From Flagellimonas hymeniacidonis (GTDB lineage Bacteria; Bacteroidota; Bacteroidia; Flavobacteriales; Flavobacteriaceae), in NCBI RefSeq assembly GCF_008040165.1, contig NZ_VRUR01000001.1:184150-248149 (forward strand): a DNA stretch of 64,000 bases. The letters run 5' to 3'. How positions within the stretch are numbered: position 1 is the first letter of the stretch; the number at the start of each line of letters is the position of its first letter. The position numbers were made by a program, and so were the translations under genes. Positions 1 to 64,000 of this stretch are shown here, in pieces. Under the pieces are notes generated by a model, which did no database searches, had not been told where the DNA came from, and was given only the letters and a program-made list of their open reading frames with translations.

Positions 1-498
1 TACGCTTTTTTCGGTAACCTCGCTCACTTCTTTGTAGCTCATACCATCAACTTTATGCAATGTAAACACCACTTTTTGTGCTTCTGGAAGCTTATTAATC
101 GCGCTGAATAGAAGCTCACTTTTTTCCTTGTTTTCTAGTTGAATCCCAGGGTGATTGAATTCAGTAAAATAAGAAGATTTATCTACGGGCATTTCACCAC
201 CTGTAATCGATTGCATAAAACCAAAACGCTTCTTGGTGCTTTTCTTTCTTATAAATTCCAAACTCTTGTTCACAGAAATCCTATATATCCAAGTGGAAAG
301 TTTGGAGTCGCCCTTAAACTTTTTAATAGAATTAAACACCTCAACAAAAACTTCCTGTGCTATATCTTCAGCATCCTCCTTGTTGGGAACAAATGAGAGA
401 CAAGTATTAAAGACCTTGCCTTGATAATCATCTAACAATCTACTGTAAGCGGATTGTTTCTGCTCTCTAAGATCCGCTAAAAACTGCTTGTCCTCCAA
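1..498 (-). CDS. ECF-type RNA polymerase sigma factor, 3' end outside window
   Basis: The minus strand reads continuously from a TTG at 498 to the window edge, and an in-frame stop lies just upstream. It gives about 166 residues. Region 2 is seen around EDAEDIAQEVFVEVFNSIKK and STWIYRISVNKSLEFIRK. The start of region 4 is seen as INKLPEAQKVVFTLHKVDG followed by MSYKEVSEVTEKS, where the window ends. By family this is a sigma-70 ECF factor that directs RNA polymerase to stress or envelope promoters, usually with an anti-sigma gene downstream, which would lie outside this window. No ATG is available in frame before region 2, so the TTG start is inferred. The lipoprotein cluster starting at 626 is divergent and could be a target, but no shared promoter motif was found. 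Confidence 0.85.
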   Translation of the reverse strand, partial: MEDKQFLADLREQKQSAYSRLLDDYQGKVFNTCLSFVPNKEDAEDIAQEVFVEVFNSIKKFKGDSKLSTWIYRISVNKSLEFIRKKSTKKRFGFMQSITGGEMPVDKSSYFTEFNHPGIQLENKEKSELLFSAINKLPEAQKVVFTLHKVDGMSYKEVSEVTEKSV

Positions 499-625
499 TA
501 AATTATCAAGTTAATCTTAGTGCAATTTAGAAGGATTTTTAAAATCAGAATAGAAAAAAATCATCACTGGGCACAAGTTTTTAAAAACAACAGCATCTAA
601 ACTTAAAAAGCATAACAATCATATT

Positions 626-925
626 ATGAAGAATAGCACTTTAAAATTAGCAATCTCCATAGGAATTATTGGAATATTGACTTCTTGCAATTTAAAAGCC
701 CAGCAGCGAGAAAGAAACTCTGATAGAAGAGAACCTCCATCATTTGAAGAACTTTTAGAAAAAATGGATAAAGATGAAGATGGAAAATTATCAAAGGCAG
801 AAGTTAAAGGGCCTTTAAAAAATAATTTCGACAAAGTTGATTTGAACGAAGATGGATATATCAACGAAGAGGAATTTAAAAAAGCTCCTAAACCTAAAAG
901 ACAAGGAGGTCCCAATAGAAATTAA
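626..925 (+). CDS. Small EF-hand lipoprotein
   Basis: This is a 99-residue protein with a lipoprotein signal (LTSC, Cys at about residue 21), so it should be exported and lipid-anchored. Two EF-hand loops are visible, DKDEDGKLSKAE and DLNEDGYINEEE, each with Asp/Asn at positions 1, 3 and 5, Gly at 6 and Glu at 12. It ends in a basic, Pro-rich tail. It probably binds calcium in the periplasm or at the cell surface; the partner is unknown. It heads a same-strand run with the YHYH, YwqK-like and SCO genes (20 bp to the next gene), so it is likely co-transcribed with them. Confidence 0.85.
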   Translation: MKNSTLKLAISIGIIGILTSCNLKAQQRERNSDRREPPSFEELLEKMDKDEDGKLSKAEVKGPLKNNFDKVDLNEDGYINEEEFKKAPKPKRQGGPNRN

Positions 926-945
926 TAATTAAAAAATATAGTAGT

Positions 946-1713
946 ATGAAAACGAATCCTATTTTAAGCTTAACTATACTATTTTCAATAGCAATATTCT
1001 CCTGTTCAAACGACGCCGATGGTACATTGACAGATGATGGCACCGGGATTGATACCAATGATACAGCATTAACTGAGTTGCCCGCAGCTTTTGCAGCTTT
1101 TAATACCGAAGCAACTGATATCTACTTATCTGATGGAGGTACCACGGTCACAATAGAGACTACCGGTCTACCAAATCACGAAACCGTTTATTGGGGCGAA
1201 GGTAATGACGGTTATATAGAAGAACCAGATGTAAGACTTACTCCATCAATTATAAGCAGCAATAATAATGCAACAACAATAACTGTTGATGCCGTTCCAG
1301 ATATAGATGGCAGTACCGTGCAGACAGAATTAGGAACAATAGGAATAGCCGTTAGTGGTTCTTCCTTGTTCAATGATCAAGAAGGTGGTGGTGCACTAGA
1401 TCAAGCAGCGGCAAGTTTAGATTGGACCGGAGCACATATAGGTCCGGGTGTATACCACTATCACCTAGAACCAGTTGCTTTCTCAAATGATGATGAAAAT
1501 TTAGTTGGAGTTTTATTGGACGGTGTATTTATTTATGGACGAAAGTGTAACTCAACAGGTACCTATCCAACAGATTTAGATTCTTCCGGTGGGCATACAT
1601 CTACTACCCAGTATACAGATGGCGAAGAGGAATACCACTATCATATCATTAACGAGATTTATTCAACAACCGGTTCTTATATTGTATTTGCGGGCCCTTA
1701 TCAAGGATACTAA
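946..1713 (+). CDS. YHYH domain lipoprotein
   Basis: This is a 255-residue lipoprotein (signal ending IFSC). Two copies of the family's naming motif are visible, YHYHLEP at about residues 168-174 and YHYHII near residue 230. Between them lies a VGVLLDGVFIYGRK segment typical of YHYH proteins. The N-terminal part after the lipid anchor is acidic and Thr/Gly-rich, a likely flexible spacer. The biochemical role of the YHYH family is not established; the paired histidines suggest metal binding, which is inference. The stop codon is followed at once by the ATG of the next gene (TAAATG), which supports an operon with the YwqK-like and SCO genes. SCO proteins handle copper, so a metal-related role for the cluster is plausible. 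Confidence 0.88.
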   Translation: MKTNPILSLTILFSIAIFSCSNDADGTLTDDGTGIDTNDTALTELPAAFAAFNTEATDIYLSDGGTTVTIETTGLPNHETVYWGEGNDGYIEEPDVRLTPSIISSNNNATTITVDAVPDIDGSTVQTELGTIGIAVSGSSLFNDQEGGGALDQAAASLDWTGAHIGPGVYHYHLEPVAFSNDDENLVGVLLDGVFIYGRKCNSTGTYPTDLDSSGGHTSTTQYTDGEEEYHYHIINEIYSTTGSYIVFAGPYQGY

Positions 1714-2328
1714 ATGAAGATAATTCCTAGCATACTTTTACTGTTGTTTGTTAGCTGTATTTTGAGTTGTGAGCATAATTCAGAACCAAAAAAGAATGGT
1801 GCCAGCGAAGAAAAGATTATAGCAAATGTTCAAGTTGCGAAGGATAGTCTTGTTCTAAATGGCAACGAGGGTAATTGGTATTACAAGAACCAACTTTTTA
1901 CTGGTTATGCGGTAAAATATCATATGAATGATTCGCTACAGCAAAAAGTTGGTTTTTATGAGGGTAAAAAAATGGGGGTTGCAAAAGTGTGGTTTCCAAA
2001 CGGGATTTTAAAAATTGAATCGCATTACAATCAGAACAAACTTGTAGGCAGTTACAAAGCATGGTGGGATAATGGTGTTTTGGCTTCAAAAGCCAACTAT
2101 GTTGATGGTAAGATACAAGGGATTGAGAAAAAGTGGTATAAGACCGGTGAATTAGCAAAATCAAGGAATTTGGTAGATGGCAAAGAAATAGGTTTGCAGC
2201 AGGCATGGTTGAAAAATGGAAAGTTGTATGTAAACTATGAGGCAAAAAATGGAAGAATTTTTGGCATGAGGCGTGCCAATTCATGCTATAAACTAAAAGA
2301 TGAAGAAGTGGTACTTTCTAAAAATTAG
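1714..2328 (+). CDS. YwqK/MORN-variant repeat lipoprotein
   Basis: This is a 204-residue lipoprotein (signal ending ILSC). It carries repeated units of the type GKKMGVAKVWFPNGILK, NKLVGSYKAWWDNGVLAS and GKIQGIEKKWYKTGELAK, about 23 residues apart. This is the pattern of the YwqK family (MORN-repeat variant). Database names often call the family an antitoxin, but nothing here shows a toxin partner, so I treat that label as unproven. It begins directly after the YHYH stop codon. Its 3' end overlaps the SCO gene start by 29 bp, so translation is probably coupled. Confidence 0.85.
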   Translation: MKIIPSILLLLFVSCILSCEHNSEPKKNGASEEKIIANVQVAKDSLVLNGNEGNWYYKNQLFTGYAVKYHMNDSLQQKVGFYEGKKMGVAKVWFPNGILKIESHYNQNKLVGSYKAWWDNGVLASKANYVDGKIQGIEKKWYKTGELAKSRNLVDGKEIGLQQAWLKNGKLYVNYEAKNGRIFGMRRANSCYKLKDEEVVLSKN

Positions 2329-3001
2329 CAGCCTAAACTGTTTCTGTCTTTATTTACTTGTTTGCTTTATAAGTTGTAAAAAGGAAATCAAGAAAGAAAA
2401 TATAAAGATTGAAGAGACTAGTAGAGTTGAGCACCTACCTTATTTTGGCGATGAGACTTTTACCCCGCATTGGATAACTCCTAGAAGTAATGAAGAAAAG
2501 AGGTTTCACAAAATCCCAGATTTTAAATTGACAAATCAGCTGGGTGACACCATCACACAAAAAACATTTGACGAAAAGATTTACGTGGTAGACTTCTTTT
2601 TTACAAGTTGTCCTGGCATTTGCCTTAAAATGACCAATAATATGTCTAAAATACAGGATGCCTTTAAAGATGATTCAGAAGTATTAATACTCTCACATTC
2701 CGTAACACCAACAATAGATTCCGTATCTGTTTTAAAAGCATATGCCAACAAATATGATGTTATAGATAATAAATGGCATTTAGCAACAGGTGATAAAGTG
2801 GAGATATACAATCTTGGCAGGGACCATTATTTTGTGGAAAATGATTTAGGCGAACCAAAGAGTGTTGATGATTTTTTACACACAGAAAACTTTTTATTGA
2901 TAGATAAAAACAAGCATATTAGAGGCATTTACAATGGATTGAACAGATCATCCATAGCACAGTTAATAATAGATATTAAAGCTTTAAAAAAAGAGTTTTA
3001 A
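2300..3001 (+). CDS. SCO1/SenC family copper chaperone-like lipoprotein
   Basis: This is a 233-residue thioredoxin-fold protein with a lipoprotein signal (FISC). The metal site CPGIC (CxxxC) is present after the strand KIYVVDFFFTS, and a downstream His lies in FLHTENFLLID, matching the SCO Cu ligands. The segment IPDFKLTNQLGD is the usual start of the fold. SCO proteins deliver copper to, or reduce thiols of, the CuA site of cytochrome oxidase at the outer face of the inner membrane. No oxidase genes lie in this window, so the target is not shown. The start overlaps the YwqK-like gene by 29 bp; a later start would lose the signal peptide, so this one is preferred. Confidence 0.9.
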   Translation: MKKWYFLKISSLNCFCLYLLVCFISCKKEIKKENIKIEETSRVEHLPYFGDETFTPHWITPRSNEEKRFHKIPDFKLTNQLGDTITQKTFDEKIYVVDFFFTSCPGICLKMTNNMSKIQDAFKDDSEVLILSHSVTPTIDSVSVLKAYANKYDVIDNKWHLATGDKVEIYNLGRDHYFVENDLGEPKSVDDFLHTENFLLIDKNKHIRGIYNGLNRSSIAQLIIDIKALKKEF

Positions 3002-3009
3002 TTCTTATT

Positions 3010-4125
3010 CTATAAGTTGAGCCATTGCTTAAACTCTGAGGCTCTGTTCTTGCTGATTATAATATCGACCTCGGAGTTGGGGTCCACTAAAATCTTTAGT
3101 TGATTATTTCCATATTTTATAATCTTACCAATTGATGAGATAGCCACTATGAACTGACGATTGGCTCGGTAAAAATGTGATTCATCCAGATTTGAAAATA
3201 ATTCATCCAAGCTCAAATTAGAGGTAGATCTACTTTCATCAAAACAAACAATATAAGTAATAGTGCTTTCCATAAAAACATATGCTATATCATCCGTAGA
3301 AATCGGTTTGAGCTCATTCCTAACATAGGTAAGAATTCTCTTCTTTCCTTTTTCTGCACTTATTTTTTTAGACTCGGGTTTAGTACTTTCAGTTACTTTT
3401 TGTTGATAATTGTCCAATGCCCTGTTTAATTTGGCCAAACTAACCACCTCATCTTCCAACTTTTCGTTTTTGACCTCCAATCTTTTTTCATACGAGCTTC
3501 CTATAAGTCTTACCATAATTACAGAGCAAAGGATTATAGCAAAACCCATGATTATAAAAATGGTGTAAAACTTGTTGCGTAAATCGTCTATTTGATTGGA
3601 TATTTTTTTCACATTGGCATGTGCTCCAATAATCCAATCTGAATTTTCTACAGGATATAAGTAAATGATTTCCGAGGCTTTTTCTTCCTCATTAAAGTCT
3701 CTTATTCCCCCAAAACTCTTTTTGCTGGTCAATAAATCGTAAAAATCTTCAGGCGTCAAATCACCATCAACTGTAGATACCGAAGATTGATTTGGGCTTA
3801 CCTGTTGCCCAACTCTTGTAATATCCGGATGACATATTTCCTTTCCAGACCAGTCGAACATACATATAAAACCATTTTCAGTATCTGTATTTTCAATGCT
3901 TTCCTGGACGTTTTTAATTACCACGTCTTTATCCAATCCGCTAGCCAATTGAAAGCCAATCAAACTGGCTACCTCTTTTGCTTCTCTTTTACTGGACTCT
4001 AGCTGGGTTTCTAAAAACTGATTGGCACTTACTTTAATAAAGGATTTTACGGCAATTCCTGCAATTAAAATAAAAACAGCAGTAATTGCCAAAAAAGTAA
4101 AAAAATAAAGTTTGTCCTTTCGCAT
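3010..4125 (-). CDS. Membrane-bound Cache-type sensor with LytTR DNA-binding domain
   Basis: The 371-residue protein has an N-terminal membrane helix (residues 7-28), a periplasmic sensor region of about 155 residues with Cache-like features (NGFICMFDWSGKEICHPD, then ENSDWIIGAHANV), and a second helix at about 188-207. A coiled coil follows (215-245), then a C-terminal LytTR DNA-binding domain (about 265-371, with IAYVFMESTITYIVC and FYRANRQFIVAISSIGKI). There is no kinase or receiver domain, so it appears to sense an external ligand and bind DNA directly from the membrane as a one-component regulator. It converges on the SCO gene (8 bp gap). The divergent gene at 4322 is a possible target. 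Confidence 0.85.
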   Translation of the reverse strand: MRKDKLYFFTFLAITAVFILIAGIAVKSFIKVSANQFLETQLESSKREAKEVASLIGFQLASGLDKDVVIKNVQESIENTDTENGFICMFDWSGKEICHPDITRVGQQVSPNQSSVSTVDGDLTPEDFYDLLTSKKSFGGIRDFNEEEKASEIIYLYPVENSDWIIGAHANVKKISNQIDDLRNKFYTIFIIMGFAIILCSVIMVRLIGSSYEKRLEVKNEKLEDEVVSLAKLNRALDNYQQKVTESTKPESKKISAEKGKKRILTYVRNELKPISTDDIAYVFMESTITYIVCFDESRSTSNLSLDELFSNLDESHFYRANRQFIVAISSIGKIIKYGNNQLKILVDPNSEVDIIISKNRASEFKQWLNL

Positions 4126-4321
4126 TGTTCAAAGATTCCGTGCAACTATGGCTAATATAAAAGATAAGTTTTAAAATTTAGAAAACTGGCCGGTCCTTAT
4201 ACATCCCTTTTTTATTCCTTTTTAAACTCTAAAATTCCCTTTCACAAACCTTTTTAGTGATTCACGCAAGGTTTATTAATTGATTTGTGCTGTAATTAAC
4301 ATCTAAAAAAAAGAATCAAAA

Positions 4322-5869
4322 ATGAAAAAGTATTTATTTATTTCCGCATTACTTCTTACAGCATGGAGCTGTTCTGAAGACGATATTAACGATATCCCGG
4401 ATGACGCCCCTGCACCTCCTCCAGAGGAACCAACAGGTCAAGCATCTGTAGTGTTAAATGAGGTTGCTTATTTAAATGGATCCGTTGAAATTTTCAACAA
4501 TGGTGATGTGAATGTAGACCTTAGTGATTACTTCTTATGTTTAGGACCTGGAACTTATAGAAGAATAGGCGATTTAGAATTACAGGGCAATGTCGACTTA
4601 GCTCCAGATGAGTATTTGGTCATCAATTATAACATGCCCTCTGCGGCGGGTGGATTGGGCCTTTATATCAATAATACTGATTTTACAAGCGCCTCGACTA
4701 TTGCAGATTTTGTGCAGTGGGGAGATGCAGGAAGTGCACGTGAAAATGTTGCCGCTGCTGCCGGCATATGGACAACAGGTGATTTTATTCCTGTTGTTGG
4801 CAGTACCGATAACAGTATAGCTTATGATGGCACTGGAAATGCTGCCTCAGATTGGACAGAAACTACAACGCCCACCTTAGGTTCTGAAAATTCTACAACA
4901 GCGCCAGAACCTACTGCCTCCATTGTGTTGAATGAGGTTGGATATTTAAACAACGATATTGAACTCTATAACAACGGAGATATAGCTGTTGATGTAAGTG
5001 ATTATTTCTTATGCCTTGGTCCTGGCACTTATAGAAAAATAGGTGACCTAACCGTTGTAGGGAATTTGAATTTAGAACCAGGGGATTTCTTAAGCATAGC
5101 TTATGACATGCCAAATGCTGAAGGAGGCATTGGTCTTTATGCCAACAATTTAGGTTTTGGCGATGCCGCCAATATTCGCGATTTTGTTCAATGGGGTGCC
5201 GCAGACAGTCCAAGGGAAAATGTTGCTGTAGAAGCTGGTATTTGGACCGCTGGGGAATATGTAATGGTAGTTGGAAATGCAGATAACAGCATTGCTTACG
5301 ATGGACAAGGAAATAGTGCAACAGATTGGTCCGAGACCACAACGACCACTTTTGGGGAATCAAACACTTTTACTGCTCCTGAGATTAGATCAATTGTCAT
5401 TAACGAAGTGGAATATTTAGTGGATGATCAAATTGAACTGTACAACAACGGCAACCAAACCGTGGACCTATCTACCTACTGGATGTGTTTTGGTCCAGGT
5501 CAATATTTTAGAATTGGGGATGTAGCAATGACCACTGTGGTAAGTGGTTCTACAAACTTGGCGCCAGGAGAGTTTCTTGTAATTTCTCCGGCAACCCTGG
5601 AAGCACCTGATGATGCTGGTGGTCTTGGTCTTTACGCTAATAACAGCGGCTTTGGAGATGCTGAAAACATTAGAAGCTTTGTACAATGGGGTGCGTCTGG
5701 TAATGCTAGAGAATCTGTAGCTGTTGAAGCCGGTATATGGGACGCAGGTGGATTTGTACCTAACGTGGCTTCAGGGTCCAGTATATCTTATGATGGAGAA
5801 GGGAAAACATCATCCGATTGGGGCGAAGACGACAGCCCAACACTTGGAGAAGGAAATTCTGCCTTATGA
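4322..5869 (+). CDS. Lipoprotein with three lamin-tail-like repeats
   Basis: This is a 515-residue lipoprotein (signal ending AWSC) with an acidic, Pro-rich linker and then three similar units of about 150 residues, starting near residues 42, 198 and 355. Each unit opens with VxLNEVxYL or IVINEVEYL, then IELYNNGD.x.VDLSxY and CLGPGTYRxIGDL, and closes with ENVAxxAGIW and SIAYDGxGN. The NEV..ELYNNG..VDLS core matches the lamin tail domain, an Ig-like beta sandwich common in Bacteroidota surface and secreted proteins. It is probably a surface-displayed binding protein; its ligand is unknown. A small lipoprotein gene follows 40 bp later, then a strong terminator, so the two form one unit. Confidence 0.85.
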   Translation: MKKYLFISALLLTAWSCSEDDINDIPDDAPAPPPEEPTGQASVVLNEVAYLNGSVEIFNNGDVNVDLSDYFLCLGPGTYRRIGDLELQGNVDLAPDEYLVINYNMPSAAGGLGLYINNTDFTSASTIADFVQWGDAGSARENVAAAAGIWTTGDFIPVVGSTDNSIAYDGTGNAASDWTETTTPTLGSENSTTAPEPTASIVLNEVGYLNNDIELYNNGDIAVDVSDYFLCLGPGTYRKIGDLTVVGNLNLEPGDFLSIAYDMPNAEGGIGLYANNLGFGDAANIRDFVQWGAADSPRENVAVEAGIWTAGEYVMVVGNADNSIAYDGQGNSATDWSETTTTTFGESNTFTAPEIRSIVINEVEYLVDDQIELYNNGNQTVDLSTYWMCFGPGQYFRIGDVAMTTVVSGSTNLAPGEFLVISPATLEAPDDAGGLGLYANNSGFGDAENIRSFVQWGASGNARESVAVEAGIWDAGGFVPNVASGSSISYDGEGKTSSDWGEDDSPTLGEGNSAL

Positions 5870-5909
5870 TAAATACTTCACCAAATAATTAATATCTAAA
5901 AATCAACCC

Positions 5910-6086
5910 ATGAAAAACTTAAAACTAATTGCAACTATAACTGTGAAAGTCCTTATAGTCCTAATCCTTGTAATGAATATAAGTTGTGATGACGATGATG
6001 ACAGCTCATACGGAGGCCTTATAACGCCCGAGCATTACATTGATTTGGCTACGCTTGATTCCGGGGAAATAGATTGCTATGTCTAA
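5910..6086 (+). CDS. Small 58-residue lipoprotein
   Basis: An ATG at 5910 opens a 58-residue reading frame ending at 6086. It has Lys residues at the N terminus, a hydrophobic stretch, and the lipobox-like NISC followed by five Asp residues, the usual acidic motif after the lipidated Cys in Bacteroidota surface lipoproteins. The mature part is only about 33 residues (GGLITPEHYIDLATLDSGEI and a final Cys). It lies 40 bp after the lamin-tail-like lipoprotein gene and just before a terminator, so it is probably co-transcribed. The function is unknown. Signal peptide, lipobox and context support it as real despite its length. Confidence 0.6.
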   Translation: MKNLKLIATITVKVLIVLILVMNISCDDDDDSSYGGLITPEHYIDLATLDSGEIDCYV

Positions 6087-6113
6087 AATCGATTTTCCAG
6101 TTTAGTTGTTGAC

Positions 6114-6165
6114 AACCCATAGGAGTTCGGAATTCCCCGAGTATTGCTCCTATGGGTTATTTTTA
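6114..6165 (+). terminator. Rho-independent terminator
   Basis: A perfect 12-bp stem (AACCCATAGGAG at 6114-6125 pairing with 6147-6158) encloses a 21-base loop and is followed by ATTTTTAT. It ends the lamin-tail/small lipoprotein unit. Confidence 0.85.
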
Positions 6166-6234
6166 TACTTTGCCCAATAAAACACAACCACTTAAAATAA
6201 AAATAGGTTATCATTAATCTAGATACAGTAAGCA

Positions 6235-6672
6235 ATGACTGTAAAAAAGAAAATCTTCATAACGTTTTTAGCATCCTTTTGTTTAGGCCTTGTCTACTAT
6301 ATTCTAGTAAAATTCAATGAAGAACCTAACCAAAACTCCATTACCGCAGAAACGGAGATAAGGATTAATTCAACAGATTTATTAACTTCATTTATATCTG
6401 ATGAAACACTCGCCAACAAAACTTTTGTCGAAAAAATAATAGAAGTTGAAGGTATCGTCAAAGAGGTTACTTTCTTTAATAATAGATATACTGTATTATT
6501 GCAAGGTGGTGAAGAGTATATGTGTATTATGTGCGATATGAAAGAAAATCAAATTGAACAAATAAAAACACTCACCAAAGGAGACACAGTGGTCCTTAAA
6601 GGAATATGTAAAGGTTTTTTGATGGACGCTATATTGCTGAACTGTGTATTGTTAAACCAAACCAATGAATAA
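6235..6672 (+). CDS. OB-fold (tRNA_anti-like) membrane-anchored protein
   Basis: The 145-residue protein has an N-terminal membrane anchor (residues 6-26). The rest looks like the tRNA_anti-like OB fold found in Bacteroidota: IIEVEGIVKEVTFFNNRYTV, then LLQGGEEYMCIMCDM, then TKGDTVVLKGICKGFLMD and a Cys near the end. The family is annotated from fold only; ligand and role are not known. It overlaps the following YceI gene by 8 bp and is one operon with it and the DUF5777 barrel gene. Confidence 0.8.
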   Translation: MTVKKKIFITFLASFCLGLVYYILVKFNEEPNQNSITAETEIRINSTDLLTSFISDETLANKTFVEKIIEVEGIVKEVTFFNNRYTVLLQGGEEYMCIMCDMKENQIEQIKTLTKGDTVVLKGICKGFLMDAILLNCVLLNQTNE

Positions 6673-7213
6673 ACTAACCCTATTTGCCATAATTCTTGTT
6701 TCGCAGGTTTGTTTTGGACAAAAAGCAAATCGTGTAATCACCAAGCAAGGGCAAATAACTTTTTTTTCATATACTTCTGTTGAAGATATTGAAGCCAGCA
6801 ACAATCAGGTTTTAAGCATAGTAGACTTATCCAGTAAAGAAGTGGCCATTAGTATGCTGATGCGCACATTTGTTTTCAGGAAAGCACTAATGCAAGAACA
6901 TTTTAATGAAAGCTATATTGAATCTGACATTTATCCCAAAGCTACATTTGAGGGGGAAATACAGGATTTTGATACAAGTTTACCTCCTTTACAAACCAAA
7001 TTGGTCAAAGGAAAAATAACAATTCATGGTGTCACCAAAGAAGTTGAGATAAAAACTCAGATTGAGTATGTAAATAATGTCCTGGTTTTATCAGGAAATC
7101 TAAATCTGACAGTGGCAGATTTCAAAATCAAAATACCACCAATTGTAGCAGGAAATATTGCAAAAACGATACAAGTAAAATTTAGATTTGAATATCAGCC
7201 TTATGAAAACTAA
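6665..7213 (+). CDS. YceI family secreted lipid-binding-like protein
   Basis: This is a 182-residue protein with a cleavable signal peptide (LFAIILVSQVCFGQ). Lipocalin-like YceI features are seen: GQITFFSYTSVEDIEASNNQ near the start, the SYIESDIYPKATFEG segment, TKLVKGKITIHGVTKEVEIK, and a C-terminal VKFRFEYQP strand. YceI proteins bind isoprenoid or other hydrophobic molecules in the periplasm; the ligand here is unknown. It is flanked by the OB-fold and DUF5777 genes with overlaps on both sides, so translation is coupled. Confidence 0.9.
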   Translation: MNKLTLFAIILVSQVCFGQKANRVITKQGQITFFSYTSVEDIEASNNQVLSIVDLSSKEVAISMLMRTFVFRKALMQEHFNESYIESDIYPKATFEGEIQDFDTSLPPLQTKLVKGKITIHGVTKEVEIKTQIEYVNNVLVLSGNLNLTVADFKIKIPPIVAGNIAKTIQVKFRFEYQPYEN

Positions 7214-8090
7214 AATTTCCTTTGTTTTTCTTTTTTTGGGTGCAGGAGTACTTAATCTTCTAATAGCACAAGATTTATTGCAATCACTGGACAAAGAGTT
7301 TCCGGACAGTAAACAATTTACAGAAGCTACTTTTAAGACCACCCGAATAGCTTTAGGGCATTCCATAGAAACAAGAAAAAAGGGAATAATGGAAATTTCA
7401 GCCAATTCAAGGTTTTGGAATATTCCGCAACGCACTCAGGGGTTTTTAGCAGATAGAATCAGTACCAGATTTGGTGTGTCTTATGCTTTTTCAGATAGAC
7501 TTACTTTTGGTAGTGGCATAACCACATTTGATGGAATTTTTGACACCTATTTTAAATACAAGCTTGTGCAGCAAGTTAGTAACGGCAAAGGCTCTCCTTT
7601 TACAATAACGCTTGCACAAAATGCCAGCCTTAGAACAAATCCCAATAGAAGTATTAATGCAAGTACAGGTTTTTCAGATAAATTAGCATTTACTTCACAA
7701 GCCTTAATAGCCCGTAAGTTTACTAGAAATTTCTCACTACAGGCATCACCTACTTTCATTTATAGAAATTCTTCAAGAAATATAAGTGATCCAACTAATC
7801 ATTTTGCCGTGGGTATTGGGGGTAGGTATAAAATAGGTGGTCATTTATCAATATCAACAGAATACTATTATTTGGCCAATCCATTAGAGTCTGTAAATAC
7901 TTTTGACCCCTTTGCAATAGGTGTAAACTGGGAGTTAACAGATCTAATGCTTCAATTTCATCTTTCCAATGCGCCAAACATTGCAGAAGATGCCTTTATT
8001 ACGCAAACTCGAAACAATTTTAATACGAGAGATGGCAATCTTTTCTTCGGATTCAATGCTATTTTCATATTACACTTGAAGAAAAAATAA
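7203..8090 (+). CDS. DUF5777 family outer-membrane beta-barrel protein
   Basis: The 295-residue product starts best at the ATG at 7203, directly before a signal peptide (FVFLFLGAGVLNLLIAQD); an ATG at 7188 would add five residues. The body has alternating beta-strand patterns, for example RFGVSYAFSDRLTFGSGI, FSLQASPTFIYRNS, HFAVGIGGRYKIGGHLSI and NLFFGFNAIFILHL at the end, as in outer-membrane barrels. DUF5777 proteins are often beside YceI genes in Flavobacteria, as here (11 bp overlap). Transport or binding function is unknown. It converges on the TonB receptor gene with only 2 bp between. Confidence 0.8.
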   Translation: MKTKISFVFLFLGAGVLNLLIAQDLLQSLDKEFPDSKQFTEATFKTTRIALGHSIETRKKGIMEISANSRFWNIPQRTQGFLADRISTRFGVSYAFSDRLTFGSGITTFDGIFDTYFKYKLVQQVSNGKGSPFTITLAQNASLRTNPNRSINASTGFSDKLAFTSQALIARKFTRNFSLQASPTFIYRNSSRNISDPTNHFAVGIGGRYKIGGHLSISTEYYYLANPLESVNTFDPFAIGVNWELTDLMLQFHLSNAPNIAEDAFITQTRNNFNTRDGNLFFGFNAIFILHLKKK

Positions 8091-8092
8091 TA

Positions 8093-10717
8093 TTAAAAGA
8101 AAAACCTTAAAGTAGCATTTGGAGTAAAACCAAGGGATAACTGTTCTATTTGATTTAACTCCTGTGCACTTGTCTCCAAATTTTCATCTACTCGATAAAA
8201 AACAGATATTGGAATTTGTCTGCTGTACAAATTTTGAAATGACACTCCAAAAGTGCCTCGAAAATTGCTTGTATTGGAATTTCCAAACTTGTACAATAAC
8301 GAAGCATCCAATCGGTGGTAATTTGGCAATCTTTCACTATTAATCGCTCCAAAATCAATATCCCCTGTAACGATGCTAAAACTATCAACTGGGGTGAACG
8401 GTGTACCTGTTCTATATGTCCATCCCAAAGACAACTCCCAATTTTTCACATCCAAAGTATTGGATATTCTAAAATTATGGGTGACATCATTATTACCAGG
8501 AAAAGGATTAGTTTGTAATTCTTCAAAAGTGTACTCTACGTTATTATAGGTATATCCTAACCATACTCTATAATTTGCAATTTTTTTACGGAGCAATACG
8601 TCAACACCGAAAATATCGCTTTCACCTTGCGATAATTCTTCAGCGGCGTTGGTAAAGCCATTGGTAAAAGAGGTAAGCCCCTTTATATTCTTTACATAAC
8701 CATCAATATCAAAAGTCCAACCACCTGAATCGATTAAAAATCCACCAGAAAACTGTGTACTCTCCAAAATGGGTATTTCATTTCCATCCGAAAGTGTCCA
8801 AATATTGTTTTCCAGCCGAAGCTGAGTGTCTTCAAATTCAATTAATTGACTTACTGGTTGATACCTTCTTTCCGCAGTACCTTTAATTCGAAAAATAGGG
8901 GAAAGGGGATATTCAATGTTAATCCGTGGTTCCAAATAAAGTTTATCCACCAAAGAATAATGAGATCCACGTACGCCCAAACTTACCAGCCCTTTGTTTT
9001 GTGGTCTAAAAATATATTCCCCATAGACTGAGCTAGACTGATTGGTATTGTTCCGTTCCACATTAAAATCGCGTGTTTCTGGAGGCAATGGAATTTCATC
9101 GTCATCATCAGGGTCAATATCACCATCTCCTGCCTCATCACGAAACAATTCAAAGAACACATCCAAATTAGAATACTGATATCCCAATTTTACCTCATGT
9201 TGGGGCAAGAACTCCAAGGCAAGGTTTACATCTAAACCATAGTCTTCAACTGTATTTTTCCTAAAATTTTGCTCTTCTTCTATAAAATTCTCACTTATTA
9301 CATTATTATACTCGCTATCAAAACTTGAATAGTAGCCTTTTATCGAGTGTCTTAATTTTCCAAATTTGGTGCCATTCCAATTAAAACTTGCTCCTTTGTT
9401 CTCGATAATCAATCGATCCTGCGTGATATCTTCATCGTCTCGAGAAGAAAAGTCCAGATCATTATTGGTCAAAAGTCCGCTAATCGAAATGTTATCATTT
9501 TTGGAAGGTTGAATGAGCAACTTGGCACTTGTATCATAGAAAAAGAATGTATCTCCCCCTAAAACTTCGCTGAAATCATCATCATCATCTTCAATGACCT
9601 GACCTGTAACATCTGTCACTACTTTAGTATTTTGAAATACTTTTTCCGACAAAGCGGTATATGTAGGTGTTTCCAAAATATCTGTATAAGACCTTCTTGC
9701 CGATAAAATTAAAGCCACCTGCTTCCCTAGGGCAGCTTTTAAAAATCCATCGGCATGGGTTCCGTTAATGCCTATGCCAGCATTGGTTTTAGTTGGAACA
9801 TTGGCATCTGTTGTAATATCTATAACTCCAGAAATACGGTCTCCATATTCTGGGCTTGCCCCTCCCTTAAAAACCTTGGCGCTTTCTGTTACATACGGGT
9901 TGAATGCAGAGATCATTCCAAAGAAATGTCCTGTATTGTACATTTTAATGCCATCGTAGTAGATTAGATTTTGATCAGGTGATCCACCTCGAATCTGTAT
10001 TCCAGAAGCAGATTCATCCAAACTGGTAATCCCTGGAATCAATTGAATGCTTTGAAAAACATCTGGTTCCACCAAACCAGGTAAAATACCTTGCTCTGCA
10101 TTATTCAAGGTAAAAGATCCATCTGAATTTTTATCAATTCCTTTAGTAAGATATGCCAATACCACTACTTCCCGCAATGACTGTGCCTCGGGAAATAAAA
10201 TGATGTTTTTACAATCATCGACACCATATTCAGAAGCTTTTATTACCTTATCTGAAAACCCCACATATTGAATGAGAATATTCTGATCTTGTTCTATTTC
10301 TTGGAGCTGAAAAAAACCATTTTCATCACTTGTAACTCCAACGATTGTGCCAGCAATCAAAATTGTGGCAAATGGCAATGGAGTGCTTGTATCACTATCA
10401 AAGAGATACCCACAAATATCCATCTTGGTAGGTGGAACACTTATAATAACTTGATTTTCGGATACTTTTTCAAAGTTTAATCCTGTTTGGTTAGCAAGTT
10501 CTGATAATAGTTGAGATTCGTTCAAATTGGAACCTGACAATGTTATGGTCTTATCAACTATTGAAGCTTCCGCATAGGAAAAAGTGAGTGTGGTTTTAGA
10601 TTCTAAATCCAACAGCACTTCTTTTAATGGAGTGACTGCATACTCAATAGTAACCATCTGTTGAGAAAAAGCTTCTATGGAAATCAATAACAGACATAAG
10701 TACAGTAGCTTTTTCAT
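8093..10717 (-). CDS. TonB-dependent receptor with STN signalling domain
   Basis: This is an 874-residue outer-membrane receptor. In order: signal peptide (1-19); STN (secretin/TonB N-terminal) domain at about 22-92; a carboxypeptidase-regulatory-like beta domain at about 100-185 (ICGYLFDSDTSTPLPFATIL); a plug domain with IRGGSPDQNLIYYDGIKMYN and KGGASPEYGDRISGVIDI at about 240-300; then the barrel, ending in a Phe-rich terminus (TLRFFF). The STN domain marks a receptor that passes an outside signal to a periplasmic anti-sigma factor. This fits the fecR gene 9 bp upstream and the ECF sigma gene beyond it. It probably imports and senses the same ligand, which is not identifiable from sequence. 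Confidence 0.93.
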   Translation of the reverse strand: MKKLLYLCLLLISIEAFSQQMVTIEYAVTPLKEVLLDLESKTTLTFSYAEASIVDKTITLSGSNLNESQLLSELANQTGLNFEKVSENQVIISVPPTKMDICGYLFDSDTSTPLPFATILIAGTIVGVTSDENGFFQLQEIEQDQNILIQYVGFSDKVIKASEYGVDDCKNIILFPEAQSLREVVVLAYLTKGIDKNSDGSFTLNNAEQGILPGLVEPDVFQSIQLIPGITSLDESASGIQIRGGSPDQNLIYYDGIKMYNTGHFFGMISAFNPYVTESAKVFKGGASPEYGDRISGVIDITTDANVPTKTNAGIGINGTHADGFLKAALGKQVALILSARRSYTDILETPTYTALSEKVFQNTKVVTDVTGQVIEDDDDDFSEVLGGDTFFFYDTSAKLLIQPSKNDNISISGLLTNNDLDFSSRDDEDITQDRLIIENKGASFNWNGTKFGKLRHSIKGYYSSFDSEYNNVISENFIEEEQNFRKNTVEDYGLDVNLALEFLPQHEVKLGYQYSNLDVFFELFRDEAGDGDIDPDDDDEIPLPPETRDFNVERNNTNQSSSVYGEYIFRPQNKGLVSLGVRGSHYSLVDKLYLEPRINIEYPLSPIFRIKGTAERRYQPVSQLIEFEDTQLRLENNIWTLSDGNEIPILESTQFSGGFLIDSGGWTFDIDGYVKNIKGLTSFTNGFTNAAEELSQGESDIFGVDVLLRKKIANYRVWLGYTYNNVEYTFEELQTNPFPGNNDVTHNFRISNTLDVKNWELSLGWTYRTGTPFTPVDSFSIVTGDIDFGAINSERLPNYHRLDASLLYKFGNSNTSNFRGTFGVSFQNLYSRQIPISVFYRVDENLETSAQELNQIEQLSLGFTPNATLRFFF

Positions 10718-10726
10718 TTGGGTGCT

Positions 10727-11644
10727 TTATGGGGTTTTAAGCAGTATAGTTTTCTCATCTATAGACACTTCATAAGCTATGCCCATAGGTACAAATACAG
10801 TCTTTAATGCTATCTCAAGGTTATTGTGAACAAAACTACCTGTAAAACGATCAGCATCATTTGCAAGGTTATGTTGTATAGTTATTCCGTATTGAGCTTC
10901 CAGCTCTTGTATCACCTCAACCAAAACAACATTGGAAAAAACACTTGTTCCTTGAGTCCAAGAAGGGAAGTCTTCTTTTAGTTTCTCTCTTTCGATTACG
11001 CCAGCGGTATTCAAACTTATACCATCTCCATGTTCCAAAATAGCTTCCTCATTGGGCTTACCAGTTTCAAACTTCACTTTACCTTCATAACAAGCCAATG
11101 AAAAGTTTGCACTCCGTGCCCTTACATTAAACTCTGTTCCGAGCACTGAAACCGTTCCGGATTCAGTTTCAACTTTAAAACCATCTCCTTTTTCTACCTT
11201 AAAAAAAGCTTCTCCTTTAAGGTTGACCGATTTATCATTCTTCCAAAAAAAACGATTATGGGTAAGTTTGGAATCAGCATTTAATTGAACCGAAGAACCA
11301 TCTGGAAGATTAACCGCCAATTGCTCTCCAAAAGACGTGGAATAGCTTATTTCATTAAAGAAAATACCAACAATCAATGCTAAAGAGGCTGCAATTCCTA
11401 TTGCATAGTATAAAGGTTTAAGACGGATTACTTTGCCTTTGGATTCCTTATTTTCAATTTGAGCTAGGACTTTATCTTTTAAGACAGAGGTATCAAAGTT
11501 TGGTTTTTTAAACCGCTCCATCCCCTGGCTTATCCGCTGATACTCTAAAAACTCCGTAGAGTTTTCAAACTCCTTCTGTTCTTCAGGAGTGAGTTCACCT
11601 GCCAACCATCTGGCTAATATTCTATCGTCTTTATCTTCAAACAT
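10727..11644 (-). CDS. FecR family anti-sigma factor
   Basis: From the ATG at 11644 the protein has 305 residues, starting MFEDKDDRILARWLAGELT, the usual cytoplasmic N-terminal helix that holds the sigma factor. One membrane helix follows (LYYAIGIAASLALIVGIFF). The periplasmic FecR domain comes next (LPDGSSVQLNADSKLTHN, GTEFNVRA), and a C-terminal DUF4974-type domain ends it. An upstream ATG at 11674 would extend over the inferred -10 element, so the shorter start is preferred. FecR receives the signal from the STN domain of the TonB receptor and regulates the ECF sigma factor. It is transcribed with the receptor gene from its own promoter placed right after the sigma gene stop codon. Confidence 0.92.
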   Translation of the reverse strand: MFEDKDDRILARWLAGELTPEEQKEFENSTEFLEYQRISQGMERFKKPNFDTSVLKDKVLAQIENKESKGKVIRLKPLYYAIGIAASLALIVGIFFNEISYSTSFGEQLAVNLPDGSSVQLNADSKLTHNRFFWKNDKSVNLKGEAFFKVEKGDGFKVETESGTVSVLGTEFNVRARSANFSLACYEGKVKFETGKPNEEAILEHGDGISLNTAGVIEREKLKEDFPSWTQGTSVFSNVVLVEVIQELEAQYGITIQHNLANDADRFTGSFVHNNLEIALKTVFVPMGIAYEVSIDEKTILLKTP

Positions 11645-11662
11645 TTTTATACATTCAATGAG

Positions 11663-11694
11663 AGAACAGGTCAATTGGCATACACCCTACCCCC
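11663..11694 (-). promoter_or_regulatory. Predicted ECF sigma promoter for fecR-receptor unit
   Basis: On the minus strand GGGGGTAGGGT (11684-11694) is followed after exactly 14 bases by CTGTTCT (11663-11669). The same arrangement occurs at 12226-12257 and 14808-14839. It starts at the base next to the sigma gene stop codon and lies 18 bp before the fecR ATG. Two blocks at fixed spacing fit -35 and -10 elements; their use by the sigma factor encoded here is inference. Confidence 0.75.
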
Positions 11695-12207
11695 TTATAT
11701 ATTTTTAACTGTTTTTCTCATTTTAACCAAAGCTTTGTGCATACGTTTTTCCACGGCCTTTTGGGAAACACCTAACATGTCTGCTATTTCTCTGTACGTT
11801 TTTTTATCAATACGGTTTAGCAGGAAAACTTCGCGTTGTCCTTCTGGCAAAGCATTTATTGCTCCCTGTAATTTTTCCATAAATTCATTCTCCTCAATTT
11901 TATACTCAGGAGTTTCATTATCTGCGGTGCTTCTGGGAATCTTGGAATATTCTAAAACCACTTTTTTATGTGCAACCTGATTGTAAAAAGCATTCTTGGC
12001 CACAGTGTACAAAAAGGCCTTTGCTTTCTCAACTAATACTTTTTTACAGTTGTTCCAGAGTTTTATAAAAGCTTCTTGGGCCAAATCTTCAGCCTGTTGT
12101 ATATCACCACACTGATAATACAGATAGTTACAAAGGGTCTGGGAATTAAGATCAAAAATTTGATTGAAAGTTTTCTGGTTGCAAACTGAGTTGTCAGTAC
12201 TGGCCAT
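11695..12207 (-). CDS. FecI-like ECF sigma factor
   Basis: This is a 170-residue sigma factor. Region 2 is NYLYYQCGDIQQAEDLAQEA followed by FIKLWNN. Region 4 is LPEGQREVFLLNRIDKKTYR followed by EIADMLGVSQKAVEKRMHKAL, with a helix-turn-helix. It is of the FecI type used in cell-surface signalling, and fecR and an STN-type TonB receptor follow it. It is divergent from the transglutaminase-like gene, whose start is 77 bp away and preceded by the same motif that stands before fecR. No copy of the motif faces this gene itself, so it may not be self-activated. Confidence 0.93.
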   Translation of the reverse strand: MASTDNSVCNQKTFNQIFDLNSQTLCNYLYYQCGDIQQAEDLAQEAFIKLWNNCKKVLVEKAKAFLYTVAKNAFYNQVAHKKVVLEYSKIPRSTADNETPEYKIEENEFMEKLQGAINALPEGQREVFLLNRIDKKTYREIADMLGVSQKAVEKRMHKALVKMRKTVKNI

Positions 12208-12225
12208 TAAGTATTCTTTTTGGGA

Positions 12226-12257
12226 GGGGGTGGGGTAAAATATGGATTAGCTGTTCT
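12226..12257 (+). promoter_or_regulatory. Predicted ECF sigma promoter for transglutaminase-ligase unit
   Basis: GGGGGTGGGGT (12226-12236), 14 bases, CTGTTCT (12251-12257). It matches the copies before fecR and before the barrel gene in both blocks and in spacing. It lies 27 bp before the ATG at 12285. Confidence 0.75.
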
Positions 12258-12284
12258 ATATCAAAAATAGCAAAATATATAGTT

Positions 12285-13862
12285 ATGAACGCACCCTTCA
12301 ACTTAAGAACAGTAATAGTGAGCATCTTGGCCCTAGTAATGATCTCACTTGTGGTAAAGCTGATTCCACTAAGTAAAAACATAGATGACTTTTATGCAGA
12401 AGAAATGTATCAAGTCACATACAAATATTTTTTGAAGACCGGTGAAAAGAAGACTTTTTTGAAAACCTACTTACCAAAAAACAATGGTCATCAGCGTATT
12501 AGTGATGAAAAATTTGAAAAAAAACCATATTGGACCTTTCAAAAACAAGCCGTTGGAAATAATATGAAAGGTGTTTGGTTTACAGGTAGGGAAAATTCAT
12601 ATGAAAGCATTGATTATCAATTCACTTTTGAAGGAAAATCCAAAATTTTTGCCGTACCAAATGTTTTTGATAAATCCAATGGGATTCATGAGAGGTATTT
12701 AAGGGAAAGTGAGTTTATCCAATCCAATCACAATCGCATTGTTAAAAAAGCAAAAGAACTATCTGAAAACGCCAACAACAATAGACAAGAAATTCAAAGC
12801 ATATTTGATTTTGTCAATAAGATTCCATCAGCTCCAATCATAAACCTTACCGATGCAGTTACGGTTTTAGATCAAAATAGAGCTTCTTGCAATGGAAAAA
12901 GCAGATTACTAGTGGCTTTGGCTCGAAATCTAGGGTATCCCGCAAGAATAAAAGGGGGTATCATACTAGAAGAAGCCAACAAAAGAACTTCACATGCATG
13001 GGCAGAAATCCATATTAACAATACATGGGTTCCTTTTGATGCGCTAAACGGTCATTTTGCCTACTTACCTTCAAATTACCTAGAACTTTATGCAGGTGAT
13101 GAATTTTTAATTGCGCACACTCCAAACATTCAATTGGATTATATCTACGAAATAAGCAAGCAACAAAAAGTACCTTTTCTAAATATGAACGCTGATGAAG
13201 TAAGTAAAATATCAATGGTCTCTCTTTGGGGGTTGGTTGAAAACAACATTATCTCCATAGAAGCTTTGTTACTTTTATTAATGCTGCCCATTGGTGGACT
13301 ATTGGTCGCGTTTCTAAGAAATGTGGTAGGACTGAGGACTTTTGGAGTGTTCCTTCCTGTGTTGATTGCTTTTGCGTTATTGGAAACTGGTTTTCTTACC
13401 GGTATACTCCTTTTCATTTTTCTAATCCTTTTCGTAGGTATCATTTCAAGACCATTTAACAACCTGGGACTCCTACATACCCCCAAACTTGTCATCTCAC
13501 TTACATTAATGGTTTTGGTAATGACCTTAGGTTCTTTTATTGGTTCATTGACCGAAGTTACTTGGTTAACGGCACTCACCTTTTTTCCTACCATAATCCT
13601 CACCATATCTGCCGAACGATTTTCTACTTTAATTATAGAAGATGGATTCCAGAAAGCAACAGGAACGCTTTTTCAAACTCTTATTGCGGTAAGTTTTTGC
13701 TATTTCATGTTGTCCAGCCAATGGTTGTCATCTATCCTAATTCTATTTCCAGAAATATTATTGGTAGTCATTGTACTATCAATGCTCTTGGGAAAATACA
13801 TTGGTTTACGTTGGACAGAATTGCTACGTTTTAGACCTCTATTGAACCTTAAAACCGTATAA
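12285..13862 (+). CDS. Transglutaminase-like domain fused to seven-helix membrane domain
   Basis: The 525-residue protein has an N-terminal membrane helix (8-28) and an extracytoplasmic domain to about residue 300. Seven membrane helices follow (about 315-510, for example VISLTLMVLVMTLGSFIGSL). The outside domain contains a transglutaminase/protease-like core: RASCNGKSRLLVALARNLGY, TSHAWAEIHINNTWVPFDAL. The Cys (residue 202), His (237) and Asp (252) of the catalytic triad are all present. The overall plan is that of the family called inactive transglutaminase fused to 7 TM helices, known to sit next to RimK-like ATP-grasp ligases. The next gene, 2 bp downstream, is such a ligase. It may cleave or cross-link amide bonds on the periplasmic side; the substrate is unknown. 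Confidence 0.85.
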   Translation: MNAPFNLRTVIVSILALVMISLVVKLIPLSKNIDDFYAEEMYQVTYKYFLKTGEKKTFLKTYLPKNNGHQRISDEKFEKKPYWTFQKQAVGNNMKGVWFTGRENSYESIDYQFTFEGKSKIFAVPNVFDKSNGIHERYLRESEFIQSNHNRIVKKAKELSENANNNRQEIQSIFDFVNKIPSAPIINLTDAVTVLDQNRASCNGKSRLLVALARNLGYPARIKGGIILEEANKRTSHAWAEIHINNTWVPFDALNGHFAYLPSNYLELYAGDEFLIAHTPNIQLDYIYEISKQQKVPFLNMNADEVSKISMVSLWGLVENNIISIEALLLLLMLPIGGLLVAFLRNVVGLRTFGVFLPVLIAFALLETGFLTGILLFIFLILFVGIISRPFNNLGLLHTPKLVISLTLMVLVMTLGSFIGSLTEVTWLTALTFFPTIILTISAERFSTLIIEDGFQKATGTLFQTLIAVSFCYFMLSSQWLSSILILFPEILLVVIVLSMLLGKYIGLRWTELLRFRPLLNLKTV

Positions 13863-13864
13863 TC

Positions 13865-14746
13865 ATGATTCAGAAAATTTTCAACATAAAGAACACTGCT
13901 GGTGTCATGGGATTAAATCGAAGAAACCTAGAACTCATTTATCCCCATAACAAAAGAGCAAATTATAGTTTAGCTGATGATAAGGTGAAAACAAAGGAGA
14001 TTCTTCATCAAAACCATATAGCATGCGCAGAAACTTATACCGTTATCACTAAAGTCAGTGAAATCAAGAAAAAATGGGCTCTGTGCAAAAGCAAAAATGC
14101 AATGGCAGTCAAACCTGCCAATGGATGCGGAGGCGGGGGTATAAAAATCCTTAAAAAAACCAATGAAGGAGAATGGAAAAGTGGAGAAAAGGTAATCTCT
14201 GAAGCACAGATTTTTCAACATATTACGAGTATTGTTTCAGGTTTGTTCTCCATGAATTCTTCAGATAGCTGCTTAATTGAAGAATGTATAGTACCCCATC
14301 CCTTTTTTGCTGAAATCTATGATAAAGGCGTACCAGATTTTAGGGTCATAACCCTTAAAGGGCAACCTATTATGGGAATGTTACGAATGCCAACCTCAAA
14401 ATCTGGAGGTAAAGCAAACCTTCATCAAAAAGGAGTAGGTATTGGTGTAGACCTAGAAAAAGGGACCTTAACCCAAGTTTATGATGGAAAACAATATATG
14501 GACCATCACCCTGACAATCCAAACAAAGTGAATGGCAAGCCTATTCCCTATTGGGATGAAATGATCACCCTATCCATAAAAACGGCAAAAGCCTTCCCTC
14601 TAGACTACCTCGGTATTGATCTTGTAATTGATGCTGTTAAAGGGCCACAAATCATGGAGGTCAATGTACGTCCAGGATTGGGCATACAACTAGTGAACCA
14701 ATGCGGCCTACAAAAGGCTATAAAAGAACGGTGCGAAATGGTCTAA
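13865..14746 (+). CDS. RimK-related ATP-grasp ligase (alpha-L-glutamate ligase-like)
   Basis: This is a 293-residue protein of the ATP-grasp fold. The nucleotide-binding part has AMAVKPANGCGGGGIKIL (Lys and Gly-rich loop) and an ECIVPHPFFAEIYDKGVPDF segment with RVITLKGQPIMGMLRMPT. The metal-binding end is LGIDLVIDAVKGPQIMEVNV followed by RPGL, with Asp, Glu and Asn ligands. Members of this group are predicted to form amide bonds by ATP-driven carboxylate activation. The typical partner is the transglutaminase/7TM protein, whose stop is 2 bp upstream here. In many bacteria a retropepsin-like protease gene completes the set; none is seen. A strong terminator follows. Confidence 0.88.
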   Translation: MIQKIFNIKNTAGVMGLNRRNLELIYPHNKRANYSLADDKVKTKEILHQNHIACAETYTVITKVSEIKKKWALCKSKNAMAVKPANGCGGGGIKILKKTNEGEWKSGEKVISEAQIFQHITSIVSGLFSMNSSDSCLIEECIVPHPFFAEIYDKGVPDFRVITLKGQPIMGMLRMPTSKSGGKANLHQKGVGIGVDLEKGTLTQVYDGKQYMDHHPDNPNKVNGKPIPYWDEMITLSIKTAKAFPLDYLGIDLVIDAVKGPQIMEVNVRPGLGIQLVNQCGLQKAIKERCEMV

Positions 14747-14770
14747 AAAGTCCATTTGTTTTTTGATTGA

Positions 14771-14801
14771 AAATCCAGCTTTAAAAAGCTGGATTTTTTT
14801 G
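14771..14801 (+). terminator. Rho-independent terminator
   Basis: A 10-bp perfect stem (14771-14780 with 14787-14796; AAATCCAGCT and its complement) has a 6-base loop and a T run to 14800. It ends the transglutaminase-ligase unit. Confidence 0.9.
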
Positions 14802-14807
14802 TGGTCA

Positions 14808-14839
14808 GGGGGTGGGGTAAACAAGAACAAACCTGTTCT
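14808..14839 (+). promoter_or_regulatory. Predicted ECF sigma promoter for the barrel gene
   Basis: GGGGGTGGGGT (14808-14818), 14 bases, CTGTTCT (14833-14839): third copy of the motif. It begins 7 bp after the preceding terminator and ends 42 bp before the ATG at 14882, so the barrel gene has its own start site under the same control. Confidence 0.75.
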
Positions 14840-14881
14840 ATTATCATAAAAGCAAAAAATAAAAATCATAAAATAATTACG

Positions 14882-16027
14882 ATGAAAGCAAAAATAAAAA
14901 TGTTGATAGCACTACTGGTATTCCTAATGATATCGTATACCATCTCAGCACAAGAAAGCAAACAAAATTTTAAGGTAGGCACCTATGCAGGTTATGAATA
15001 CAATTATTTTAAAAGTCCGACCGAAGTCCAACAAGACACTGTTCTATTTACGGAAAGTGACCTTATCTCCAGTAGCTCTTATAAAGATATTTTTGCAAAT
15101 TATGACTATACCACCAAATGGAAAGGAAATAGACTTCGCCTTTCCGCCAGTCCATCTACTCGTTTATTCTATGACAACTTTGAGGATAGTTATTGGAGTT
15201 TGACCGCAAATGTAAAGTATGATCGTGAACTCAGTGAAAAGACCAAGTTTTTAGCACAACTTTCTTTCCGAAGAATGAACCGGGAAGGGCTAGATGGCGC
15301 ACAGGATGTTCTGGTCAATCCGCTTGGATATACAAATTACGGAGTTAGAACAGGTTTAGGGATAGCACCGATACAAAAAAACAAGACTACAATACTGGCA
15401 TTTTATAACTTTAAAGATTTTGATGCTTTTGGAATTCGTGATTTACAATTTGACGAATTTGGCCTTCAACTAAATACCAGACAACAGTTTAGAGTAAATA
15501 AGTTACGCCATGCTTATGGAATAAACTCCTATATCAAAAAGCGCTTATACGACACCTTTAATGCTTCTGATGTAATAAGCTCGGGAGCGCGCGATTGGAG
15601 TTATGTAAAGGCAACTGCCTATTACGAACTTCCTATCAGTAAAAATTTAGAAATTGAGCCGAGTTATACTTATTATACTCGTATAGATAATATGGACAAG
15701 CGCTCGGGTTTTACGCAAACTGGACCTGCACTGGGAATAGTTTTTGACAATGATATAACTTCGGTACGTTCTTCTCTAAAATATTTGACCAGAAATTACA
15801 CCACCTTAGAAGCACGCGATAACCTTGGTTTAATTGGAGAGAAAATTAAGTATCAATACATGGACATTGCTATTAATGCAGAACATAGATTGGGTAGTAG
15901 CGGTTTTTCACTAATCGCAGAAGCCTATAGTAGAGTAAGAACCACAAACTATACAGATATTGATGCCCGTTCGTTTAGAGGGTACACTAATCAGTATGCT
16001 GGGGTTGGTCTAAGATGGCAACTATAA
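14882..16027 (+). CDS. Predicted outer-membrane beta-barrel protein
   Basis: From the ATG at 14882 the product has 381 residues with a cleavable signal peptide (MLIALLVFLMISYTISAQ). A longer frame from 14801 would run through the promoter motif, so it is rejected. The rest shows alternating strands rich in Tyr, Arg and Phe: TKWKGNRLRLSASPSTRLFY, TKFLAQLSFRRMNREG, AYGINSYIKKRLYDT, and a C-terminal strand YAGVGLRWQL. This is typical of an outer-membrane barrel, but I do not recognise the family. By promoter and position it belongs with the sigma/transglutaminase/ligase system and could be the exit or display channel for its product. Confidence 0.75.
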   Translation: MKAKIKMLIALLVFLMISYTISAQESKQNFKVGTYAGYEYNYFKSPTEVQQDTVLFTESDLISSSSYKDIFANYDYTTKWKGNRLRLSASPSTRLFYDNFEDSYWSLTANVKYDRELSEKTKFLAQLSFRRMNREGLDGAQDVLVNPLGYTNYGVRTGLGIAPIQKNKTTILAFYNFKDFDAFGIRDLQFDEFGLQLNTRQQFRVNKLRHAYGINSYIKKRLYDTFNASDVISSGARDWSYVKATAYYELPISKNLEIEPSYTYYTRIDNMDKRSGFTQTGPALGIVFDNDITSVRSSLKYLTRNYTTLEARDNLGLIGEKIKYQYMDIAINAEHRLGSSGFSLIAEAYSRVRTTNYTDIDARSFRGYTNQYAGVGLRWQL

Positions 16028-16044
16028 AAATTAAGCCTTTTTGA

Positions 16045-17625
16045 TTACGGAAGTAAGTATTTTCCGTTTTCTATTCTTAAAATATTCAAAGGGTTTTCAG
16101 TTTTCAACTCATCTGGAAGTAGTGAATCTGGATAGTTTTGATAGCACATTGGTCTTGTAAATCTTGTTATTGCAGCAGTTCCCACAGAAGTCATCCTTGC
16201 ATCGGTGGTAGCCGGAAAAGGTCCCCCATGCACCATGCTATGGCACACCTCAACTCCTGTGGGAAATCCGTTAATCAGCAACCTGCCCACTTTTCGTTCC
16301 AATACCTTCAACAAATCTGCATATTCCTCCAAATCTTCTGGGGTTCCATGAACAGTGGCCGTTAGATGCCCATTTAGGTTTTTAGCAACGTCCATGATCT
16401 CAGTTTTATCTTTCGTTCGAACCAACAAGGTAGATGGACCAAAAATTTCCTCTTCCATTTCCTTATCTGATAAGAAATGATTTGCAGATACAGACAGTAC
16501 TTCAGCCACACCTTGTGCTTGTCCTTCAGCTTTCTTTCCGATAGAAACAGATACAATCTCGTTTTTAGTTTTCAACCTTTCCAGTCCTTGATTATATGCT
16601 CCATGAATTGCTCCTGTGAGCATCGTTGTGGATTCTGATGCTTCAATGCTAGTTTTTAGTGCGTCCTCAAAAAGATTGCTCTCATCCATTTTAGGGAGTA
16701 CCGTAATTCCTGGATTAGTACAAAATTGACCTGCACCTAATTGCACAGAGGTTGATAGCCCTTCTGCCAGCGCTTGATGTTTTTCCTTTAGAATTGCAGG
16801 AAGAACAAAAACAGGGTTAACACTCCCCATTTCCGCATAAACCGGTATGGGTTCCTTTCGCTTGGCAGCTTCATCAAATAAAGCCTTTCCTCCCCTAAAT
16901 GAACCTGTAAACCCAATAGCTTTTATAAGTGGATGGCGAACAATTGCCTGCCCCACTTCAATTGACGCTCCCTGGACCATTGAAAATACACCATTAGGCA
17001 TGTTTGTTTGCTTTGCCGCTTTTACAATTGCAGTTCCCACCAACTCAGAAGTTCCGGGATGTGCTGGATGTGCTTTTACAACAACGGTACAACCTGCCGC
17101 TAAAGCCGATGCCGTATCCCCACCAGCTACTGAAAAAGCTAGAGGGAAGTTGCTTGCTCCAAAAACCCCTACCGGTCCTAGAGCTATTTGCATTTGTCTT
17201 ATATCTGGTTTTGGAAAGGGAGTTCTGTTGGGGTCGGCTTCATCAACTCTTGCATCCACCCATGATCCATCCCTTAAAAGGGAAGCGAACAGCTTTAATT
17301 GCCCTGTGGTTCTGCCCAACTCACCTGTTAACCTGCCCAAAGGCAAGCCCGTTTCCTGACTGCACAAATCAACTAATTCACCTTCGATTTGCATTAATTC
17401 TTCTGCAATACCTTCTAGAAAAATTGCCTTTTCCACTCCTGTTTTCTCCCTATATAGGATAAAGGCTTTTTCAGCAAGTCTTATTGCCTCATTCACCTCT
17501 TCCAGTGTTGCCTCATAATAAGAGGTAGGTAATTCGTCGCCTGTAGCTGGGTTTTTTGCATGAAAAAAGGTAGTTCCTTTTGCTGAAAAGCTAGTACCAA
17601 AAATATTTTTTCCACTTGTCTTCAT
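16045..17625 (-). CDS. Aldehyde dehydrogenase (NADP+), likely alpha-ketoglutarate semialdehyde type
   Basis: This is a 526-residue ALDH from the ATG at 17625 (another ATG lies 3 bases before; a TTG at 17682 would add 19 residues and is less likely). The nucleotide-binding part is VGVFGASNFPLAFSVAGGDT and GFTGSFRGGKALFDEA. The catalytic Glu lies in YAEMGSVNPVFVLP and the nucleophile Cys in GAGQFCTNPG. The GASNFPLAFS signature and the length match 2,5-dioxovalerate (alpha-ketoglutarate semialdehyde) dehydrogenases, which oxidise that aldehyde to 2-oxoglutarate in sugar-acid or hydroxyproline breakdown. No pathway partner is nearby, so the substrate is inferred from family likeness only. Confidence 0.88.
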   Translation of the reverse strand: MKTSGKNIFGTSFSAKGTTFFHAKNPATGDELPTSYYEATLEEVNEAIRLAEKAFILYREKTGVEKAIFLEGIAEELMQIEGELVDLCSQETGLPLGRLTGELGRTTGQLKLFASLLRDGSWVDARVDEADPNRTPFPKPDIRQMQIALGPVGVFGASNFPLAFSVAGGDTASALAAGCTVVVKAHPAHPGTSELVGTAIVKAAKQTNMPNGVFSMVQGASIEVGQAIVRHPLIKAIGFTGSFRGGKALFDEAAKRKEPIPVYAEMGSVNPVFVLPAILKEKHQALAEGLSTSVQLGAGQFCTNPGITVLPKMDESNLFEDALKTSIEASESTTMLTGAIHGAYNQGLERLKTKNEIVSVSIGKKAEGQAQGVAEVLSVSANHFLSDKEMEEEIFGPSTLLVRTKDKTEIMDVAKNLNGHLTATVHGTPEDLEEYADLLKVLERKVGRLLINGFPTGVEVCHSMVHGGPFPATTDARMTSVGTAAITRFTRPMCYQNYPDSLLPDELKTENPLNILRIENGKYLLP

Positions 17626-17745
17626 CATTCTATTGGCAATAAGATTAGTTGGTAAAAGTAAGGTGTTATTTGAATCAATCAAAAAGAGATTTGCATCGGG
17701 AAATGGGTTTGACTTTTGTTATCAAAACTCATAATAATTGATGGT

Positions 17746-18885
17746 TTAATTGGATAGCATATCCAAATCAACAACTGTCCTGAATCCGAGGTGTCCAGTA
17801 GAAGAATCTGTCGCCGAAGACATTCTGGCAGATATCCTATAACTGGAACAATAGGCAGCATTACACAAATAAGACCCTCCTCTTATTATTTTTTCTTTCG
17901 CTAAAGGATTATTGGAATTGAATGGAGTTTCTGCCCCCTTAGGGTTTCTAACAACGCCCTTTTCCAAAATTTTTTGGTAGTATTTCGCATTGTACCAATC
18001 ACTTGTCCATTCCCAAACGTTCCCAGACATATCATAAAGATTATTTGCATTAGGAGGGAACTTAGCTACTGGCGATGTACTTTCATAGCCATCGGTCTTC
18101 AAATTTACCACAGGGAATTCTCCTTCCCATGTATTGGCATACTGGGACAGTTGTGAAAAATCATCCCCCCAGAAAAAAATGGTGTTTAATTTTCCCGCTC
18201 TAGATGCAAACTCCCACTCCGTTTCCGTAGGAAGGCGCCTATTGGCCCACTTACAATACGCCAAAGCATCTTCATAGGCAATATGTACTACAGGATGGTC
18301 CTCTTTACCATTAATGGAGCTTCCCGGGCCTTCCGGTTGCTTCCAATTGGCTCCAATGGACCACTCCCACCATTTTGAAAAATCATACAGATTTGGTAAT
18401 GTTGTTTTTGCCTTCTTAAAGATTAATGACCCAGGTTGTAATACAGAATCCGGCGGTTTTGGAGTGCCTTCAGGAACTTGCTTTTTTAGCTCTTCCCAGT
18501 CCGGTTTTCGTTCGGCAATTGTAACATAGCCTGTTTCCTTTACAAATCTGGAAAATGCCCTATTCGTTACTAAAGTAGTATCCATAAAGTAGCCGTCCAC
18601 AGCAACTTTATGTGCAGGTTTTTCATGAGACATAGCCTCTTTGTCATGAGCAACAGCGCCTTGGATGAAAGTACCTCCCGGAATCCAAACCATCCCATCC
18701 GGTATTTTAATATTTGAAGGTTTCTCCTTGATTAATCCCAAGGTATCCATAACCATTACCTTTTTTGGAACGGTACTTTCTATATTGGATTTCTGTTTGC
18801 TCTTTTTGTTGGAACATGCTATTGAAATAACCAAAATGTATAAAAGGAATGTGCTTTTGAAGAAAATAGGTTTGATATGATTCAT
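17746..18885 (-). CDS. Formylglycine-generating enzyme-like (SUMF1/FGE) lipoprotein
   Basis: This is a 379-residue protein from the ATG at 18885 with a lipoprotein signal (VISIAC). The FGE-sulfatase fold is clear: MVWIPGGTFIQGA, the TLVTNRAFSRFVKETGY segment, RLPTETEWEFASRAG, NLYDMSGNVWEWTSDWYN, and the end segment IRGGSYLCNAAYCSSYRISA then TGHLGFRTV. Both catalytic Cys residues of true formylglycine-generating enzymes (CxxxxC) are present, unlike many FGE-like proteins. True FGEs oxidise a Cys in sulfatases. No sulfatase gene lies in the window, so targets would be elsewhere. The start at 18900 is also possible. Confidence 0.85.
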   Translation of the reverse strand: MNHIKPIFFKSTFLLYILVISIACSNKKSKQKSNIESTVPKKVMVMDTLGLIKEKPSNIKIPDGMVWIPGGTFIQGAVAHDKEAMSHEKPAHKVAVDGYFMDTTLVTNRAFSRFVKETGYVTIAERKPDWEELKKQVPEGTPKPPDSVLQPGSLIFKKAKTTLPNLYDFSKWWEWSIGANWKQPEGPGSSINGKEDHPVVHIAYEDALAYCKWANRRLPTETEWEFASRAGKLNTIFFWGDDFSQLSQYANTWEGEFPVVNLKTDGYESTSPVAKFPPNANNLYDMSGNVWEWTSDWYNAKYYQKILEKGVVRNPKGAETPFNSNNPLAKEKIIRGGSYLCNAAYCSSYRISARMSSATDSSTGHLGFRTVVDLDMLSN

Positions 18886-18977
18886 CTTCTCATATTTCAT
18901 AATAATGACTTTTATTCTTTACTGGTAAATCAAAGGTAATCCATTCAGATATTCCATTGCAGAATTTAGTGCAAACA

Positions 18978-19006
18978 AAAAACGCTCAAGTAAACTTGGC
19001 GTTTTT
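18978..19006 (-). terminator. Terminator next to the left island repeat, probably the original tRNA-Arg terminator
   Basis: The arms AAAACGCTCAAGT and ACTTGGCGTTTT pair with one bulge. On the minus strand the hairpin is followed by a T run. It lies 20 bp beyond the tRNA-Arg half at 19026-19069, as a terminator would lie beyond the tRNA before the island inserted. Confidence 0.6.
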
Positions 19007-19025
19007 CTTATGGCATTATTTAGTT

Positions 19026-19069
19026 GTGACCACGGTAGGATTCAAACCTACGACCGCTGGAGCCGAAAT
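19026..19069 (-). repeat. Left attachment site (tRNA-Arg 3' half)
   Basis: 44 bp identical to 38563-38606. It holds the anticodon loop, variable loop, T arm and 3' acceptor strand of tRNA-Arg but no 5' half, so it is not a working tRNA. It marks the left junction of the island. Confidence 0.92.
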
Positions 19070-19223
19070 TCTTAATAGAAATAACAATATTTTTTAAAAC
19101 ACTGAATGACAATAGTTTATACTTTTTCATTTGGCCTTATTTAACTAGTAACATACTCGCTTATATGCCTAAAATTTTCTATTCCCAAGGCTCTCTGTAA
19201 GGCATATTTGGCATCAATATATA

Positions 19224-19248
19224 AAAAGCACCTAATTTGGGTGCTTTT
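19224..19248 (-). terminator. Rho-independent terminator
   Basis: A 9-bp stem (AAAAGCACC at 19224-19232 with 19240-19248) has a 7-base loop and a T-rich tail on the minus strand. It lies 1 bp after the stop codon of the gene fragment at 19250, consistent with that gene's native end. Confidence 0.7.
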
Positions 19249-19249
19249 A

Positions 19250-19456
19250 TTATTCAAACATTACATCTTCTGGAACCATTTTAGCTACATTTATTGTTGG
19301 CAGAATTAAATGGTTAACTTTAGTTCCGTCGGTTTTTGCATGAAGTACGCCTCTAGTAGTTCCAACAGTTATCATGCTCATATGGGCTACAAAACCTTTT
19401 GGAAAAATTATTTTCCCTTCTTCTTTTTCAGAAAAACCTTTCCATCTATAAACTCA
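19250..19456 (-). pseudogene. C-terminal fragment of an unidentified gene
   Basis: The minus strand reads 68 codons from after a TGA at 19454-19456 to a TAA at 19250-19252. It gives YRWKGFSEKEEGKIIFPK, then GFVAHMSMITVGTTRGVLHA and LILPTINVAKMVPEDVMFE. The only in-frame ATGs lie in the second half, so a normal start is missing. The protein-like composition and the terminator directly after the stop suggest the tail of a real gene cut off near the island's left end. The family is not recognised. A short intact gene starting inside is less likely. Confidence 0.4.
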
Positions 19457-19590
19457 ATAACTTTTTTTAGGCTTCCGAACGTACTTAATAAAATGCTTAT
19501 ACATTGCTAACATGATGAATACGGCGCAAGGTTCAATAACAGGATTGACCTCTAACGAGTGTTTTAATCAATTCTTGGAGGATTCCGAGA

Positions 19591-19833
19591 GTGTTCTTAA
19601 TCATATTATTTGGAATTAAAGCAACAGAAGATATTGAATACACCTCTTACAGAACAACAAAACGCAAACTCCATGAATTAGTCAAACCCCCTAATTATAA
19701 AGTCTTCACTGATTTGACAAAGGTCATAATAAGCGCAGATAGGGAATTGGGTATTACCCAAGCCAAATGGGCCATTAAGCTCTACATTTTGAGGGATTCA
19801 ATAAACCAATCAGGTAACAAAAAAAATAATTGA
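19591..19833 (+). pseudogene. Truncated copy of the gene at 29723
   Basis: The first half matches the gene at 29723 nearly base for base: both read EDIEYTSYRTTKRKL, then VFTDL and ITQAKWAIKL. At the place of the ATG start of the full gene this copy reads ACA, so it could only start at a GTG at 19591. After about 19783 the match stops and the frame ends after 16 unrelated residues. It is therefore a broken duplicate. Similarity covers about 19597-19783 against 29696-29885. Confidence 0.65.
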
Positions 19834-19854
19834 AAAAACCAGAACCTCCTCCCA

Positions 19855-19888
19855 TAAAAAACCATCCCAAAGGATGGTTAGATTTTTT
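19855..19888 (-). terminator. Terminator after the RHS operon
   Basis: An 8-bp stem AACCATCC/GGATGGTT (19860-19867 with 19872-19879) with T runs on both sides can work in both directions. It lies 20 bp beyond the stop of the last RHS-operon gene at 19908. Confidence 0.75.
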
Positions 19889-19907
19889 TAAAAATATTGA
19901 TTGACTA

Positions 19908-20558
19908 TTATTTTGGAGTATTAGCACTTTTATTTTCTAACTCCTCAAAGAGCCTTAAAATATCAGATCCAATATCATTGTCCACTTTTTTAATTTCGCC
20001 CTCATACTTATAATCTAAATCCAAATATTTCGGCTTCGCTAAAAATGTGTAATGATTCTTTTTTATTTTGTCATATGATACTAACATAGTTACCGTGTCC
20101 AAAGATTGTTTGACTTCAATACTATTTATATAAAACAAACAATCCTTCTCTTTTAATCTAGTTGGTTTTAGTTTTTTACCATTTAAATAATCTTCTAACT
20201 GAAAATTATCCTTCCGGTAAATAAGACCTACTTTCTCATCGTTTTCGTATATCTCAAATACACCATATTTCAACTCATGACAAGATTTATCTTGAGCACA
20301 ACTAACAATGGACATTGAAACAATTAAACACACCGCAAACTGGATTTTTGACAATTCTCTATAGACCATAATAATACCTATCACTAAAAATACCAATGTT
20401 CCAAATATAATATTAATATCATAGGACATAATCCAATAATTGTAATCTTTATCTTTCTCGATATCTTTTTTGGTATAAATTAAATAAAGTATTGTTCCAA
20501 CAATTAATAATATACCTATTAGTAAATTTAAAAAGTCTATTGAATTTGAGCTTTCCAT
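19908..20558 (-). CDS. Membrane/lipoprotein next to RHS gene; candidate immunity protein
   Basis: As read from 20558 the protein has 216 residues. There are two membrane helices (9-29 and about 48-66), then a second signal-like segment that ends in SIVSC with an Ala-Gln-Asp after the Cys. The soluble part follows (KYGVFEIYENDEKVGLIYRK, YINSIEVKQSLDTVTMLVSY). An ATG at 20369 would give a plain lipoprotein of 153 residues, so either that is the true start or two short genes have been joined. It starts 7 bp after the RHS protein's stop. That is where immunity genes of polymorphic toxins lie, but no family match supports the role. Confidence 0.6.
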   Translation of the reverse strand: MESSNSIDFLNLLIGILLIVGTILYLIYTKKDIEKDKDYNYWIMSYDINIIFGTLVFLVIGIIMVYRELSKIQFAVCLIVSMSIVSCAQDKSCHELKYGVFEIYENDEKVGLIYRKDNFQLEDYLNGKKLKPTRLKEKDCLFYINSIEVKQSLDTVTMLVSYDKIKKNHYTFLAKPKYLDLDYKYEGEIKKVDNDIGSDILRLFEELENKSANTPK

Positions 20559-20565
20559 GCAAATT

Positions 20566-23500
20566 TTATTGTTCTTCTTCTATTGGGACACCTATTACTG
20601 GTCTTGCTTCTGGAATGTTTAATGGCACTACTCCCTTGTTTTCTTTCCTCATAATATCTTGAATTACCTCATTACCTCCTTTTTCCATTATTTTTAAAGC
20701 TGCTTTAAATGCATCAGTATCTACTTTAGCCTTTTCAGTTGCTCTCAATGCTTTTTTACTCGCTTGCCCTAAAATTATTCCTGGTAATCTTTCCTTTGCA
20801 ATATTCCCTAAAGATTTTCCATCAAAAAAATCAACTGTTATATTTATTCCTGTTCCTGTCTTACTAATTCCCTCTCCTAATGCAACTCCAGGGCCGAATC
20901 CTACTGCCGCACTTAATATTGCTAATCCATCGCCTCCTTCTTCCATAACCGTACCTGCTATTTGAGCTCCACCTTTTGTTGCTTCCGCAGTTCCTTCAGC
21001 AACTTCACCCATAGCTTCTGACCTATCCGCTAATCTTTCCTGTTGAATTTCTTCTTTTCTTGCTGCGTTTAAGGTCTTACCAGATTCTATTCTTCGATTT
21101 AATTCTTTACCTGTCTCATTATTTAAAAGGTCGCCAGCACCTTGTTTCATTCGGTCCATTCCAGCTTTGAATCTATCAAATAATTCCGCTCCTTCAAGCT
21201 CAACTCCCATACCGAGTTTGTTCTCTTGGAAAGCAAAGGTAGAATTATAGACGTAATCGTCAGCCAAGGGGTCTATCTGCCAGAACCTCCCGATTGCTGG
21301 GTCGCTTATCCTGAACTTCCATTCGTGAATATTCAATTCCAAATCCTCGGTAAATTCCTGACCTTGGTACGTATTCAAGTTGTTCTCTGCACCATAGGAG
21401 ATATTGTTATATCCCTTATGCTCCAGTCCTAATGGATAATAGTTCTGCTCCCTTCGTATCTCGAAAGATGCAATGATATTCCCATCGTTATTATCATCCG
21501 CATAGGTCAGTCTTGTGTTACCCCATATATCGACATATCTATAAACATACTGCCACCCATTGCCGTCAGGCTCTATATATCCTTCGAGTTGGGTAATCTG
21601 TTTAAGGTTCCCATTTTCGTACACGAACGACCCTGCATAATCAGTTGTAGTCCCATTGCTACTGATTTTACGAAGTTTCTTCCTATCAGAAGAATAAATA
21701 TAGTCAATGGTTCCTGTATTATTGCCACTACTGACTGTAATCTTGGTAGGCATGTTGAGATGATTGTACTCGATACCATTCACCGCTATACCTTTATTCA
21801 AGTCGGATGTCATATTTCCATTGGCATCGTAGGTGTACTCCGTGGCCTGATCTGTACCATCCTTAAACCCATAGGTATCGTTGCCGTTGTCCAATACCTT
21901 GGTCAATTTGTTTCCGCTATCATAGGTGTATACAAGGTTGTCCATGGTGCCAAAGGTTGTAGCAGCACTATTGGTATGGCCATTCCTTACCAAGGTGGTA
22001 ATGTTCCCCATCTTGTCATAATCCACATTGGTAAGGCTATAGTTGGTATTGCTTCCCATGGCATTCTCTATCCGGTTGAGGGCATCATATCCATACCGGT
22101 ACCAACGCAGGGCATTGTCATTGGCCGTTTTCCATTCGGTCTCGGCGATGTTCCCATTGTACAGCGCGGTACCGCCATGATCTGCCGTATTGTAATTGAT
22201 ATCAAAGGCAAAGAGGTCGTTCCCCAAATTGGCAGGGTCGTTGATCTGTTTTAACCAACCCCGTACATTGTATTTGTAATCCACGGCCTGCAAACTTCCG
22301 CCAACGGTTTTCTTCTTTAATTGCCCCAGTTCATCATATTCGTTCCGTACCAGTTCCTCGGTATGGCCCCCTATGGTCTGTTCCAGTTTTACCAACCTTG
22401 CCGCCTGATCATAGGTAAAATCATCTATGGTCACTATAGGTGCATTGGCCCCTTTGGTATGGGTAGTTTTGCTCTGCAGTACCTTCCCGGCAAAATCCAA
22501 TTTGGTCTCCACAATGTCAGTTGTATTGAGATAATTGTTCTTACTTGCCGTATATATAGGCCGCCCCTTAACATCATAACCTGTAATGGTGGTAATCCAA
22601 TTAGTGGTTCCCAGCACCCTTACCTTGCTTACTGTAGGGAGTCCATGGGTATTGGTCGTGGCTGCCTGCCCCAATACTGTTGTGGGAACGGCAAGTCCAT
22701 CTTCGTCCTCATAGTTATCATAATAATTAATGGTAAACACCTCATTATAGCTTGTGGGGTATGCATCATTGCTATAGTATACATTTGTGCCTGCCAAGTT
22801 CAAGGCGGTGCCACGTTTTTCTTCAAAAGTATCCGTCGTGTTATCAGCGGCATTTTGAAGTGCAGCTCTTGTGCTGCTTGTATTGTCATCCCTTCCGGTG
22901 TAGATGACCCTTCCAAAGGCATCATATTTAGTAAAGAGCCATTGGTTCAATGCCTTTAAATTTGCATCCCTGGTCATTATAGGTCTGTTCAGTTTGTCAT
23001 AGACAATTTCCTCCCATCCTTTTCCAGGCAATTTTTTCTCCACCAAACGGTTACGGTGGTCATATTTATATTGATAGCACAACTCGCTAAGTTCGGTGCT
23101 GCTTACATTGTCCACGGTCACTTTTGGCGGGAGCACATAGGTGAGGTTGCCAAAATCATCGTACACATAATAAGTGTCGTGCGCACCATTGTTATAGGTC
23201 CTTTTTAACAATACCTGCCCCAATTTATCGGTAAATTCCTCGGTACTATGGTCCGTCCCGGAGGTATGGTTCTCATCATAGGTTACTTTTTTATACAGGG
23301 CATTGGCGGGATAGGTGCCATGGTTGACCAACTGTGGCGCTTCTGTATTTCCACCACTAAAGGAAATGGAAAAGTGTCGCACCTCATTGGCATCGTTGGT
23401 GTCATACCCAAACTCTATTTCATGTCCCCCGCCCATGCGCCAATCGTAACCTGGGGCCGCTTGTTTTAACACTCGGTTCAACGGGGAGGCCTCAAATTGG

Positions 23501-25503
23501 GTCTCTGAATAGGGGTTGGGAGTGCCGCTGTTGATATCGCCGGGATATGTATTGATATAATGATCATTGGTCGCCGTTTTGGAACTGCTTCTATAGGTTC
23601 CCAGCCCATTGTACTCCATATAGGGCAAATATTGTTTTGATGCACGGCCATAATCGTCATATTCCACATGGGTGACAATGTCCTTGGGCTTCCCATCATC
23701 AAAGAGTTTCTGCAAGGGAAGCTCACTGCCATCGACCACTTCCACTTTAGGGTCATAAAAGTATTGGCGTACGTTCACATCGGTACAATAATAAAGGTAG
23801 CTCCTAAAACGTGAATTGGTCGTATCCGAACGCCATTTGAACTCCGTACCATCAAGGACCTTATTGCCCTGAAGGTCATAGACCCCACTTACCCCTGTAT
23901 CGGTACTGCCATGGGTATATGGATGGATGATGCCCACCAAGAGGTACCATTCTTCAAGCTGTGGAGGGTCTCCTACCCAAAAATAAGGGTTACCATTTGC
24001 ACCTCCGCCTAAGTTATCCACGTTCTGGGTTCCATGATAACTATGTCCATTATTACTGTGGTGACGACGCACCCAAACGGTATACCTATAGGTCTTTGTC
24101 TTGTCCACATTAAAATAATCGGTGTTCCAGCCACCATCTGAACCGCTATCTGGCTTGTTGCCGCATTCCCAGACCAAGTTATTGTTGCCAAAAGGGTCTG
24201 GTGCCCAAACCCTAGCATTTTCCGATACTTCCCCATTCCTATTGAAGAAGGCTGTACCTCCAGTACCTTCGGACCAATCCATGGTCCAACCTGGTGCAAT
24301 ATTGGGTGTCTGCGCGGATGTCTTTCCCGAGCCCCGGACAAAGACGTTCTGTTTTGTCCTGCCAAGGCCATCAAAATAGGCAACGCTCTCAATGGCCTCT
24401 GTCTCTGAAGCATCCTGATAGATTCGTGTGGAAACATAGTTCTCATCACTGGGTGTTATGAAGATGGCCTCACAACCATTTCCACTACCTGGTTCATTTG
24501 GGCATTGATCCGTATTGTTATCCGCATATCCCAATCGTTTGAAACTGGCATACAGGGTGGTGTTACCATCCCCAAAACCATCTCCGTCCACATCGCTGTA
24601 ATATGTCTGTGGGGTCAAATTGGTCACCAGTACGGTTGTATCGTCATGGTCGGAGCTGTTGGCCACATAACCTGATGGTTGGCTGCAATCCGAAGTCGTC
24701 GAGGAGGAATTTCCATAGCCATCCCCATCGGTATCGGCATACCAAGTTGTGGGTTGTGTTATTGAATAGGTAACCGTACGTGAAGCCCCCCAACATCCAC
24801 TGCTACTTCGTCCTCGCAGGTAATAGGTGCTTCCGCTGGTACGGGTAACGCTACTATTTGAGTTGGAAGTACTTGTTCCCGAGGAACTACTTTGCCAATA
24901 CCATGTTATTCCCGAAGGTGGATTGGACCTTGTAAGGACTGAACTGCCGCAGTTGTTTGTTACTGAAGGGGTGGAAGGTGTTCCTGGCGCCGAGTTTATG
25001 GTATAGTTCACTGTTCTTGCCGGGCCCCAACATCCTCCGGAATTTGCCCTAGCTTTAATATAATATACTGTGCCGCTTGTTCTTGTTATGGAGTTTGATG
25101 AATTTGAAGTACTGGTTCCAGAGGGACTGCTCTGCCAATAAAGTGTAAGCGCACCTGAATGCGAGGGTTTTGTTAGTATTGTGCTTCCACAATTATTTGT
25201 GATGCTTGGGGCTCCTGGAATACTAATTGAATCTTCATCGACCTGTCCATCACAGTCATTGTCCACACCATCGCATAATTCTGGGGCTCCAGGATATGTA
25301 GTATCACCGGTATATTGATTATCATTACAATCCCCTCCTCGAGAGACATACCCAGGTGGAGGATAGCTCCCTGTAATGGTTTGGGTTCCTCCCCAAGTAT
25401 CCCCATCGACGTCCCTGTAAAAAGTTTGATTCCATTGCGAATATCCAAAGCTTTGAACTAATACAACTATCAAAATAGTTAGACATATGTATGATTTTTT
25501 CAT
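20566..25503 (-). CDS. Large RHS-repeat protein with Ig-like and metal-binding N-terminal modules
   Basis: The 1645-residue protein has a signal peptide (1-22), Asp-rich DVDGD and DGDGYGN motifs, and a MopE-like ELCDGVDNDCDGQVDE motif near residue 80. Two similar Ig-like units of about 75 residues follow (each with TNNCGS, WYWQSS or LYWQSS, and a GCWG end). A DUF6443-type segment (VAYFDGLGRTKQNVFVRGSG) begins near 380, then many RHS/YD repeats. The RHS core ends with IGRFWQIDPLADDYVYNS near 1410. The last 215 residues are Ala/Gly-rich with hydrophobic stretches; no toxin family is recognised. DNA for this tip (20566-21200) is clearly more AT-rich than the repeat region. It is likely a surface or secreted toxin-carrier-type protein. 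It starts 5 bp after the preceding RHS gene. Confidence 0.88.
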   Translation of the reverse strand: MKKSYICLTILIVVLVQSFGYSQWNQTFYRDVDGDTWGGTQTITGSYPPPGYVSRGGDCNDNQYTGDTTYPGAPELCDGVDNDCDGQVDEDSISIPGAPSITNNCGSTILTKPSHSGALTLYWQSSPSGTSTSNSSNSITRTSGTVYYIKARANSGGCWGPARTVNYTINSAPGTPSTPSVTNNCGSSVLTRSNPPSGITWYWQSSSSGTSTSNSNSSVTRTSGSTYYLRGRSSSGCWGASRTVTYSITQPTTWYADTDGDGYGNSSSTTSDCSQPSGYVANSSDHDDTTVLVTNLTPQTYYSDVDGDGFGDGNTTLYASFKRLGYADNNTDQCPNEPGSGNGCEAIFITPSDENYVSTRIYQDASETEAIESVAYFDGLGRTKQNVFVRGSGKTSAQTPNIAPGWTMDWSEGTGGTAFFNRNGEVSENARVWAPDPFGNNNLVWECGNKPDSGSDGGWNTDYFNVDKTKTYRYTVWVRRHHSNNGHSYHGTQNVDNLGGGANGNPYFWVGDPPQLEEWYLLVGIIHPYTHGSTDTGVSGVYDLQGNKVLDGTEFKWRSDTTNSRFRSYLYYCTDVNVRQYFYDPKVEVVDGSELPLQKLFDDGKPKDIVTHVEYDDYGRASKQYLPYMEYNGLGTYRSSSKTATNDHYINTYPGDINSGTPNPYSETQFEASPLNRVLKQAAPGYDWRMGGGHEIEFGYDTNDANEVRHFSISFSGGNTEAPQLVNHGTYPANALYKKVTYDENHTSGTDHSTEEFTDKLGQVLLKRTYNNGAHDTYYVYDDFGNLTYVLPPKVTVDNVSSTELSELCYQYKYDHRNRLVEKKLPGKGWEEIVYDKLNRPIMTRDANLKALNQWLFTKYDAFGRVIYTGRDDNTSSTRAALQNAADNTTDTFEEKRGTALNLAGTNVYYSNDAYPTSYNEVFTINYYDNYEDEDGLAVPTTVLGQAATTNTHGLPTVSKVRVLGTTNWITTITGYDVKGRPIYTASKNNYLNTTDIVETKLDFAGKVLQSKTTHTKGANAPIVTIDDFTYDQAARLVKLEQTIGGHTEELVRNEYDELGQLKKKTVGGSLQAVDYKYNVRGWLKQINDPANLGNDLFAFDINYNTADHGGTALYNGNIAETEWKTANDNALRWYRYGYDALNRIENAMGSNTNYSLTNVDYDKMGNITTLVRNGHTNSAATTFGTMDNLVYTYDSGNKLTKVLDNGNDTYGFKDGTDQATEYTYDANGNMTSDLNKGIAVNGIEYNHLNMPTKITVSSGNNTGTIDYIYSSDRKKLRKISSNGTTTDYAGSFVYENGNLKQITQLEGYIEPDGNGWQYVYRYVDIWGNTRLTYADDNNDGNIIASFEIRREQNYYPLGLEHKGYNNISYGAENNLNTYQGQEFTEDLELNIHEWKFRISDPAIGRFWQIDPLADDYVYNSTFAFQENKLGMGVELEGAELFDRFKAGMDRMKQGAGDLLNNETGKELNRRIESGKTLNAARKEEIQQERLADRSEAMGEVAEGTAEATKGGAQIAGTVMEEGGDGLAILSAAVGFGPGVALGEGISKTGTGINITVDFFDGKSLGNIAKERLPGIILGQASKKALRATEKAKVDTDAFKAALKIMEKGGNEVIQDIMRKENKGVVPLNIPEARPVIGVPIEEEQ

Positions 25504-25508
25504 GGCTT

Positions 25509-28500
25509 CTAGTTTTTATAGTTGTATTTGTTCTCACTGATAAGATTACCGTTGGAGTCCTTAACAAATTCTAGACGGTTATTACTATCATATTCATAAG
25601 TTGTTTTGTATCCCCGCGGGTTTACTATACTGGTGACTCCTACCAATGGATCATAAGTATATGTGGTGACCAAAGCATTTGACATATTCTGGTGGTTCCT
25701 CAGCCCATCCAATTGTGATAAATTATTTTCATTATAGGCCCTCAGCACAACCTCAGTTATTCCTAACGCTGAGGCAACCTCAGAAAAGTCAGCATTCTCA
25801 ATCTTTGCAATAACGTATTGTTTGTCATAACCCCAAATCAAAGTAACTTTCATTCCGTCTTCTTGTTGGAATTCAAGTAAATTGCCTTTATCATCATATT
25901 TGTTAAATACATATGAAGAATACAAAGCATTGCTTTCTTTTCCCATAAGAATTCGGTTCTGCTTGAAGAGATAATTGCCCCAATCACTATAAATTGTTCT
26001 AATTTTTTGAATTGCCGTTCCGTCTACTTTTTTCTCGATTTGGATTGGATAAGCAATAAGGTGTTGATCGCTCTTTTTCATCTGTTGGACCACTGCATAT
26101 TCTTGAGAAGACAACGCAGAGCCAGGCAGGGTACTCGCAGAACTTATATCATCAGGATAATAGAATACATTTTCTTGGGATTTTCCTGAGCTATCTGTCA
26201 ACGTATTTCTAGTTAGTTGAGCATGTCCTGGATTATCATAATAAAAATTTTCTATAGTTTCTAAAGTTTTGTTTCCATTCTCGTAGAAGAACATTTTCTT
26301 TTTTGATTGCTTAAGGTAAAACCATCCCGATACGTTATGATAGGTTCCCATCCACAAGGTTTCTGGTTGCGACTCAATTCCATTAAAATAGAGAGCTGGA
26401 GCATAAATAATGCTTTGAACAGCAGGAATAATATTTTCATTGGACAGTGAGGAATTCTTATCAAATTTGTCGTGAAGCACTTCATAAAAATACTCCTCTT
26501 CGGATGCTGTACGGAATACACCTCCGTCATTTTCATAGTTTTCTGTTTTCAGCAACCTTCCCCTCAGCCAATCATATATGGTAGGTGGAAAGAACGGCCA
26601 GGTTGTTGTGTTTCGACCTAAATCCAAATCGCTGGAATAAGTATTGACCCTTTTACCAAGAATACCGTTCAAATCACCAAAGTGTGTTTGAACATATTCA
26701 TATCCCACATAGTTGCCTTGCACAAGTCCAACCAAGGATGTATTATTTGATTTCCGGGTAAAGTATTCGCTTACCAACAGCGAGTTTTGGGTACTACCGT
26801 ATCTGAATTCTTGATGAGTCGAAAAATAGTTTACCTGAAAATTCACAAATCCAGACGACGTTGCAGTATTTGTTGGCAAATGATATTTGTACTCCCTGAA
26901 ATTTAGCTCACCCAGTTCTGATTTATCAACAAGTTTTTTTACCCTAACTCCCCCGCCAATTTTGTTACTGCTGATTTGTGATGTACTTTCCACGGTCCAG
27001 TGAAAGTTTAAAGAACCCACAAATCCCGTAGTCGTAGTAAGTAATTTGATTTCATAATCCCCGGCAGCTAAAAACATCTCATTAGGATTGGGATAATCCG
27101 CGGAACTTGATCCGGAATTCACAGGCAATTCATAGGTCTGTTGAAAATTTCCTGGGCTTACCAAAGTAACTGATGCAAGTATAATATCCCCAGGGGTTAG
27201 ACCACCAGGGGGTGGTGTATAATTAAATATTACGTCCGCAAATGAACCTCCCTGGGGTATAGTTATTATTTGTGATTGATTGGTTACTTGTCCATTCACA
27301 GATAATGAAACGTTATGGTCAACATAAGATACCTCGGGACCACTGTAAAAATATTCGTTAGGTTCATAAGTGAATTCGGTATGCCCACCTAAAGGATAAG
27401 TGACTTTTTTCAGAATGTTGGCAGTCACATAGCTAGGATTTGGAGATCTATCAGCTCCCGAAACGGTTCTATTTCGATATCGTGCTTCTGGCACCAAAGT
27501 CGTATTGTTATTTTCTCCATTGTAGTAACCCCAGTGATCCCGAGCAAAAGAATCTCGATATGGGAGAATTGTATTTGATTCATAATCAAACACATGGGGA
27601 GGTTTTCCGTTTTCTGTAATCGAATCCAGTTTCAAACGATATTTTGCGTCTCCAGTTCCGGAAGTACTTGTAAAATAGGAATGGTTCAATGTCCAATCAT
27701 TAATAACCTGGTTATTGTACTTCAATGAGATTTTATGTAAGGCATTGGACCCATTCAAGTCTTGTCGGTTGTTGACCGAATACTCAAATTCAATACTTGT
27801 TTTTTCATGAACAATGGAAGTAAGCCTTTTACCGGCAACATTATTCTTTAGGATACATTTGGAATTTGCCTTTGAAATAGAATTGGGTGACGTAATTTTA
27901 TCTGCAATAGATTTAATTTCAGAACTGAAATAAGTGTAGTCATAATTTACATTTTCATAGTTGAATTGTACCAGTTCCCCATTAACGGTTTCAATCCTAG
28001 AGAGGTATAACAAGGAAGTGTAGTTGCCTTCTGGAGTAAAAGGACTTGTAATATTGCAATTCACAGACCCACTTCCTAACTCAAGGAACGACGTCTCATT
28101 TGTTTCAAAATAAAACTTGTTCCCTTTTTCATCCGTTATCATAAAATCATTTCCCGTTAATTCCGAAATCTTGATGCTCCTAAAAGGAATGGGTTTAATT
28201 TGTCCTAAATGGTTATAAGTAAAGTTCCCCGAACTGTTCGGTAAAGAATAAGAAAACAAGTCCGGTTCCCCATCCATTGTCCCTTCAGCTAGTTCGAATC
28301 CGTAATCATGGTCTCCGTGAGCATCAGAAGATGCCCCTCCCTCATTTGTATACTCTTGGAAGCTTCTAGCGATATATCTATTATATATTGCGGTCGAGTT
28401 TCCCAGATTGGTAACATACCCGTAACTACCAAAATCATCCTTTCCTCTTATATTTCTTGTTATGTTACCTCCTGCGTTCAACACCCAACCTAAACCAACA

Positions 28501-28778
28501 GTACTAGAAATTTCGTCCACTTTAATTCCCCTTGTGATATAACTCAAGGAAACGGGAACAACCATTTCTTTCAGTTTAAGTTCATAAATAGGGATATTGA
28601 TTGATGCTGTCCCGGAAAATTCGCCTATTGGGATATTACCGTATTTTTGAAATGCAGCTGCCTCTGGTGTGGAAGGTGTGATTTCTAGAGATGGGTTGCT
28701 TATTTGTTGACTTGATAATTGAAAGGTTGCTATTAAAAAAAATAAGATTGCAGCGAAAAAAGAGTATTTAGATTTCAT
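25509..28778 (-). CDS. RHS/YD-repeat secreted protein
   Basis: From the ATG at 28778 the protein has 1089 residues with a signal peptide (FFAAILFFLIATFQLSSQ). A longer frame to 28856 lacks any signal peptide at its start, so the inner start is chosen. The N-terminal half has AAFQKYGNIPIGEFSGTASI and TVGLGWVLNAGGNITRNIRG, the beta-rich opening found in Bacteroidota RHS proteins. YD-type repeats appear near the C terminus (TTYTYDPLVGVTSIVNPRGY, TTYEYDSNNRLEFVKDSNGN). It has no toxin-like tail and is followed after 5 bp by the second RHS gene. The pair is a common Flavobacterial arrangement; the first protein may help form the shell or anchor the second. Function is unproven. Confidence 0.87.
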   Translation of the reverse strand: MKSKYSFFAAILFFLIATFQLSSQQISNPSLEITPSTPEAAAFQKYGNIPIGEFSGTASINIPIYELKLKEMVVPVSLSYITRGIKVDEISSTVGLGWVLNAGGNITRNIRGKDDFGSYGYVTNLGNSTAIYNRYIARSFQEYTNEGGASSDAHGDHDYGFELAEGTMDGEPDLFSYSLPNSSGNFTYNHLGQIKPIPFRSIKISELTGNDFMITDEKGNKFYFETNETSFLELGSGSVNCNITSPFTPEGNYTSLLYLSRIETVNGELVQFNYENVNYDYTYFSSEIKSIADKITSPNSISKANSKCILKNNVAGKRLTSIVHEKTSIEFEYSVNNRQDLNGSNALHKISLKYNNQVINDWTLNHSYFTSTSGTGDAKYRLKLDSITENGKPPHVFDYESNTILPYRDSFARDHWGYYNGENNNTTLVPEARYRNRTVSGADRSPNPSYVTANILKKVTYPLGGHTEFTYEPNEYFYSGPEVSYVDHNVSLSVNGQVTNQSQIITIPQGGSFADVIFNYTPPPGGLTPGDIILASVTLVSPGNFQQTYELPVNSGSSSADYPNPNEMFLAAGDYEIKLLTTTTGFVGSLNFHWTVESTSQISSNKIGGGVRVKKLVDKSELGELNFREYKYHLPTNTATSSGFVNFQVNYFSTHQEFRYGSTQNSLLVSEYFTRKSNNTSLVGLVQGNYVGYEYVQTHFGDLNGILGKRVNTYSSDLDLGRNTTTWPFFPPTIYDWLRGRLLKTENYENDGGVFRTASEEEYFYEVLHDKFDKNSSLSNENIIPAVQSIIYAPALYFNGIESQPETLWMGTYHNVSGWFYLKQSKKKMFFYENGNKTLETIENFYYDNPGHAQLTRNTLTDSSGKSQENVFYYPDDISSASTLPGSALSSQEYAVVQQMKKSDQHLIAYPIQIEKKVDGTAIQKIRTIYSDWGNYLFKQNRILMGKESNALYSSYVFNKYDDKGNLLEFQQEDGMKVTLIWGYDKQYVIAKIENADFSEVASALGITEVVLRAYNENNLSQLDGLRNHQNMSNALVTTYTYDPLVGVTSIVNPRGYKTTYEYDSNNRLEFVKDSNGNLISENKYNYKN

Positions 28779-28984
28779 TTCATGTGTTATTAGATGTTGT
28801 ATTGCTATCTGAAAATAGGTGGAAGAGAAATTATTCCCTTTATGAAGTTTTGGCAAAACAAGGCAATAAGAAAACAGTCCGTTACCTACTAAGGGTAATG
28901 GGATTTGTTGGTTCTTCAGGTATTTTCTTAATTTCTATCTTAGGAACAGAAGAAAGAATTTATAATTGGAATTACTTATGCTGA

Positions 28985-29722
28985 TGAAAACTTCTGAAAT
29001 TGGATATAATAGCAGGTACGGTTGACCTGCTGTTCTGAAATTCGTTGTGTAAGGGGAAAATTCGTGAAGGTTGTTGACATGGGTTTGAAGAGGATTGATC
29101 GTTACGTAATATGTTTTAATAAGGTCTTACTAAAAATAGGAAATAAAATAATATGTAAGTAAGAAATATCTTACAAAAGTTATTAACATCAATTTATTTG
29201 GCCACTACAGCCTATCCCTAATAGCTAGGCCACCCATATTTTACAAATTAGTTCCCTCTTCAACCATAGTAACCTTAGTTTGTATCTTGGTAACAGTATC
29301 TAAATAGTGTAACTATTTTGACATCATTGATTTTTGAACTGAAGACAGTTCCCAGTCTTTCATGGTCTATTCTATAATAATCCAATAGTAAAAGTATGTT
29401 GATAAGTGTGTCATACCTGTAGCCAAAACAAAATTTGGCCACCTCTAAGCTAATTACTCAGATGAGCAGAGATATAATTGCCTAAAAGATGAGGACTCAG
29501 AATCCCCATACCTGTGAATAAATCAATCAAATTCACCGACTTCATCGCTAAAAAGTAAAAAAATAAGACACTCAAAAATAAAATGTTATAATAATATGAA
29601 GTCTAAAATCATTTTTTACTTATAATATGTAACATTAATTTAACTATTAGAATCAATCAATATGAGTTATCTTTAAATATGTAAGTTATTGTTAGTTAAT
29701 CATATTAATTGGAATTAAAGCA
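28985..29722. other. Gene-free 738-bp stretch upstream of the RHS operon
   Basis: It is AT-rich and has no convincing reading frame on either strand. A 7-bp hairpin AGCAGGT/ACCTGCT (29011-29017 with 29025-29031, loop 7) lies about 230 bp before the RHS operon start and could be an operator or leader structure. The right end holds the upstream part of the duplicated segment (from about 29696). Confidence 0.5.
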
Positions 29723-30217
29723 ATGGAAGATATTGAATACACCTCATATAGAACAACAAAACGCAAACTCTATGAATTAATCAAACCCTTTAATTATAGG
29801 GTATTTACTGATTTGATAAACCCTATAATAAGTGCGAATAGGGGGTTGGATATTACCCAAGCTAAATGGGCAATCAAGCTTCAGAGTAGAGAAGTGTTAC
29901 TGTTTTTAGAACAAACAGGCATTACAATTAGAAACTTCGGTGTGGATATTCAAATAGATAAAAAACAGATTTCGAAGAAGGAAATTAAGGGCTTAATTCC
30001 AGAAATTACCAATGAGGAAATCGAAAAAACCCTTAACCCTATAATTTCGTGCCAAAGAGGGGCATACATATCAGACCCCAAATGGGTGAGATATGTTTCC
30101 ATGGATGAACTCAGGATGTTTTTATTGAAAATAGGAGAGCCTATCCAAGGAGTTTCAAATCAAATTATAGAGCTCGTTGACTCCTCAGAAAAACCAGTTG
30201 TATATGAATTAATCTAG
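29723..30217 (+). CDS. Unknown protein with two internal repeats
   Basis: The 164-residue soluble protein is of no recognised family. It contains two related units: INPIISANRGLDITQAKWAI then VLLFLEQTG, and LNPIISCQRGAYISDPKWVR then MFLLKIGEPI, about 75 residues apart. It has no signal peptide or membrane helix. A broken copy of its 5' part with about 100 bp-plus of near-identity lies at 19591, on the other side of the RHS operon. It is divergent from the RHS genes. Cargo of the island; the role is unknown. Confidence 0.65.
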   Translation: MEDIEYTSYRTTKRKLYELIKPFNYRVFTDLINPIISANRGLDITQAKWAIKLQSREVLLFLEQTGITIRNFGVDIQIDKKQISKKEIKGLIPEITNEEIEKTLNPIISCQRGAYISDPKWVRYVSMDELRMFLLKIGEPIQGVSNQIIELVDSSEKPVVYELI

Positions 30218-30461
30218 TGCTAATCTTTTCTCTTTTGTAGCATCCACATACGAAGAAAATCGTATGAGTAATTATCTTATTGTGGTTATCATAAATACTC
30301 TAGTTTATAGCGATAGCATTTTGTTTGCGAATTATATACCTGAAGTCTAATGAGCAAGATTTTAAAATACTTCAAACGTATCATTCTCAGGAATGATGGC
30401 CGTGATAATCATTATGGTTTTATATTATAACATAAAATGTCTCTAAGAATATATTATCAAG

Positions 30462-30908
30462 CTAAGGCTTATCATCTTCAAAATCTTCAGGAAAAAGAAT
30501 AGGTAAGATTTTGGCTTTATTCTTTGGCAAAAACTCGTTTACGTATCTTAGTTGCTCATCTTTTTGGTCTTTCAAACAGTTTTCAATTAGATGAATATTA
30601 GACTTAAACAATTCAAGATGCTCTTTACCCATTTCTTCTTTATAAAGTTCTGATATTTCATCAATCTTAGCGCTTGTAACTTCGTGCATAATTTCTCTAA
30701 CTTTCTCATCGTTCACTATCAGGTTTGTTGCTTTTCCGATAGCTGTCTCTTCACGCATATCAGCAAACTCTCGAACTTTCTTAGTATCGAAAATTTCCAT
30801 AAAATCTTTTATCGCAGTCACAATTTTATTTTGAGCATAAAATGCGATTCCTAAAATGATTATTCCAATTGTATTTATTAACTCCAGGTAAGGTAAAAAG
30901 TTTTCCAT
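30462..30908 (-). CDS. Unknown protein with N-terminal membrane helix
   Basis: The 148-residue protein has one membrane helix (about 10-27, TIGIIILGIAFYAQ) and a mostly helical, charged cytoplasmic part (KDFMEIFDTKKVREFADM, REIMHEVTSAKIDEISELYK). It ends in an acidic tail (FPEDFEDDKP). I do not recognise the family. It is alone on its transcript, with about 240 bp free on each side, within the island. Confidence 0.6.
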   Translation of the reverse strand: MENFLPYLELINTIGIIILGIAFYAQNKIVTAIKDFMEIFDTKKVREFADMREETAIGKATNLIVNDEKVREIMHEVTSAKIDEISELYKEEMGKEHLELFKSNIHLIENCLKDQKDEQLRYVNEFLPKNKAKILPILFPEDFEDDKP

Positions 30909-31024
30909 TGAGACTATGTTAGATTAAAACATATTTATTATAAAATATTAGATTTGATGTAATTAAGGTAATAAAGTTTTAAATAGGTGGAATTCTACCT
31001 ATACAAAATAAACAGTAGACGTTT

Positions 31025-31100
31025 GCATACCCGTAATTCCGGGTATGGAATATGGTTTTGCACTATTACCCCTCCTATTGTCCTTACAATGGAGGGTAAT
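31025..31100 (-). other. Two adjacent GC-rich hairpins
   Basis: CATACCCG/CGGGTATG (31026-31033 with 31040-31047) and ATTACCCCTCC/GGAGGGTAAT (31065-31075 with 31091-31100, one bulge) stand out in an AT-rich region. They lie 50-125 bp after the stop of the 56-residue gene at 31150 and may be its terminators or processing sites. Confidence 0.4.
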
Positions 31101-31149
31101 GAGAGTCTTCATTGGGCTTTAAATGTACGGAATTCAGATGTTTAGAGAT

Positions 31150-31320
31150 TTACAGTTCACCTTTCTTTACACCCTCTATAGCTTGTTTTTTTAATATTCT
31201 ATCTTGGTACTTTTGAATTTTATAATACCAAAAGATTGCTCCTACTATTGAGAAGCTTATTCCAACATAAAGTATCCAAGACATTTTTGATTTAAGAATC
31301 AAATAATTGTCGTAAATCAT
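31150..31320 (-). CDS. Small 56-residue membrane protein
   Basis: The ATG at 31320 overlaps the stop of the preceding gene as ATGA, which is good evidence of coupled translation. The product has one membrane helix (about 15-32, ILYVGISFSIVGAIFWYY) followed by a short basic tail (KIQKYQDRILKKQA). The function is unknown. It probably acts with the membrane protein encoded directly upstream. Confidence 0.55.
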   Translation of the reverse strand: MIYDNYLILKSKMSWILYVGISFSIVGAIFWYYKIQKYQDRILKKQAIEGVKKGEL

Positions 31321-31727
31321 GTCAATTTTTTTCCTTCAACCTCTATTATTTGTAGCTTTCTTTGTATGTCAAATTCATGATTGTTATCGTGTTTCAAAAT
31401 TTCACTGATACTTTCCTCAATCTTTTCTGGATTACAGTTATTACCAGTAATTCTGTATTTAATTCCTTTTTCACCCTTTTCTAAAGCTATACAGCAAGGA
31501 TTGTCTTCACAATAGGTAAAGGCCTCTTCCACGTGTTCTGAGTGCTTCTTTTTAATATTTCGAACTTCTTGGTTAACCAATTCAATCTCAAAATGTAAAT
31601 CCATTTGCTTCTGAGAGAAGTCCTCATAACTTGTGAATTCAAGGTATAGGTAAAGAAAAATCAAAATCAACCCAAAAAGGGTCAGGAATTTATATAGACT
31701 ATCTGTTGGGAGTCTCGGTATATTCAT
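31317..31727 (-). CDS. Unknown single-pass membrane protein with Cys-rich outer part
   Basis: This is a 136-residue protein with one membrane helix (about 15-31, TLFGLILIFLYLYLEF). After a coiled-coil-like stretch (QMDLHFEIELVNQEVRNIKK) there is a Cys group (YCEDNPCCIALEKGEKG, then GNNC), which may form disulfides outside the membrane. No family is recognised. It shares a 4-bp overlap with the next gene and lies 61 bp after the gene at 31789, so the three are likely one operon. Confidence 0.6.
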   Translation of the reverse strand: MNIPRLPTDSLYKFLTLFGLILIFLYLYLEFTSYEDFSQKQMDLHFEIELVNQEVRNIKKKHSEHVEEAFTYCEDNPCCIALEKGEKGIKYRITGNNCNPEKIEESISEILKHDNNHEFDIQRKLQIIEVEGKKLT

Positions 31728-31788
31728 TGTTACTTTTCTTTAATAGGACCATTTTGTTGATTTACGTCATCTAATTTTGCTGATTGTA

Positions 31789-32568
31789 TTATATCTTTTC
31801 CAAAAGTATTGCATTCTTTTTATGTCCAACATCATACATCTTCGTTGTCTTTCTGAAAATTTTTTTAACAACAAAATGATTACTTAAAAATGAAATTGTG
31901 TCATTTTCAAAGACTTGAATTGTTTGTGAATTCCTTTCGAAATTAAAAGAATCCGAATTATTTTGAGAATATATTTTTTGAAGCCCTGTAAGCCCCATTT
32001 GTCTGCTATTGATATAAACGATAATGTTAGCAATTGGTTTATATATACCATCCTCCCATTTGACCTCTTCAGTTTCTATTAAGTCAATACTTAGGGTATC
32101 GTTGTTGTTATAATTGTAAAGTATCGGGGTAGGTTTTTTAAATACTCCTTTTTCAATCAAGAAGGTCTTTTCTCTGGTAGAATAACTCTCATCTATTCCC
32201 AATATTCTATAAGATAAATTAGCTATTCTTTCATTAATAATATTTATCTTCTTTTCAGTTTCAACTGGTTTTATCCTAAAGTTACTAATTGAAGCAACAA
32301 TAGAAAGCACAAGCGCTATCAATCCTATCCAAAAACCGTAAATCGAGAATATACTGGATTTTTTATTTTGATCTAACTCCTTTTTTATGCTGTCAATAAC
32401 CTGTGATTTTATGGCATCAATGTTATCTTCAATTTGCTTTATTTCCTTAGTATGTTTAGCTAGTTCTTCATAACTGTCATTCAAGTCATGGATAGATATC
32501 CCTTTTTCCTCTATAACTGAAATTGAATTTTTAAGGTTTTCTAGTATTTTTTCATACTCTTTCTTCAT
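31789..32568 (-). CDS. Unknown membrane protein with N-terminal coiled coil
   Basis: This 259-residue protein has a long charged helical region (1-70, with EELAKHTKEIKQIEDNIDAI), one membrane helix (about 73-92, IYGFWIGLIALVLSIVASIS) and a soluble C-terminal half of mixed beta character (GIYKPIANIIVYINSRQMG, IQVFENDTISFLSNHFVVKK). I do not recognise the family. It heads the small membrane-protein operon of the island at the place where mobilization genes are often found in Bacteroidota elements, but it bears no relaxase motif. Confidence 0.6.
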   Translation of the reverse strand: MKKEYEKILENLKNSISVIEEKGISIHDLNDSYEELAKHTKEIKQIEDNIDAIKSQVIDSIKKELDQNKKSSIFSIYGFWIGLIALVLSIVASISNFRIKPVETEKKINIINERIANLSYRILGIDESYSTREKTFLIEKGVFKKPTPILYNYNNNDTLSIDLIETEEVKWEDGIYKPIANIIVYINSRQMGLTGLQKIYSQNNSDSFNFERNSQTIQVFENDTISFLSNHFVVKKIFRKTTKMYDVGHKKNAILLEKI

Positions 32569-32680
32569 CCTTTTGGTGTATAATAGTCATAAACAATTAT
32601 CATTCATGTCTCTAGAACCATATTCCAATAATTAATAGTCCAAATATAACTGATATGGAGCATTACGCTCTTCATCTATA

Positions 32681-33718
32681 TTAAATTCTAATCTCCATCC
32701 CGTTCTGATCAATCAAATCAAACTCCGTTATAAGAGTCAATATTGCTCTATTACGCAATGCCATTTTTTTTACCTTAGTTTCCACTATTGTTTGGACTAG
32801 TTTGGTTGATGTAATCCGATTATGGTTTGAATTATACCCCTTTTTATGCCCTATATCTCCCATTTCAATCAGTACGTCTGCTAAATCCACCCCTTTTTCA
32901 AAGCCTTCTTGTTTTTCAAACCAATCATCAACTTTAATTTTATACCCCTTTTGATTTAATAAGAAAGCCCTATTCTTCCAATCACAATATTCTCCATTGT
33001 CCGGGAAAGCAACTATGTCGCAATCCTTGATAGGCTCCAAATAACTTTCTTTAAATCCTTGCTTGCTACCAGTGGCCATCCAGGTGTATTCAGGTTTGAA
33101 AATACTCATCATTATAGCAGTCTTTTCGCCTTCCACAAGGGCTATTAACTTGTTTTTGCTTTCATTGATTAGATGTAACCCGAACAAACATTGTTTTAAG
33201 TTGAAATCTTCCAATTTGTTCATTGAGCGGACACTTGTAATATAGGCCCTTCCATTTTTTTTGACTCTTTTGCCGGTATTCTGGTCATAGAGCATAATTT
33301 TGCCATGTCTGAGATTATTTTGTCTGTCTATCTGCCAAAATACCGTGTCCCCTTTCCAGTGTTTGGGGGTTCCAATGCAATATTTCAAGATGGCTTCCTT
33401 TATAGAGCTGATATTAAAATGTAGTTTTAAATACTGTATGAAATTGTTCTCTATATAATTTCTGCCATACCTTACTATAAGTCTTTTATCATGGTAACTA
33501 GCCCCTAGGGGTTTAATAGACTTACCATATTGTGGAATATAATGTTTCTCGGTATTCTTTTCAAAGAAGGTCTTTTCACATGAATGGCAATAACCATAAT
33601 TTTCATACCCTTTAAAAGGAACAAACCTCTGATTTCTATTGCTCCTACCACATGGACAATATTTAACCCTTTTTCTATTCCTATCAAACTCTAAATTTCG
33701 ATTCATTTCCATATGCAT
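32681..33718 (-). CDS. Zinc-ribbon plus Toprim-like protein (DUF6371-like), primase-associated
   Basis: The product has 345 residues from the ATG at 33718; later ATGs at 33712 and 33706 are also possible. The frame continues to 33757, but that part is read through an inverted repeat. It has a four-Cys zinc ribbon (YCPCGRSNRN and GYCHSCEKTF), then a middle DUF6371-like region. A Toprim-like stretch follows: LIALVEGEKTAIMMSIFKPE, WMATGSKQGF and CDIVAFPDNGE, with the Glu and Asp of the metal site. Such proteins resemble the non-catalytic or catalytic half of plasmid-type primases and are found beside DUF3987 genes. Role in island replication is inferred from this pairing and the iterons directly upstream. 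Confidence 0.72.
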   Translation of the reverse strand: MHMEMNRNLEFDRNRKRVKYCPCGRSNRNQRFVPFKGYENYGYCHSCEKTFFEKNTEKHYIPQYGKSIKPLGASYHDKRLIVRYGRNYIENNFIQYLKLHFNISSIKEAILKYCIGTPKHWKGDTVFWQIDRQNNLRHGKIMLYDQNTGKRVKKNGRAYITSVRSMNKLEDFNLKQCLFGLHLINESKNKLIALVEGEKTAIMMSIFKPEYTWMATGSKQGFKESYLEPIKDCDIVAFPDNGEYCDWKNRAFLLNQKGYKIKVDDWFEKQEGFEKGVDLADVLIEMGDIGHKKGYNSNHNRITSTKLVQTIVETKVKKMALRNRAILTLITEFDLIDQNGMEIRI

Positions 33719-33720
33719 TA

Positions 33721-33893
33721 AAAAGTTGACAAAGTTGATAAAGTGCCTTACCTTCAATGGTTTGTAGTTTTTTGTTTTCTGAAGTCACAAGTAAAGTTGA
33801 CAAACTAGAGGGTAGAAATCGGTAAAACTTTGCAAAGTTAGATCATTAATATTCAATCACTTGACATCCGAATTATCAACTTTGTCAACTTTT
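33721..33893. repeat. Iteron cluster in a 21-bp inverted repeat; candidate replication origin
   Basis: The 9-mer AAGTTGAYA occurs twice in tandem at 33723-33740, once at 33794-33802, and twice inverted at 33874-33891. The outer pairs form a perfect 21-bp inverted repeat (33721-33741 and 33873-33893). Between them is a 14-bp palindrome AACTTTGCAAAGTT (33826-33839). The stretch separates the two replication-like genes. Iterons plus inverted repeats suit an origin or Rep/operator site. Confidence 0.65.
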
Positions 33894-35245
33894 CAGTAAT
33901 AAATCTTTTTATACACCCCATAGCTGAGGGTTTTATCCTTTTTTCGATTATCGAAGAGCTCTTTTCTTTTTAAGAATCTGTCCAATGATGAATTTGACAT
34001 ATGGTGTTCTTCCGCAATTCTTAAAACATCGTTTCTTTTAAATTTCACAGGCATCTTTTCGTATAGCTCTCTTTCTATTGCATTTAGTTTTTCAATTGGG
34101 TCATAAGTGGCCAGCTTATCGTGGACCTTCAAAGCTTGGATTCTAAAGTATTCAACAAGCCTTATGGTTTTGTGGAGAACATCTTCGGAAAGTTCTTTTT
34201 TGAAGCTTGCTATGGAAGCCTGATGCATTGTTTCCAAAACAAGTGCAAGCCTCCATATATAAGTTTCCATTTTTGATTGAATTGCATGTTCAAGGTCGTC
34301 GTTATCTACTTCCATCGCCTTTTTATGTTGCCATGATTTGTATATATCTAAGCATTTAGGCCCCACAAATATTTCATGTCCTTCAAAACCAAGAATATTA
34401 TTAATTATTCTACAGTAATTTTCAAAAAGAGCAGTATCCAATCTTTCTCCAGTAAAAAGTCTTGGTTTAGGGTTTTCAGGAATAACAAACAGGAACCTGT
34501 CCAGGAAACCATCACTTGTTCTATTGGTAGCCAAGGTTTTCAACAACTCAGTTTGCATTCCACCAAGAATATTGACACATGGATTCTCTATTCTAATGGC
34601 ATCACTGCTTTTTCTATCGACAGAATAAATGGAACCATTCCACAATTTTAGGTAGGCTTGTTGGTCACCACCCTTGCCCCTATATTTGTCAAATTCATTT
34701 ACCCATTTTAATAGCTCGTCCTGAAAAATCATTACACCCCTTTCGTTGAAACTTAACAATTCCACTAACTTTTCAATGGTAAAATCATCAAGAAGGAATT
34801 TTTTAAAAGTTGGTTTTCTGGTGTCGTCAATTCCAGTAGAACTCTTAGACACTTTTAATTCTTCGCGATAATTGAGATAACTTTTAGAATCTTGATTTTC
34901 CAATGGTTCTTTAGCTTTGCTTAGTGGATGGGTTTTAGCCGTTCCTCTTCGTCCCACAATGGTCAGCCATAATATGGACATTACACTAAAACTTCCATTA
35001 TTCAAGGAGTATGCACTACCCATTGAAGTAGCGACTGTTGAAAGGATGCCTGCGGAAAAATAATCAGGATTAAATAATACTGTTGTTCGAGCATTTTCGA
35101 TAAGTTTCTGGATACAATCTGGAAAAACATCTATAGGAAACCCATTTACATCATGAATCATTGCATTATCAATTGTCTTGCTAAAGTTTTCCAAATCAAA
35201 ATGTTGAAATATTAGGCCATCCCGGTTAGCTTTTTTTGCTCCCAT
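33893..35245 (-). CDS. DUF3987 family protein (helicase/primase-associated ATPase-like)
   Basis: The 450-residue protein has a P-loop-like segment VGRRGTAKTHPLSKAKEPLE, then GVMIFQDELLKWVNEFDKYR with an acidic Walker-B-like site, and VNILGGMQTELLKTLATNRT with GFLDRFLFVIPENP, all characteristic of DUF3987. The last 70 residues look like a winged-helix DNA-binding part (FKRNDVLRIAEEHHMSNSSL). DUF3987 proteins occur in plasmid and integrative-element replication modules. It follows an HTH gene and a 53-residue gene, and its stop codon touches the iteron inverted repeat. Confidence 0.8.
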   Translation of the reverse strand: MGAKKANRDGLIFQHFDLENFSKTIDNAMIHDVNGFPIDVFPDCIQKLIENARTTVLFNPDYFSAGILSTVATSMGSAYSLNNGSFSVMSILWLTIVGRRGTAKTHPLSKAKEPLENQDSKSYLNYREELKVSKSSTGIDDTRKPTFKKFLLDDFTIEKLVELLSFNERGVMIFQDELLKWVNEFDKYRGKGGDQQAYLKLWNGSIYSVDRKSSDAIRIENPCVNILGGMQTELLKTLATNRTSDGFLDRFLFVIPENPKPRLFTGERLDTALFENYCRIINNILGFEGHEIFVGPKCLDIYKSWQHKKAMEVDNDDLEHAIQSKMETYIWRLALVLETMHQASIASFKKELSEDVLHKTIRLVEYFRIQALKVHDKLATYDPIEKLNAIERELYEKMPVKFKRNDVLRIAEEHHMSNSSLDRFLKRKELFDNRKKDKTLSYGVYKKIYY

Positions 35246-35251
35246 TGCTAA

Positions 35252-35413
35252 TTAATTAAGTTGGTTCAATGATGTTCTAAATGTTCTTTTGAAATGGGTC
35301 ATTTCAAGAAATTTGGATATGCCCTGAGAAAGTGGAATGGTTCTACCCGATCTCAACTTTACATTTGGGAATGTGTAGATATATGGGTACTTTTGCTTTG
35401 CTATTGTTTTCAT
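35252..35413 (-). CDS. Small 53-residue basic protein
   Basis: The ATG at 35413 opens 53 codons ending 6 bp before the DUF3987 start. The product is basic (KTIAKQKYPYIYTFPNVKLR, KRTFRTSLNQ) with no membrane helix. Tight spacing with the DUF3987 gene and a protein-like composition support it, but no family is recognised. It could be a small DNA-binding or accessory factor. Confidence 0.4.
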   Translation of the reverse strand: MKTIAKQKYPYIYTFPNVKLRSGRTIPLSQGISKFLEMTHFKRTFRTSLNQLN

Positions 35414-35480
35414 TGTTATTCTATTAAATGATGAAAATATTCGAGGGGGTAAGTGTCAATTACCCCTTTTTGTTTGGGAA

Positions 35481-35753
35481 CTATCCCATGGAATTATCTA
35501 AAAGGGCTTCTATTTCCTCTAGCTTATAGAATACTTTATCTCCAATTTTTCTTTTTTTGAGGATTCCTTTTTTATCCCAGGAATCAAGCGTCATGTAAGA
35601 GACTTCCAATTTTTTTGCAGCTTCCTTTCTGGTAATATATTTCCAGACTGGTTTAAGTATGTTGTCTCTAGATTTACAGGAGAGTATTTTGCTCGCTAAT
35701 CTTTCCACTAAATTTTCCGGTGTGATGTTGTGAACCTGTGTAATTGATTCCAT
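35481..35753 (-). CDS. Excisionase/AlpA-like helix-turn-helix protein
   Basis: The product has 90 residues from the ATG at 35753 (an upstream ATG at 35774 adds seven). The C-terminal part is a MerR/excisionase-type winged helix: YITRKEAAKKLEVSYMTLDS, then WDKKGILKKRKIGDKVFYKL and EEIEALL. Proteins of this kind sit between integrase and replication genes of Bacteroidota elements, where they direct excision or activate the replication genes. A 16-bp inverted repeat (35802-35840) lies 48 bp upstream and may be its operator. Confidence 0.82.
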   Translation of the reverse strand: MESITQVHNITPENLVERLASKILSCKSRDNILKPVWKYITRKEAAKKLEVSYMTLDSWDKKGILKKRKIGDKVFYKLEEIEALLDNSMG

Positions 35754-35801
35754 GATAATATTATTTTGAAGCAAAGTTCATCATGGAAACCAATAAATAA
35801 A

Positions 35802-35840
35802 ATTCCCATTTTATTCCAGTTTTGGGAATAAAATGGGAAT
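35802..35840 (-). other. Perfect 16-bp inverted repeat (terminator or operator)
   Basis: ATTCCCATTTTATTCC (35802-35817) pairs with 35825-35840 across a 7-base loop. On the minus strand it is followed by TTTATTTATT. It lies 35 bp after the stop of the gene at 35876 and 48 bp before the HTH gene, so it can be a weak terminator for one or an operator for the other. Confidence 0.5.
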
Positions 35841-35875
35841 AATTGGTATTATTATGTCATATTGTATTCTTGGTT

Positions 35876-36847
35876 CTACCCTTTCAGAGTTTTGTAGGTG
35901 GAAAGGTTTTCTACAAAATCGCTAACCTCTTTCTCATGGGCAACTCCTCCTGAGAGTTTGGCCTTGGTGCCCAAACCATAGGTAGTATCTAAGTACTTGA
36001 TATATTCGATTTTCTTCGCTGATTTCCTAAAGAAATCTAAGTCCTCTTGAAAAACACTCCAGAAAGCATCAGTTATGGGCATAAACCTCCCTTTAACGGC
36101 TATTTCAACATTGTCAATCGCCTTAAAATGTTTTAACACACAACTCAAAATCTCTTCAGCTACCTCATGTGCAAAGATTGAACTGTAATAGTTTTCATTC
36201 ACCCTTCTGAGGTCTTGTGTATTGGATGGGAGTATTTTAGACAGCTTAAAAAACAATTTGCAAAAAACATATATGAGTTCGAAATCAAGAAATTCAACAC
36301 CATTTACCTCAAAGTAAGGGTAATCATGGGTGCTAGAGCATTGATTATTGTTTCCATACTCAGTATTAAGTTCTTTAATGATTTTGAACCTTTCAAACAT
36401 AAGGCCATCACTACCTTCATTTTCAGTTTTAAGATATTTGGCAATCGCTATACCATATACCCTATACTCATTCTTTAGTTTTAGTATTTCTTCTTCCTTG
36501 GCAACAATTTTTTCCTTCAGCGCATCCAAATTTTGCCCCACTTGGAAATCAAAAAGATACTCCTCAAAATATTCAAGTTCATCTATCACTACTCGGGCGA
36601 CATTTCGAACGTAAATATCATTCAGACTCTCATTTAAATATTTTGAATTCCATGTATTAAGTCCATTATCTTTTTTAATGTTGTTTAGATGAAAGAATTT
36701 CAGAGGATTTGTTTCGGAAAGGTCTTTATATTTTAGCTTTCTAAACACCATATCTTTCTCCGCTGAATACCATCGAGTACAGTATTCTCTGATGGACTCA
36801 ATTGTTTCCTTAAAAACTATTTGTATAGAATCAATCGTTCCTTTCAT
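35876..36847 (-). CDS. Unknown helical protein of the island
   Basis: This 323-residue soluble protein has no signal peptide or membrane helix. It is rich in Glu, Lys and aromatic residues, with a likely coiled coil at about 108-128 (ALKEKIVAKEEEILKLKNEY) and a Cys/aromatic segment (FLDFELIYVFCKLFFKLSKI). I do not recognise it. It lies 48 bp after the 83-residue gene in the integrase-proximal part of the island and may serve mobility, regulation or defence; nothing in the sequence decides between these. Confidence 0.65.
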   Translation of the reverse strand: MKGTIDSIQIVFKETIESIREYCTRWYSAEKDMVFRKLKYKDLSETNPLKFFHLNNIKKDNGLNTWNSKYLNESLNDIYVRNVARVVIDELEYFEEYLFDFQVGQNLDALKEKIVAKEEEILKLKNEYRVYGIAIAKYLKTENEGSDGLMFERFKIIKELNTEYGNNNQCSSTHDYPYFEVNGVEFLDFELIYVFCKLFFKLSKILPSNTQDLRRVNENYYSSIFAHEVAEEILSCVLKHFKAIDNVEIAVKGRFMPITDAFWSVFQEDLDFFRKSAKKIEYIKYLDTTYGLGTKAKLSGGVAHEKEVSDFVENLSTYKTLKG

Positions 36848-36895
36848 TGGCTCGAATCAAAACCTCTGTCTTTATCCAATTTTTCAATTTCTTCT

Positions 36896-37147
36896 CTAGG
36901 CACTTAACTTGTCCTTTTTACATTCTAATATATATGTAAGGAAATTTTGCAACAATGAGTAATGATGGGTATGGGACAGATGGATTTCTCTATCAAGAAC
37001 CCCGGTGTCATGACTTACATTTACCCAATCGACAAAAAAATCAGAAAGAGAATCTTTAATTAAGGTGACATCATATTCTTGAAGGTTTTTAACTTCAGCT
37101 AATAAACGATTGATAGTCTTTTCGTCATAATTTGATTTTGGTTCCAT
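36896..37147 (-). CDS. Small unknown protein
   Basis: The 83-residue acidic protein (NRLLAEVKNLQEYDVTLIKD, SDFFVDWVNVSHDTGVLDRE) has a C-terminal helix (YSLLQNFLTYILECKKDK). It has no membrane segment and no known family. It is tightly placed between the integrase (54 bp) and the gene at 35876 (48 bp), all in the same direction. Confidence 0.55.
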   Translation of the reverse strand: MEPKSNYDEKTINRLLAEVKNLQEYDVTLIKDSLSDFFVDWVNVSHDTGVLDREIHLSHTHHYSLLQNFLTYILECKKDKLSA

Positions 37148-37201
37148 AATTCTAATATTTAGTTTATAATACTGTTTAATCTTTAGGGTTACCTGATACT
37201 A

Positions 37202-38500
37202 CTAAAATGATATGTTGTAATGTTTGGTCCAATCCTTGGGTAAAATTGCCCCTATGTCCCTTAGGTAGTTTCTAAGTGCTGACTCATCCTTGTGCCTCGT
37301 TATCTTCATTAATTGTTGAATGGCCTCGTTTTCTGTAAACCCTTGCTCTACAAAGCTTTTAAATAAATCGACCGCTGCATTGTGCCTAAAGGAATATGTT
37401 TTTTTGTGGGCATCAATATTTAGTTCTTCACGGATTTTTGCAAAGTTCTTGCTTATGGAATCCACTTTTTGTTTTATGGAAACATCCCAAATCCCGGGAA
37501 CACCTTTTGGAGTAAATAAATCAAAGTGTCCTGGGCACTGCTCAATGTTCCATTGCTTTAATAGTTGATACAAAGGCTCTACCATTAAGATGTGTGACAC
37601 CCTATCCCCTTTCGTCTCGATTGAAATTGTTTTGCTAACCATATTGACATTACGAACTTTTGTGCTCAGGATTTCACGGTTCCTCATAAAGGAATAGAAC
37701 AAAAACTGAATGAAATTATAGAGAAATGGTGGGTTTTGGTTGGCCAGCACCTTTTTGATTCTGCCAATTTCTTCCAAGGTGAAAGGGGCGTTCTTAAGTG
37801 GTTTATTCTTCTTGGTCTCAATGTCCTTGATAAAATTATGTCCAATCAATTTTGATTTTTGCATTGATGACATAATCGCACTCAGGTTAAGCTTGTGGTT
37901 GTGTACTGAAGTTGGCATCAATCCTTTCCCGGTTGGCTTCTTTCTTCCAAGGTAGTTGAAGTATGAGATAACATGTTCCTCTTCAAGCTTTGTAATTGAA
38001 ATTTTTGAAAGGCCTTTTTTATCACACCAATGCAGGAACATGTTCAAATAGTCTTCATAACTATCAAATGTATTAGGTTTTAAATAGTTTCTTTTATTTT
38101 CAAGAGCCCCTTCAAACGCCATCCGTACACTTATAATGTCTTTTGCATTCTTGCTAGCAGAATTCAAATCATAGGGATTGTAATTTTCACTTAATAAACG
38201 TTTGGTGACGTTAACCAGCATTTTTCCCGCCGCTTTTCTCTGGCTAACTGTTTTTAGCCGATTCAGCCCCTTATATACCTTAAACGGTTGCTTGGACATC
38301 TGCCCCGTGGAGGGGTCCCTGAAATAATAGTACACGTACCACCTTTTTTTCAATGAAGGTGTTCCCAAACTCCCATCCTTGTTGACTTCTTTGGGGATAT
38401 ATAGTCTGGGTTCAGAGTACATTTTTATCGCAAACTTTGAAATTATATTTACATACTCGTTCACATGCTTTTCGCCAAGGCGTTTTTTGATTATATCCAT
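37202..38500 (-). CDS. Tyrosine recombinase (integrase) of the island
   Basis: The 432-residue phage-type integrase has an N-terminal arm-binding-like part (KKRWYVYYYFRDPSTGQMSK), a SAM-like core-binding domain at about 125-225, and a C-terminal catalytic domain. Catalytic residues are visible: Arg in YSFMRNREIL, Lys in TKGDRVSHILM, Arg-His in TYSFRHNAAVDLF (Tyr replaces the usual first His), His in ITRHKDES, and the nucleophile Tyr in ALRNYLRD. It lies 63 bp from the 3' end of tRNA-Arg in the same orientation, the expected position for the enzyme that inserted the island there. Confidence 0.93.
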   Translation of the reverse strand: MDIIKKRLGEKHVNEYVNIISKFAIKMYSEPRLYIPKEVNKDGSLGTPSLKKRWYVYYYFRDPSTGQMSKQPFKVYKGLNRLKTVSQRKAAGKMLVNVTKRLLSENYNPYDLNSASKNAKDIISVRMAFEGALENKRNYLKPNTFDSYEDYLNMFLHWCDKKGLSKISITKLEEEHVISYFNYLGRKKPTGKGLMPTSVHNHKLNLSAIMSSMQKSKLIGHNFIKDIETKKNKPLKNAPFTLEEIGRIKKVLANQNPPFLYNFIQFLFYSFMRNREILSTKVRNVNMVSKTISIETKGDRVSHILMVEPLYQLLKQWNIEQCPGHFDLFTPKGVPGIWDVSIKQKVDSISKNFAKIREELNIDAHKKTYSFRHNAAVDLFKSFVEQGFTENEAIQQLMKITRHKDESALRNYLRDIGAILPKDWTKHYNISF

Positions 38501-38521
38501 TGGATGAGGTTTAAAAATACA

Positions 38522-38558
38522 AAAACCCCTGTAAAAACATAGGTTTTACAGAGGTTTA
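38522..38558 (-). terminator. Terminator between tRNA-Arg and the integrase
   Basis: 13 of 14 positions pair (AAACCCCTGTAAAA at 38523-38536 with 38544-38557) around a 7-base loop. On the minus strand TTTTTTG and another T run follow. It ends the tRNA transcript with island-borne sequence in place of the hairpin at 18978. Confidence 0.8.
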
Positions 38559-38562
38559 TTTC

Positions 38563-38606
38563 GTGACCACGGTAGGATTCAAACCTACGACCGCTGGAGC
38601 CGAAAT
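38563..38606 (-). repeat. Right attachment site within tRNA-Arg
   Basis: 44 bp identical to 19026-19069. It spans the anticodon loop to one base past the tRNA 3' end, so insertion leaves the tRNA gene complete. Confidence 0.92.
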
Positions 38607-38637
38607 CCAGTGCTCTATTCAGCTGAGCTACGTGGCC
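38564..38637 (-). tRNA. tRNA-Arg (TCG anticodon)
   Basis: This 74-nt cloverleaf on the minus strand has acceptor GGCCACG/CGTGGTC with one G-T pair, D stem GCTC/GAGC, and anticodon stem CTGGA/TCCAG around loop TTTCGGC. That places TCG at 34-36. The T arm is GTAGG/CCTAC and the discriminator is A. No CCA is encoded. It lies 6 bp after yqeY and is the insertion site of the island. Confidence 0.93.
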
Positions 38638-38643
38638 ATTATA

Positions 38644-39096
38644 TTATGAATTCAATTTGGCTCTAACAATATTGGAAATGGTTTTTCCATCCGCTTGTCC
38701 TGCCAATTCTTTGGAAACAATCCCCATAACCTTACCCATATCTTGCATTCCTGACGCTCCGGTGGAATCAATAGTCATCACCACCACCTTTTCAATTTCT
38801 TCTTCGGTAAGTTGTTCGGGTAAAAACTTCTCAATTACTGCCACTTGGGCCAGTTCCGGTGCTGCTAAATCCTCTCTTCCCTGTTCCGTGAAAATTGCAG
38901 CGCTATCCTTACGTTGTTTTACCAATTTTTGAACCAGCTTTATTTCATCTTCCTCAGAAAGCTCTCCAGCGGCACCTTTGTCAGTCTTTGCCAATAAAAT
39001 AGCAGATTTAATGGCTCGCAACGATTCCAATGCAACTGTATCCTTTGCTTTCATTGCCGTTTTCATCTCTATCATTATCTGATCTTGCAAACTCAT
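38644..39096 (-). CDS. GatB/YqeY domain protein
   Basis: This is a 150-residue protein from the ATG at 39096 (starts MSLQDQIMIEMKTAMKAKD), the usual YqeY opening. The frame extends upstream to 39171 but that part reads through a terminator hairpin. Features are ALESLRAIKSAILLAKTDKG, EEDEIKLVQKLVKQRKDSA, EKFLPEQLTEEEIEKVV and a C-terminal GKTISNIVRAKL. YqeY proteins share the tail domain of the GatB amidotransferase subunit and may bind tRNA; the exact role is not known. It follows ftsZ, as in many Flavobacteria. Confidence 0.92.
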   Translation of the reverse strand: MSLQDQIMIEMKTAMKAKDTVALESLRAIKSAILLAKTDKGAAGELSEEDEIKLVQKLVKQRKDSAAIFTEQGREDLAAPELAQVAVIEKFLPEQLTEEEIEKVVVMTIDSTGASGMQDMGKVMGIVSKELAGQADGKTISNIVRAKLNS

Positions 39097-39130
39097 TTTC
39101 TCTTTATTTTGGGCAGCGAAGATAAAAAAT

Positions 39131-39160
39131 AAACCCGAAAGTCTCTTAACTAACGGGTTT
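39131..39160 (-). terminator. Terminator after ftsZ
   Basis: The 7-bp stem AAACCCG/CGGGTTT (39131-39137 with 39154-39160) is followed on the minus strand by ATTTTTTAT. It ends the dcw transcript before yqeY. Confidence 0.7.
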
Positions 39161-39198
39161 AAGCTTTCCATTAAAAATGGATTTCAATTTAAACACTA

Positions 39199-41151
39199 CT
39201 AATCAACATTATCGTGTAAAAAAGAGTTGTTGGAGCGTAATTGTAAATCATCATTACTGTCCTCACTCAATGTTGTTCTAGATACTTTTTGTTCTTGTGG
39301 AGTATCATTTAAGTCGACACCCTGTCTTTTATACGCAGGTTGCTTTTCTATCTCATCGATACTATTTCTATTGTTTTGAAACTTATAGTTGAAGTTCTTC
39401 AGCTTCTTTCTTCGTTCGTCTGCGCGATCTTTTAATAAATCGTTGATAGAACTATTGAATGGGTCCACATTGCCTGAAGCGCCATCTCCCTCACCTTTTG
39501 CTTCTACCTTTATGGTTTTCTTTTCAAAAACCAATTCATCTTCCACCAATTTAGGCTCATGGGTCTCCGCTACCGATCTAGCGCCCGTTAATTGGGTCTC
39601 CAACTCCATGTATTCTTCCAAATTGTACCGTGTTTCTCCCTCCTTTTTATATTCTAATACTGGCTTAACTTCTACATATTCGTTAACATCAATATCGTTA
39701 ACGTTGTCATCCAAGTCAAATGTAATAGTATGCTCTTTTTCTTCAGGCTCTTTAGTTTTGTTCAACGGTATATCAAATGTCAGGGCAAACTGGTCTTCTT
39801 CCGCTTTTGGAGACACTTCTTCTGGGTCTACAACCTCAATATCATTTAAAATGCTCTTAGCTTCTATAATGACAAAGTCATCCTCTATATTTTCTGGAAC
39901 CACCTCTTCATAAAACACATTAAAGTTTCTGATGTAGTTCGTTGTTGGAATAAGGTGTGCTTCTTCTACTTTAGGAGTTATTTCCTCTGCTTCCTCCATC
40001 TCCAAAGTGTGCTTTACAATAACAGGCTCTGGTTCAGACACCTGCATTTCAATCTTAACATCTTGCACAGCTGTTGCTTCCGTAGTTAATTCCTGCTCAG
40101 CAATTTGCTCATCTTCAAGCGTATAAAATACCTTCTTGGTTTCTGTATTTACAATGTCATCTTGCTGATCTACATTAAATCCTGTGGCAATTACAGTTAC
40201 AGCAATGGCATCCCCCAAATCCTCATCTTCACCAACACCCATAATAATATTGGCTCCGTGTCCTGCCTCTATCTGGATGTAATCATTGATTTCCCCAATC
40301 TCATCAATAGTGATTTCCTGTGTACCTGAAACGATAAGTAACAATACGTTTTTAGCTCCATTAATTTTATTATCGTTCAATAGTGGAGAATCCAATGCTT
40401 TCATAATGGCTTCACCAGCTCTTGCAGAACCGGAAGCAGTGGAAGATCCCATGATAGCTGTTCCACTATTGGAAAGTACGGTTTTAGCATCCCTTAGGTC
40501 AATATTTTGCGTGTAGTGATGTGTAATTACTTCTGCAATACCCCTTGCTGCAGTTGCCAACACTTCATCCGCTTTAGAGAAACCGGCTTTAAATCCTAGA
40601 TTACCGTATACCTCACGTAATTTATTATTGTTGATTACAATAAGGGAATCCACATTAGAGCGTAATTTTTCAATACCTGCCTGGGCCTGTTTGTTACGCA
40701 TGGCGCCTTCAAACTGGAATGGAATAGTAACGATTCCAACAGTAAGAATATCCATCTCCCTAGCCACTTTTGCAATGACCGGAGCTGCTCCAGTTCCGGT
40801 TCCACCACCCATGCCGGCAGTAATAAAGACCATCTTGGTTGTCTGTTCCAACATGATTTTTAAATCTTCCATGCTTTCCAAAGCGGCTTGTTCACCAACA
40901 TCTGGGTTGGCTCCAGCACCTAGACCTTCGGTTAGGGAAACGCCCAATTGAATTTTATTGGGGACGGCACTGTTTTGTAAAGCTTGTGCATCTGTATTAC
41001 AGATTACAAAGTCCACTCCGTTTATTCCGGCCAGGAACATGTGATTAATGGCATTGCTACCACCTCCACCGACTCCAATTACTTTTATTACGTTGCTTTT
41101 GTTTTTGGGAAGATCAAAAGCGATGTTGTCAAATTCAGTGCTCTTACTCAT
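39199..41151 (-). CDS. ftsZ: Cell division GTPase FtsZ
   Basis: This is a 650-residue tubulin-like GTPase. The nucleotide site is in VIGVGGGGSNAINHMF and the signature loop is GMGGGTGTGAAPVIAK (about 108-123). The T7 and C-terminal GTPase parts end near residue 320. A long acidic linker of about 300 residues follows, typical of Bacteroidota, then a conserved tail (QPAYKRQGVDLNDTP and RSNNSFLHDNVD). It forms the Z ring at midcell. It is the last gene of the dcw cluster, 31 bp after ftsA. Confidence 0.97.
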   Translation of the reverse strand: MSKSTEFDNIAFDLPKNKSNVIKVIGVGGGGSNAINHMFLAGINGVDFVICNTDAQALQNSAVPNKIQLGVSLTEGLGAGANPDVGEQAALESMEDLKIMLEQTTKMVFITAGMGGGTGTGAAPVIAKVAREMDILTVGIVTIPFQFEGAMRNKQAQAGIEKLRSNVDSLIVINNNKLREVYGNLGFKAGFSKADEVLATAARGIAEVITHHYTQNIDLRDAKTVLSNSGTAIMGSSTASGSARAGEAIMKALDSPLLNDNKINGAKNVLLLIVSGTQEITIDEIGEINDYIQIEAGHGANIIMGVGEDEDLGDAIAVTVIATGFNVDQQDDIVNTETKKVFYTLEDEQIAEQELTTEATAVQDVKIEMQVSEPEPVIVKHTLEMEEAEEITPKVEEAHLIPTTNYIRNFNVFYEEVVPENIEDDFVIIEAKSILNDIEVVDPEEVSPKAEEDQFALTFDIPLNKTKEPEEKEHTITFDLDDNVNDIDVNEYVEVKPVLEYKKEGETRYNLEEYMELETQLTGARSVAETHEPKLVEDELVFEKKTIKVEAKGEGDGASGNVDPFNSSINDLLKDRADERRKKLKNFNYKFQNNRNSIDEIEKQPAYKRQGVDLNDTPQEQKVSRTTLSEDSNDDLQLRSNNSFLHDNVD

Positions 41152-41182
41152 GACAGTTTTCTGTTACTTATTAAAGGGGTTA

Positions 41183-42511
41183 TTATTCTGCATTGTCTAA
41201 AAAGTCCTTCAACTTCTCTGACCATTTGTCAAAAATCGATTTGCGTTCTCTGGCAGACATCTTATTTGATGTACCAGTCATATGTTCCTGTCCTACCAAT
41301 ACTTCTTCTCCTTCTGCCTCAATCTCCGCCTCTTCCATTGCGTTTAGCGTCTCCGTTTCCAAGGCATTCATTAAAAGTCCTACTGCAGTGGCATACAAAG
41401 GGCTCGCAATCTCCTCATCAGAATCGCCAGCCAAATGCTCATTGGGGTATCCTATACGGGTATCCATACCAGTGATGTATTCCACTAGCTGCTTTAAGTG
41501 TTTTAACTGGCTTCCACCACCTGTTAATACAATTCCAGCTATCAGCTTTTTTTTCTGATCTTCATGGCCATAGTTTTTAATCTCCACATATACCTGCTCA
41601 ACAATCTCAACTACTCTGGCATGAATGATTTTGGATAAATTCTTTAGCGTAATTTCCTTAGGTTCCCTACCTCTTAAACCAGGAATAGATACAATTTCAT
41701 TGTCTTTGTTCTCACCTGGCCATGCAGAACCAAATTTTATCTTAAGCAGTTCAGCTTGTTTTTCAATAATGGAACAGCCCTCTTTAATGTCCTCAGTGAT
41801 TACGTTACCACCAAATGGTATTACCGAAGTATGTCTGATAATGCCATCTTTAAAAATGGCCAAATCCGTAGTTCCACCCCCTATATCGATTAAGGCAACA
41901 CCTGCTTCTTTTTCTTCTTGACTTAAAACTGCCTCAGCAGAGGCTAAAGGCTCCAAAGTGATGTTTGCTAAGTCCAATCCAGCACTTTTTATACATCTAC
42001 CAATATTTTTGATGGATGACACTTGACCAACCACAACATGAAAGTTAGCTTCCAAACGACCCCCGTACATTCCTTTTGGCTCTTTTATCTCGGGCTGACC
42101 ATCCACTCGGTATTCTTGTGGCAATACATGGATAATTTCCTCTCCTGGAAGCATTACCAATTTGTATACCTGATTACAGAGCTTTTCCAAATCATCATCG
42201 TTGATAACTTCTTCTGAATTGGGTCTTGTGATATAATCACTATGCTGAAGACTTCTGATATGCTGCCCAGCAATACCCACGACCACAGAACCAATTTTTA
42301 ATCCTGAATCTACTTCTGCTTGTTCCACTGCTTGTTGGATAGAAGAAATTGTCTGGGTGATGTTATTGACCACTCCCCTGTGCACGCCTAAACTTTTGGA
42401 CTTGCCTGTTCCTAAAATTTCAATTTTCCCATACTCATTTTCCCTACCAATAATTGCGACAATTTTGGTAGTTCCAATGTCCAATCCAACTGAATAATTA
42501 CCCTGTTCCAT
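41183..42511 (-). CDS. ftsA: Cell division protein FtsA
   Basis: This is a 442-residue actin-fold ATPase that ties FtsZ filaments to the membrane. Visible motifs are VGLDIGTTKIVAIIG (phosphate 1), GVALIDIGGGTTDLAIFKDG (phosphate 2) and AGIVLTGGGSQLKHLKQLVE (adenosine site). The C terminus carries an amphipathic helix (SIFDKWSEKLKDFL) for membrane contact. It starts 3 bp after ftsQ and precedes ftsZ, as is standard. Confidence 0.96.
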   Translation of the reverse strand: MEQGNYSVGLDIGTTKIVAIIGRENEYGKIEILGTGKSKSLGVHRGVVNNITQTISSIQQAVEQAEVDSGLKIGSVVVGIAGQHIRSLQHSDYITRPNSEEVINDDDLEKLCNQVYKLVMLPGEEIIHVLPQEYRVDGQPEIKEPKGMYGGRLEANFHVVVGQVSSIKNIGRCIKSAGLDLANITLEPLASAEAVLSQEEKEAGVALIDIGGGTTDLAIFKDGIIRHTSVIPFGGNVITEDIKEGCSIIEKQAELLKIKFGSAWPGENKDNEIVSIPGLRGREPKEITLKNLSKIIHARVVEIVEQVYVEIKNYGHEDQKKKLIAGIVLTGGGSQLKHLKQLVEYITGMDTRIGYPNEHLAGDSDEEIASPLYATAVGLLMNALETETLNAMEEAEIEAEGEEVLVGQEHMTGTSNKMSARERKSIFDKWSEKLKDFLDNAE

Positions 42512-42514
42512 AAT

Positions 42515-43234
42515 TTATATTTTGGTGCAAACCACTTGATTGTTGAATTCTAAACTTACTGTTGCATATTTTTCCAAAGAATTGTCTTTGGCCGCCTTGG
42601 CATAAAAAGCCATAAAATTTTTAAATTTTTCATTGAGGTTGTCCACGCTGCCCAAATTCACTACAAAATTTTCCAAACGAAACTTGAGTTGATACTTTCC
42701 TTCTTCCTCAATATGTATTCCTATGACATTTTTCCTAAGAAAATCGTCTTCATTAATGTAATTCAATATCGTATAGGCATCCTCAAGGCTTTTGCCTGTA
42801 ATTTTGCCCGTAATTATGGGAACTCTAGCTGAATGATGCTTGGACAAAGGCATATGCTCTCCCAAATCATCCAAATAAAATTTAGAGACTCCCTCCACTC
42901 TTCCAATCGGTTTACGCTGAACAATCTTAGATATAAGTTCTCCATTTATAGTAAGATAGACTTGGGCGTTTTTCACCATATCGTTGGATAGAATTACCTG
43001 CTCTATGGTATTCAAAACTAAATCTTCTTTAGCCCTATTTTTTACCGCGCCGTAATTTTGTATTAACAATTTATTAACTGTGGCCTCTGTAAGATATAAG
43101 TCATTGTTTCCCAAAAAATTAATGGAAATATCGCTTACTCTTTTTTTCTTGCTACGGTGGTCGGCAAACCCATAAAGTCCAATTACGGCCATGGACAACA
43201 GCGTCAATTTTATATAATTCCAGTTAACTCGCAT
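42515..43234 (-). CDS. ftsQ: Cell division protein FtsQ/DivIB
   Basis: The 239-residue bitopic protein has one N-terminal membrane helix (about 9-23) and an extracytoplasmic POTRA-like region (DISINFLGNNDLYLTEATVN and QVILSNDMVKNAQVYLTING), then a beta domain (KFYLDDLGEHMPLSKHHSAR). FtsQ links FtsA/FtsZ with FtsL and FtsI. It overlaps murC by 11 bp. Sequence similarity in this family is low, so identity rests partly on its position between murC and ftsA. Confidence 0.88.
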   Translation of the reverse strand: MRVNWNYIKLTLLSMAVIGLYGFADHRSKKKRVSDISINFLGNNDLYLTEATVNKLLIQNYGAVKNRAKEDLVLNTIEQVILSNDMVKNAQVYLTINGELISKIVQRKPIGRVEGVSKFYLDDLGEHMPLSKHHSARVPIITGKITGKSLEDAYTILNYINEDDFLRKNVIGIHIEEEGKYQLKFRLENFVVNLGSVDNLNEKFKNFMAFYAKAAKDNSLEKYATVSLEFNNQVVCTKI

Positions 43235-44576
43235 ATGCCAATTCTTTTTTTATTTTGGGTATTTCCAATCCAATATCTCCAGCTCCCATAGTTACCAAAA
43301 CTCCTGTTTTACAATGTTTTATCTCGTTTATTAGGCTCGATTTAGAAATCAATTTCTTATTTGGGTTATCAATCTTATCCAATAACCAAGCTGAAGTAAC
43401 CCCTTCCATGGGTTCTTCCCTTGCCGGATATATCTCTAAAAGCAAAACCGCATCGAATTGGGATAAGCTCTCCGCAAAGTCATCAGCAAAATCTTTCGTT
43501 CTTGAAAATAAATGGGGCTGAAAAACTGCTGTTACTTCTTTGTTGGGGTGCATTTCTGTTATAGCCTGATATACTGCTTTGATCTCTGTTGGATGGTGTG
43601 CATAATCATCAATAAAAACAAAGTCCTTTTCCTTTATTTGATATGAAAATCTTCTCTGCACTCCCTTGAATGTTCCTAATGCTTCAGCCAGACGGTGCGG
43701 CGGGGAACCAGCCTGCACCGCCATCGCAAAAGCTGCTAATCCATTAAGCAGGTTATGCCTTCCGGGTTTACTAAAACGTACTTGTTTCAATATTTCCTTA
43801 GGCGTAACCAAATCAAATATGTAGGTGCCATGTTCAATTAAGATGTTTTTAATGCAATAATCAGATTCATCCTCTATGCCATAAGTGATTCCTTGCAACG
43901 GAAGCCCATTTCGTATAAACAGCATTCCCCCTGGTTTGATTTTTTCTACAAAATCTTGAAAGGATTGCTGTAATTCTTCATTGGTTCCATAAATATCCAA
44001 ATGATCTGCATCCATGGAAGTAATGCAGGCCACATTTGGTGAAAGCTGTAAAAAGGAACGATCAAATTCATCTGCCTCTACCACGGAATAATCCGTTCCT
44101 TCCAATACAAAATTGCTATTAAAATCTTCAGAAATACCTCCCAAGAAAGCCGTCAATGGGGTACTATTTTCTTTTAGCAAATGTGCCAAAATACAGGAAG
44201 TTGTAGTTTTGCCATGTGTACCTGCTACTGCGAAACAATAGGTGTCTTTTGTGATAATACCCAATACTTCTGAGCGCTTTTTCACTTCAAAACCATTACT
44301 TCTAAAATATTGTAATTGCGAATGCGTCTCTGGAACGGCCGGGGTATACACCACCAAGGTATTTTCAATATTCCTGAAGGTCTCCGGTATCAAATCCAAA
44401 TTGTCTTGAAAATGAACTTTTATTTCATTAGCGGTGAGCTCATCTGTAATTGGGGTACTCGTTTTATCGTATCCCACTACTTCTTTTTCAATATAGCTGA
44501 AATAGCGCGCCAAAGCGGACATACCAATACCTCCGATACCGATAAAGAAAACATTATGGATGTCCTTCAAATTCAT
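43224..44576 (-). CDS. murC: UDP-N-acetylmuramate--L-alanine ligase
   Basis: The 450-residue Mur ligase has the N-terminal UDP-binding motif [19 protein letters not shown], the P-loop [17 protein letters not shown], the [14 protein letters not shown] segment and [20 protein letters not shown] (MurC-typical DDYAHHPTE). It adds L-Ala to UDP-MurNAc, the first step of stem-peptide synthesis in the cytoplasm. It overlaps murG by 4 bp and ftsQ by 11 bp. Confidence 0.97.
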
Positions 44577-45661
44577 TTCAACAACTTTTCAATTTCATCA
44601 ACTATATGTTCCGTAGCCCTTGGCATGGCCAGTTTTTTAATATTGGCGCTCAAAATATTTTGGGTACTCTCTGAATCCATAAGACTGGTAAAGGCCATTT
44701 CAAATTCAGCATCCAATTCACTTTCTTTAAGCATAAGCGCTGCTTCTTTGGAAACCAATGCTTTTGCATTTTTGGTTTGATGGTCCTCTGCAACATTGGG
44801 AGATGGAATAAACAAGACAGGTTTTCCTACCAAACAAAGCTCTGATACCGACCCAGCCCCAGCTCTTGAGATGATAATGTCCGCAGCAGCGTAGGCGTAA
44901 TCCATCCGGTTTAAAAAGGCAAGCACCTTTACATTATCTGAGTTATGCTTTTTATACTCCTCAAAATAGAGCTTGCCGCATTGCCATATTAATTGCACTT
45001 CTTTTTCCTGAAAGAATCGAATTTCTTTTTCAACCAATTGATTTATACGTCTAGCTCCTAAACTCCCTCCAATAATTAGTATGGTTTTCTTATTGGCATC
45101 CAAATCAAAAAATTGAACAGCCTGCTCTTTACCCACCTTTAAATCCACTAAATCTGAGCGAACCGGATTGCCTGTTTTAATGATTTTTTCCTTTGGGAAA
45201 AATTGGTCCATTCCATCATAAGCAACGCAAATACGTTCTGCTTTGCTTGCCAACAACTTGTTTGTGATTCCGGCATAAGAATTTTGTTCTTGCAAAACAC
45301 AAGGAACATTGGAACTAGCTGCCATTTTTAACAATGGCCCACTTGCAAACCCCCCAGTGCCAATGGCGACATCGGGTTTAAACTGTTTTGTTATTTGTCG
45401 TGCTCTAAACAAACTACTCACTAGTTTTAATGGAAACATCAGATTTTTTAATGTCAGTTTCCGTTGCAATCCACTTATCCACAAGCCTTTTATTTTATAT
45501 CCGGCTTGCGGCACTTTTTCCATTTCCATTTTATCCTTTGCTCCAACAAACAAAAACTCAGCATCGGGATGCCTCTTTTTTAATTCGTTTGCTATGGCAA
45601 TGGCCGGATAAATATGTCCACCAGTACCTCCTCCAGAAAGTATGAACCTATAATTGCCCAC
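44573..45661 (-). CDS. murG: MurG, lipid II-forming N-acetylglucosaminyltransferase
   Basis: This is a 362-residue GT28 enzyme. It has the first Gly-rich loop [76 protein letters not shown], and the UDP-sugar site [20 protein letters not shown] followed by LFIPSPN. It adds GlcNAc to lipid I at the inner membrane face. It overlaps ftsW by 14 bp and murC by 4 bp. Confidence 0.97.
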
Positions 45662-46853
45662 TTAATACTTCTAAAGGATTACTTTCATCTATGTCATAGG
45701 ATTCCTCCTCTAAATTTTCTTTTTTATTGCTTGCACTCAATACAATTCCAATCGCCATGCAGGTCATCCAAATAGATGTCCCTCCCATACTGATCAATGG
45801 TAAGGGTTGACCTGTTACGGGAAATAGTTGCACTACCACTGCCATATTTATAAATGCTTGAAAAACGATAGGCAAGCCTACTCCGATCACCAATAATTTT
45901 GAAAAAATGGTTTTGGCCGAATTTGCCACTACCACAATCCGGAACAGCAACAGCAAATAGAAAAACAACAACGCTCCTCCACCTAACAGACCATACTCCT
46001 CTATAATGATGGCAAAAATGAAATCTGACGTACTTTGCGAAAGCATATTTTTCATAACACTTTTTCCAGCGCCCTTTCCAACTACTCCACCTTCGGCGAT
46101 AGCAATTTTTGCCAGTGTCAATTGATGTAAATCATCTTTTCCTGCCTTTTCTGGGCTCCAAAAGGTTTCAATTCTAGATTTCCATGTTCCCGCTCTTTGT
46201 GGTAATATCTCTGGAGTTTTAAACAGTACAAACAAAAACATTCCAGAAAGCACTAGTCCGGTGCCTACTATCGCGAATAAATATTTGAGCGGATACCCCC
46301 CTAAAAAGCATAAAACCAATACCAGAAGACAAATAATAATCGCCGTAGAAAAGTTTTCAGGCAGAATCAACAAAACCACTAGAGTCGTGGGCAACCATAG
46401 CGGCAAAATACTTTCCTTAAATGTGATTGCCGTATCCTTGATTTTGGTCAGATATCTGGCAATCCAAATCATTAAAACTACCGAAGCCAATGTTGACGTT
46501 TGAAAATTGACTCCCACAAACGGAATTTTTATCCACCTGTTTGCTGTTACGCCTCCTATTCTGGTCTCCACGGTTAATGTATATGCCAAAAGGATTAAAA
46601 CAATGGGTAGTGCAATAATGGATAGTCCCTTAAAATAATGTGTAGGTATGCGATGAACCGCATAGATGATTCCAAAGCCCAAAAACAAAAGCACGGCATG
46701 TTTTACCAGGTGCCCAACGGTTGTACCATCATCGTTTACATAAACCAGATTGGTACTCGCGCTATACACCGGCAAAAATGAGAAAAGTGCCAACAGGGCC
46801 ACTACGCCCCATATCGCTTTATCACCTTTCAAATTTTTAAATACCGCCAACAT
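45648..46853 (-). CDS. ftsW: FtsW/RodA-family peptidoglycan glycosyltransferase
   Basis: The 401-residue SEDS protein has about ten membrane helices. Conserved parts include [40 protein letters not shown], the big extracellular loop with [20 protein letters not shown], and [20 protein letters not shown] near the end. It polymerises lipid II at the septum with its partner PBP (ftsI in this cluster). It starts 4 bp after murD. Placement in dcw supports FtsW over RodA. Confidence 0.95.
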
Positions 46854-46857
46854 TTGC

Positions 46858-48192
46858 TTATAAATTTTTTATTGCTGCTTTAAATTGATTTCCCCTATCC
46901 TCATAATTTTCAAAAAGGTCAAAACTTGCACAGGCAGGAGACAATAACACTGAGTCTCCACGTTCTGAAATTTTATAGGCGACTTTTACCGCTTCCTCCA
47001 TGGAGTATGTCTCCACCATTAATTCTATTACATTCCCAAAAGCATCCTTAAGTTTTGAATTGTCCATGCCCAAACAAATAATTGCCTTTACTTTTTCTCG
47101 TACCATTGGCATTAATTCTTTGTAATCGTTGCCTTTATCTATTCCGCCAACAATCCAAACAATTGGTTTTTTAATTCCATTCAACGCATAGTATGTTGCA
47201 TTTACATTAGTAGCCTTGGAATCGTTAATGTATTCCACATGATTAATTTTCAGGACTTTTTCCAGTCTATGCGGAACTCCTTGAAACGTTTGGATACTTT
47301 GACGAATCGTTTCCTTCCTAACATTTACCAAAAGGGCCGCAAGGCCTGCTGCCATGGTGTTCTTTACATTGTGTTGACCTTCTAGGGTCAAAGTATCTGT
47401 GCTCATTTCCAAAGTTTTATGTTCTATTTTTATTTTAATCGTTTCATTTTCCAACCAAGCTCCTTCTTCTTGTTGTTCCTTTAGTGAAAAGGGAACTAAT
47501 TTGGATTGAACTGGGTGTTTTTTCAACCACGCCGTGATGACTTCATCATCAGCATCATAAATCAGAAAGTCATTTTTATCCTGATTCATTACTATTCGAA
47601 ATTTTGATGCTATATAGTTTTCAAACTTATACTCATAGCGATCTAAATGGTCTGGAGTAATGTTGGTTAAAATTGCTACCTGTGGTTTAAAATCAACAAT
47701 GCCGTCCAATTGAAAACTGCTTATTTCCAATACATACTGCTCATAATCTTGCTCTGCAACCATTTTAGCATAGCTATCGCCAATATTCCCTGCCATTCCA
47801 GCATTTAATCCCCCATTCTTTAGCAAATGATGGGTCAACATAGTTGTTGTGGTCTTCCCATTGCTTCCTGTAATTCCTATTAGCGTTGCATCTGTATATG
47901 TTGAAGCAAACTCAATTTCAGAAATCACAGAAACTCCATTTGCCACCAATTTTTTTACCAATGGAACAGTGTCTGGAATACCTGGACTTTTCATAACTAC
48001 GTCAGCATTTAAAACCTTAGCTTCCGTATGCTCTCCTGACTCCCATTCAATCTCAAAATGTTCAAGAACTTTTTTGTAATCTTCCTTTATTTCTCCCTTG
48101 TCTGAAACAAAGACTTTAAATCCTTTTTGCTTCCCTAAAATGGCCGTGCCGACACCGCTTTCTCCTCCTCCAAGAACCACTAAGCGCTTCAT
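46858..48192 (-). CDS. murD: UDP-N-acetylmuramoylalanine--D-glutamate ligase
   Basis: The 444-residue Mur ligase starts RLVVLGGGESGVGTAILGKQ. The P-loop is GITGSNGKTTTTMLTHHLL, the central motif TNITPDHLDRYEYKFENYIA, and the substrate region INDSKATNVNATYYALNGIK with IVGGIDKGNDY (MurD-typical). It adds D-Glu to UDP-MurNAc-L-Ala. It directly follows mraY with no gap. Confidence 0.97.
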   Translation of the reverse strand: MKRLVVLGGGESGVGTAILGKQKGFKVFVSDKGEIKEDYKKVLEHFEIEWESGEHTEAKVLNADVVMKSPGIPDTVPLVKKLVANGVSVISEIEFASTYTDATLIGITGSNGKTTTTMLTHHLLKNGGLNAGMAGNIGDSYAKMVAEQDYEQYVLEISSFQLDGIVDFKPQVAILTNITPDHLDRYEYKFENYIASKFRIVMNQDKNDFLIYDADDEVITAWLKKHPVQSKLVPFSLKEQQEEGAWLENETIKIKIEHKTLEMSTDTLTLEGQHNVKNTMAAGLAALLVNVRKETIRQSIQTFQGVPHRLEKVLKINHVEYINDSKATNVNATYYALNGIKKPIVWIVGGIDKGNDYKELMPMVREKVKAIICLGMDNSKLKDAFGNVIELMVETYSMEEAVKVAYKISERGDSVLLSPACASFDLFENYEDRGNQFKAAIKNL

Positions 48193-49413
48193 TTATCTCA
48201 CTTTTAGCGTCACTATACTCACAATTGCCAACAAAATTCCAATAATCCAAAATCGGGTCACTATTTTGCTCTCGTGATATAATTTCTTTTGATAATGATG
48301 ATGCAACGGAGCCATTAGAAATATTCGTTTTCCTTCTCCATATTTTCTTTTGGTATGTTTGAAATACCCCACTTGCAGCATTACTGAAAGTGATTCTGCA
48401 AAGAAAATTCCACACAATAGCGGAATCAACAATTCCTTTCTTACGATAATAGCTATTACAGCGATAACACCCCCAATGGTTAAGCTTCCTGTGTCTCCCA
48501 TAAAAACTTGGGCAGGATATGTATTGTACCATAAAAACCCAACCAATGCTCCCACAAAAGCAGCTATAAAAATCAGTAGCTCTCCTACTCTTGGAATGTA
48601 AAATATGTCTAGGTAGTCTGAAAACTGGATGTTACCAGATACGAGTGCAAAAATCCCCAAGGTCAATACGATTATTGCTGAGGAACCCGCTGCCAATCCA
48701 TCAATTCCATCGGTAAGGTTGGCCCCATTGGACACCGCAGTAACAATTAATATCACCACAGGAATAAAAATCAACCAGGCATAATCTTCCAAACCATCTC
48801 CAGCCCATGTAATCCAATCGGCATAGTCCAGCTCATTGTTCTTAAAGAACGGCACATTGGTACGCATGGCCTTTATATCTTGTCCAAAAACCCTTTCTAC
48901 CTTAAAATTCTCTGTTATTCGGGTGGTATCTTTTTCTTTAATGGTGACTTCTGGATGGAAATAGAGCACAGCTCCTACGATAAGTCCTAAGCCCACTTGA
49001 CCCATTACCTTAAATCTTCCTTTTAATCCCTTTTTGTCTTTTTTGAAGATTTTTATATAATCATCAACGAATCCGATAATTCCCATCCATACGGTGGTGA
49101 CAATCAAAAGAATAATATAGATGTTCTTAATATCAGCAAAGAGCAACACGGGCAGTAAGGTGGACATGATGATGATCAATCCACCCATAGTGGGGGTTCC
49201 AGCTTTCTGCTGCTGTCCTGCCAACCCTAAATCACGAATACTTTCTCCTATTTGCTTTTTCTGCAAAAACAGAATAATCCGTTTACCGTAAACCATTGCA
49301 ATCAATAAGGAGAACAAGACCGCCATTCCCGCTCTAAAGGTCTGGAACTGGAACAATGATGCTCCGGGTAACTGGTATTGATTCTCTAAATATTCGAACA
49401 AGTAGTATAACAT
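48193..49413 (-). CDS. mraY: Phospho-N-acetylmuramoyl-pentapeptide transferase
   Basis: The 406-residue polytopic enzyme has about ten helices. Signatures seen are [40 protein letters not shown] (DD site), [36 protein letters not shown] and the [17 protein letters not shown] plus APLHHHYQ end (His triad). It forms lipid I on undecaprenyl phosphate. An insertion of about 60 residues around [20 protein letters not shown] is longer than in E. coli and is seen in Bacteroidota. Confidence 0.97.
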
Positions 49414-49421
49414 GGACTACA

Positions 49422-50885
49422 TTATTTATTTAAATTGGCTAACGCCTCTTTTACTTCCTTAAAATCATCAAAATCCACACGTTCACCATTTGTTTCTTGA
49501 TAGGTTTCGTGTCCTTTTCCCGCCACTAGAATGATATCATTTGCCAATGCCAATTTGCACGCTGCCTTAATGGCCTGCTTTCTATTCTCAATGGACAATA
49601 CTTTTCTGGTATTCTGAGGTTCTACTCCTGCCTCCATTTCTTCAATAATCGTAGAAGGGGGCTCTGTTCTAGGATTATCTGATGTAAAAATGGCCTGATT
49701 GCTCATTTCTGAAGCGATATGACCCATAACCGGACGCTTAGACTTATCACGGTCACCACCACACCCCACTACGGTGATGACGTTTTCATTTCCAGTCCTC
49801 AATGCATTGATCGTAACCAACACATTTTTTAACGCATCCGGCGTATGGGCATAATCAACTATTGCTGTTATTTTGTCTTTAGATATGTAATATTGAAATC
49901 TGCCATCTACATTTTCCAATTCGCTGATAAGCTTTAAAGTCTCTATTTTTTCAAGACCCAAAATATCCGCGGTAGCATATATAGCCAGTAAATTGTACGC
50001 ATTAAAATCTCCAATTAGTTTGGACCAAAGTTCATTATCATCAATTTTCAATAGTTGTCCATCAAATTGTTTTTCCAAAATCTGCGCTCTAAAATCAGCG
50101 TAAGATTTTAAGGCGTAGGTGTACTTTTTTGCTTTGGTGTTTTGCAACATCACCAAGCCGTTCTTATCATCTATATTGCTAAGCGCAAAGGCCGTTTTAG
50201 GAAGGTTATCGAAGAGTTTTTTCTTTGTATCTCGGTATTCTGCAAAGGTTTTATGGTAATCTAAATGATCATGGGATAGGTTTGTAAAAATAGCTCCTTC
50301 AAAGTATAATCCTTCGGATCTTTTTTGATGGATACCATGTGAGCTCACCTCCATAAAACAGAACTCGATTCCCTCGGCATTCATCTTAGCAAGATGATTA
50401 TTAATGGTCAGTACATCTGGTGTGGTATGGCTTGTGCTGTATTCCTTATCATCTACCATGACCTTTATTGTGGAAATCAATCCTACTTTAAAACCTGCTT
50501 TTTTAAATAGATTGTATAGTAGTGTACTTACAGTTGTTTTCCCGTTAGTTCCTGTGATTCCAACCAGTTTCAGGTTTTTTGAAGGGTTGTCATAGTAATT
50601 AGCCGCAATTATGGCCAAAGCGCTATTACAGTCAGAAACTTTTAAATAGGTAACTCCATCTACCAATAACTCAGGAAGCTCTTCGCAAACAACAGCTTTG
50701 GCACCAAGTTCTATCGCTTTTTGAATGTACTTGTGTCCATCTGTGATTAGGCCCCTAATGGCTACAAAGACATCATCCATTTCAACTTTTCTTGAGTCAA
50801 AATGAACATGGTTCACCAACACATTGGTATCTCCACTAACCGCAGAAAGGCTTACTCCATACAATATGTCTTTTAATAACTTCAT
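49422..50885 (-). CDS. murE: UDP-MurNAc-tripeptide synthetase, meso-diaminopimelate type
   Basis: The 487-residue ligase has FDSRKVEMDDVFVAIRGLIT, the P-loop GITGTNGKTTVSTLLYNLF, SHDHLDYHKTFAEYRDTKKK, VDYAHTPDALKNVL, and the amino-acid specificity motif DNPRTEPPSTIIEEME. The DNPR sequence is the mark of enzymes that add meso-diaminopimelate, so the cell wall is predicted to be of the DAP type. It overlaps ftsI by 4 bp. Confidence 0.96.
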   Translation of the reverse strand: MKLLKDILYGVSLSAVSGDTNVLVNHVHFDSRKVEMDDVFVAIRGLITDGHKYIQKAIELGAKAVVCEELPELLVDGVTYLKVSDCNSALAIIAANYYDNPSKNLKLVGITGTNGKTTVSTLLYNLFKKAGFKVGLISTIKVMVDDKEYSTSHTTPDVLTINNHLAKMNAEGIEFCFMEVSSHGIHQKRSEGLYFEGAIFTNLSHDHLDYHKTFAEYRDTKKKLFDNLPKTAFALSNIDDKNGLVMLQNTKAKKYTYALKSYADFRAQILEKQFDGQLLKIDDNELWSKLIGDFNAYNLLAIYATADILGLEKIETLKLISELENVDGRFQYYISKDKITAIVDYAHTPDALKNVLVTINALRTGNENVITVVGCGGDRDKSKRPVMGHIASEMSNQAIFTSDNPRTEPPSTIIEEMEAGVEPQNTRKVLSIENRKQAIKAACKLALANDIILVAGKGHETYQETNGERVDFDDFKEVKEALANLNK

Positions 50886-52891
50886 GAAAGTTCCAACACT
50901 ATTTTTTTTACTCGATTGATATCTGTTCCTTGAGTAATGGATTGCTTCCTTACTTTCCCGTTGCCTCGTACCTCAACCTTCATTCCTAAATTCTCCAGCA
51001 GCGAGACAGCATCCATTCCGCACATTCCTTTTACATTAGGCACTTTAGTGTACTTTTTTTGTACTTGCGCATAGTACTGTTCATACTTTTCTTCCAAGGC
51101 ATCTCCATTGAAGGCTTCGCCTTTTACTTCATCAATAATTGGTGAGGTGGCATAAATTTTTTGTGCCATGGATTTAAACACTGGTCCCGACACATCCGCA
51201 CCATAGTAGCCTACACTTTTATCTGGTTCATGTATAATGACGATACAGGAGTATTTTGGATTATCTGCAGGAAAGTATCCTACAAATGATGAGATATAAG
51301 CCAGCTTATCTGGGTCTTTTGCTATGTAATTCTTCTGACAGGTTCCCGTTTTCCCCGCCATGGAAAAACTTTTGGAATACAATCCATGACCTGTACCATA
51401 TTCTTTTTCCACCACATCTTTTAGCAATTGTTGCGCTTTTTGCACAGTTTCCTTGGAACAGATTGATGCATTGGTAACTTCTTTATCAAATCTTTTAAGG
51501 ACTTTGTTACCCTCCCTTACTTCTTTAATCAATCTGGGTTTAACAAATTCCCCATCATTTGCAATGGCATTATAAAATGCAAGGGTCTGCATAGGTGTCA
51601 GGGATACTTCATAACCATGGGACATCCAACCCAATGAAATTCCTGACCATCCTTCATCTCCAGGGTATCTGATAACTGGTTTTCCTTCCCCAATAATGGG
51701 CAAATCCAGTTTTTTGTGGAGACCCATATTCATAAGTCGATTCACAAATCTTCCTGGCTTTTCCTTGTAATTTTCATGAATGATTTTTGCAAATGCAGTG
51801 TTTGAAGAAATAGCAAAAGCCTTTGCAGCCGAGACTTTTCCATATCCACCCCATTTAGAATCTTTTACCACCCTATCATAAATTCGATATCTTCCTTTTT
51901 CCGTATCAATTACGGTGCTAGTATCGATAACCTTGTCCTCCAAGGCAGCAATCATAGACATTAATTTAAAAGTTGATCCCGGCTCATGGGACTCTCCAAT
52001 GGCATAATTCAACTTTTCATAATACTTTCCTTCGGAAGTTCTACCCAAATTAGAGATGGCCTTAATTTCTCCAGTTGCGGTTTCCATAACCACCACACAC
52101 CCATGGTCGGCCTGGTATTTCTCTAGTTGGCCCAAAAGCTCATGATGGGCTATATCCTGAATGTTAATATCTATAGTCGACACCACATCCAATCCATCTT
52201 GCGGCTCTACAATATTATCCAGCCCTACTGGTTTCCATTGCCCTTTTGCTATCTTTTGTTTTAGGCGTTTACCTTCTTTACCACGTAGATATTGTTCACC
52301 AAAGGCTCCATCTAAACCTACTCTAGTGTAATATCCGTTTTCATCGACTTTTTCGTAACCAATGCTTCTTGCCGCCATTTTACCCAAAGGGTATTCACGA
52401 ACCACACGGTGTGTTTCGATAAACCCTCCTTTGTATGGGCCCAAAGCGAATAATGGAAACTGTTTAATGCGGATATAATCCAGATAATCTATATTCCTGG
52501 CCACCAATTTGTATCTATTACCGTTGGCACGAGCCTTTCTAAATAACTGTCTATAATAGGAAGAAGGTCGGTCAAAAAGATGTCCTAAAGAATCTGAAAG
52601 TGCGGCCACATTATTTTGAAAATTCTCTTCTGAAACGGTTTTGGCATCAAACCGAATCTCATACTTAGGCACAGAAGCTGCCAATAAACTACCATCATCT
52701 GAGTACAGATTGCCTCTATTGGGCTCAATGGTGAACATTTTCTCTGTATTGTTCAAGGCAAGCTCTTTATAATCGTCACCCTTGATCATCTGTATGTCCA
52801 CCAACTTTACCACAACGCAAATGGAAAACACCACAAGACAGCCTGCAACCAGGTACAATCTATTCATGATGTTTTTTTCTGTAATGGCCAT
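50882..52891 (-). CDS. ftsI: Septal class B penicillin-binding protein (FtsI/PBP3-like) with PASTA domain
   Basis: This is a 669-residue transpeptidase. There is one N-terminal membrane helix (about 10-29) and a PBP dimerisation domain (VREYPLGKMAARSIGYEKVD, GLDGAFGEQYLRGKEGKRLK). The catalytic domain has SxxK in HEPGSTFKLMS, SxN in ISSNTAFAKI and KTGTC in MAGKTGTCQKNY. One PASTA domain closes it (KVPNVKGMCGMDAVSLLENL). It cross-links septal peptidoglycan with FtsW. The ATG overlaps the ftsL stop as TAATG; an alternative start at 52867 is possible. Confidence 0.95.
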   Translation of the reverse strand: MAITEKNIMNRLYLVAGCLVVFSICVVVKLVDIQMIKGDDYKELALNNTEKMFTIEPNRGNLYSDDGSLLAASVPKYEIRFDAKTVSEENFQNNVAALSDSLGHLFDRPSSYYRQLFRKARANGNRYKLVARNIDYLDYIRIKQFPLFALGPYKGGFIETHRVVREYPLGKMAARSIGYEKVDENGYYTRVGLDGAFGEQYLRGKEGKRLKQKIAKGQWKPVGLDNIVEPQDGLDVVSTIDINIQDIAHHELLGQLEKYQADHGCVVVMETATGEIKAISNLGRTSEGKYYEKLNYAIGESHEPGSTFKLMSMIAALEDKVIDTSTVIDTEKGRYRIYDRVVKDSKWGGYGKVSAAKAFAISSNTAFAKIIHENYKEKPGRFVNRLMNMGLHKKLDLPIIGEGKPVIRYPGDEGWSGISLGWMSHGYEVSLTPMQTLAFYNAIANDGEFVKPRLIKEVREGNKVLKRFDKEVTNASICSKETVQKAQQLLKDVVEKEYGTGHGLYSKSFSMAGKTGTCQKNYIAKDPDKLAYISSFVGYFPADNPKYSCIVIIHEPDKSVGYYGADVSGPVFKSMAQKIYATSPIIDEVKGEAFNGDALEEKYEQYYAQVQKKYTKVPNVKGMCGMDAVSLLENLGMKVEVRGNGKVRKQSITQGTDINRVKKIVLELS

Positions 52892-53226
52892 TATTCTTGT
52901 GATTTTACCTTGATTTTACTTGGTGGGTCTGCTGATGGAAAAAGACCTTCTACCGCAACTGATTCTCTTAAAGTAGATTCTAGCTTAAGTTGCTGGACAG
53001 TCGATCTATGTTCAAAAAATTCACTTTTAAGTTTTCGGACTTCCTCGCTTAAAGCGGCAATTTCATGCACTTTTTTATCAGCTTTATGACTGCTGGAAAT
53101 CATCATTGCCGCAAGAAATGATGCAAAAAACAAAAACATCCAGTTCTTGGGTGCGTCTCCACTCACCAAAAACTTTCCTTTTAATATGTCCAGTAATCCC
53201 TTTTTCATTTTGTTCTCCATATTCAA
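52891..53226 (-). CDS. ftsL: FtsL-like division protein
   Basis: The 111-residue bitopic protein has a short cytoplasmic part, one membrane helix (about 29-44, MFLFFASFLAAMMISS) and a predicted coiled coil (about 50-90, VHEIAALSEEVRKLKSEFFE). This is the FtsL plan (Bacteroidota FtsL_2-like). Sequence identity in this family is low, so the call rests on structure and on position between rsmH and ftsI. It overlaps rsmH by 4 bp. Confidence 0.88.
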   Translation of the reverse strand: MNMENKMKKGLLDILKGKFLVSGDAPKNWMFLFFASFLAAMMISSSHKADKKVHEIAALSEEVRKLKSEFFEHRSTVQQLKLESTLRESVAVEGLFPSADPPSKIKVKSQE

Positions 53227-54134
53227 ATTCGTTCTGCAATGCGAAGCTTTGCACTTCTGGCTCTATTGTTCCGGCTAATTTCTTCTGCTGATGGAGTTAT
53301 CAATCCCCCTACTTTTCTCAAGGGAACATTAATATTTCCGTAAAAATCTTTTTCTGCCTCCCCTTCAAACCGCCCAGCTCTAATGAATCTTTTGACCAAT
53401 CTATCCTCCAAGGAATGATAACTTATCAAGCTTAACCGCCCTCCTTCTTTAAGGACCTCCGGTGCTTGCAATAAAAAATCTTTTAGCACAGCTATTTCCT
53501 GATTCACCTCAATCCTGATTGCTTGATAGATTTGTGCCAAAATCTTGTTCTCTTTCATTTTGGGCAGAAATCTTTTTAAAACTTCTTTTAACTGGTCTGT
53601 AGTTTTGATTGGTGTTTCTAATCGAGTTTCTACAATAGTTTTTGCCATTGCATTTGCATTGCGCAATTCACCATATTGAAATAAAACTGATGCTAGATCT
53701 TGTTGGGAGTATGAATTGATCACTTGATAGGCGGATAATTCATTGCTTCTGTTCATCCGCATGTCCAAATCCGCATTGAAACGAATAGAGAAACCACGTT
53801 CCGCCTCATCGAACTGATGGGAGGAAACTCCAAAATCTGCCAGGATTCCATCAACTTTCCGAATGCCATAGAACTTGAGAAACTGCTTGAGAAACTGAAA
53901 GTTTTGACTGATCAATTGAAATCGCTCATCATCTATCGCGTTGGCCAGTGCATCTTCGTCTTGATCAAATGCAAATAATCTTCCATCTACCCCTAACCGC
54001 TTCAGTATTTCTTTGGAGTGCCCACCGCCACCAAAGGTGACATCTACATAAACTCCATTTTCTTTTATATTCAATCCATCCACGGACTCTTGTAGGAGTA
54101 CAGGATTGTGGTATGGACTAGTCATCGTCTGCAA
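53223..54134 (-). CDS. rsmH: 16S rRNA (cytosine1402-N4)-methyltransferase
   Basis: The 303-residue SAM enzyme (old name MraW) opens YHNPVLLQESVDGLNI, then VYVDVTFGGGGHSKEILKR (SAM loop), GILADFGVSSHQFDEAERGF, SYHSLEDRLVKRFIRAG and a C-terminal NNRARSAKLRIAERI. It methylates C1402 of 16S rRNA in the decoding centre. It overlaps mraZ by 17 bp. A start three codons later (54125) is also possible. Confidence 0.96.
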   Translation of the reverse strand: MQTMTSPYHNPVLLQESVDGLNIKENGVYVDVTFGGGGHSKEILKRLGVDGRLFAFDQDEDALANAIDDERFQLISQNFQFLKQFLKFYGIRKVDGILADFGVSSHQFDEAERGFSIRFNADLDMRMNRSNELSAYQVINSYSQQDLASVLFQYGELRNANAMAKTIVETRLETPIKTTDQLKEVLKRFLPKMKENKILAQIYQAIRIEVNQEIAVLKDFLLQAPEVLKEGGRLSLISYHSLEDRLVKRFIRAGRFEGEAEKDFYGNINVPLRKVGGLITPSAEEISRNNRARSAKLRIAERI

Positions 54135-54573
54135 AAATCTCTTCGGCCAGATCAGCGTAATCCTTCTCCCCTTCTTCCAGAATCACTTCGTACTTCTCCT
54201 TGTTCCAAATCTCTATCTTATCAAAGACGGCGTTTAATACTACTTCTTTCCCAATTTCAGCATACTCTACCAGATTCTTGGGTATCTGAAGCCTTCCCGT
54301 ATCGCCATCAATAGTCACTTCTTTCATGCCTGCCACGAAGTTTCGCACAAAAGCATCGTACTTTCGGTTGATCTTGCTTTTCTTAAGGACCTTTTGCATA
54401 AGCACATCGAACTCGCTCTTGGGATACAATTCCAAGCATTGCTGAAAAACGGAGCGTTTAATTACAAAACCGTCATTCAGTACGGGCAACAACTGATTTT
54501 TTAAAGAAATAGGTAGTATTACCCTTCCTTTTGTATCAGCTTTGCAATCATGTTGTCCTATGATATGGGTCAC
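54118..54573 (-). CDS. mraZ: MraZ transcriptional regulator
   Basis: This is a 151-residue protein with two AbrB-like half domains: IGQHDCKADTKGRVILPISL near the start and EVTIDGDTGRLQIPKNLVEY at about residue 86. MraZ controls the dcw cluster by binding repeated boxes before its own gene. Such boxes are visible at 54623-54647. It is the first gene of the cluster. Confidence 0.95.
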   Translation of the reverse strand: MTHIIGQHDCKADTKGRVILPISLKNQLLPVLNDGFVIKRSVFQQCLELYPKSEFDVLMQKVLKKSKINRKYDAFVRNFVAGMKEVTIDGDTGRLQIPKNLVEYAEIGKEVVLNAVFDKIEIWNKEKYEVILEEGEKDYADLAEEIFADDD

Positions 54574-54602
54574 TAGAAATCAATTGGTTATCAATAACAA
54601 CT

Positions 54603-54649
54603 CAAATATATAGATTTTATTTCCACATTTCTCCACATAAAGACACATT
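54603..54649 (-). promoter_or_regulatory. mraZ/dcw promoter with three MraZ-type boxes
   Basis: On the minus strand ATGTGTCTTT, ATGTGGAGAA and ATGTGGAAAT follow each other with a strict 10-bp period. The TGTGK cores are complementary to 54643-54647, 54633-54637 and 54623-54627. A -7 box TATATTTG lies at 54603-54610, 30 bp before the mraZ ATG. A fourth TGTGG at 54664-54668 is out of phase by one base. Confidence 0.6.
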
Positions 54650-54806
54650 TGTTGATAAATTCTCCACATTTTCGACAAAACCCCATATTTTATCGAAAAA
54701 AAAGCTGCCAACCTCTCATTTAAGCAATCTCATTGATTTTATAAGACTTCACAAAACCTTCTTTTTTAGGTGTTAAAAACTCAAAATACGTGTGATTTGA
54801 ATTGCC

Positions 54807-54814
54807 TATATTTG
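54807..54814 (+). promoter_or_regulatory. Bacteroidota-type -7 box before the alpha/beta hydrolase gene
   Basis: TATATTTG fits TAnnTTTG and lies 25 bp before the ATG at 54840. A clear -33 TTG element at normal spacing was not found, so support is moderate. Confidence 0.45.
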
Positions 54815-54839
54815 CCCTCTTAGTACCAACTAACTTTAG

Positions 54840-55604
54840 ATGGAAGAGCAGATTATTAAGGAAGGCAAATACCGATATATTGAGATGGGGGAAGGAACTC
54901 CCATGATTATTTTGCATGGCCTTATGGGTGGGCTCAGCAACTTTCAAGGGGTATCGGAATATTTTCCGCCAAAAGGGTATAAAGTTTTAATACCTGAGCT
55001 TCCCATTTATGATATGCCCATGCTAAAAACCACGGTGAAGAATTTCGCAAAGTTTTTAGAGAAATTTATTGAGTTTAAAGGGTTGAAAGATGTAATTCTT
55101 CTTGGGAACTCTTTAGGAGGGCATATTGGACTGCTCCATACAAAAATGTTTCCTGAAATGGTCAAGGCTTTAGTTATCACAGGTAGTTCTGGATTGTATG
55201 AAAGTGCTATGGGTGATGGCTACCCAAAACGTGGTGACTACGAGTTTATAAAGAAAAAGGCCCAAGATGTTTTCTATGACCCAGAGGTAGCTACAAAGGA
55301 AATTGTTGATGAAGTATTCGCCACAGTCAACGACAGAATGAAGTTGGTTAAAACTTTGGCTATTGCCAAAAGTGCTATCCGCCACAATATGTCTAAAGAT
55401 TTACCACATATGAAAACCCCTACCTGTATTATTTGGGGTGAAAATGACACTGTAACCCCGCCTAATGTGGCCAAGGAATTTCATGAGTTGCTTCCAGATT
55501 CTGATTTGTTTTGGATTGAAAAATGTGGCCATGCCCCTATGATGGAACATCCGAATGATTTCAACAAAATTCTTGAAGCTTGGCTGAACAAGCGTAATTT
55601 CTAA
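54840..55604 (+). CDS. Alpha/beta hydrolase
   Basis: The 254-residue cytoplasmic hydrolase has the oxyanion segment MIILHGLMGGLSNFQGVSEY, the nucleophile elbow ILLGNSLGGHIGLL (Ser about residue 89), the acid in CIIWGENDTVTPPNVAKEF and the His in EKCGHAPMMEHPNDF. The triad is complete, but the substrate cannot be told. It is followed after 3 bp by yihA/engB, an arrangement common in Flavobacteria. Confidence 0.92.
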   Translation: MEEQIIKEGKYRYIEMGEGTPMIILHGLMGGLSNFQGVSEYFPPKGYKVLIPELPIYDMPMLKTTVKNFAKFLEKFIEFKGLKDVILLGNSLGGHIGLLHTKMFPEMVKALVITGSSGLYESAMGDGYPKRGDYEFIKKKAQDVFYDPEVATKEIVDEVFATVNDRMKLVKTLAIAKSAIRHNMSKDLPHMKTPTCIIWGENDTVTPPNVAKEFHELLPDSDLFWIEKCGHAPMMEHPNDFNKILEAWLNKRNF

Positions 55605-55607
55605 ATC

Positions 55608-56234
55608 ATGAAAATTACTTCGGCCGAATTTGTGATGAGCAATTCCAGTGTGGCCAAATGCCCCAATGAACCTTTACCAGAATATGCATTTATTGGCCGT
55701 TCCAATGTAGGTAAGTCTTCATTGATCAATATGTTGATGGAACGTAAAAGTTTGGCCAAAACTTCTGGAAGACCTGGAAAAACACAACTGATTAATCATT
55801 TTAAGGTCAACAACAATTGGTTCTTGGTAGATTTACCCGGTTACGGTTATGCCCGAGTCTCTAAAAAGGATAAAAAGGTTTTTCAAAAATATATAACGGA
55901 GTATTTTGAAGAACGCAGGCAATTGGTTTGCGGTTTTGTTTTAGTGGATATTAGACATGAACCTCAACCCGTAGATTTAGAATTCATGGAATGGTTGGGA
56001 ACACACCAAGTGCCCTTTGCCATTATTTTTACCAAAGCTGACAAGTTAAAACCTACTGTAATAGAAAAGCAGGCTGCTACCTACCTACAAAAACTATTGG
56101 ATGGTGCATGGGAAGAGGCTCCGTTTCATTTTATAACATCTTCTACCAATAGAATGGGGAAAGACGAACTCCTCGGCTATATTGACGGAATTAACAAGGG
56201 ATTTTTTGCCGCTCAAACTTCTTCCAAAAATTAG
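55608..56234 (+). CDS. engB: Ribosome biogenesis GTPase YihA/EngB
   Basis: The 208-residue TRAFAC GTPase has G1 GRSNVGKSSLINML, the G2 region with TSGRPGKTQLINHF, G3 DLPGYGYARVSKKDK, G4 IIFTKADKLKP and G5-like FITSSTNRMGKDEL. The SxxxxTxGRPGKT stretch is typical of the YsxC/EngB family, which aids large ribosomal subunit assembly. It is likely co-transcribed with the hydrolase gene upstream. Confidence 0.95.
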   Translation: MKITSAEFVMSNSSVAKCPNEPLPEYAFIGRSNVGKSSLINMLMERKSLAKTSGRPGKTQLINHFKVNNNWFLVDLPGYGYARVSKKDKKVFQKYITEYFEERRQLVCGFVLVDIRHEPQPVDLEFMEWLGTHQVPFAIIFTKADKLKPTVIEKQAATYLQKLLDGAWEEAPFHFITSSTNRMGKDELLGYIDGINKGFFAAQTSSKN

Positions 56235-56242
56235 CAATACAT

Positions 56243-56620
56243 TTATTCGACCCGCTCTTTCACTAGCTGCACTAATCCTTCTGCAGCCTTAAGCTGATTT
56301 AGCTCTTCTTTGGTAATCAAAACTTCCAAACCAGTCTCTCCTTCAGTCAGTACTATTGGAAATTCAAACTTATGCCCAAATTTGCTGGCGTATTTCTCAG
56401 AGAATTCATCTTTGTGCAAGAACTCCATGTCATATGCTTCTTCTTCTCTAAACTTTTTCCAAGTTTTGTTTTCTGAAACGACACCAAAAGTGATGTCGCA
56501 CAAATTACAGTCATATGTAGAGGGACTAAAGACCTTATGCATACTATCCATAATGGCATTTCGAGTGCCTGAATTAGCATTGTAGATAAAAAGGAGTTTT
56601 TGAGTTGTTTTCTTTTTCAT
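56243..56620 (-). CDS. Conserved small protein of unknown function
   Basis: This is a 125-residue soluble protein, starting with LLFIYNANSGTRNAIMDSMH, a CNLCDITFGVVSENKTWKKF segment with a CxxC, and HKFEFPIVLTEGETGLEVLI. The layout (beta strand, helix, CxxC, later Pro before a strand) recalls a small thioredoxin-like fold, which is inference. Similar Flavobacterial proteins are sometimes named GTPase in databases, but I see no GTP-binding motifs. It converges on engB with 8 bp between. Confidence 0.65.
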   Translation of the reverse strand: MKKKTTQKLLFIYNANSGTRNAIMDSMHKVFSPSTYDCNLCDITFGVVSENKTWKKFREEEAYDMEFLHKDEFSEKYASKFGHKFEFPIVLTEGETGLEVLITKEELNQLKAAEGLVQLVKERVE

Positions 56621-56793
56621 ATCAATTAATCACATTAGTCTAAAAATACATATTCGCCTTTCAATTTCTTTGGATATGGATAAAGCATCAAACCAAACCG
56701 TGAATGTTTTGAATCAATTTAGAGTTTAATCAATTCATTTATCTTATTGGTTTTTAATTTACCTTTATTTGCAACCAACATTTTACCAAAGTT

Positions 56794-57291
56794 ATGGGCA
56801 CAAAGGAACAGCCACTCACCCCTAATGGATTTATAAAAACTTTATCCATTCTACACATGAGTTTAATTATGGGACCTATACTGTTTGGCACCGTAGTCTA
56901 TTTCCAAACACAAAATGCCAGTTTAAATTTCTCTGATACTGATGACATCTACCTAATGATTGTTCCCATTGTTGCCGTTAGCTGCATTTTTTTAGGGAAT
57001 TTTATTTTTAAACAATCTATTAGAAATATCCCGAAAACAATTGATCTAAGGCAAAAACTAGCTCGATTTCAGACTGCCTCTATCATCAAGTATGCTTTAG
57101 CCGAAGCGCCTGCCCTTTTTGGTGTTGTAGCATTTATGATAACAGGGAATATGGCATATCTGACCATATCCGTTGTTTTAATCCTTTATTTCTTTATGCT
57201 GAAACCCACCAAAGAGAAAATTGAAAGGTATCTGGATTTGAAAGGAGATGAAAAAAGCCAGTTTAATAGATTGAATGAGCCGTTACCTTAA
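56794..57291 (+). CDS. Unknown four-helix membrane protein
   Basis: The 165-residue integral membrane protein has four predicted helices: about 17-40 (LHMSLIMGPILFGTVVYF), 51-74 (MIVPIVAVSCIFLGNFIF), 95-116 (LAEAPALFGVVAFMITG) and 120-138 (YLTISVVLILYFFML). The C-terminal tail is charged. No family name can be assigned with confidence; similar four-helix proteins are common in Flavobacteria. It converges with gldC with 9 bp between. Confidence 0.7.
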   Translation: MGTKEQPLTPNGFIKTLSILHMSLIMGPILFGTVVYFQTQNASLNFSDTDDIYLMIVPIVAVSCIFLGNFIFKQSIRNIPKTIDLRQKLARFQTASIIKYALAEAPALFGVVAFMITGNMAYLTISVVLILYFFMLKPTKEKIERYLDLKGDEKSQFNRLNEPLP

Positions 57292-57300
57292 ATTGAAAGC

Positions 57301-57633
57301 TTACTTCAATTCTAATTTTTCGGCAAAATAATCGCAAAAATCCTTCATGGTTGCGGTCATTTTTTCATCTTGGGTTGCCTTCATAAAGGTATCCGCCATA
57401 GTAACCAAGGTCTGATGAAAAAAGATTTTCATCTCGTCAACAGGCATATCTTTGGTCCATAAGTCAATCTTTAAAGATTCCCTATTCTTACTGTCCCAAA
57501 CAGAGAGCATCATGGCTTTGGCCTCCTCATCCTGTATTCCTCCATCTTGGGCAGACCAATTTAGTTCTTCTGGAACTCTATTTTCGTCCAACCCAACCGT
57601 CAATTTTATTTCTGAAGTATGTGCTACTGCCAT
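57301..57633 (-). CDS. gldC: Gliding motility protein GldC
   Basis: This is a 110-residue protein: TSEIKLTVGLDENRVPEELN, WSAQDGGIQDEEAKAMMLSV, WDSKNRESLKIDLWTKDMPV then DEMKIFFHQTL. It matches GldC, a small soluble protein whose loss weakens gliding in Flavobacterium. It lies directly after gldB (no gap), the standard gldB-gldC pair. Confidence 0.92.
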   Translation of the reverse strand: MAVAHTSEIKLTVGLDENRVPEELNWSAQDGGIQDEEAKAMMLSVWDSKNRESLKIDLWTKDMPVDEMKIFFHQTLVTMADTFMKATQDEKMTATMKDFCDYFAEKLELK

Positions 57634-58632
57634 TTATTTTCTTGGTTTGTAATTTGATTTCTTAAAAATTTCATCTGCAGGTAAACTTAAAAGCTGCTGC
57701 AAGCTTACATCATTCCTTTCCATAAAGGCCCTAACAATTTGCCATCCGATATAACGACCTACCCTACCCGGCGACTCACTGTCCAACTCTAACTGAAATT
57801 TTGAAAAGGGCGCTGTGTCTAAAAAACGTCTATCCAATTTTGCGTCAGTGCTATATAGTAATTCACGTTCCACAAAATAGCGCCAAATTTGCTCTTCATT
57901 AGCTTTAGACCATGCTATTTCTTCTGGAGTATATCCAATTTTTTGGGCATCAGAAATGGTAGGAAGTATATTATCTTTTAGGTAAAGCTCCTTACCATAA
58001 TATACGATTCGGGACAAAAAGGACCGATTTCTTGGGTACTGCACTATTTTCTTTGTCAGAGCGCTGGTTATATCCGAGGTAAGAAATTGCTTGTCCAATC
58101 CTTTAGCAATATAACGCTGGATTCCTTTATAAAAATGATGGTCTTTACCCAAATAATTATCCAATCCCAATAGTAAAAGCGTATCTGTATAGATTATCCT
58201 ATTATTATATCGCACATCAGAAGTCACGGTAACTACCTTTGGAACTTCAAAGGTTGGAAAGTAATAGCGCATATGCTTAAAAAGCGATGCTATATCCTCA
58301 GTTTCTTTAGTAAAATCACCAAAAGCCTTATTTACTTCTTCCGACAATTCTGTTTGAATGGTATCTGTAAGTTTTGCGATCCATATACTATCTGGAAACT
58401 GTTCTGGAAACAAATACGGATATTTTTCCTTCAAAGCAGGAATTTGTTCTGCAGTTGCAGTTGCAAACTCACGATCAAACCTGAACACTTCAAGGTCAAC
58501 AGGGATTTTTGAAATCTCACTGGCGGTTTTATCTTCTCGTTTACACCCTGAAAGGGTAAGAAACATTACAAAAACCAGAAAGCCGTATGCATATGCATCA
58601 AAGTATTTTGACAAGCTCTTTATTTTTAGCAC
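57634..58632 (-). CDS. gldB: Gliding motility lipoprotein GldB
   Basis: A GTG at 58632 gives 332 residues that open with a lipoprotein signal (LVFVMFLTLSGC, then KRED). The frame runs back to 58716, but that would overlap the divergent nadE gene and put the signal peptide far inside, so GTG is preferred. Conserved GldB parts are DLEVFRFDREFATAT, PYLFPEQFPDSIWI, FKHMRYYFPTF and RVGRYIGWQIVRAFMERNDV. It is an inner-membrane lipoprotein essential for gliding motility and secretion in Flavobacterium. Confidence 0.9.
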   Translation of the reverse strand: MLKIKSLSKYFDAYAYGFLVFVMFLTLSGCKREDKTASEISKIPVDLEVFRFDREFATATAEQIPALKEKYPYLFPEQFPDSIWIAKLTDTIQTELSEEVNKAFGDFTKETEDIASLFKHMRYYFPTFEVPKVVTVTSDVRYNNRIIYTDTLLLLGLDNYLGKDHHFYKGIQRYIAKGLDKQFLTSDITSALTKKIVQYPRNRSFLSRIVYYGKELYLKDNILPTISDAQKIGYTPEEIAWSKANEEQIWRYFVERELLYSTDAKLDRRFLDTAPFSKFQLELDSESPGRVGRYIGWQIVRAFMERNDVSLQQLLSLPADEIFKKSNYKPRK

Positions 58633-58689
58633 TGCAGCGTTTAAATTTACAGGGCACAAAGGTAAATTATTGAATTTAAAAAGTATAGC

Positions 58690-59478
58690 ATGCAAACCGA
58701 AAAGGTAATAGATCATATTGTTAATTGGTTAAAAAATTATGCCACCAACGCAAACTGCAAGGGATTTGTCATAGGTGTTTCTGGGGGAATTGACTCTGCC
58801 GTAACCTCAACGCTCTGTGCTAAAACAGGTTTAGAGCTTTTATGTTTGGAGATGCCCATACATCAAGGCACAAACCAAGTTACAAGAGCGGATAACCATA
58901 TTGGATGGCTAATGGATAACTTTTCCAACGTAAGCAGACAACCTGTTAACCTAACCCCGGTTTTCGATAGCTTGGTTGCAGCCTTACCGAAAGTTGAAAA
59001 TGAAGAAGATAGATTTATGTCCCTCGCAAATACGCGTGCCAGGTTACGTATGACAACCTTATATTATTTTGCTGCTTTGGAGGGTTACTTAGTAGCCGGG
59101 ACAGGAAATAAAGTAGAGGATTTTGGGGTAGGATTTTATACCAAGTATGGTGATGGTGGGGTAGATTTAAGCCCTATAGCCGATCTTTTAAAAACAGAAG
59201 TATATGAAATAGGTGGTACTCTGGGGGTTAACCAAGAAATTATGGATGCAGCTCCTACTGATGGGCTATGGGGAGATAGCCGAACAGACGAAGATCAGAT
59301 TGGTGCTAGCTATCCAGAATTGGAGTGGGCAATGAAAATGGATGATGAGAAAAAGAGTGTTAGCGATTTTTCTGACAGAAAAAGAGAAGTATTCAGTATC
59401 TATAAAAAGTTTAATACTGCGAACAAACATAAGATGATTCCTATACCTATTTGTGAAATTCCTGCTCACTTAAAATGA
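58690..59478 (+). CDS. nadE: NAD synthetase (ammonia-dependent type)
   Basis: The 262-residue protein has the PP-loop KGFVIGVSGGIDSAVTSTLC, a middle TRARLRMTTLYYFAALEGYL segment, and GTGNKVEDFGVGFYTKYGDG with GVDLSPIADLLKTEVYEI. It lacks a glutaminase domain, so it should use ammonia to convert deamido-NAD to NAD. The gldC-gldB-nadE-regulator-dnaG order is typical of Flavobacteria. Confidence 0.95.
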   Translation: MQTEKVIDHIVNWLKNYATNANCKGFVIGVSGGIDSAVTSTLCAKTGLELLCLEMPIHQGTNQVTRADNHIGWLMDNFSNVSRQPVNLTPVFDSLVAALPKVENEEDRFMSLANTRARLRMTTLYYFAALEGYLVAGTGNKVEDFGVGFYTKYGDGGVDLSPIADLLKTEVYEIGGTLGVNQEIMDAAPTDGLWGDSRTDEDQIGASYPELEWAMKMDDEKKSVSDFSDRKREVFSIYKKFNTANKHKMIPIPICEIPAHLK

Positions 59479-59635
59479 CCTTTTAACCTAGAAAACCCAG
59501 CTTAAAACGAAAAAAACCCCAGAAATTCTATGGTTTTAAGAAAAAAATTACAGTTTTACGTCCTCAAATTGTTAACTTGCTTGCCACGCCACGTAAGTAA
59601 TTAAGTACTAAACAAACGAATAAAACTCAAACCAA

Positions 59636-60265
59636 ATGATAAAAGTAATAATAGCTGACAATCATCCCATAGTTCGACTAGGCATTAAACAAGTGCTCGA
59701 AGCTAGCTCAGATATTGAGGTTATTGCTGATGTTTCAACAACCACGGAGTTGTTCGATACGTTAGACAAAGTTTCCCCAGATGTAGTAATGTTAGAAATG
59801 GATATTCCGGAAATAAACGGAATTGCTACCCTAAGAAAATTAAAACAAGAGTTTCCAAACGTTAAATCCCTTATGTATAGTGGACAATCTGAAGATGTCT
59901 ATGCATTAAGTACCATTAGGGCAGGAGCATTTGGTTACCTATCGAAAACTGCTGATCTGGACTACGTAATTACAGCAGTAAGAAAAGTAAGTGAAGGCAA
60001 TATGTTTATCACCAATGAATTGGCACAACGTCTTGCTTTTGATGAAGGAACCCAAAAACCACGAAGATTCTTTAGAAAATTATCTTCAAGAGAGGTAGAA
60101 GTTTTAAAACTTTTGGCCAGTGGAAAACGAAACAAAGAAGTTGCCGAGGGTCTAAACCTAAACGAAAAGACCGTTAGTACATACAAAGCACGTTTAATGA
60201 AAAAATTAAATGTGGACAACTTGGTCGATTTGTTGCAACAGGCAAAGGCGCTTGAGCTTTATTAA
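59636..60265 (+). CDS. LuxR/NarL-type response regulator with atypical receiver
   Basis: The 209-residue protein has a receiver domain at 1-120 and a LuxR-type HTH at about 145-205 (LSSREVEVLKLLASGKRNKE then VAEGLNLNEKTVSTYKARLM). In the receiver the acidic pair is D8-N9 instead of Asp-Asp. The usual phospho-acceptor Asp is Glu54 (PDVVMLEMDIPEINGI aligned to the family's LLDxxMP). The Lys (YLSKTADLD) is kept. Normal phosphorylation is therefore unlikely and the protein may act in a fixed or otherwise controlled state. No kinase gene is adjacent. Confidence 0.9.
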   Translation: MIKVIIADNHPIVRLGIKQVLEASSDIEVIADVSTTTELFDTLDKVSPDVVMLEMDIPEINGIATLRKLKQEFPNVKSLMYSGQSEDVYALSTIRAGAFGYLSKTADLDYVITAVRKVSEGNMFITNELAQRLAFDEGTQKPRRFFRKLSSREVEVLKLLASGKRNKEVAEGLNLNEKTVSTYKARLMKKLNVDNLVDLLQQAKALELY

Positions 60266-60285
60266 AATAGCCAGTACAAACTGAT

Positions 60286-60320
60286 AAAAATCCCGGGCTT
60301 TATGTTTGGGATTTTTTGTT
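60286..60320 (+). terminator. Bidirectional terminator
   Basis: The 9-bp stem AAAAATCCC/GGGATTTTT (60286-60294 with 60308-60316) has a 13-base loop and T-rich flanks. It lies between the convergent regulator gene and dnaG. Confidence 0.8.
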
Positions 60321-62294
60321 TTAGGAAAGTACCCTGTTCAATTTTGCATTCAATAATTTGTTTAGTTGTAGGTAATTCACAATTTCTTCCAATACTTCAG
60401 AATTATCCCCAACATTTCCTTCGGTACCTTTTTGCAACTTTTTAATTCGGTTTTTAATTAAATTACAACGTAAGGTAAGTATAGTTTCCCCCACCAATTG
60501 TGCAACACCTTGCCCTTTTTCTTTGGGGTAAATGTCCTTTCGCTCCCAATCATGTAGTACATAGCGCTCTTCTTCCATTAAAATTGAAGAAATTTCACTC
60601 ACCATCGCCTGATCAAGATTTGCCAAGAACGAATTCACTTTAAATTCTTCATTCTCATTTAAATCCTCAATCAATTTATAATATATAATCTTAAATTGTT
60701 CATTCGTGAGTTCAATTTCGTCTTCTTGAAGATCCAAATACACTTTTTCGTAGACTTTGGCCTCAATAATCTCAGGTTCAAGGACTAAATCGCCCTCTTC
60801 ATTTTCTTTGAGCACCAAATCTTCAAATTCTTGTTTCTGATTTCCATATAAGAGGAGCATTTCAATTATTTTTCGTTCCAACTCATATTGTACGTCAACC
60901 TTCTCAACAACTTGGTCATTTTTTACGACCTCAAAAGCCTTTTGCTCTTGTTTTTGTTTTTTGTTCGCATCAGCAACACCTTTTTTATCTATTTGTGCTA
61001 GCGTGTTATACAGTACTTCTTCTGAGATGTGCATTATTTTAGCACATTCTTGAATATAAATCTCCTTCTTTATACGATCTGGAATCTTGCTAATGCTATT
61101 GACAATGTCCCTAACTGTATCTGCTCTTTTTATAGGATCATTAGCAGCTTCCTCAGCTAAAAGAGAAGTCTTGAATTGAATAAAATCCTTTGCATTCTCT
61201 TCCAAATAAAGAACTAAATCCTCATAGGTGTTGTTCTTGGCAAAACTATCTGGATCTTCTCCTTCGGGGAAAGTACAAACCTTTACATTCATGCCCTGCT
61301 CCAAAATCAAATCAATTCCGCGAAGCGAAGCCCTTAAGCCCGCCGCATCCCCATCAAAAAGTACTGTTATATTCTTGGTAAGTCTGTTAATCAGTCTTAT
61401 CTGTTCTGGTGTAAGTGCCGTACCACTAGAGGACACTACATTTTCAACACCGCTTTGATGCAATTGAATGACATCTGTATATCCTTCTACCAAATAGCAA
61501 TTACCCTCCTTTGCAATGGATTGCTTAGCGTAGTAGATTCCATAAAGCACCTTACTTTTATGGTAAATGTCGCTTTCAGGGGAGTTTAAGTATTTGGCTG
61601 CTTTTTTATCATTAGTCAATATACGTCCCCCAAAACCAAGCACTCTTCCACTCATAGAGTGGATGGGGAACATGACCCTCCCTTTAAACCGGTCAAACTT
61701 TTTAGTTTCCCCTCCAGATTGTTCTTTGACAATAGTTAAACCTGTTTTCTCTAAGAATTCCAGTTTATATCCTTTGTCTATCGCTGTTTTGGTAAAAGCT
61801 TCCCACTCATCCAAACCATAGCCAAGTCCAAACTTTCTAATGATACCATCAGTAAAACCTCGTTCCTTAAAATAGGTAAGTCCTATGGCCTTCCCAGGCT
61901 CAGACTCCCAGAGGGTTTCCGTAAAGTATTTTTGAGCGTATTCCGAAACCAAATACATGCTTTCCCTCTCATTGGCCTGCTCTTTTTGCTCATCACTCTG
62001 CTCAGTCTCTTCAATCTCTATATTGTACTTTTTTGCCAAGTATTTTATAGCCTCTGGATAGGTAAAGTGCTCATGTTCCATTAAAAAGGCTACTACGTTG
62101 CCTCCTTTTCCACTGCTGAAATCCTTCCATATCTGTTTTACGGGAGAAACCATAAAACTAGGGGTACGCTCATCTGTAAAGGGGCTTAATCCCTTAAAAT
62201 TAGAGCCCGATTTCTTCAACTGTACAAAATCCCCAATCACCTCCTCCAAACGGGCGGTTTCATATACTTGGTCAATGGTGGTTTTTGAAATCAA
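60321..62294 (-). CDS. dnaG: DNA primase DnaG
   Basis: The 657-residue primase has an N-terminal zinc-finger-type fold (1-95), a catalytic core at about 125-340 with the Toprim motifs CYLVEGYTDVIQLHQSGVEN and TVLFDGDAAGLRASLRGIDL, and a C-terminal DnaB-interaction region. The four zinc ligands of the CHC2 finger are all replaced (Ser37, Thr40, Asp58, Ser61 in FKGLSPFTDERTPSFM and WKDFSSGKGGN), although the surrounding sequence is well kept. It makes RNA primers for chromosome replication. Confidence 0.96.
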   Translation of the reverse strand: MISKTTIDQVYETARLEEVIGDFVQLKKSGSNFKGLSPFTDERTPSFMVSPVKQIWKDFSSGKGGNVVAFLMEHEHFTYPEAIKYLAKKYNIEIEETEQSDEQKEQANERESMYLVSEYAQKYFTETLWESEPGKAIGLTYFKERGFTDGIIRKFGLGYGLDEWEAFTKTAIDKGYKLEFLEKTGLTIVKEQSGGETKKFDRFKGRVMFPIHSMSGRVLGFGGRILTNDKKAAKYLNSPESDIYHKSKVLYGIYYAKQSIAKEGNCYLVEGYTDVIQLHQSGVENVVSSSGTALTPEQIRLINRLTKNITVLFDGDAAGLRASLRGIDLILEQGMNVKVCTFPEGEDPDSFAKNNTYEDLVLYLEENAKDFIQFKTSLLAEEAANDPIKRADTVRDIVNSISKIPDRIKKEIYIQECAKIMHISEEVLYNTLAQIDKKGVADANKKQKQEQKAFEVVKNDQVVEKVDVQYELERKIIEMLLLYGNQKQEFEDLVLKENEEGDLVLEPEIIEAKVYEKVYLDLQEDEIELTNEQFKIIYYKLIEDLNENEEFKVNSFLANLDQAMVSEISSILMEEERYVLHDWERKDIYPKEKGQGVAQLVGETILTLRCNLIKNRIKKLQKGTEGNVGDNSEVLEEIVNYLQLNKLLNAKLNRVLS

Positions 62295-62372
62295 TGCGAT
62301 ACTTTAAATAGCCTCTAAAGGTAACTAAAAAATGAAAAAATGATGGCCCTAGATTTACCCAAATTAAAAGAG

Positions 62373-62402
62373 AAAAGTCCCTTACAATTGTAAGGGACTT
62401 TT
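62373..62402 (-). terminator. Perfect palindromic terminator
   Basis: A 13-bp stem with loop AATT (62373-62385 with 62390-62402; arm AAAAGTCCCTTAC) is flanked by T/A runs. It lies between the gene at 62413 and dnaG, both on the minus strand. Confidence 0.85.
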
Positions 62403-62412
62403 ATTGATTATA

Positions 62413-62853
62413 TTATTTTTTAAAAATATATCGGGTAATAAAAATTCCCTGTCCATCTTTATCTCCACCATCACTTTCGACAGCGCTGTTTACAAAGGCG
62501 AGTTCCCAACCATTGGCAACCATTTCATTGATCATTGAGGTTAACAAAGCATCGTTAGCTGCAATATTTTGAAAACGAATTCCGCCAATATTGTAAAAGT
62601 TCAATAATTTGGTTTCTTCAAAATTCTTTACACGGATGTTCCCTCTTTTAGACTTGTTTCTGGTATTGTCATCTTCGGTCTGCACACTGGTATACTCCCT
62701 GTAATCTTTATCTTCCAGCGCATTAATTATTCTAGATCTGCCCATTCCGTTCGGGACAATAGATTCTACACTTGTGATGACCTTAAATTCTTGGGCGCTA
62801 ATACTAAGACTTGTGGATAGCACCAAACCGGCAACTACTAAAATTTTTTTCAT
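62413..62853 (-). CDS. Secreted protein of unknown function, tandem copy 1
   Basis: From the ATG at 62853 the product has 146 residues with a signal peptide (ILVVAGLVLSTSLSISAQ). The mature part begins EFKVITSVESIVPNGMGRSR and contains ALEDKDYREYTSVQTEDDNT, EETKLLNFYNIGGIRFQNIA and MINEMVANGWELAFVNSAVE. The last segment resembles the short DUF4177-like motif for small proteins of this kind, but I do not assign the family. The neighbour at 62973 is almost identical, so the pair arose by recent tandem duplication. Confidence 0.75.
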   Translation of the reverse strand: MKKILVVAGLVLSTSLSISAQEFKVITSVESIVPNGMGRSRIINALEDKDYREYTSVQTEDDNTRNKSKRGNIRVKNFEETKLLNFYNIGGIRFQNIAANDALLTSMINEMVANGWELAFVNSAVESDGGDKDGQGIFITRYIFKK

Positions 62854-62918
62854 GATATGTTTTTCTTTACTATACCAGAAAGACAGTCTCATTTTATAAA
62901 GGGTTGCATTTTGGGCAA

Positions 62919-62947
62919 TAAAAAAACCCTTTGAATTATCAAAGGGT
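62919..62947 (-). terminator. Rho-independent terminator
   Basis: The 9-bp stem ACCCTTTGA/TCAAAGGGT (62926-62934 with 62939-62947) with loop ATTA is followed on the minus strand by a run of seven or more T. It ends the gene at 62973. Confidence 0.88.
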
Positions 62948-62972
62948 CTTGGAACTACAGAAATATTAAATT

Positions 62973-63413
62973 TTATTTCTTAAAAATATATCGGGTAATA
63001 AATATTCCCTGACCATCGCCTTTACCGCCTTCACTTTCCACAGCACTGGTCACAAAGGCCAATTCCCAGCCATTTGCAACCATATCGTTGATCATAGAAG
63101 TTAACAAAGCATCGTTAGCAGCGATATTCTGAAAACGAATTCCGCCAATATTGTAAAAGTTCAATAATTTGGTTTCCTCAAAATTCTTTACACGGATGTC
63201 ACCACGTTTAGATTTGTTTCTGGTGTTGTCATCCTCAGTTTGGACACTGGTGTACTCCCTGTAATCTTTATCTTCCAGAGCATTTACAATTCTGGAACGC
63301 CCAAGACCGTTTGGCACAATGGACTCTACACTGGTAATAACCTTAAACTTTTGAGCACTCATTTCAACTGTAGCAGCTAGGGTTATCACTGCGATAAAAA
63401 AGATTTTTTTCAT
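62973..63413 (-). CDS. Secreted protein of unknown function, tandem copy 2
   Basis: From the ATG at 63413 the product has 146 residues with a signal peptide (IFFIAVITLAATVEMSAQ). Apart from the signal peptide it differs from the product of 62413 at only a few positions, for example KVITSVESIVPNGLGRSRIV against the GMGRSRII version. Each copy has its own terminator, so they are separate transcripts. A frame extending to 63503 would add 30 residues before the signal peptide and is unlikely. Confidence 0.75.
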   Translation of the reverse strand: MKKIFFIAVITLAATVEMSAQKFKVITSVESIVPNGLGRSRIVNALEDKDYREYTSVQTEDDNTRNKSKRGDIRVKNFEETKLLNFYNIGGIRFQNIAANDALLTSMINDMVANGWELAFVTSAVESEGGKGDGQGIFITRYIFKK

Positions 63414-63506
63414 AATAGATTTTAATTGGTTAAATAAACTGTTAACTACTATATACGTATCAATTAGAGTATTATTGTTTCTTTGCAAAGAAAATGTTAA
63501 CATATA

Positions 63507-64000
63507 ATGCAGGGAATCGTTTATAAATCTACCGGAAGCTGGTATACCGTTAAATCGGATGAGGGTAGTTTTTATGAATGCCGCATAAAAGGTAAATTTA
63601 GAATTAAGGGTATAAAAAGTACCAATCCGGTGGCTGTAGGGGACAGAGTAGTTTTTGATTTAGATAAAATTGGCGATGAAACCACAGCCGTGATTTCAGA
63701 AATAAAAGAGCGGAAAAATTACATTATTCGTAAATCGGTAAACCTATCCAAACAAACACATATCATTGCCGCCAATCTAGATCAGGTTTTTTTGTTGATT
63801 ACCCTAAACAATCCACAAACCTTCACCAGCTTTATTGATCGGTTTCTAGTAACTGCTGAAGCCTATGAAATTCCTGTGGTTCTTTTGTTTAACAAGATGG
63901 ATGTATATGACAAAGATGAAAAGGCAGAAGTGGGCTATTTGGCGCAGTTGTATAGAAATATAGGATATCACTGTATTGAAATAGCAGCTAAGGAAGGAGA
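63507..64000 (+). CDS. rsgA: Ribosome small-subunit-dependent GTPase RsgA, 5' part
   Basis: The ATG at 63507 opens 164 codons that run off the window edge. The N-terminal OB fold is clear ([31 protein letters not shown]). The start of the circularly permuted GTPase follows, with [20 protein letters not shown] and the G4 motif [11 protein letters not shown]. RsgA helps the last steps of 30S subunit maturation. The P-loop and zinc-binding C terminus lie beyond the window. Confidence 0.93.

Follow-up and report, generated by a model that had tools for sequence, protein, structure and literature searches.

Genes and motif copies at the locus

The window analysed here is a 64,000-nt stretch of the Flagellimonas hymeniacidonis genome, and profile searches find in it an ECF sigma factor paired with a FecR-type anti-sigma factor. 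The sigma factor (170 aa; 11695..12207, minus strand) matches Sigma70_r2 and r4_2, and the anti-sigma factor (10727..11644, minus) matches FecR and FecR_C. The TonB-dependent receptor gene (8093..10717, minus) has CarbopepD_reg_2 and Plug matches, the latter above its cut-off, together with a weak match to the STN signalling domain below its cut-off (E 0.012). The plus strand encodes an RloB-like transglutaminase-like domain protein with 7 transmembrane helices (12285..13862; PF14402, PF01841), an RloC-like ATP-grasp ligase (13865..14746; PF14397) and a predicted outer-membrane barrel (14882..16027). PF14402 and PF14397 are matched above cut-off in the two adjacent genes, and NF052267 and TIGR02291 (the latter in the ligase) beneath theirs. 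An AlphaFold2 model of the barrel protein (pLDDT 85.9, pTM 0.78) places 16 long strands behind a signal helix; the profile search matched no Pfam family in this protein, and a fold search returned porin/FadL-like barrels with a TM to query of at most 0.46 among the best 50 rows, leaving the protein unassigned to any family.

PF05618, the family into which the retropepsin-like protease RloA presumably falls, was absent from the window's genome in a profile search. The P. aeruginosa rlo operon, as far as the available text describes it, likewise holds genes for an RloB-like 7TM transglutaminase and an RloC-like ATP-grasp protein together, but the window operon is without an RloA-type gene and has the barrel gene instead (PMC12239564). 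RloB is called inactive in that text (PMC12239564), whereas the window's transglutaminase-like protein retains its Cys-His-Asp triad.

A search for the pattern GGGGGTRGGGT-N14-CTGTTCT finds three copies in the window, each with 0 mismatches, at the coordinates and with the fixed 14-base gap that an earlier note on this DNA had reported. Copy 1 (11663..11694, minus; -10 hexamer TGTTCT at 11663-11668) starts immediately after the sigma stop codon and precedes the fecR-receptor operon, copy 2 (12226..12257, plus; -10 hexamer TGTTCT at 12252-12257) precedes the transglutaminase-7TM/ATP-grasp operon, and copy 3 (14808..14839, plus) precedes the barrel gene; all three are predicted ECF promoters. 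The note had placed them in noncoding sequence 18-42 bp before a start codon, and the gaps are indeed 18, 27 and 42 bases to the ATGs at 11644 (fecR), 12285 and 14882. For fecR we took ATG 11644, which orthologues also use, the listed ORF start being a TTG at 11674 that overlaps the motif. As all three copies fall outside coding sequences, a coding origin of the motif is ruled out.

Chance repeats are ruled out as well. Shuffled windows at up to 3 mismatches give 0.06 expected matches per window, with 0 of 100 shuffles reaching three, and the genome-wide pattern search that the earlier note had suggested, run over the whole genome (3,887,983 bases, 4 contigs) with spacers of 10-18, returned the window's three copies as the only exact matches (reversed control, 0). 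With the spacing held constant and as many as 3 mismatches allowed, the whole genome holds one additional match (3 mismatches, on a different contig), the reversed control giving 2. The short pattern GTRGGGTN16GTTNT is nonspecific by itself, with 13 genomic matches versus 9 in the reversed control.

The probable promoter pair and its locus-specific codes

To compare related loci we assembled 81 ECF loci (the window and 80 relatives, many of them close, with 26 from one Aquimarina clade) and scanned two regions in each, one before the divergent gene and one from the sigma stop codon to fecR. A -35-like GGTAGGGT, a 15-bp spacer and a -10-like NGTTNT are present in 147 of the 162 regions, versus 3 reversed and 5 reverse-complement regions in the same scan. 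The site behind the sigma stop codon is found in 76 of the 81 loci and the divergent-side site in 71, and one or both are missing from the scanned regions in 11. When the comparison is made free of the motif, it still recovers matched pairs, with 16-17 of 17 matches in 41 of the 80 related loci versus 1 of 240 mononucleotide shuffles. Conservation before orthologous genes, by which the note's proposal could be judged, is likewise seen where the sigma gene lies beside the operon in Flavobacteriaceae, as both core sites are present in 10 of 10 such loci. The site before the barrel gene occurs in 3 of these 10 and in 6 of 41 in the wider set. The three-copy regulon of the note is thus supported for the fecR and transglutaminase copies, which form its core, but the barrel copy is a lineage-specific extra; similarly the motif it defined is real, but its 11-base G-rich block is a clade-specific form of a broader GGTAGGGT / N15 / NGTTNT grammar. 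The 80 loci hold 28 further sites scoring at least 15, of which 18 fit clusters and 10 are unfitting or unplaced, at least one of the latter falling within the transglutaminase gene of L082. In L080 the operon is gone from the stretch examined, the divergent ECF site is degraded and the fecR site is intact.

The code is usually matched within a locus. The U and D copies share the first base of the -10 in 67 of 70 loci versus 49 after re-pairing (the first bases differ in L084, L092 and L141), and in loci using another -10, such as the GGTT of L112, both copies are usually altered together. Another 14 sigma loci carry other codes, again matched inside the locus as judged by score in 11 and by eye in 3. 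Only 3 switch pairs are both independent and on well-supported branches, and therefore a tree test cannot attain significance. Mutual-information candidates for the sigma residues that set specificity track the tree, hence we drew no conclusion from them, and the GGG extension is unsupported as an independently co-varying trait.

Operons away from this sigma gene extend the comparison. In five testable genomes the transglutaminase/ATP-grasp/barrel operon is present but this sigma gene does not lie alongside it; in G313 and G156 the operon bears the code that belongs to a different ECF sigma factor encoded in the same genome, the sigma-locus code being recognised at a transglutaminase operon on a different contig. 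A third also bears another ECF's code, by way of a pattern fitted afterwards, one shows a housekeeping element only and one contradicts. In G220 a site like those of the window is present (two mismatches, with a 16-bp spacer as the best reading), yet no such sigma gene adjoins it, and in two genomes the orphan motif matches L012 and L013 can be linked to no sigma gene. Outside the family, the transglutaminase protein (1e-50) is found in 4 of 395 other class-wide genomes, and neither sigma gene nor motif turned up in the short stretches available around it.

The motif, its positions, its conservation, the matching within loci and the switching of codes are all observed. We consider it very likely that the three copies are promoters dependent on the adjacent ECF sigma factor. 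This agrees with the compact regulon of the earlier note, which we also infer as the best reading, since the codes co-vary with the locus. The sites could instead be operators of an ordinary transcription factor, with housekeeping promoters nearby going unseen, as the G-rich half GGGGGTGGGGT resembles a short direct repeat and orphan matches exist. However, the repeat half is gone in many loci (AAGGTAGGGT), a constant 15 bp separates two blocks that both vary by locus, the sites sit just ahead of start codons, and the variation tracks the sigma locus as expected for -35 and -10 elements, making operators improbable. That the copies are functionless products of recent duplication would fit their near identity across two blocks, but their 14-base spacers have no mutual resemblance and both blocks are retained among loci whose sigma proteins share just 53-91% identity, and we give this explanation hardly any weight.

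The TAnnTTTG element on the sigma strand

No copy of the motif faces the sigma gene, as the note had correctly remarked. The sigma strand bears instead TATTTTTG, a TAnnTTTG sequence of the housekeeping -7 type at 12262..12269 (minus), which we propose as an element of the sigma gene's promoter and which overlaps the expected start region of promoter copy 2. The position is conserved in compact loci, where TAnnTTTG lies 4-5 bp beyond the divergent -10 in 37 of 44 loci, the other 7 being within one mismatch. Given this placement mutual occlusion is predicted, and on balance we lean towards the ECF promoter occluding the sigma gene's own promoter.

The same sequence sits within the predicted leader of the transglutaminase mRNA, and it is conceivable, though rather doubtful, that it is a conserved part of this leader and not a sigma-gene promoter. 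Leaders in this phylum are described as A-rich in the available text of PMC7366714, and we saw by eye no consistent -33 element accompanying TAnnTTTG. A leader would not readily account for the pattern of variation, since the two n positions vary in the 37 loci (AA 30, AC 3, TC 3, AT 1) while CAAA and TA are constant. Nor would it account for the 27 non-compact loci, 21 of which keep TAnnTTTG in the 150 bp that precede the sigma gene (3.8 expected), between that gene and the ECF site, or for L080, where the element persists although the operon is absent from the stretch examined.

Proposed circuit, reach and known systems

From these arrangements we infer binding, start sites, signal relay and feedback as follows. 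The ECF sigma factor would read the three sites through a -35 GGGGTRGGGT, a 15-bp spacer and a -10 TGTTCT. The TonB receptor would sense a signal and, via FecR, release the sigma factor, which would then direct transcription of the transglutaminase-7TM/ATP-grasp operon, with an additional promoter for the barrel gene, and of fecR and the receptor gene, which encode the sigma factor's inhibitor and its sensor. Transcription of the sigma gene itself would come from the housekeeping-type promoter on the opposite strand, the -7 element of which lies where the ECF transcript should begin, and therefore bound ECF holoenzyme should keep the sigma factor from being made as FecR levels go up. This would give two negative loops, one through the blocked sigma promoter and one through the raised FecR level. 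We regard this whole, comprising three ECF promoters, the TonB receptor/FecR relay and two negative loops, as the likely best explanation.

It is somewhat more plausible than not that this extends to a clade of Bacteroidota ECF/FecR/TonB-receptor systems in which each sigma factor marks its own locus with a matched promoter pair, effector operons have been rewired by a code swap and, where the arrangement is compact, the active sigma factor silences the gene that encodes it. If true, sigma specificity would be readable from the pair before the divergent target and fecR and usable to find distant targets, allowing regulon prediction from sequence. According to the available texts, ECF sigma factors number 50 in B. 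thetaiotaomicron alone (PMC12596196), prediction of ECF-controlled promoters is 'a challenging task' for which start-site data are needed (PMC3878776), and as of 2020 there was a motif for no B. thetaiotaomicron ECF and for one of B. fragilis, EcfO (PMC7366714).

A pair rule covering every FecR-linked ECF in the phylum is unsupported, as class-wide TIGR02985 loci are mostly without the pair. Among the matches listed from 148 class-wide genomes searched, the pair is clear in one of 30 TIGR02985 loci (L162), and in L177 and L168 a similar sequence can be made out by eye on the fecR side only. The window's genome has 9 FecR_C matches, and a scan of 8 loci (L209 left out) and 4 larger stretches finds the pair only at the locus in the window and at a single paralogous one.

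The locus resembles FecI/FecR/FecA in that ECF sigma, FecR anti-sigma and TonB receptor share one locus and the sigma gene is not under its own promoter type, fecIR being 'not autoregulated' in the text available (PMC9249621); unlike that system, fecR here sits behind its own copy of the sigma motif and the presumed target is an envelope operon. HasI/HasS likewise has a sigma-dependent anti-sigma gene and a sigma gene that is not autoregulated (PMC9249621), but here the presumed sigma-gene promoter and a predicted ECF promoter on the other strand overlap, an arrangement that the available part of that source does not mention. The non-canonical promoter PM2 of B. thetaiotaomicron and the TGTT -10 proposed for SigW-1 and SigH-1 are also similar, with one element near -10 that contains TGTT and another near -30 (PMC7366714, PMC12596196), the comparison using the 'TGTT' given in the text; the available parts of these sources describe neither a locus-matched pair nor a locus-specific code. 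The F. psychrophilum SM6 motif, in the portion of PMC9723704 available, differs in having a -10 with a CGT box and type IX secretion system genes among its targets, but is an ECF-type promoter of the same family, and the sigma-A consensus given there is the same TAnnTTTG.

Probable paired promoter sites around the sigma gene

The three copies of GGGGGTRGGGT-N14-CTGTTCT that the earlier note had described in the window (11663-11694 on the minus strand, 12226-12257 and 14808-14839 on the plus strand) were recovered exactly as described, and lie 18, 27 and 42 bases from the ATGs of fecR (11644), the transglutaminase-like gene (12285) and the barrel gene (14882), respectively. The copy before fecR starts immediately past the stop codon of the sigma gene (11695-12207, minus strand). 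The genome-wide pattern search suggested there returned no further exact copies, at spacers of 10-18, anywhere in the 3.89-Mb genome, and tolerating up to 3 mismatches at fixed spacing added a single match, with 3 mismatches and on another contig, against two for the reversed control.

Among 397 Flavobacteriaceae genomes the relaxed pattern GGGGTRGGGTN13-15TGTTCT is present in 12, and the transglutaminase protein in 16 at 1e-30. Nine of the 12 (the window's genome and eight more) carry the pattern at the sigma/transglutaminase boundary, and in one (G056) it stands ahead of the divergent gene at a related sigma locus; the other two are exact matches to the relaxed pattern at loci L012 (genome G325) and L013 (G355), where no such sigma gene was found within the short loci examined. 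The L012 match precedes a calcium-repeat-like protein and the L013 match has no clear gene. Conservation before orthologous genes, the lack of which was to refute the earlier reading, was borne out: all 10 loci with the sigma gene next to the operon have both core sites at no more than 2 mismatches to the relaxed pattern, and three of them (the window, L035 and L042, with 0, 2 and 3 mismatches) also have a site before the barrel.

We then used the sigma protein to search 84,980 species genomes and analysed the best 80 of 116 relatives, which overlap partly with the Flavobacteriaceae set. Comparing, per locus and with no motif supplied, the region upstream of the sigma gene towards the divergent gene (U) with that between its stop codon and fecR (D) gave pairs with 16 or 17 of 17 matches in 41 of 80 loci, versus 1 of 240 mononucleotide shuffles. 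An EM motif seeded with a window-like consensus converged on NNGGTAGGGT - 15 bp - NGTTNT, and at a score of at least 7 it occurs in 147 of the 162 regions from 81 loci (the window included) versus 3 reversed and 5 reverse-complemented regions. Both sites are present at 70 loci, D only at 6, U only at 1 and neither at 4 (L145, L147, L148, L153). GGG at both sites, the G-rich extension of the original motif, is restricted to one clade, in which 17 of 19 sigma rows have it. Of 28 extra sites in the 80 loci, six precede the barrel gene (of 41 barrel loci), ten separate the transglutaminase gene from the ATP-grasp gene (at L083 and at nine Aquimarina-type loci), two belong to L154 and bear that locus's own CGTT, and ten are elsewhere or unassigned, at least one of them within a gene.

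Locus-specific codes and possibly rewired operons

The -10 element varies between loci, reading GGTT in six Aquimarina-type rows and in L094/L095, TGTC at the second Kordia locus (three rows), GATT in L130 and L143, and CGTT in L154. U and D share its first base at 67 of 70 loci, versus a re-paired mean of 49 (maximum of 500 re-pairings, 56), and the second and fourth bases agree in 70 of 70 each (re-paired means 66 and 64). The first-base mismatches are L084, L092 and L141, the former two being placed beside L094/L095 on the sigma tree, in which 26 rows form one Aquimarina clade. Parsimony counts 6 changes of this base in U and 5 in D; because starred branches hold only three independent switch pairs, the tree sign test is unable to reach significance. 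Other searches contributed 14 more sigma loci with pairs, of which 11 were scored at both sites and three recognised by eye (L075, L077, L078, with a differing -35), the forms including TAGGAA at the second locus of L071 and L073, ATAGGGT with TGTC in L068 and L072, and TCAGGA in L077 and L078. A paralogous sigma/FecR/receptor locus in the window's own genome (L067; contig 2, 130000-145500) has its own pair, AAGTAGGGTTTTTT..TTGTTTT and AAGTAGGGTTTTTT..TTGTTAT.

The operon lacks an adjoining sigma gene in six of the 16 Flavobacteriaceae genomes (G220, G156, G336, G098, G313, G146), of which G146 was left out of the promoter comparison (29% identical, beginning 108 bases from a contig end). In two of these the site ahead of the operon has the code of a sigma locus in the same genome: TCAGGATTTTTT..GGTTGTT in G313 (locus L078) and TCAGGAGGTTTT..TTGTT in G156 (L077). 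The pattern TCAGGANNTTTN10TTGTT, composed after the sites were seen, has three matches in G313 (one ahead of the operon and both others at the sigma locus), four in G156 (likewise, plus one within 250 bp of which no ORF of 60 codons begins), one each in G096 and G098 and none in six other genomes, and its reversed control none in all ten. The G098 operon carries AGGCTGGGAG..AACTGTTATAT, which resembles the L076 pair of that genome, and a pattern fitted post hoc to the three G098 sites finds those three and one G220 sigma-locus site in the ten genomes. Ahead of the G336 operon TAnnTTTG is the sole element visible by eye, and a search of this genome at 1e-25 gave no relative of the sigma factor. 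G220 contradicts the rule, having a window-like site (two mismatches, best with spacer 16) with no such sigma gene adjoining.

Several side observations concern these loci. Three other matches of the short pattern GTRGGGTN16GTTNT in the window's genome (L197, L198, L201) resemble distant targets, but this pattern gives 13 matches versus 9 for its reversed control. At L130, L133, L149, L154 and L067, other loci of the same sigma clade as the window, the divergent target is a surface protein of lipoprotein-like or repeat type, that of L130 weakly matching zinc peptidase family PF15890 below cut-off. The whole cluster occurs in Ancylomarina and a Prolixibacteraceae bin (L083 and L087; sigma 78 and 71% similar), which sit among Flavobacteriaceae rows on the sigma tree, probably through horizontal transfer or a mis-binned contig.

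A proposed promoter of the sigma gene and a proposed circuit

In this phylum the sigma-A -7 element has the consensus TAnnTTTG (PMC7366714, PMC9723704). Of 44 compact loci, 37 have this element on the sigma strand, 4-5 bp past the divergent -10, and the remaining seven have it with one mismatch; its free positions vary. It is near the -10 in 39 of 71 loci with a U site versus 6.6 expected from dinucleotide shuffles; of 27 non-compact loci, 21 have it no more than 150 bp ahead of the sigma gene versus 3.8 expected, and there it stands apart from the ECF sequence. L080 (Flagellimonas sp. 389) retains TAnnTTTG and the fecR site, has a degraded divergent ECF site and lacks the operon in the stretch examined; this natural experiment, a single case, sets the two elements apart.

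Most likely, a receptor-FecR relay would free the sigma factor, which would then transcribe the envelope operon, the barrel gene and its own anti-sigma and receptor genes. As the putative -7 element of the sigma gene lies where ECF transcription would start, binding of one polymerase should exclude the other, and this exclusion with rising anti-sigma would give a self-limiting pulse; we infer the binding, start sites, signal and feedback of this circuit. HasI/HasS is a described precedent, the anti-sigma gene needing its sigma factor and the sigma gene not being autoregulated (PMC9249621). ECF promoters are already known as a kind, and a TGTT -10 was proposed earlier for two B. thetaiotaomicron ECFs (PMC12596196). 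Our literature searches, which covered few subscription papers, turned up no account for this phylum of promoter pairs matched within a locus, of switched codes or of a sigma promoter interlocked in this way.

Genes of the locus

Family matches identify the adjoining genes as an ECF sigma factor, a FecR-type anti-sigma and a TonB-dependent receptor (its STN domain a weak match, E 0.012), and in the divergent operon a transglutaminase-like domain with seven transmembrane helices (12285-13862) and an ATP-grasp ligase. The final gene (start 14882) has no family in the family search; AlphaFold2 with 30 orthologues predicts a barrel of 16 long strands behind a signal helix (pLDDT 85.9), and Foldseek with this model returned porins and FadL-like barrels, none of the matches listed exceeding a TM of 0.46 to the query.

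The transglutaminase and ATP-grasp proteins resemble Pseudomonas aeruginosa RloB and RloC, although their scores fall short of the cut-offs set for the corresponding NCBIfam models. PF05618, which we take to be the family of RloA, is absent from the window's genome in the family search. Cys202, His237 and Asp252 are conserved in 53, 54 and 54 of 54 aligned flavobacterial-type transglutaminase proteins (certain genomes counted twice), and since this apparent triad is kept the window protein may be active, whereas RloB is called inactive and the Pfam name implies an inactive domain despite the kept residues. RloB/RloC affect hypo-osmotic tolerance in P. aeruginosa (PMC12239564), and disrupting a 7TM 'inactive transglutaminase' in Shewanella vesiculosa increases vesicle production (PMC12096838), the latter phenotype being a lead on an envelope role of the window operon. 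Elsewhere in the window, a 1645-codon ORF (20566-25503, minus strand) resembles, by eye, an RHS/YD-repeat protein.
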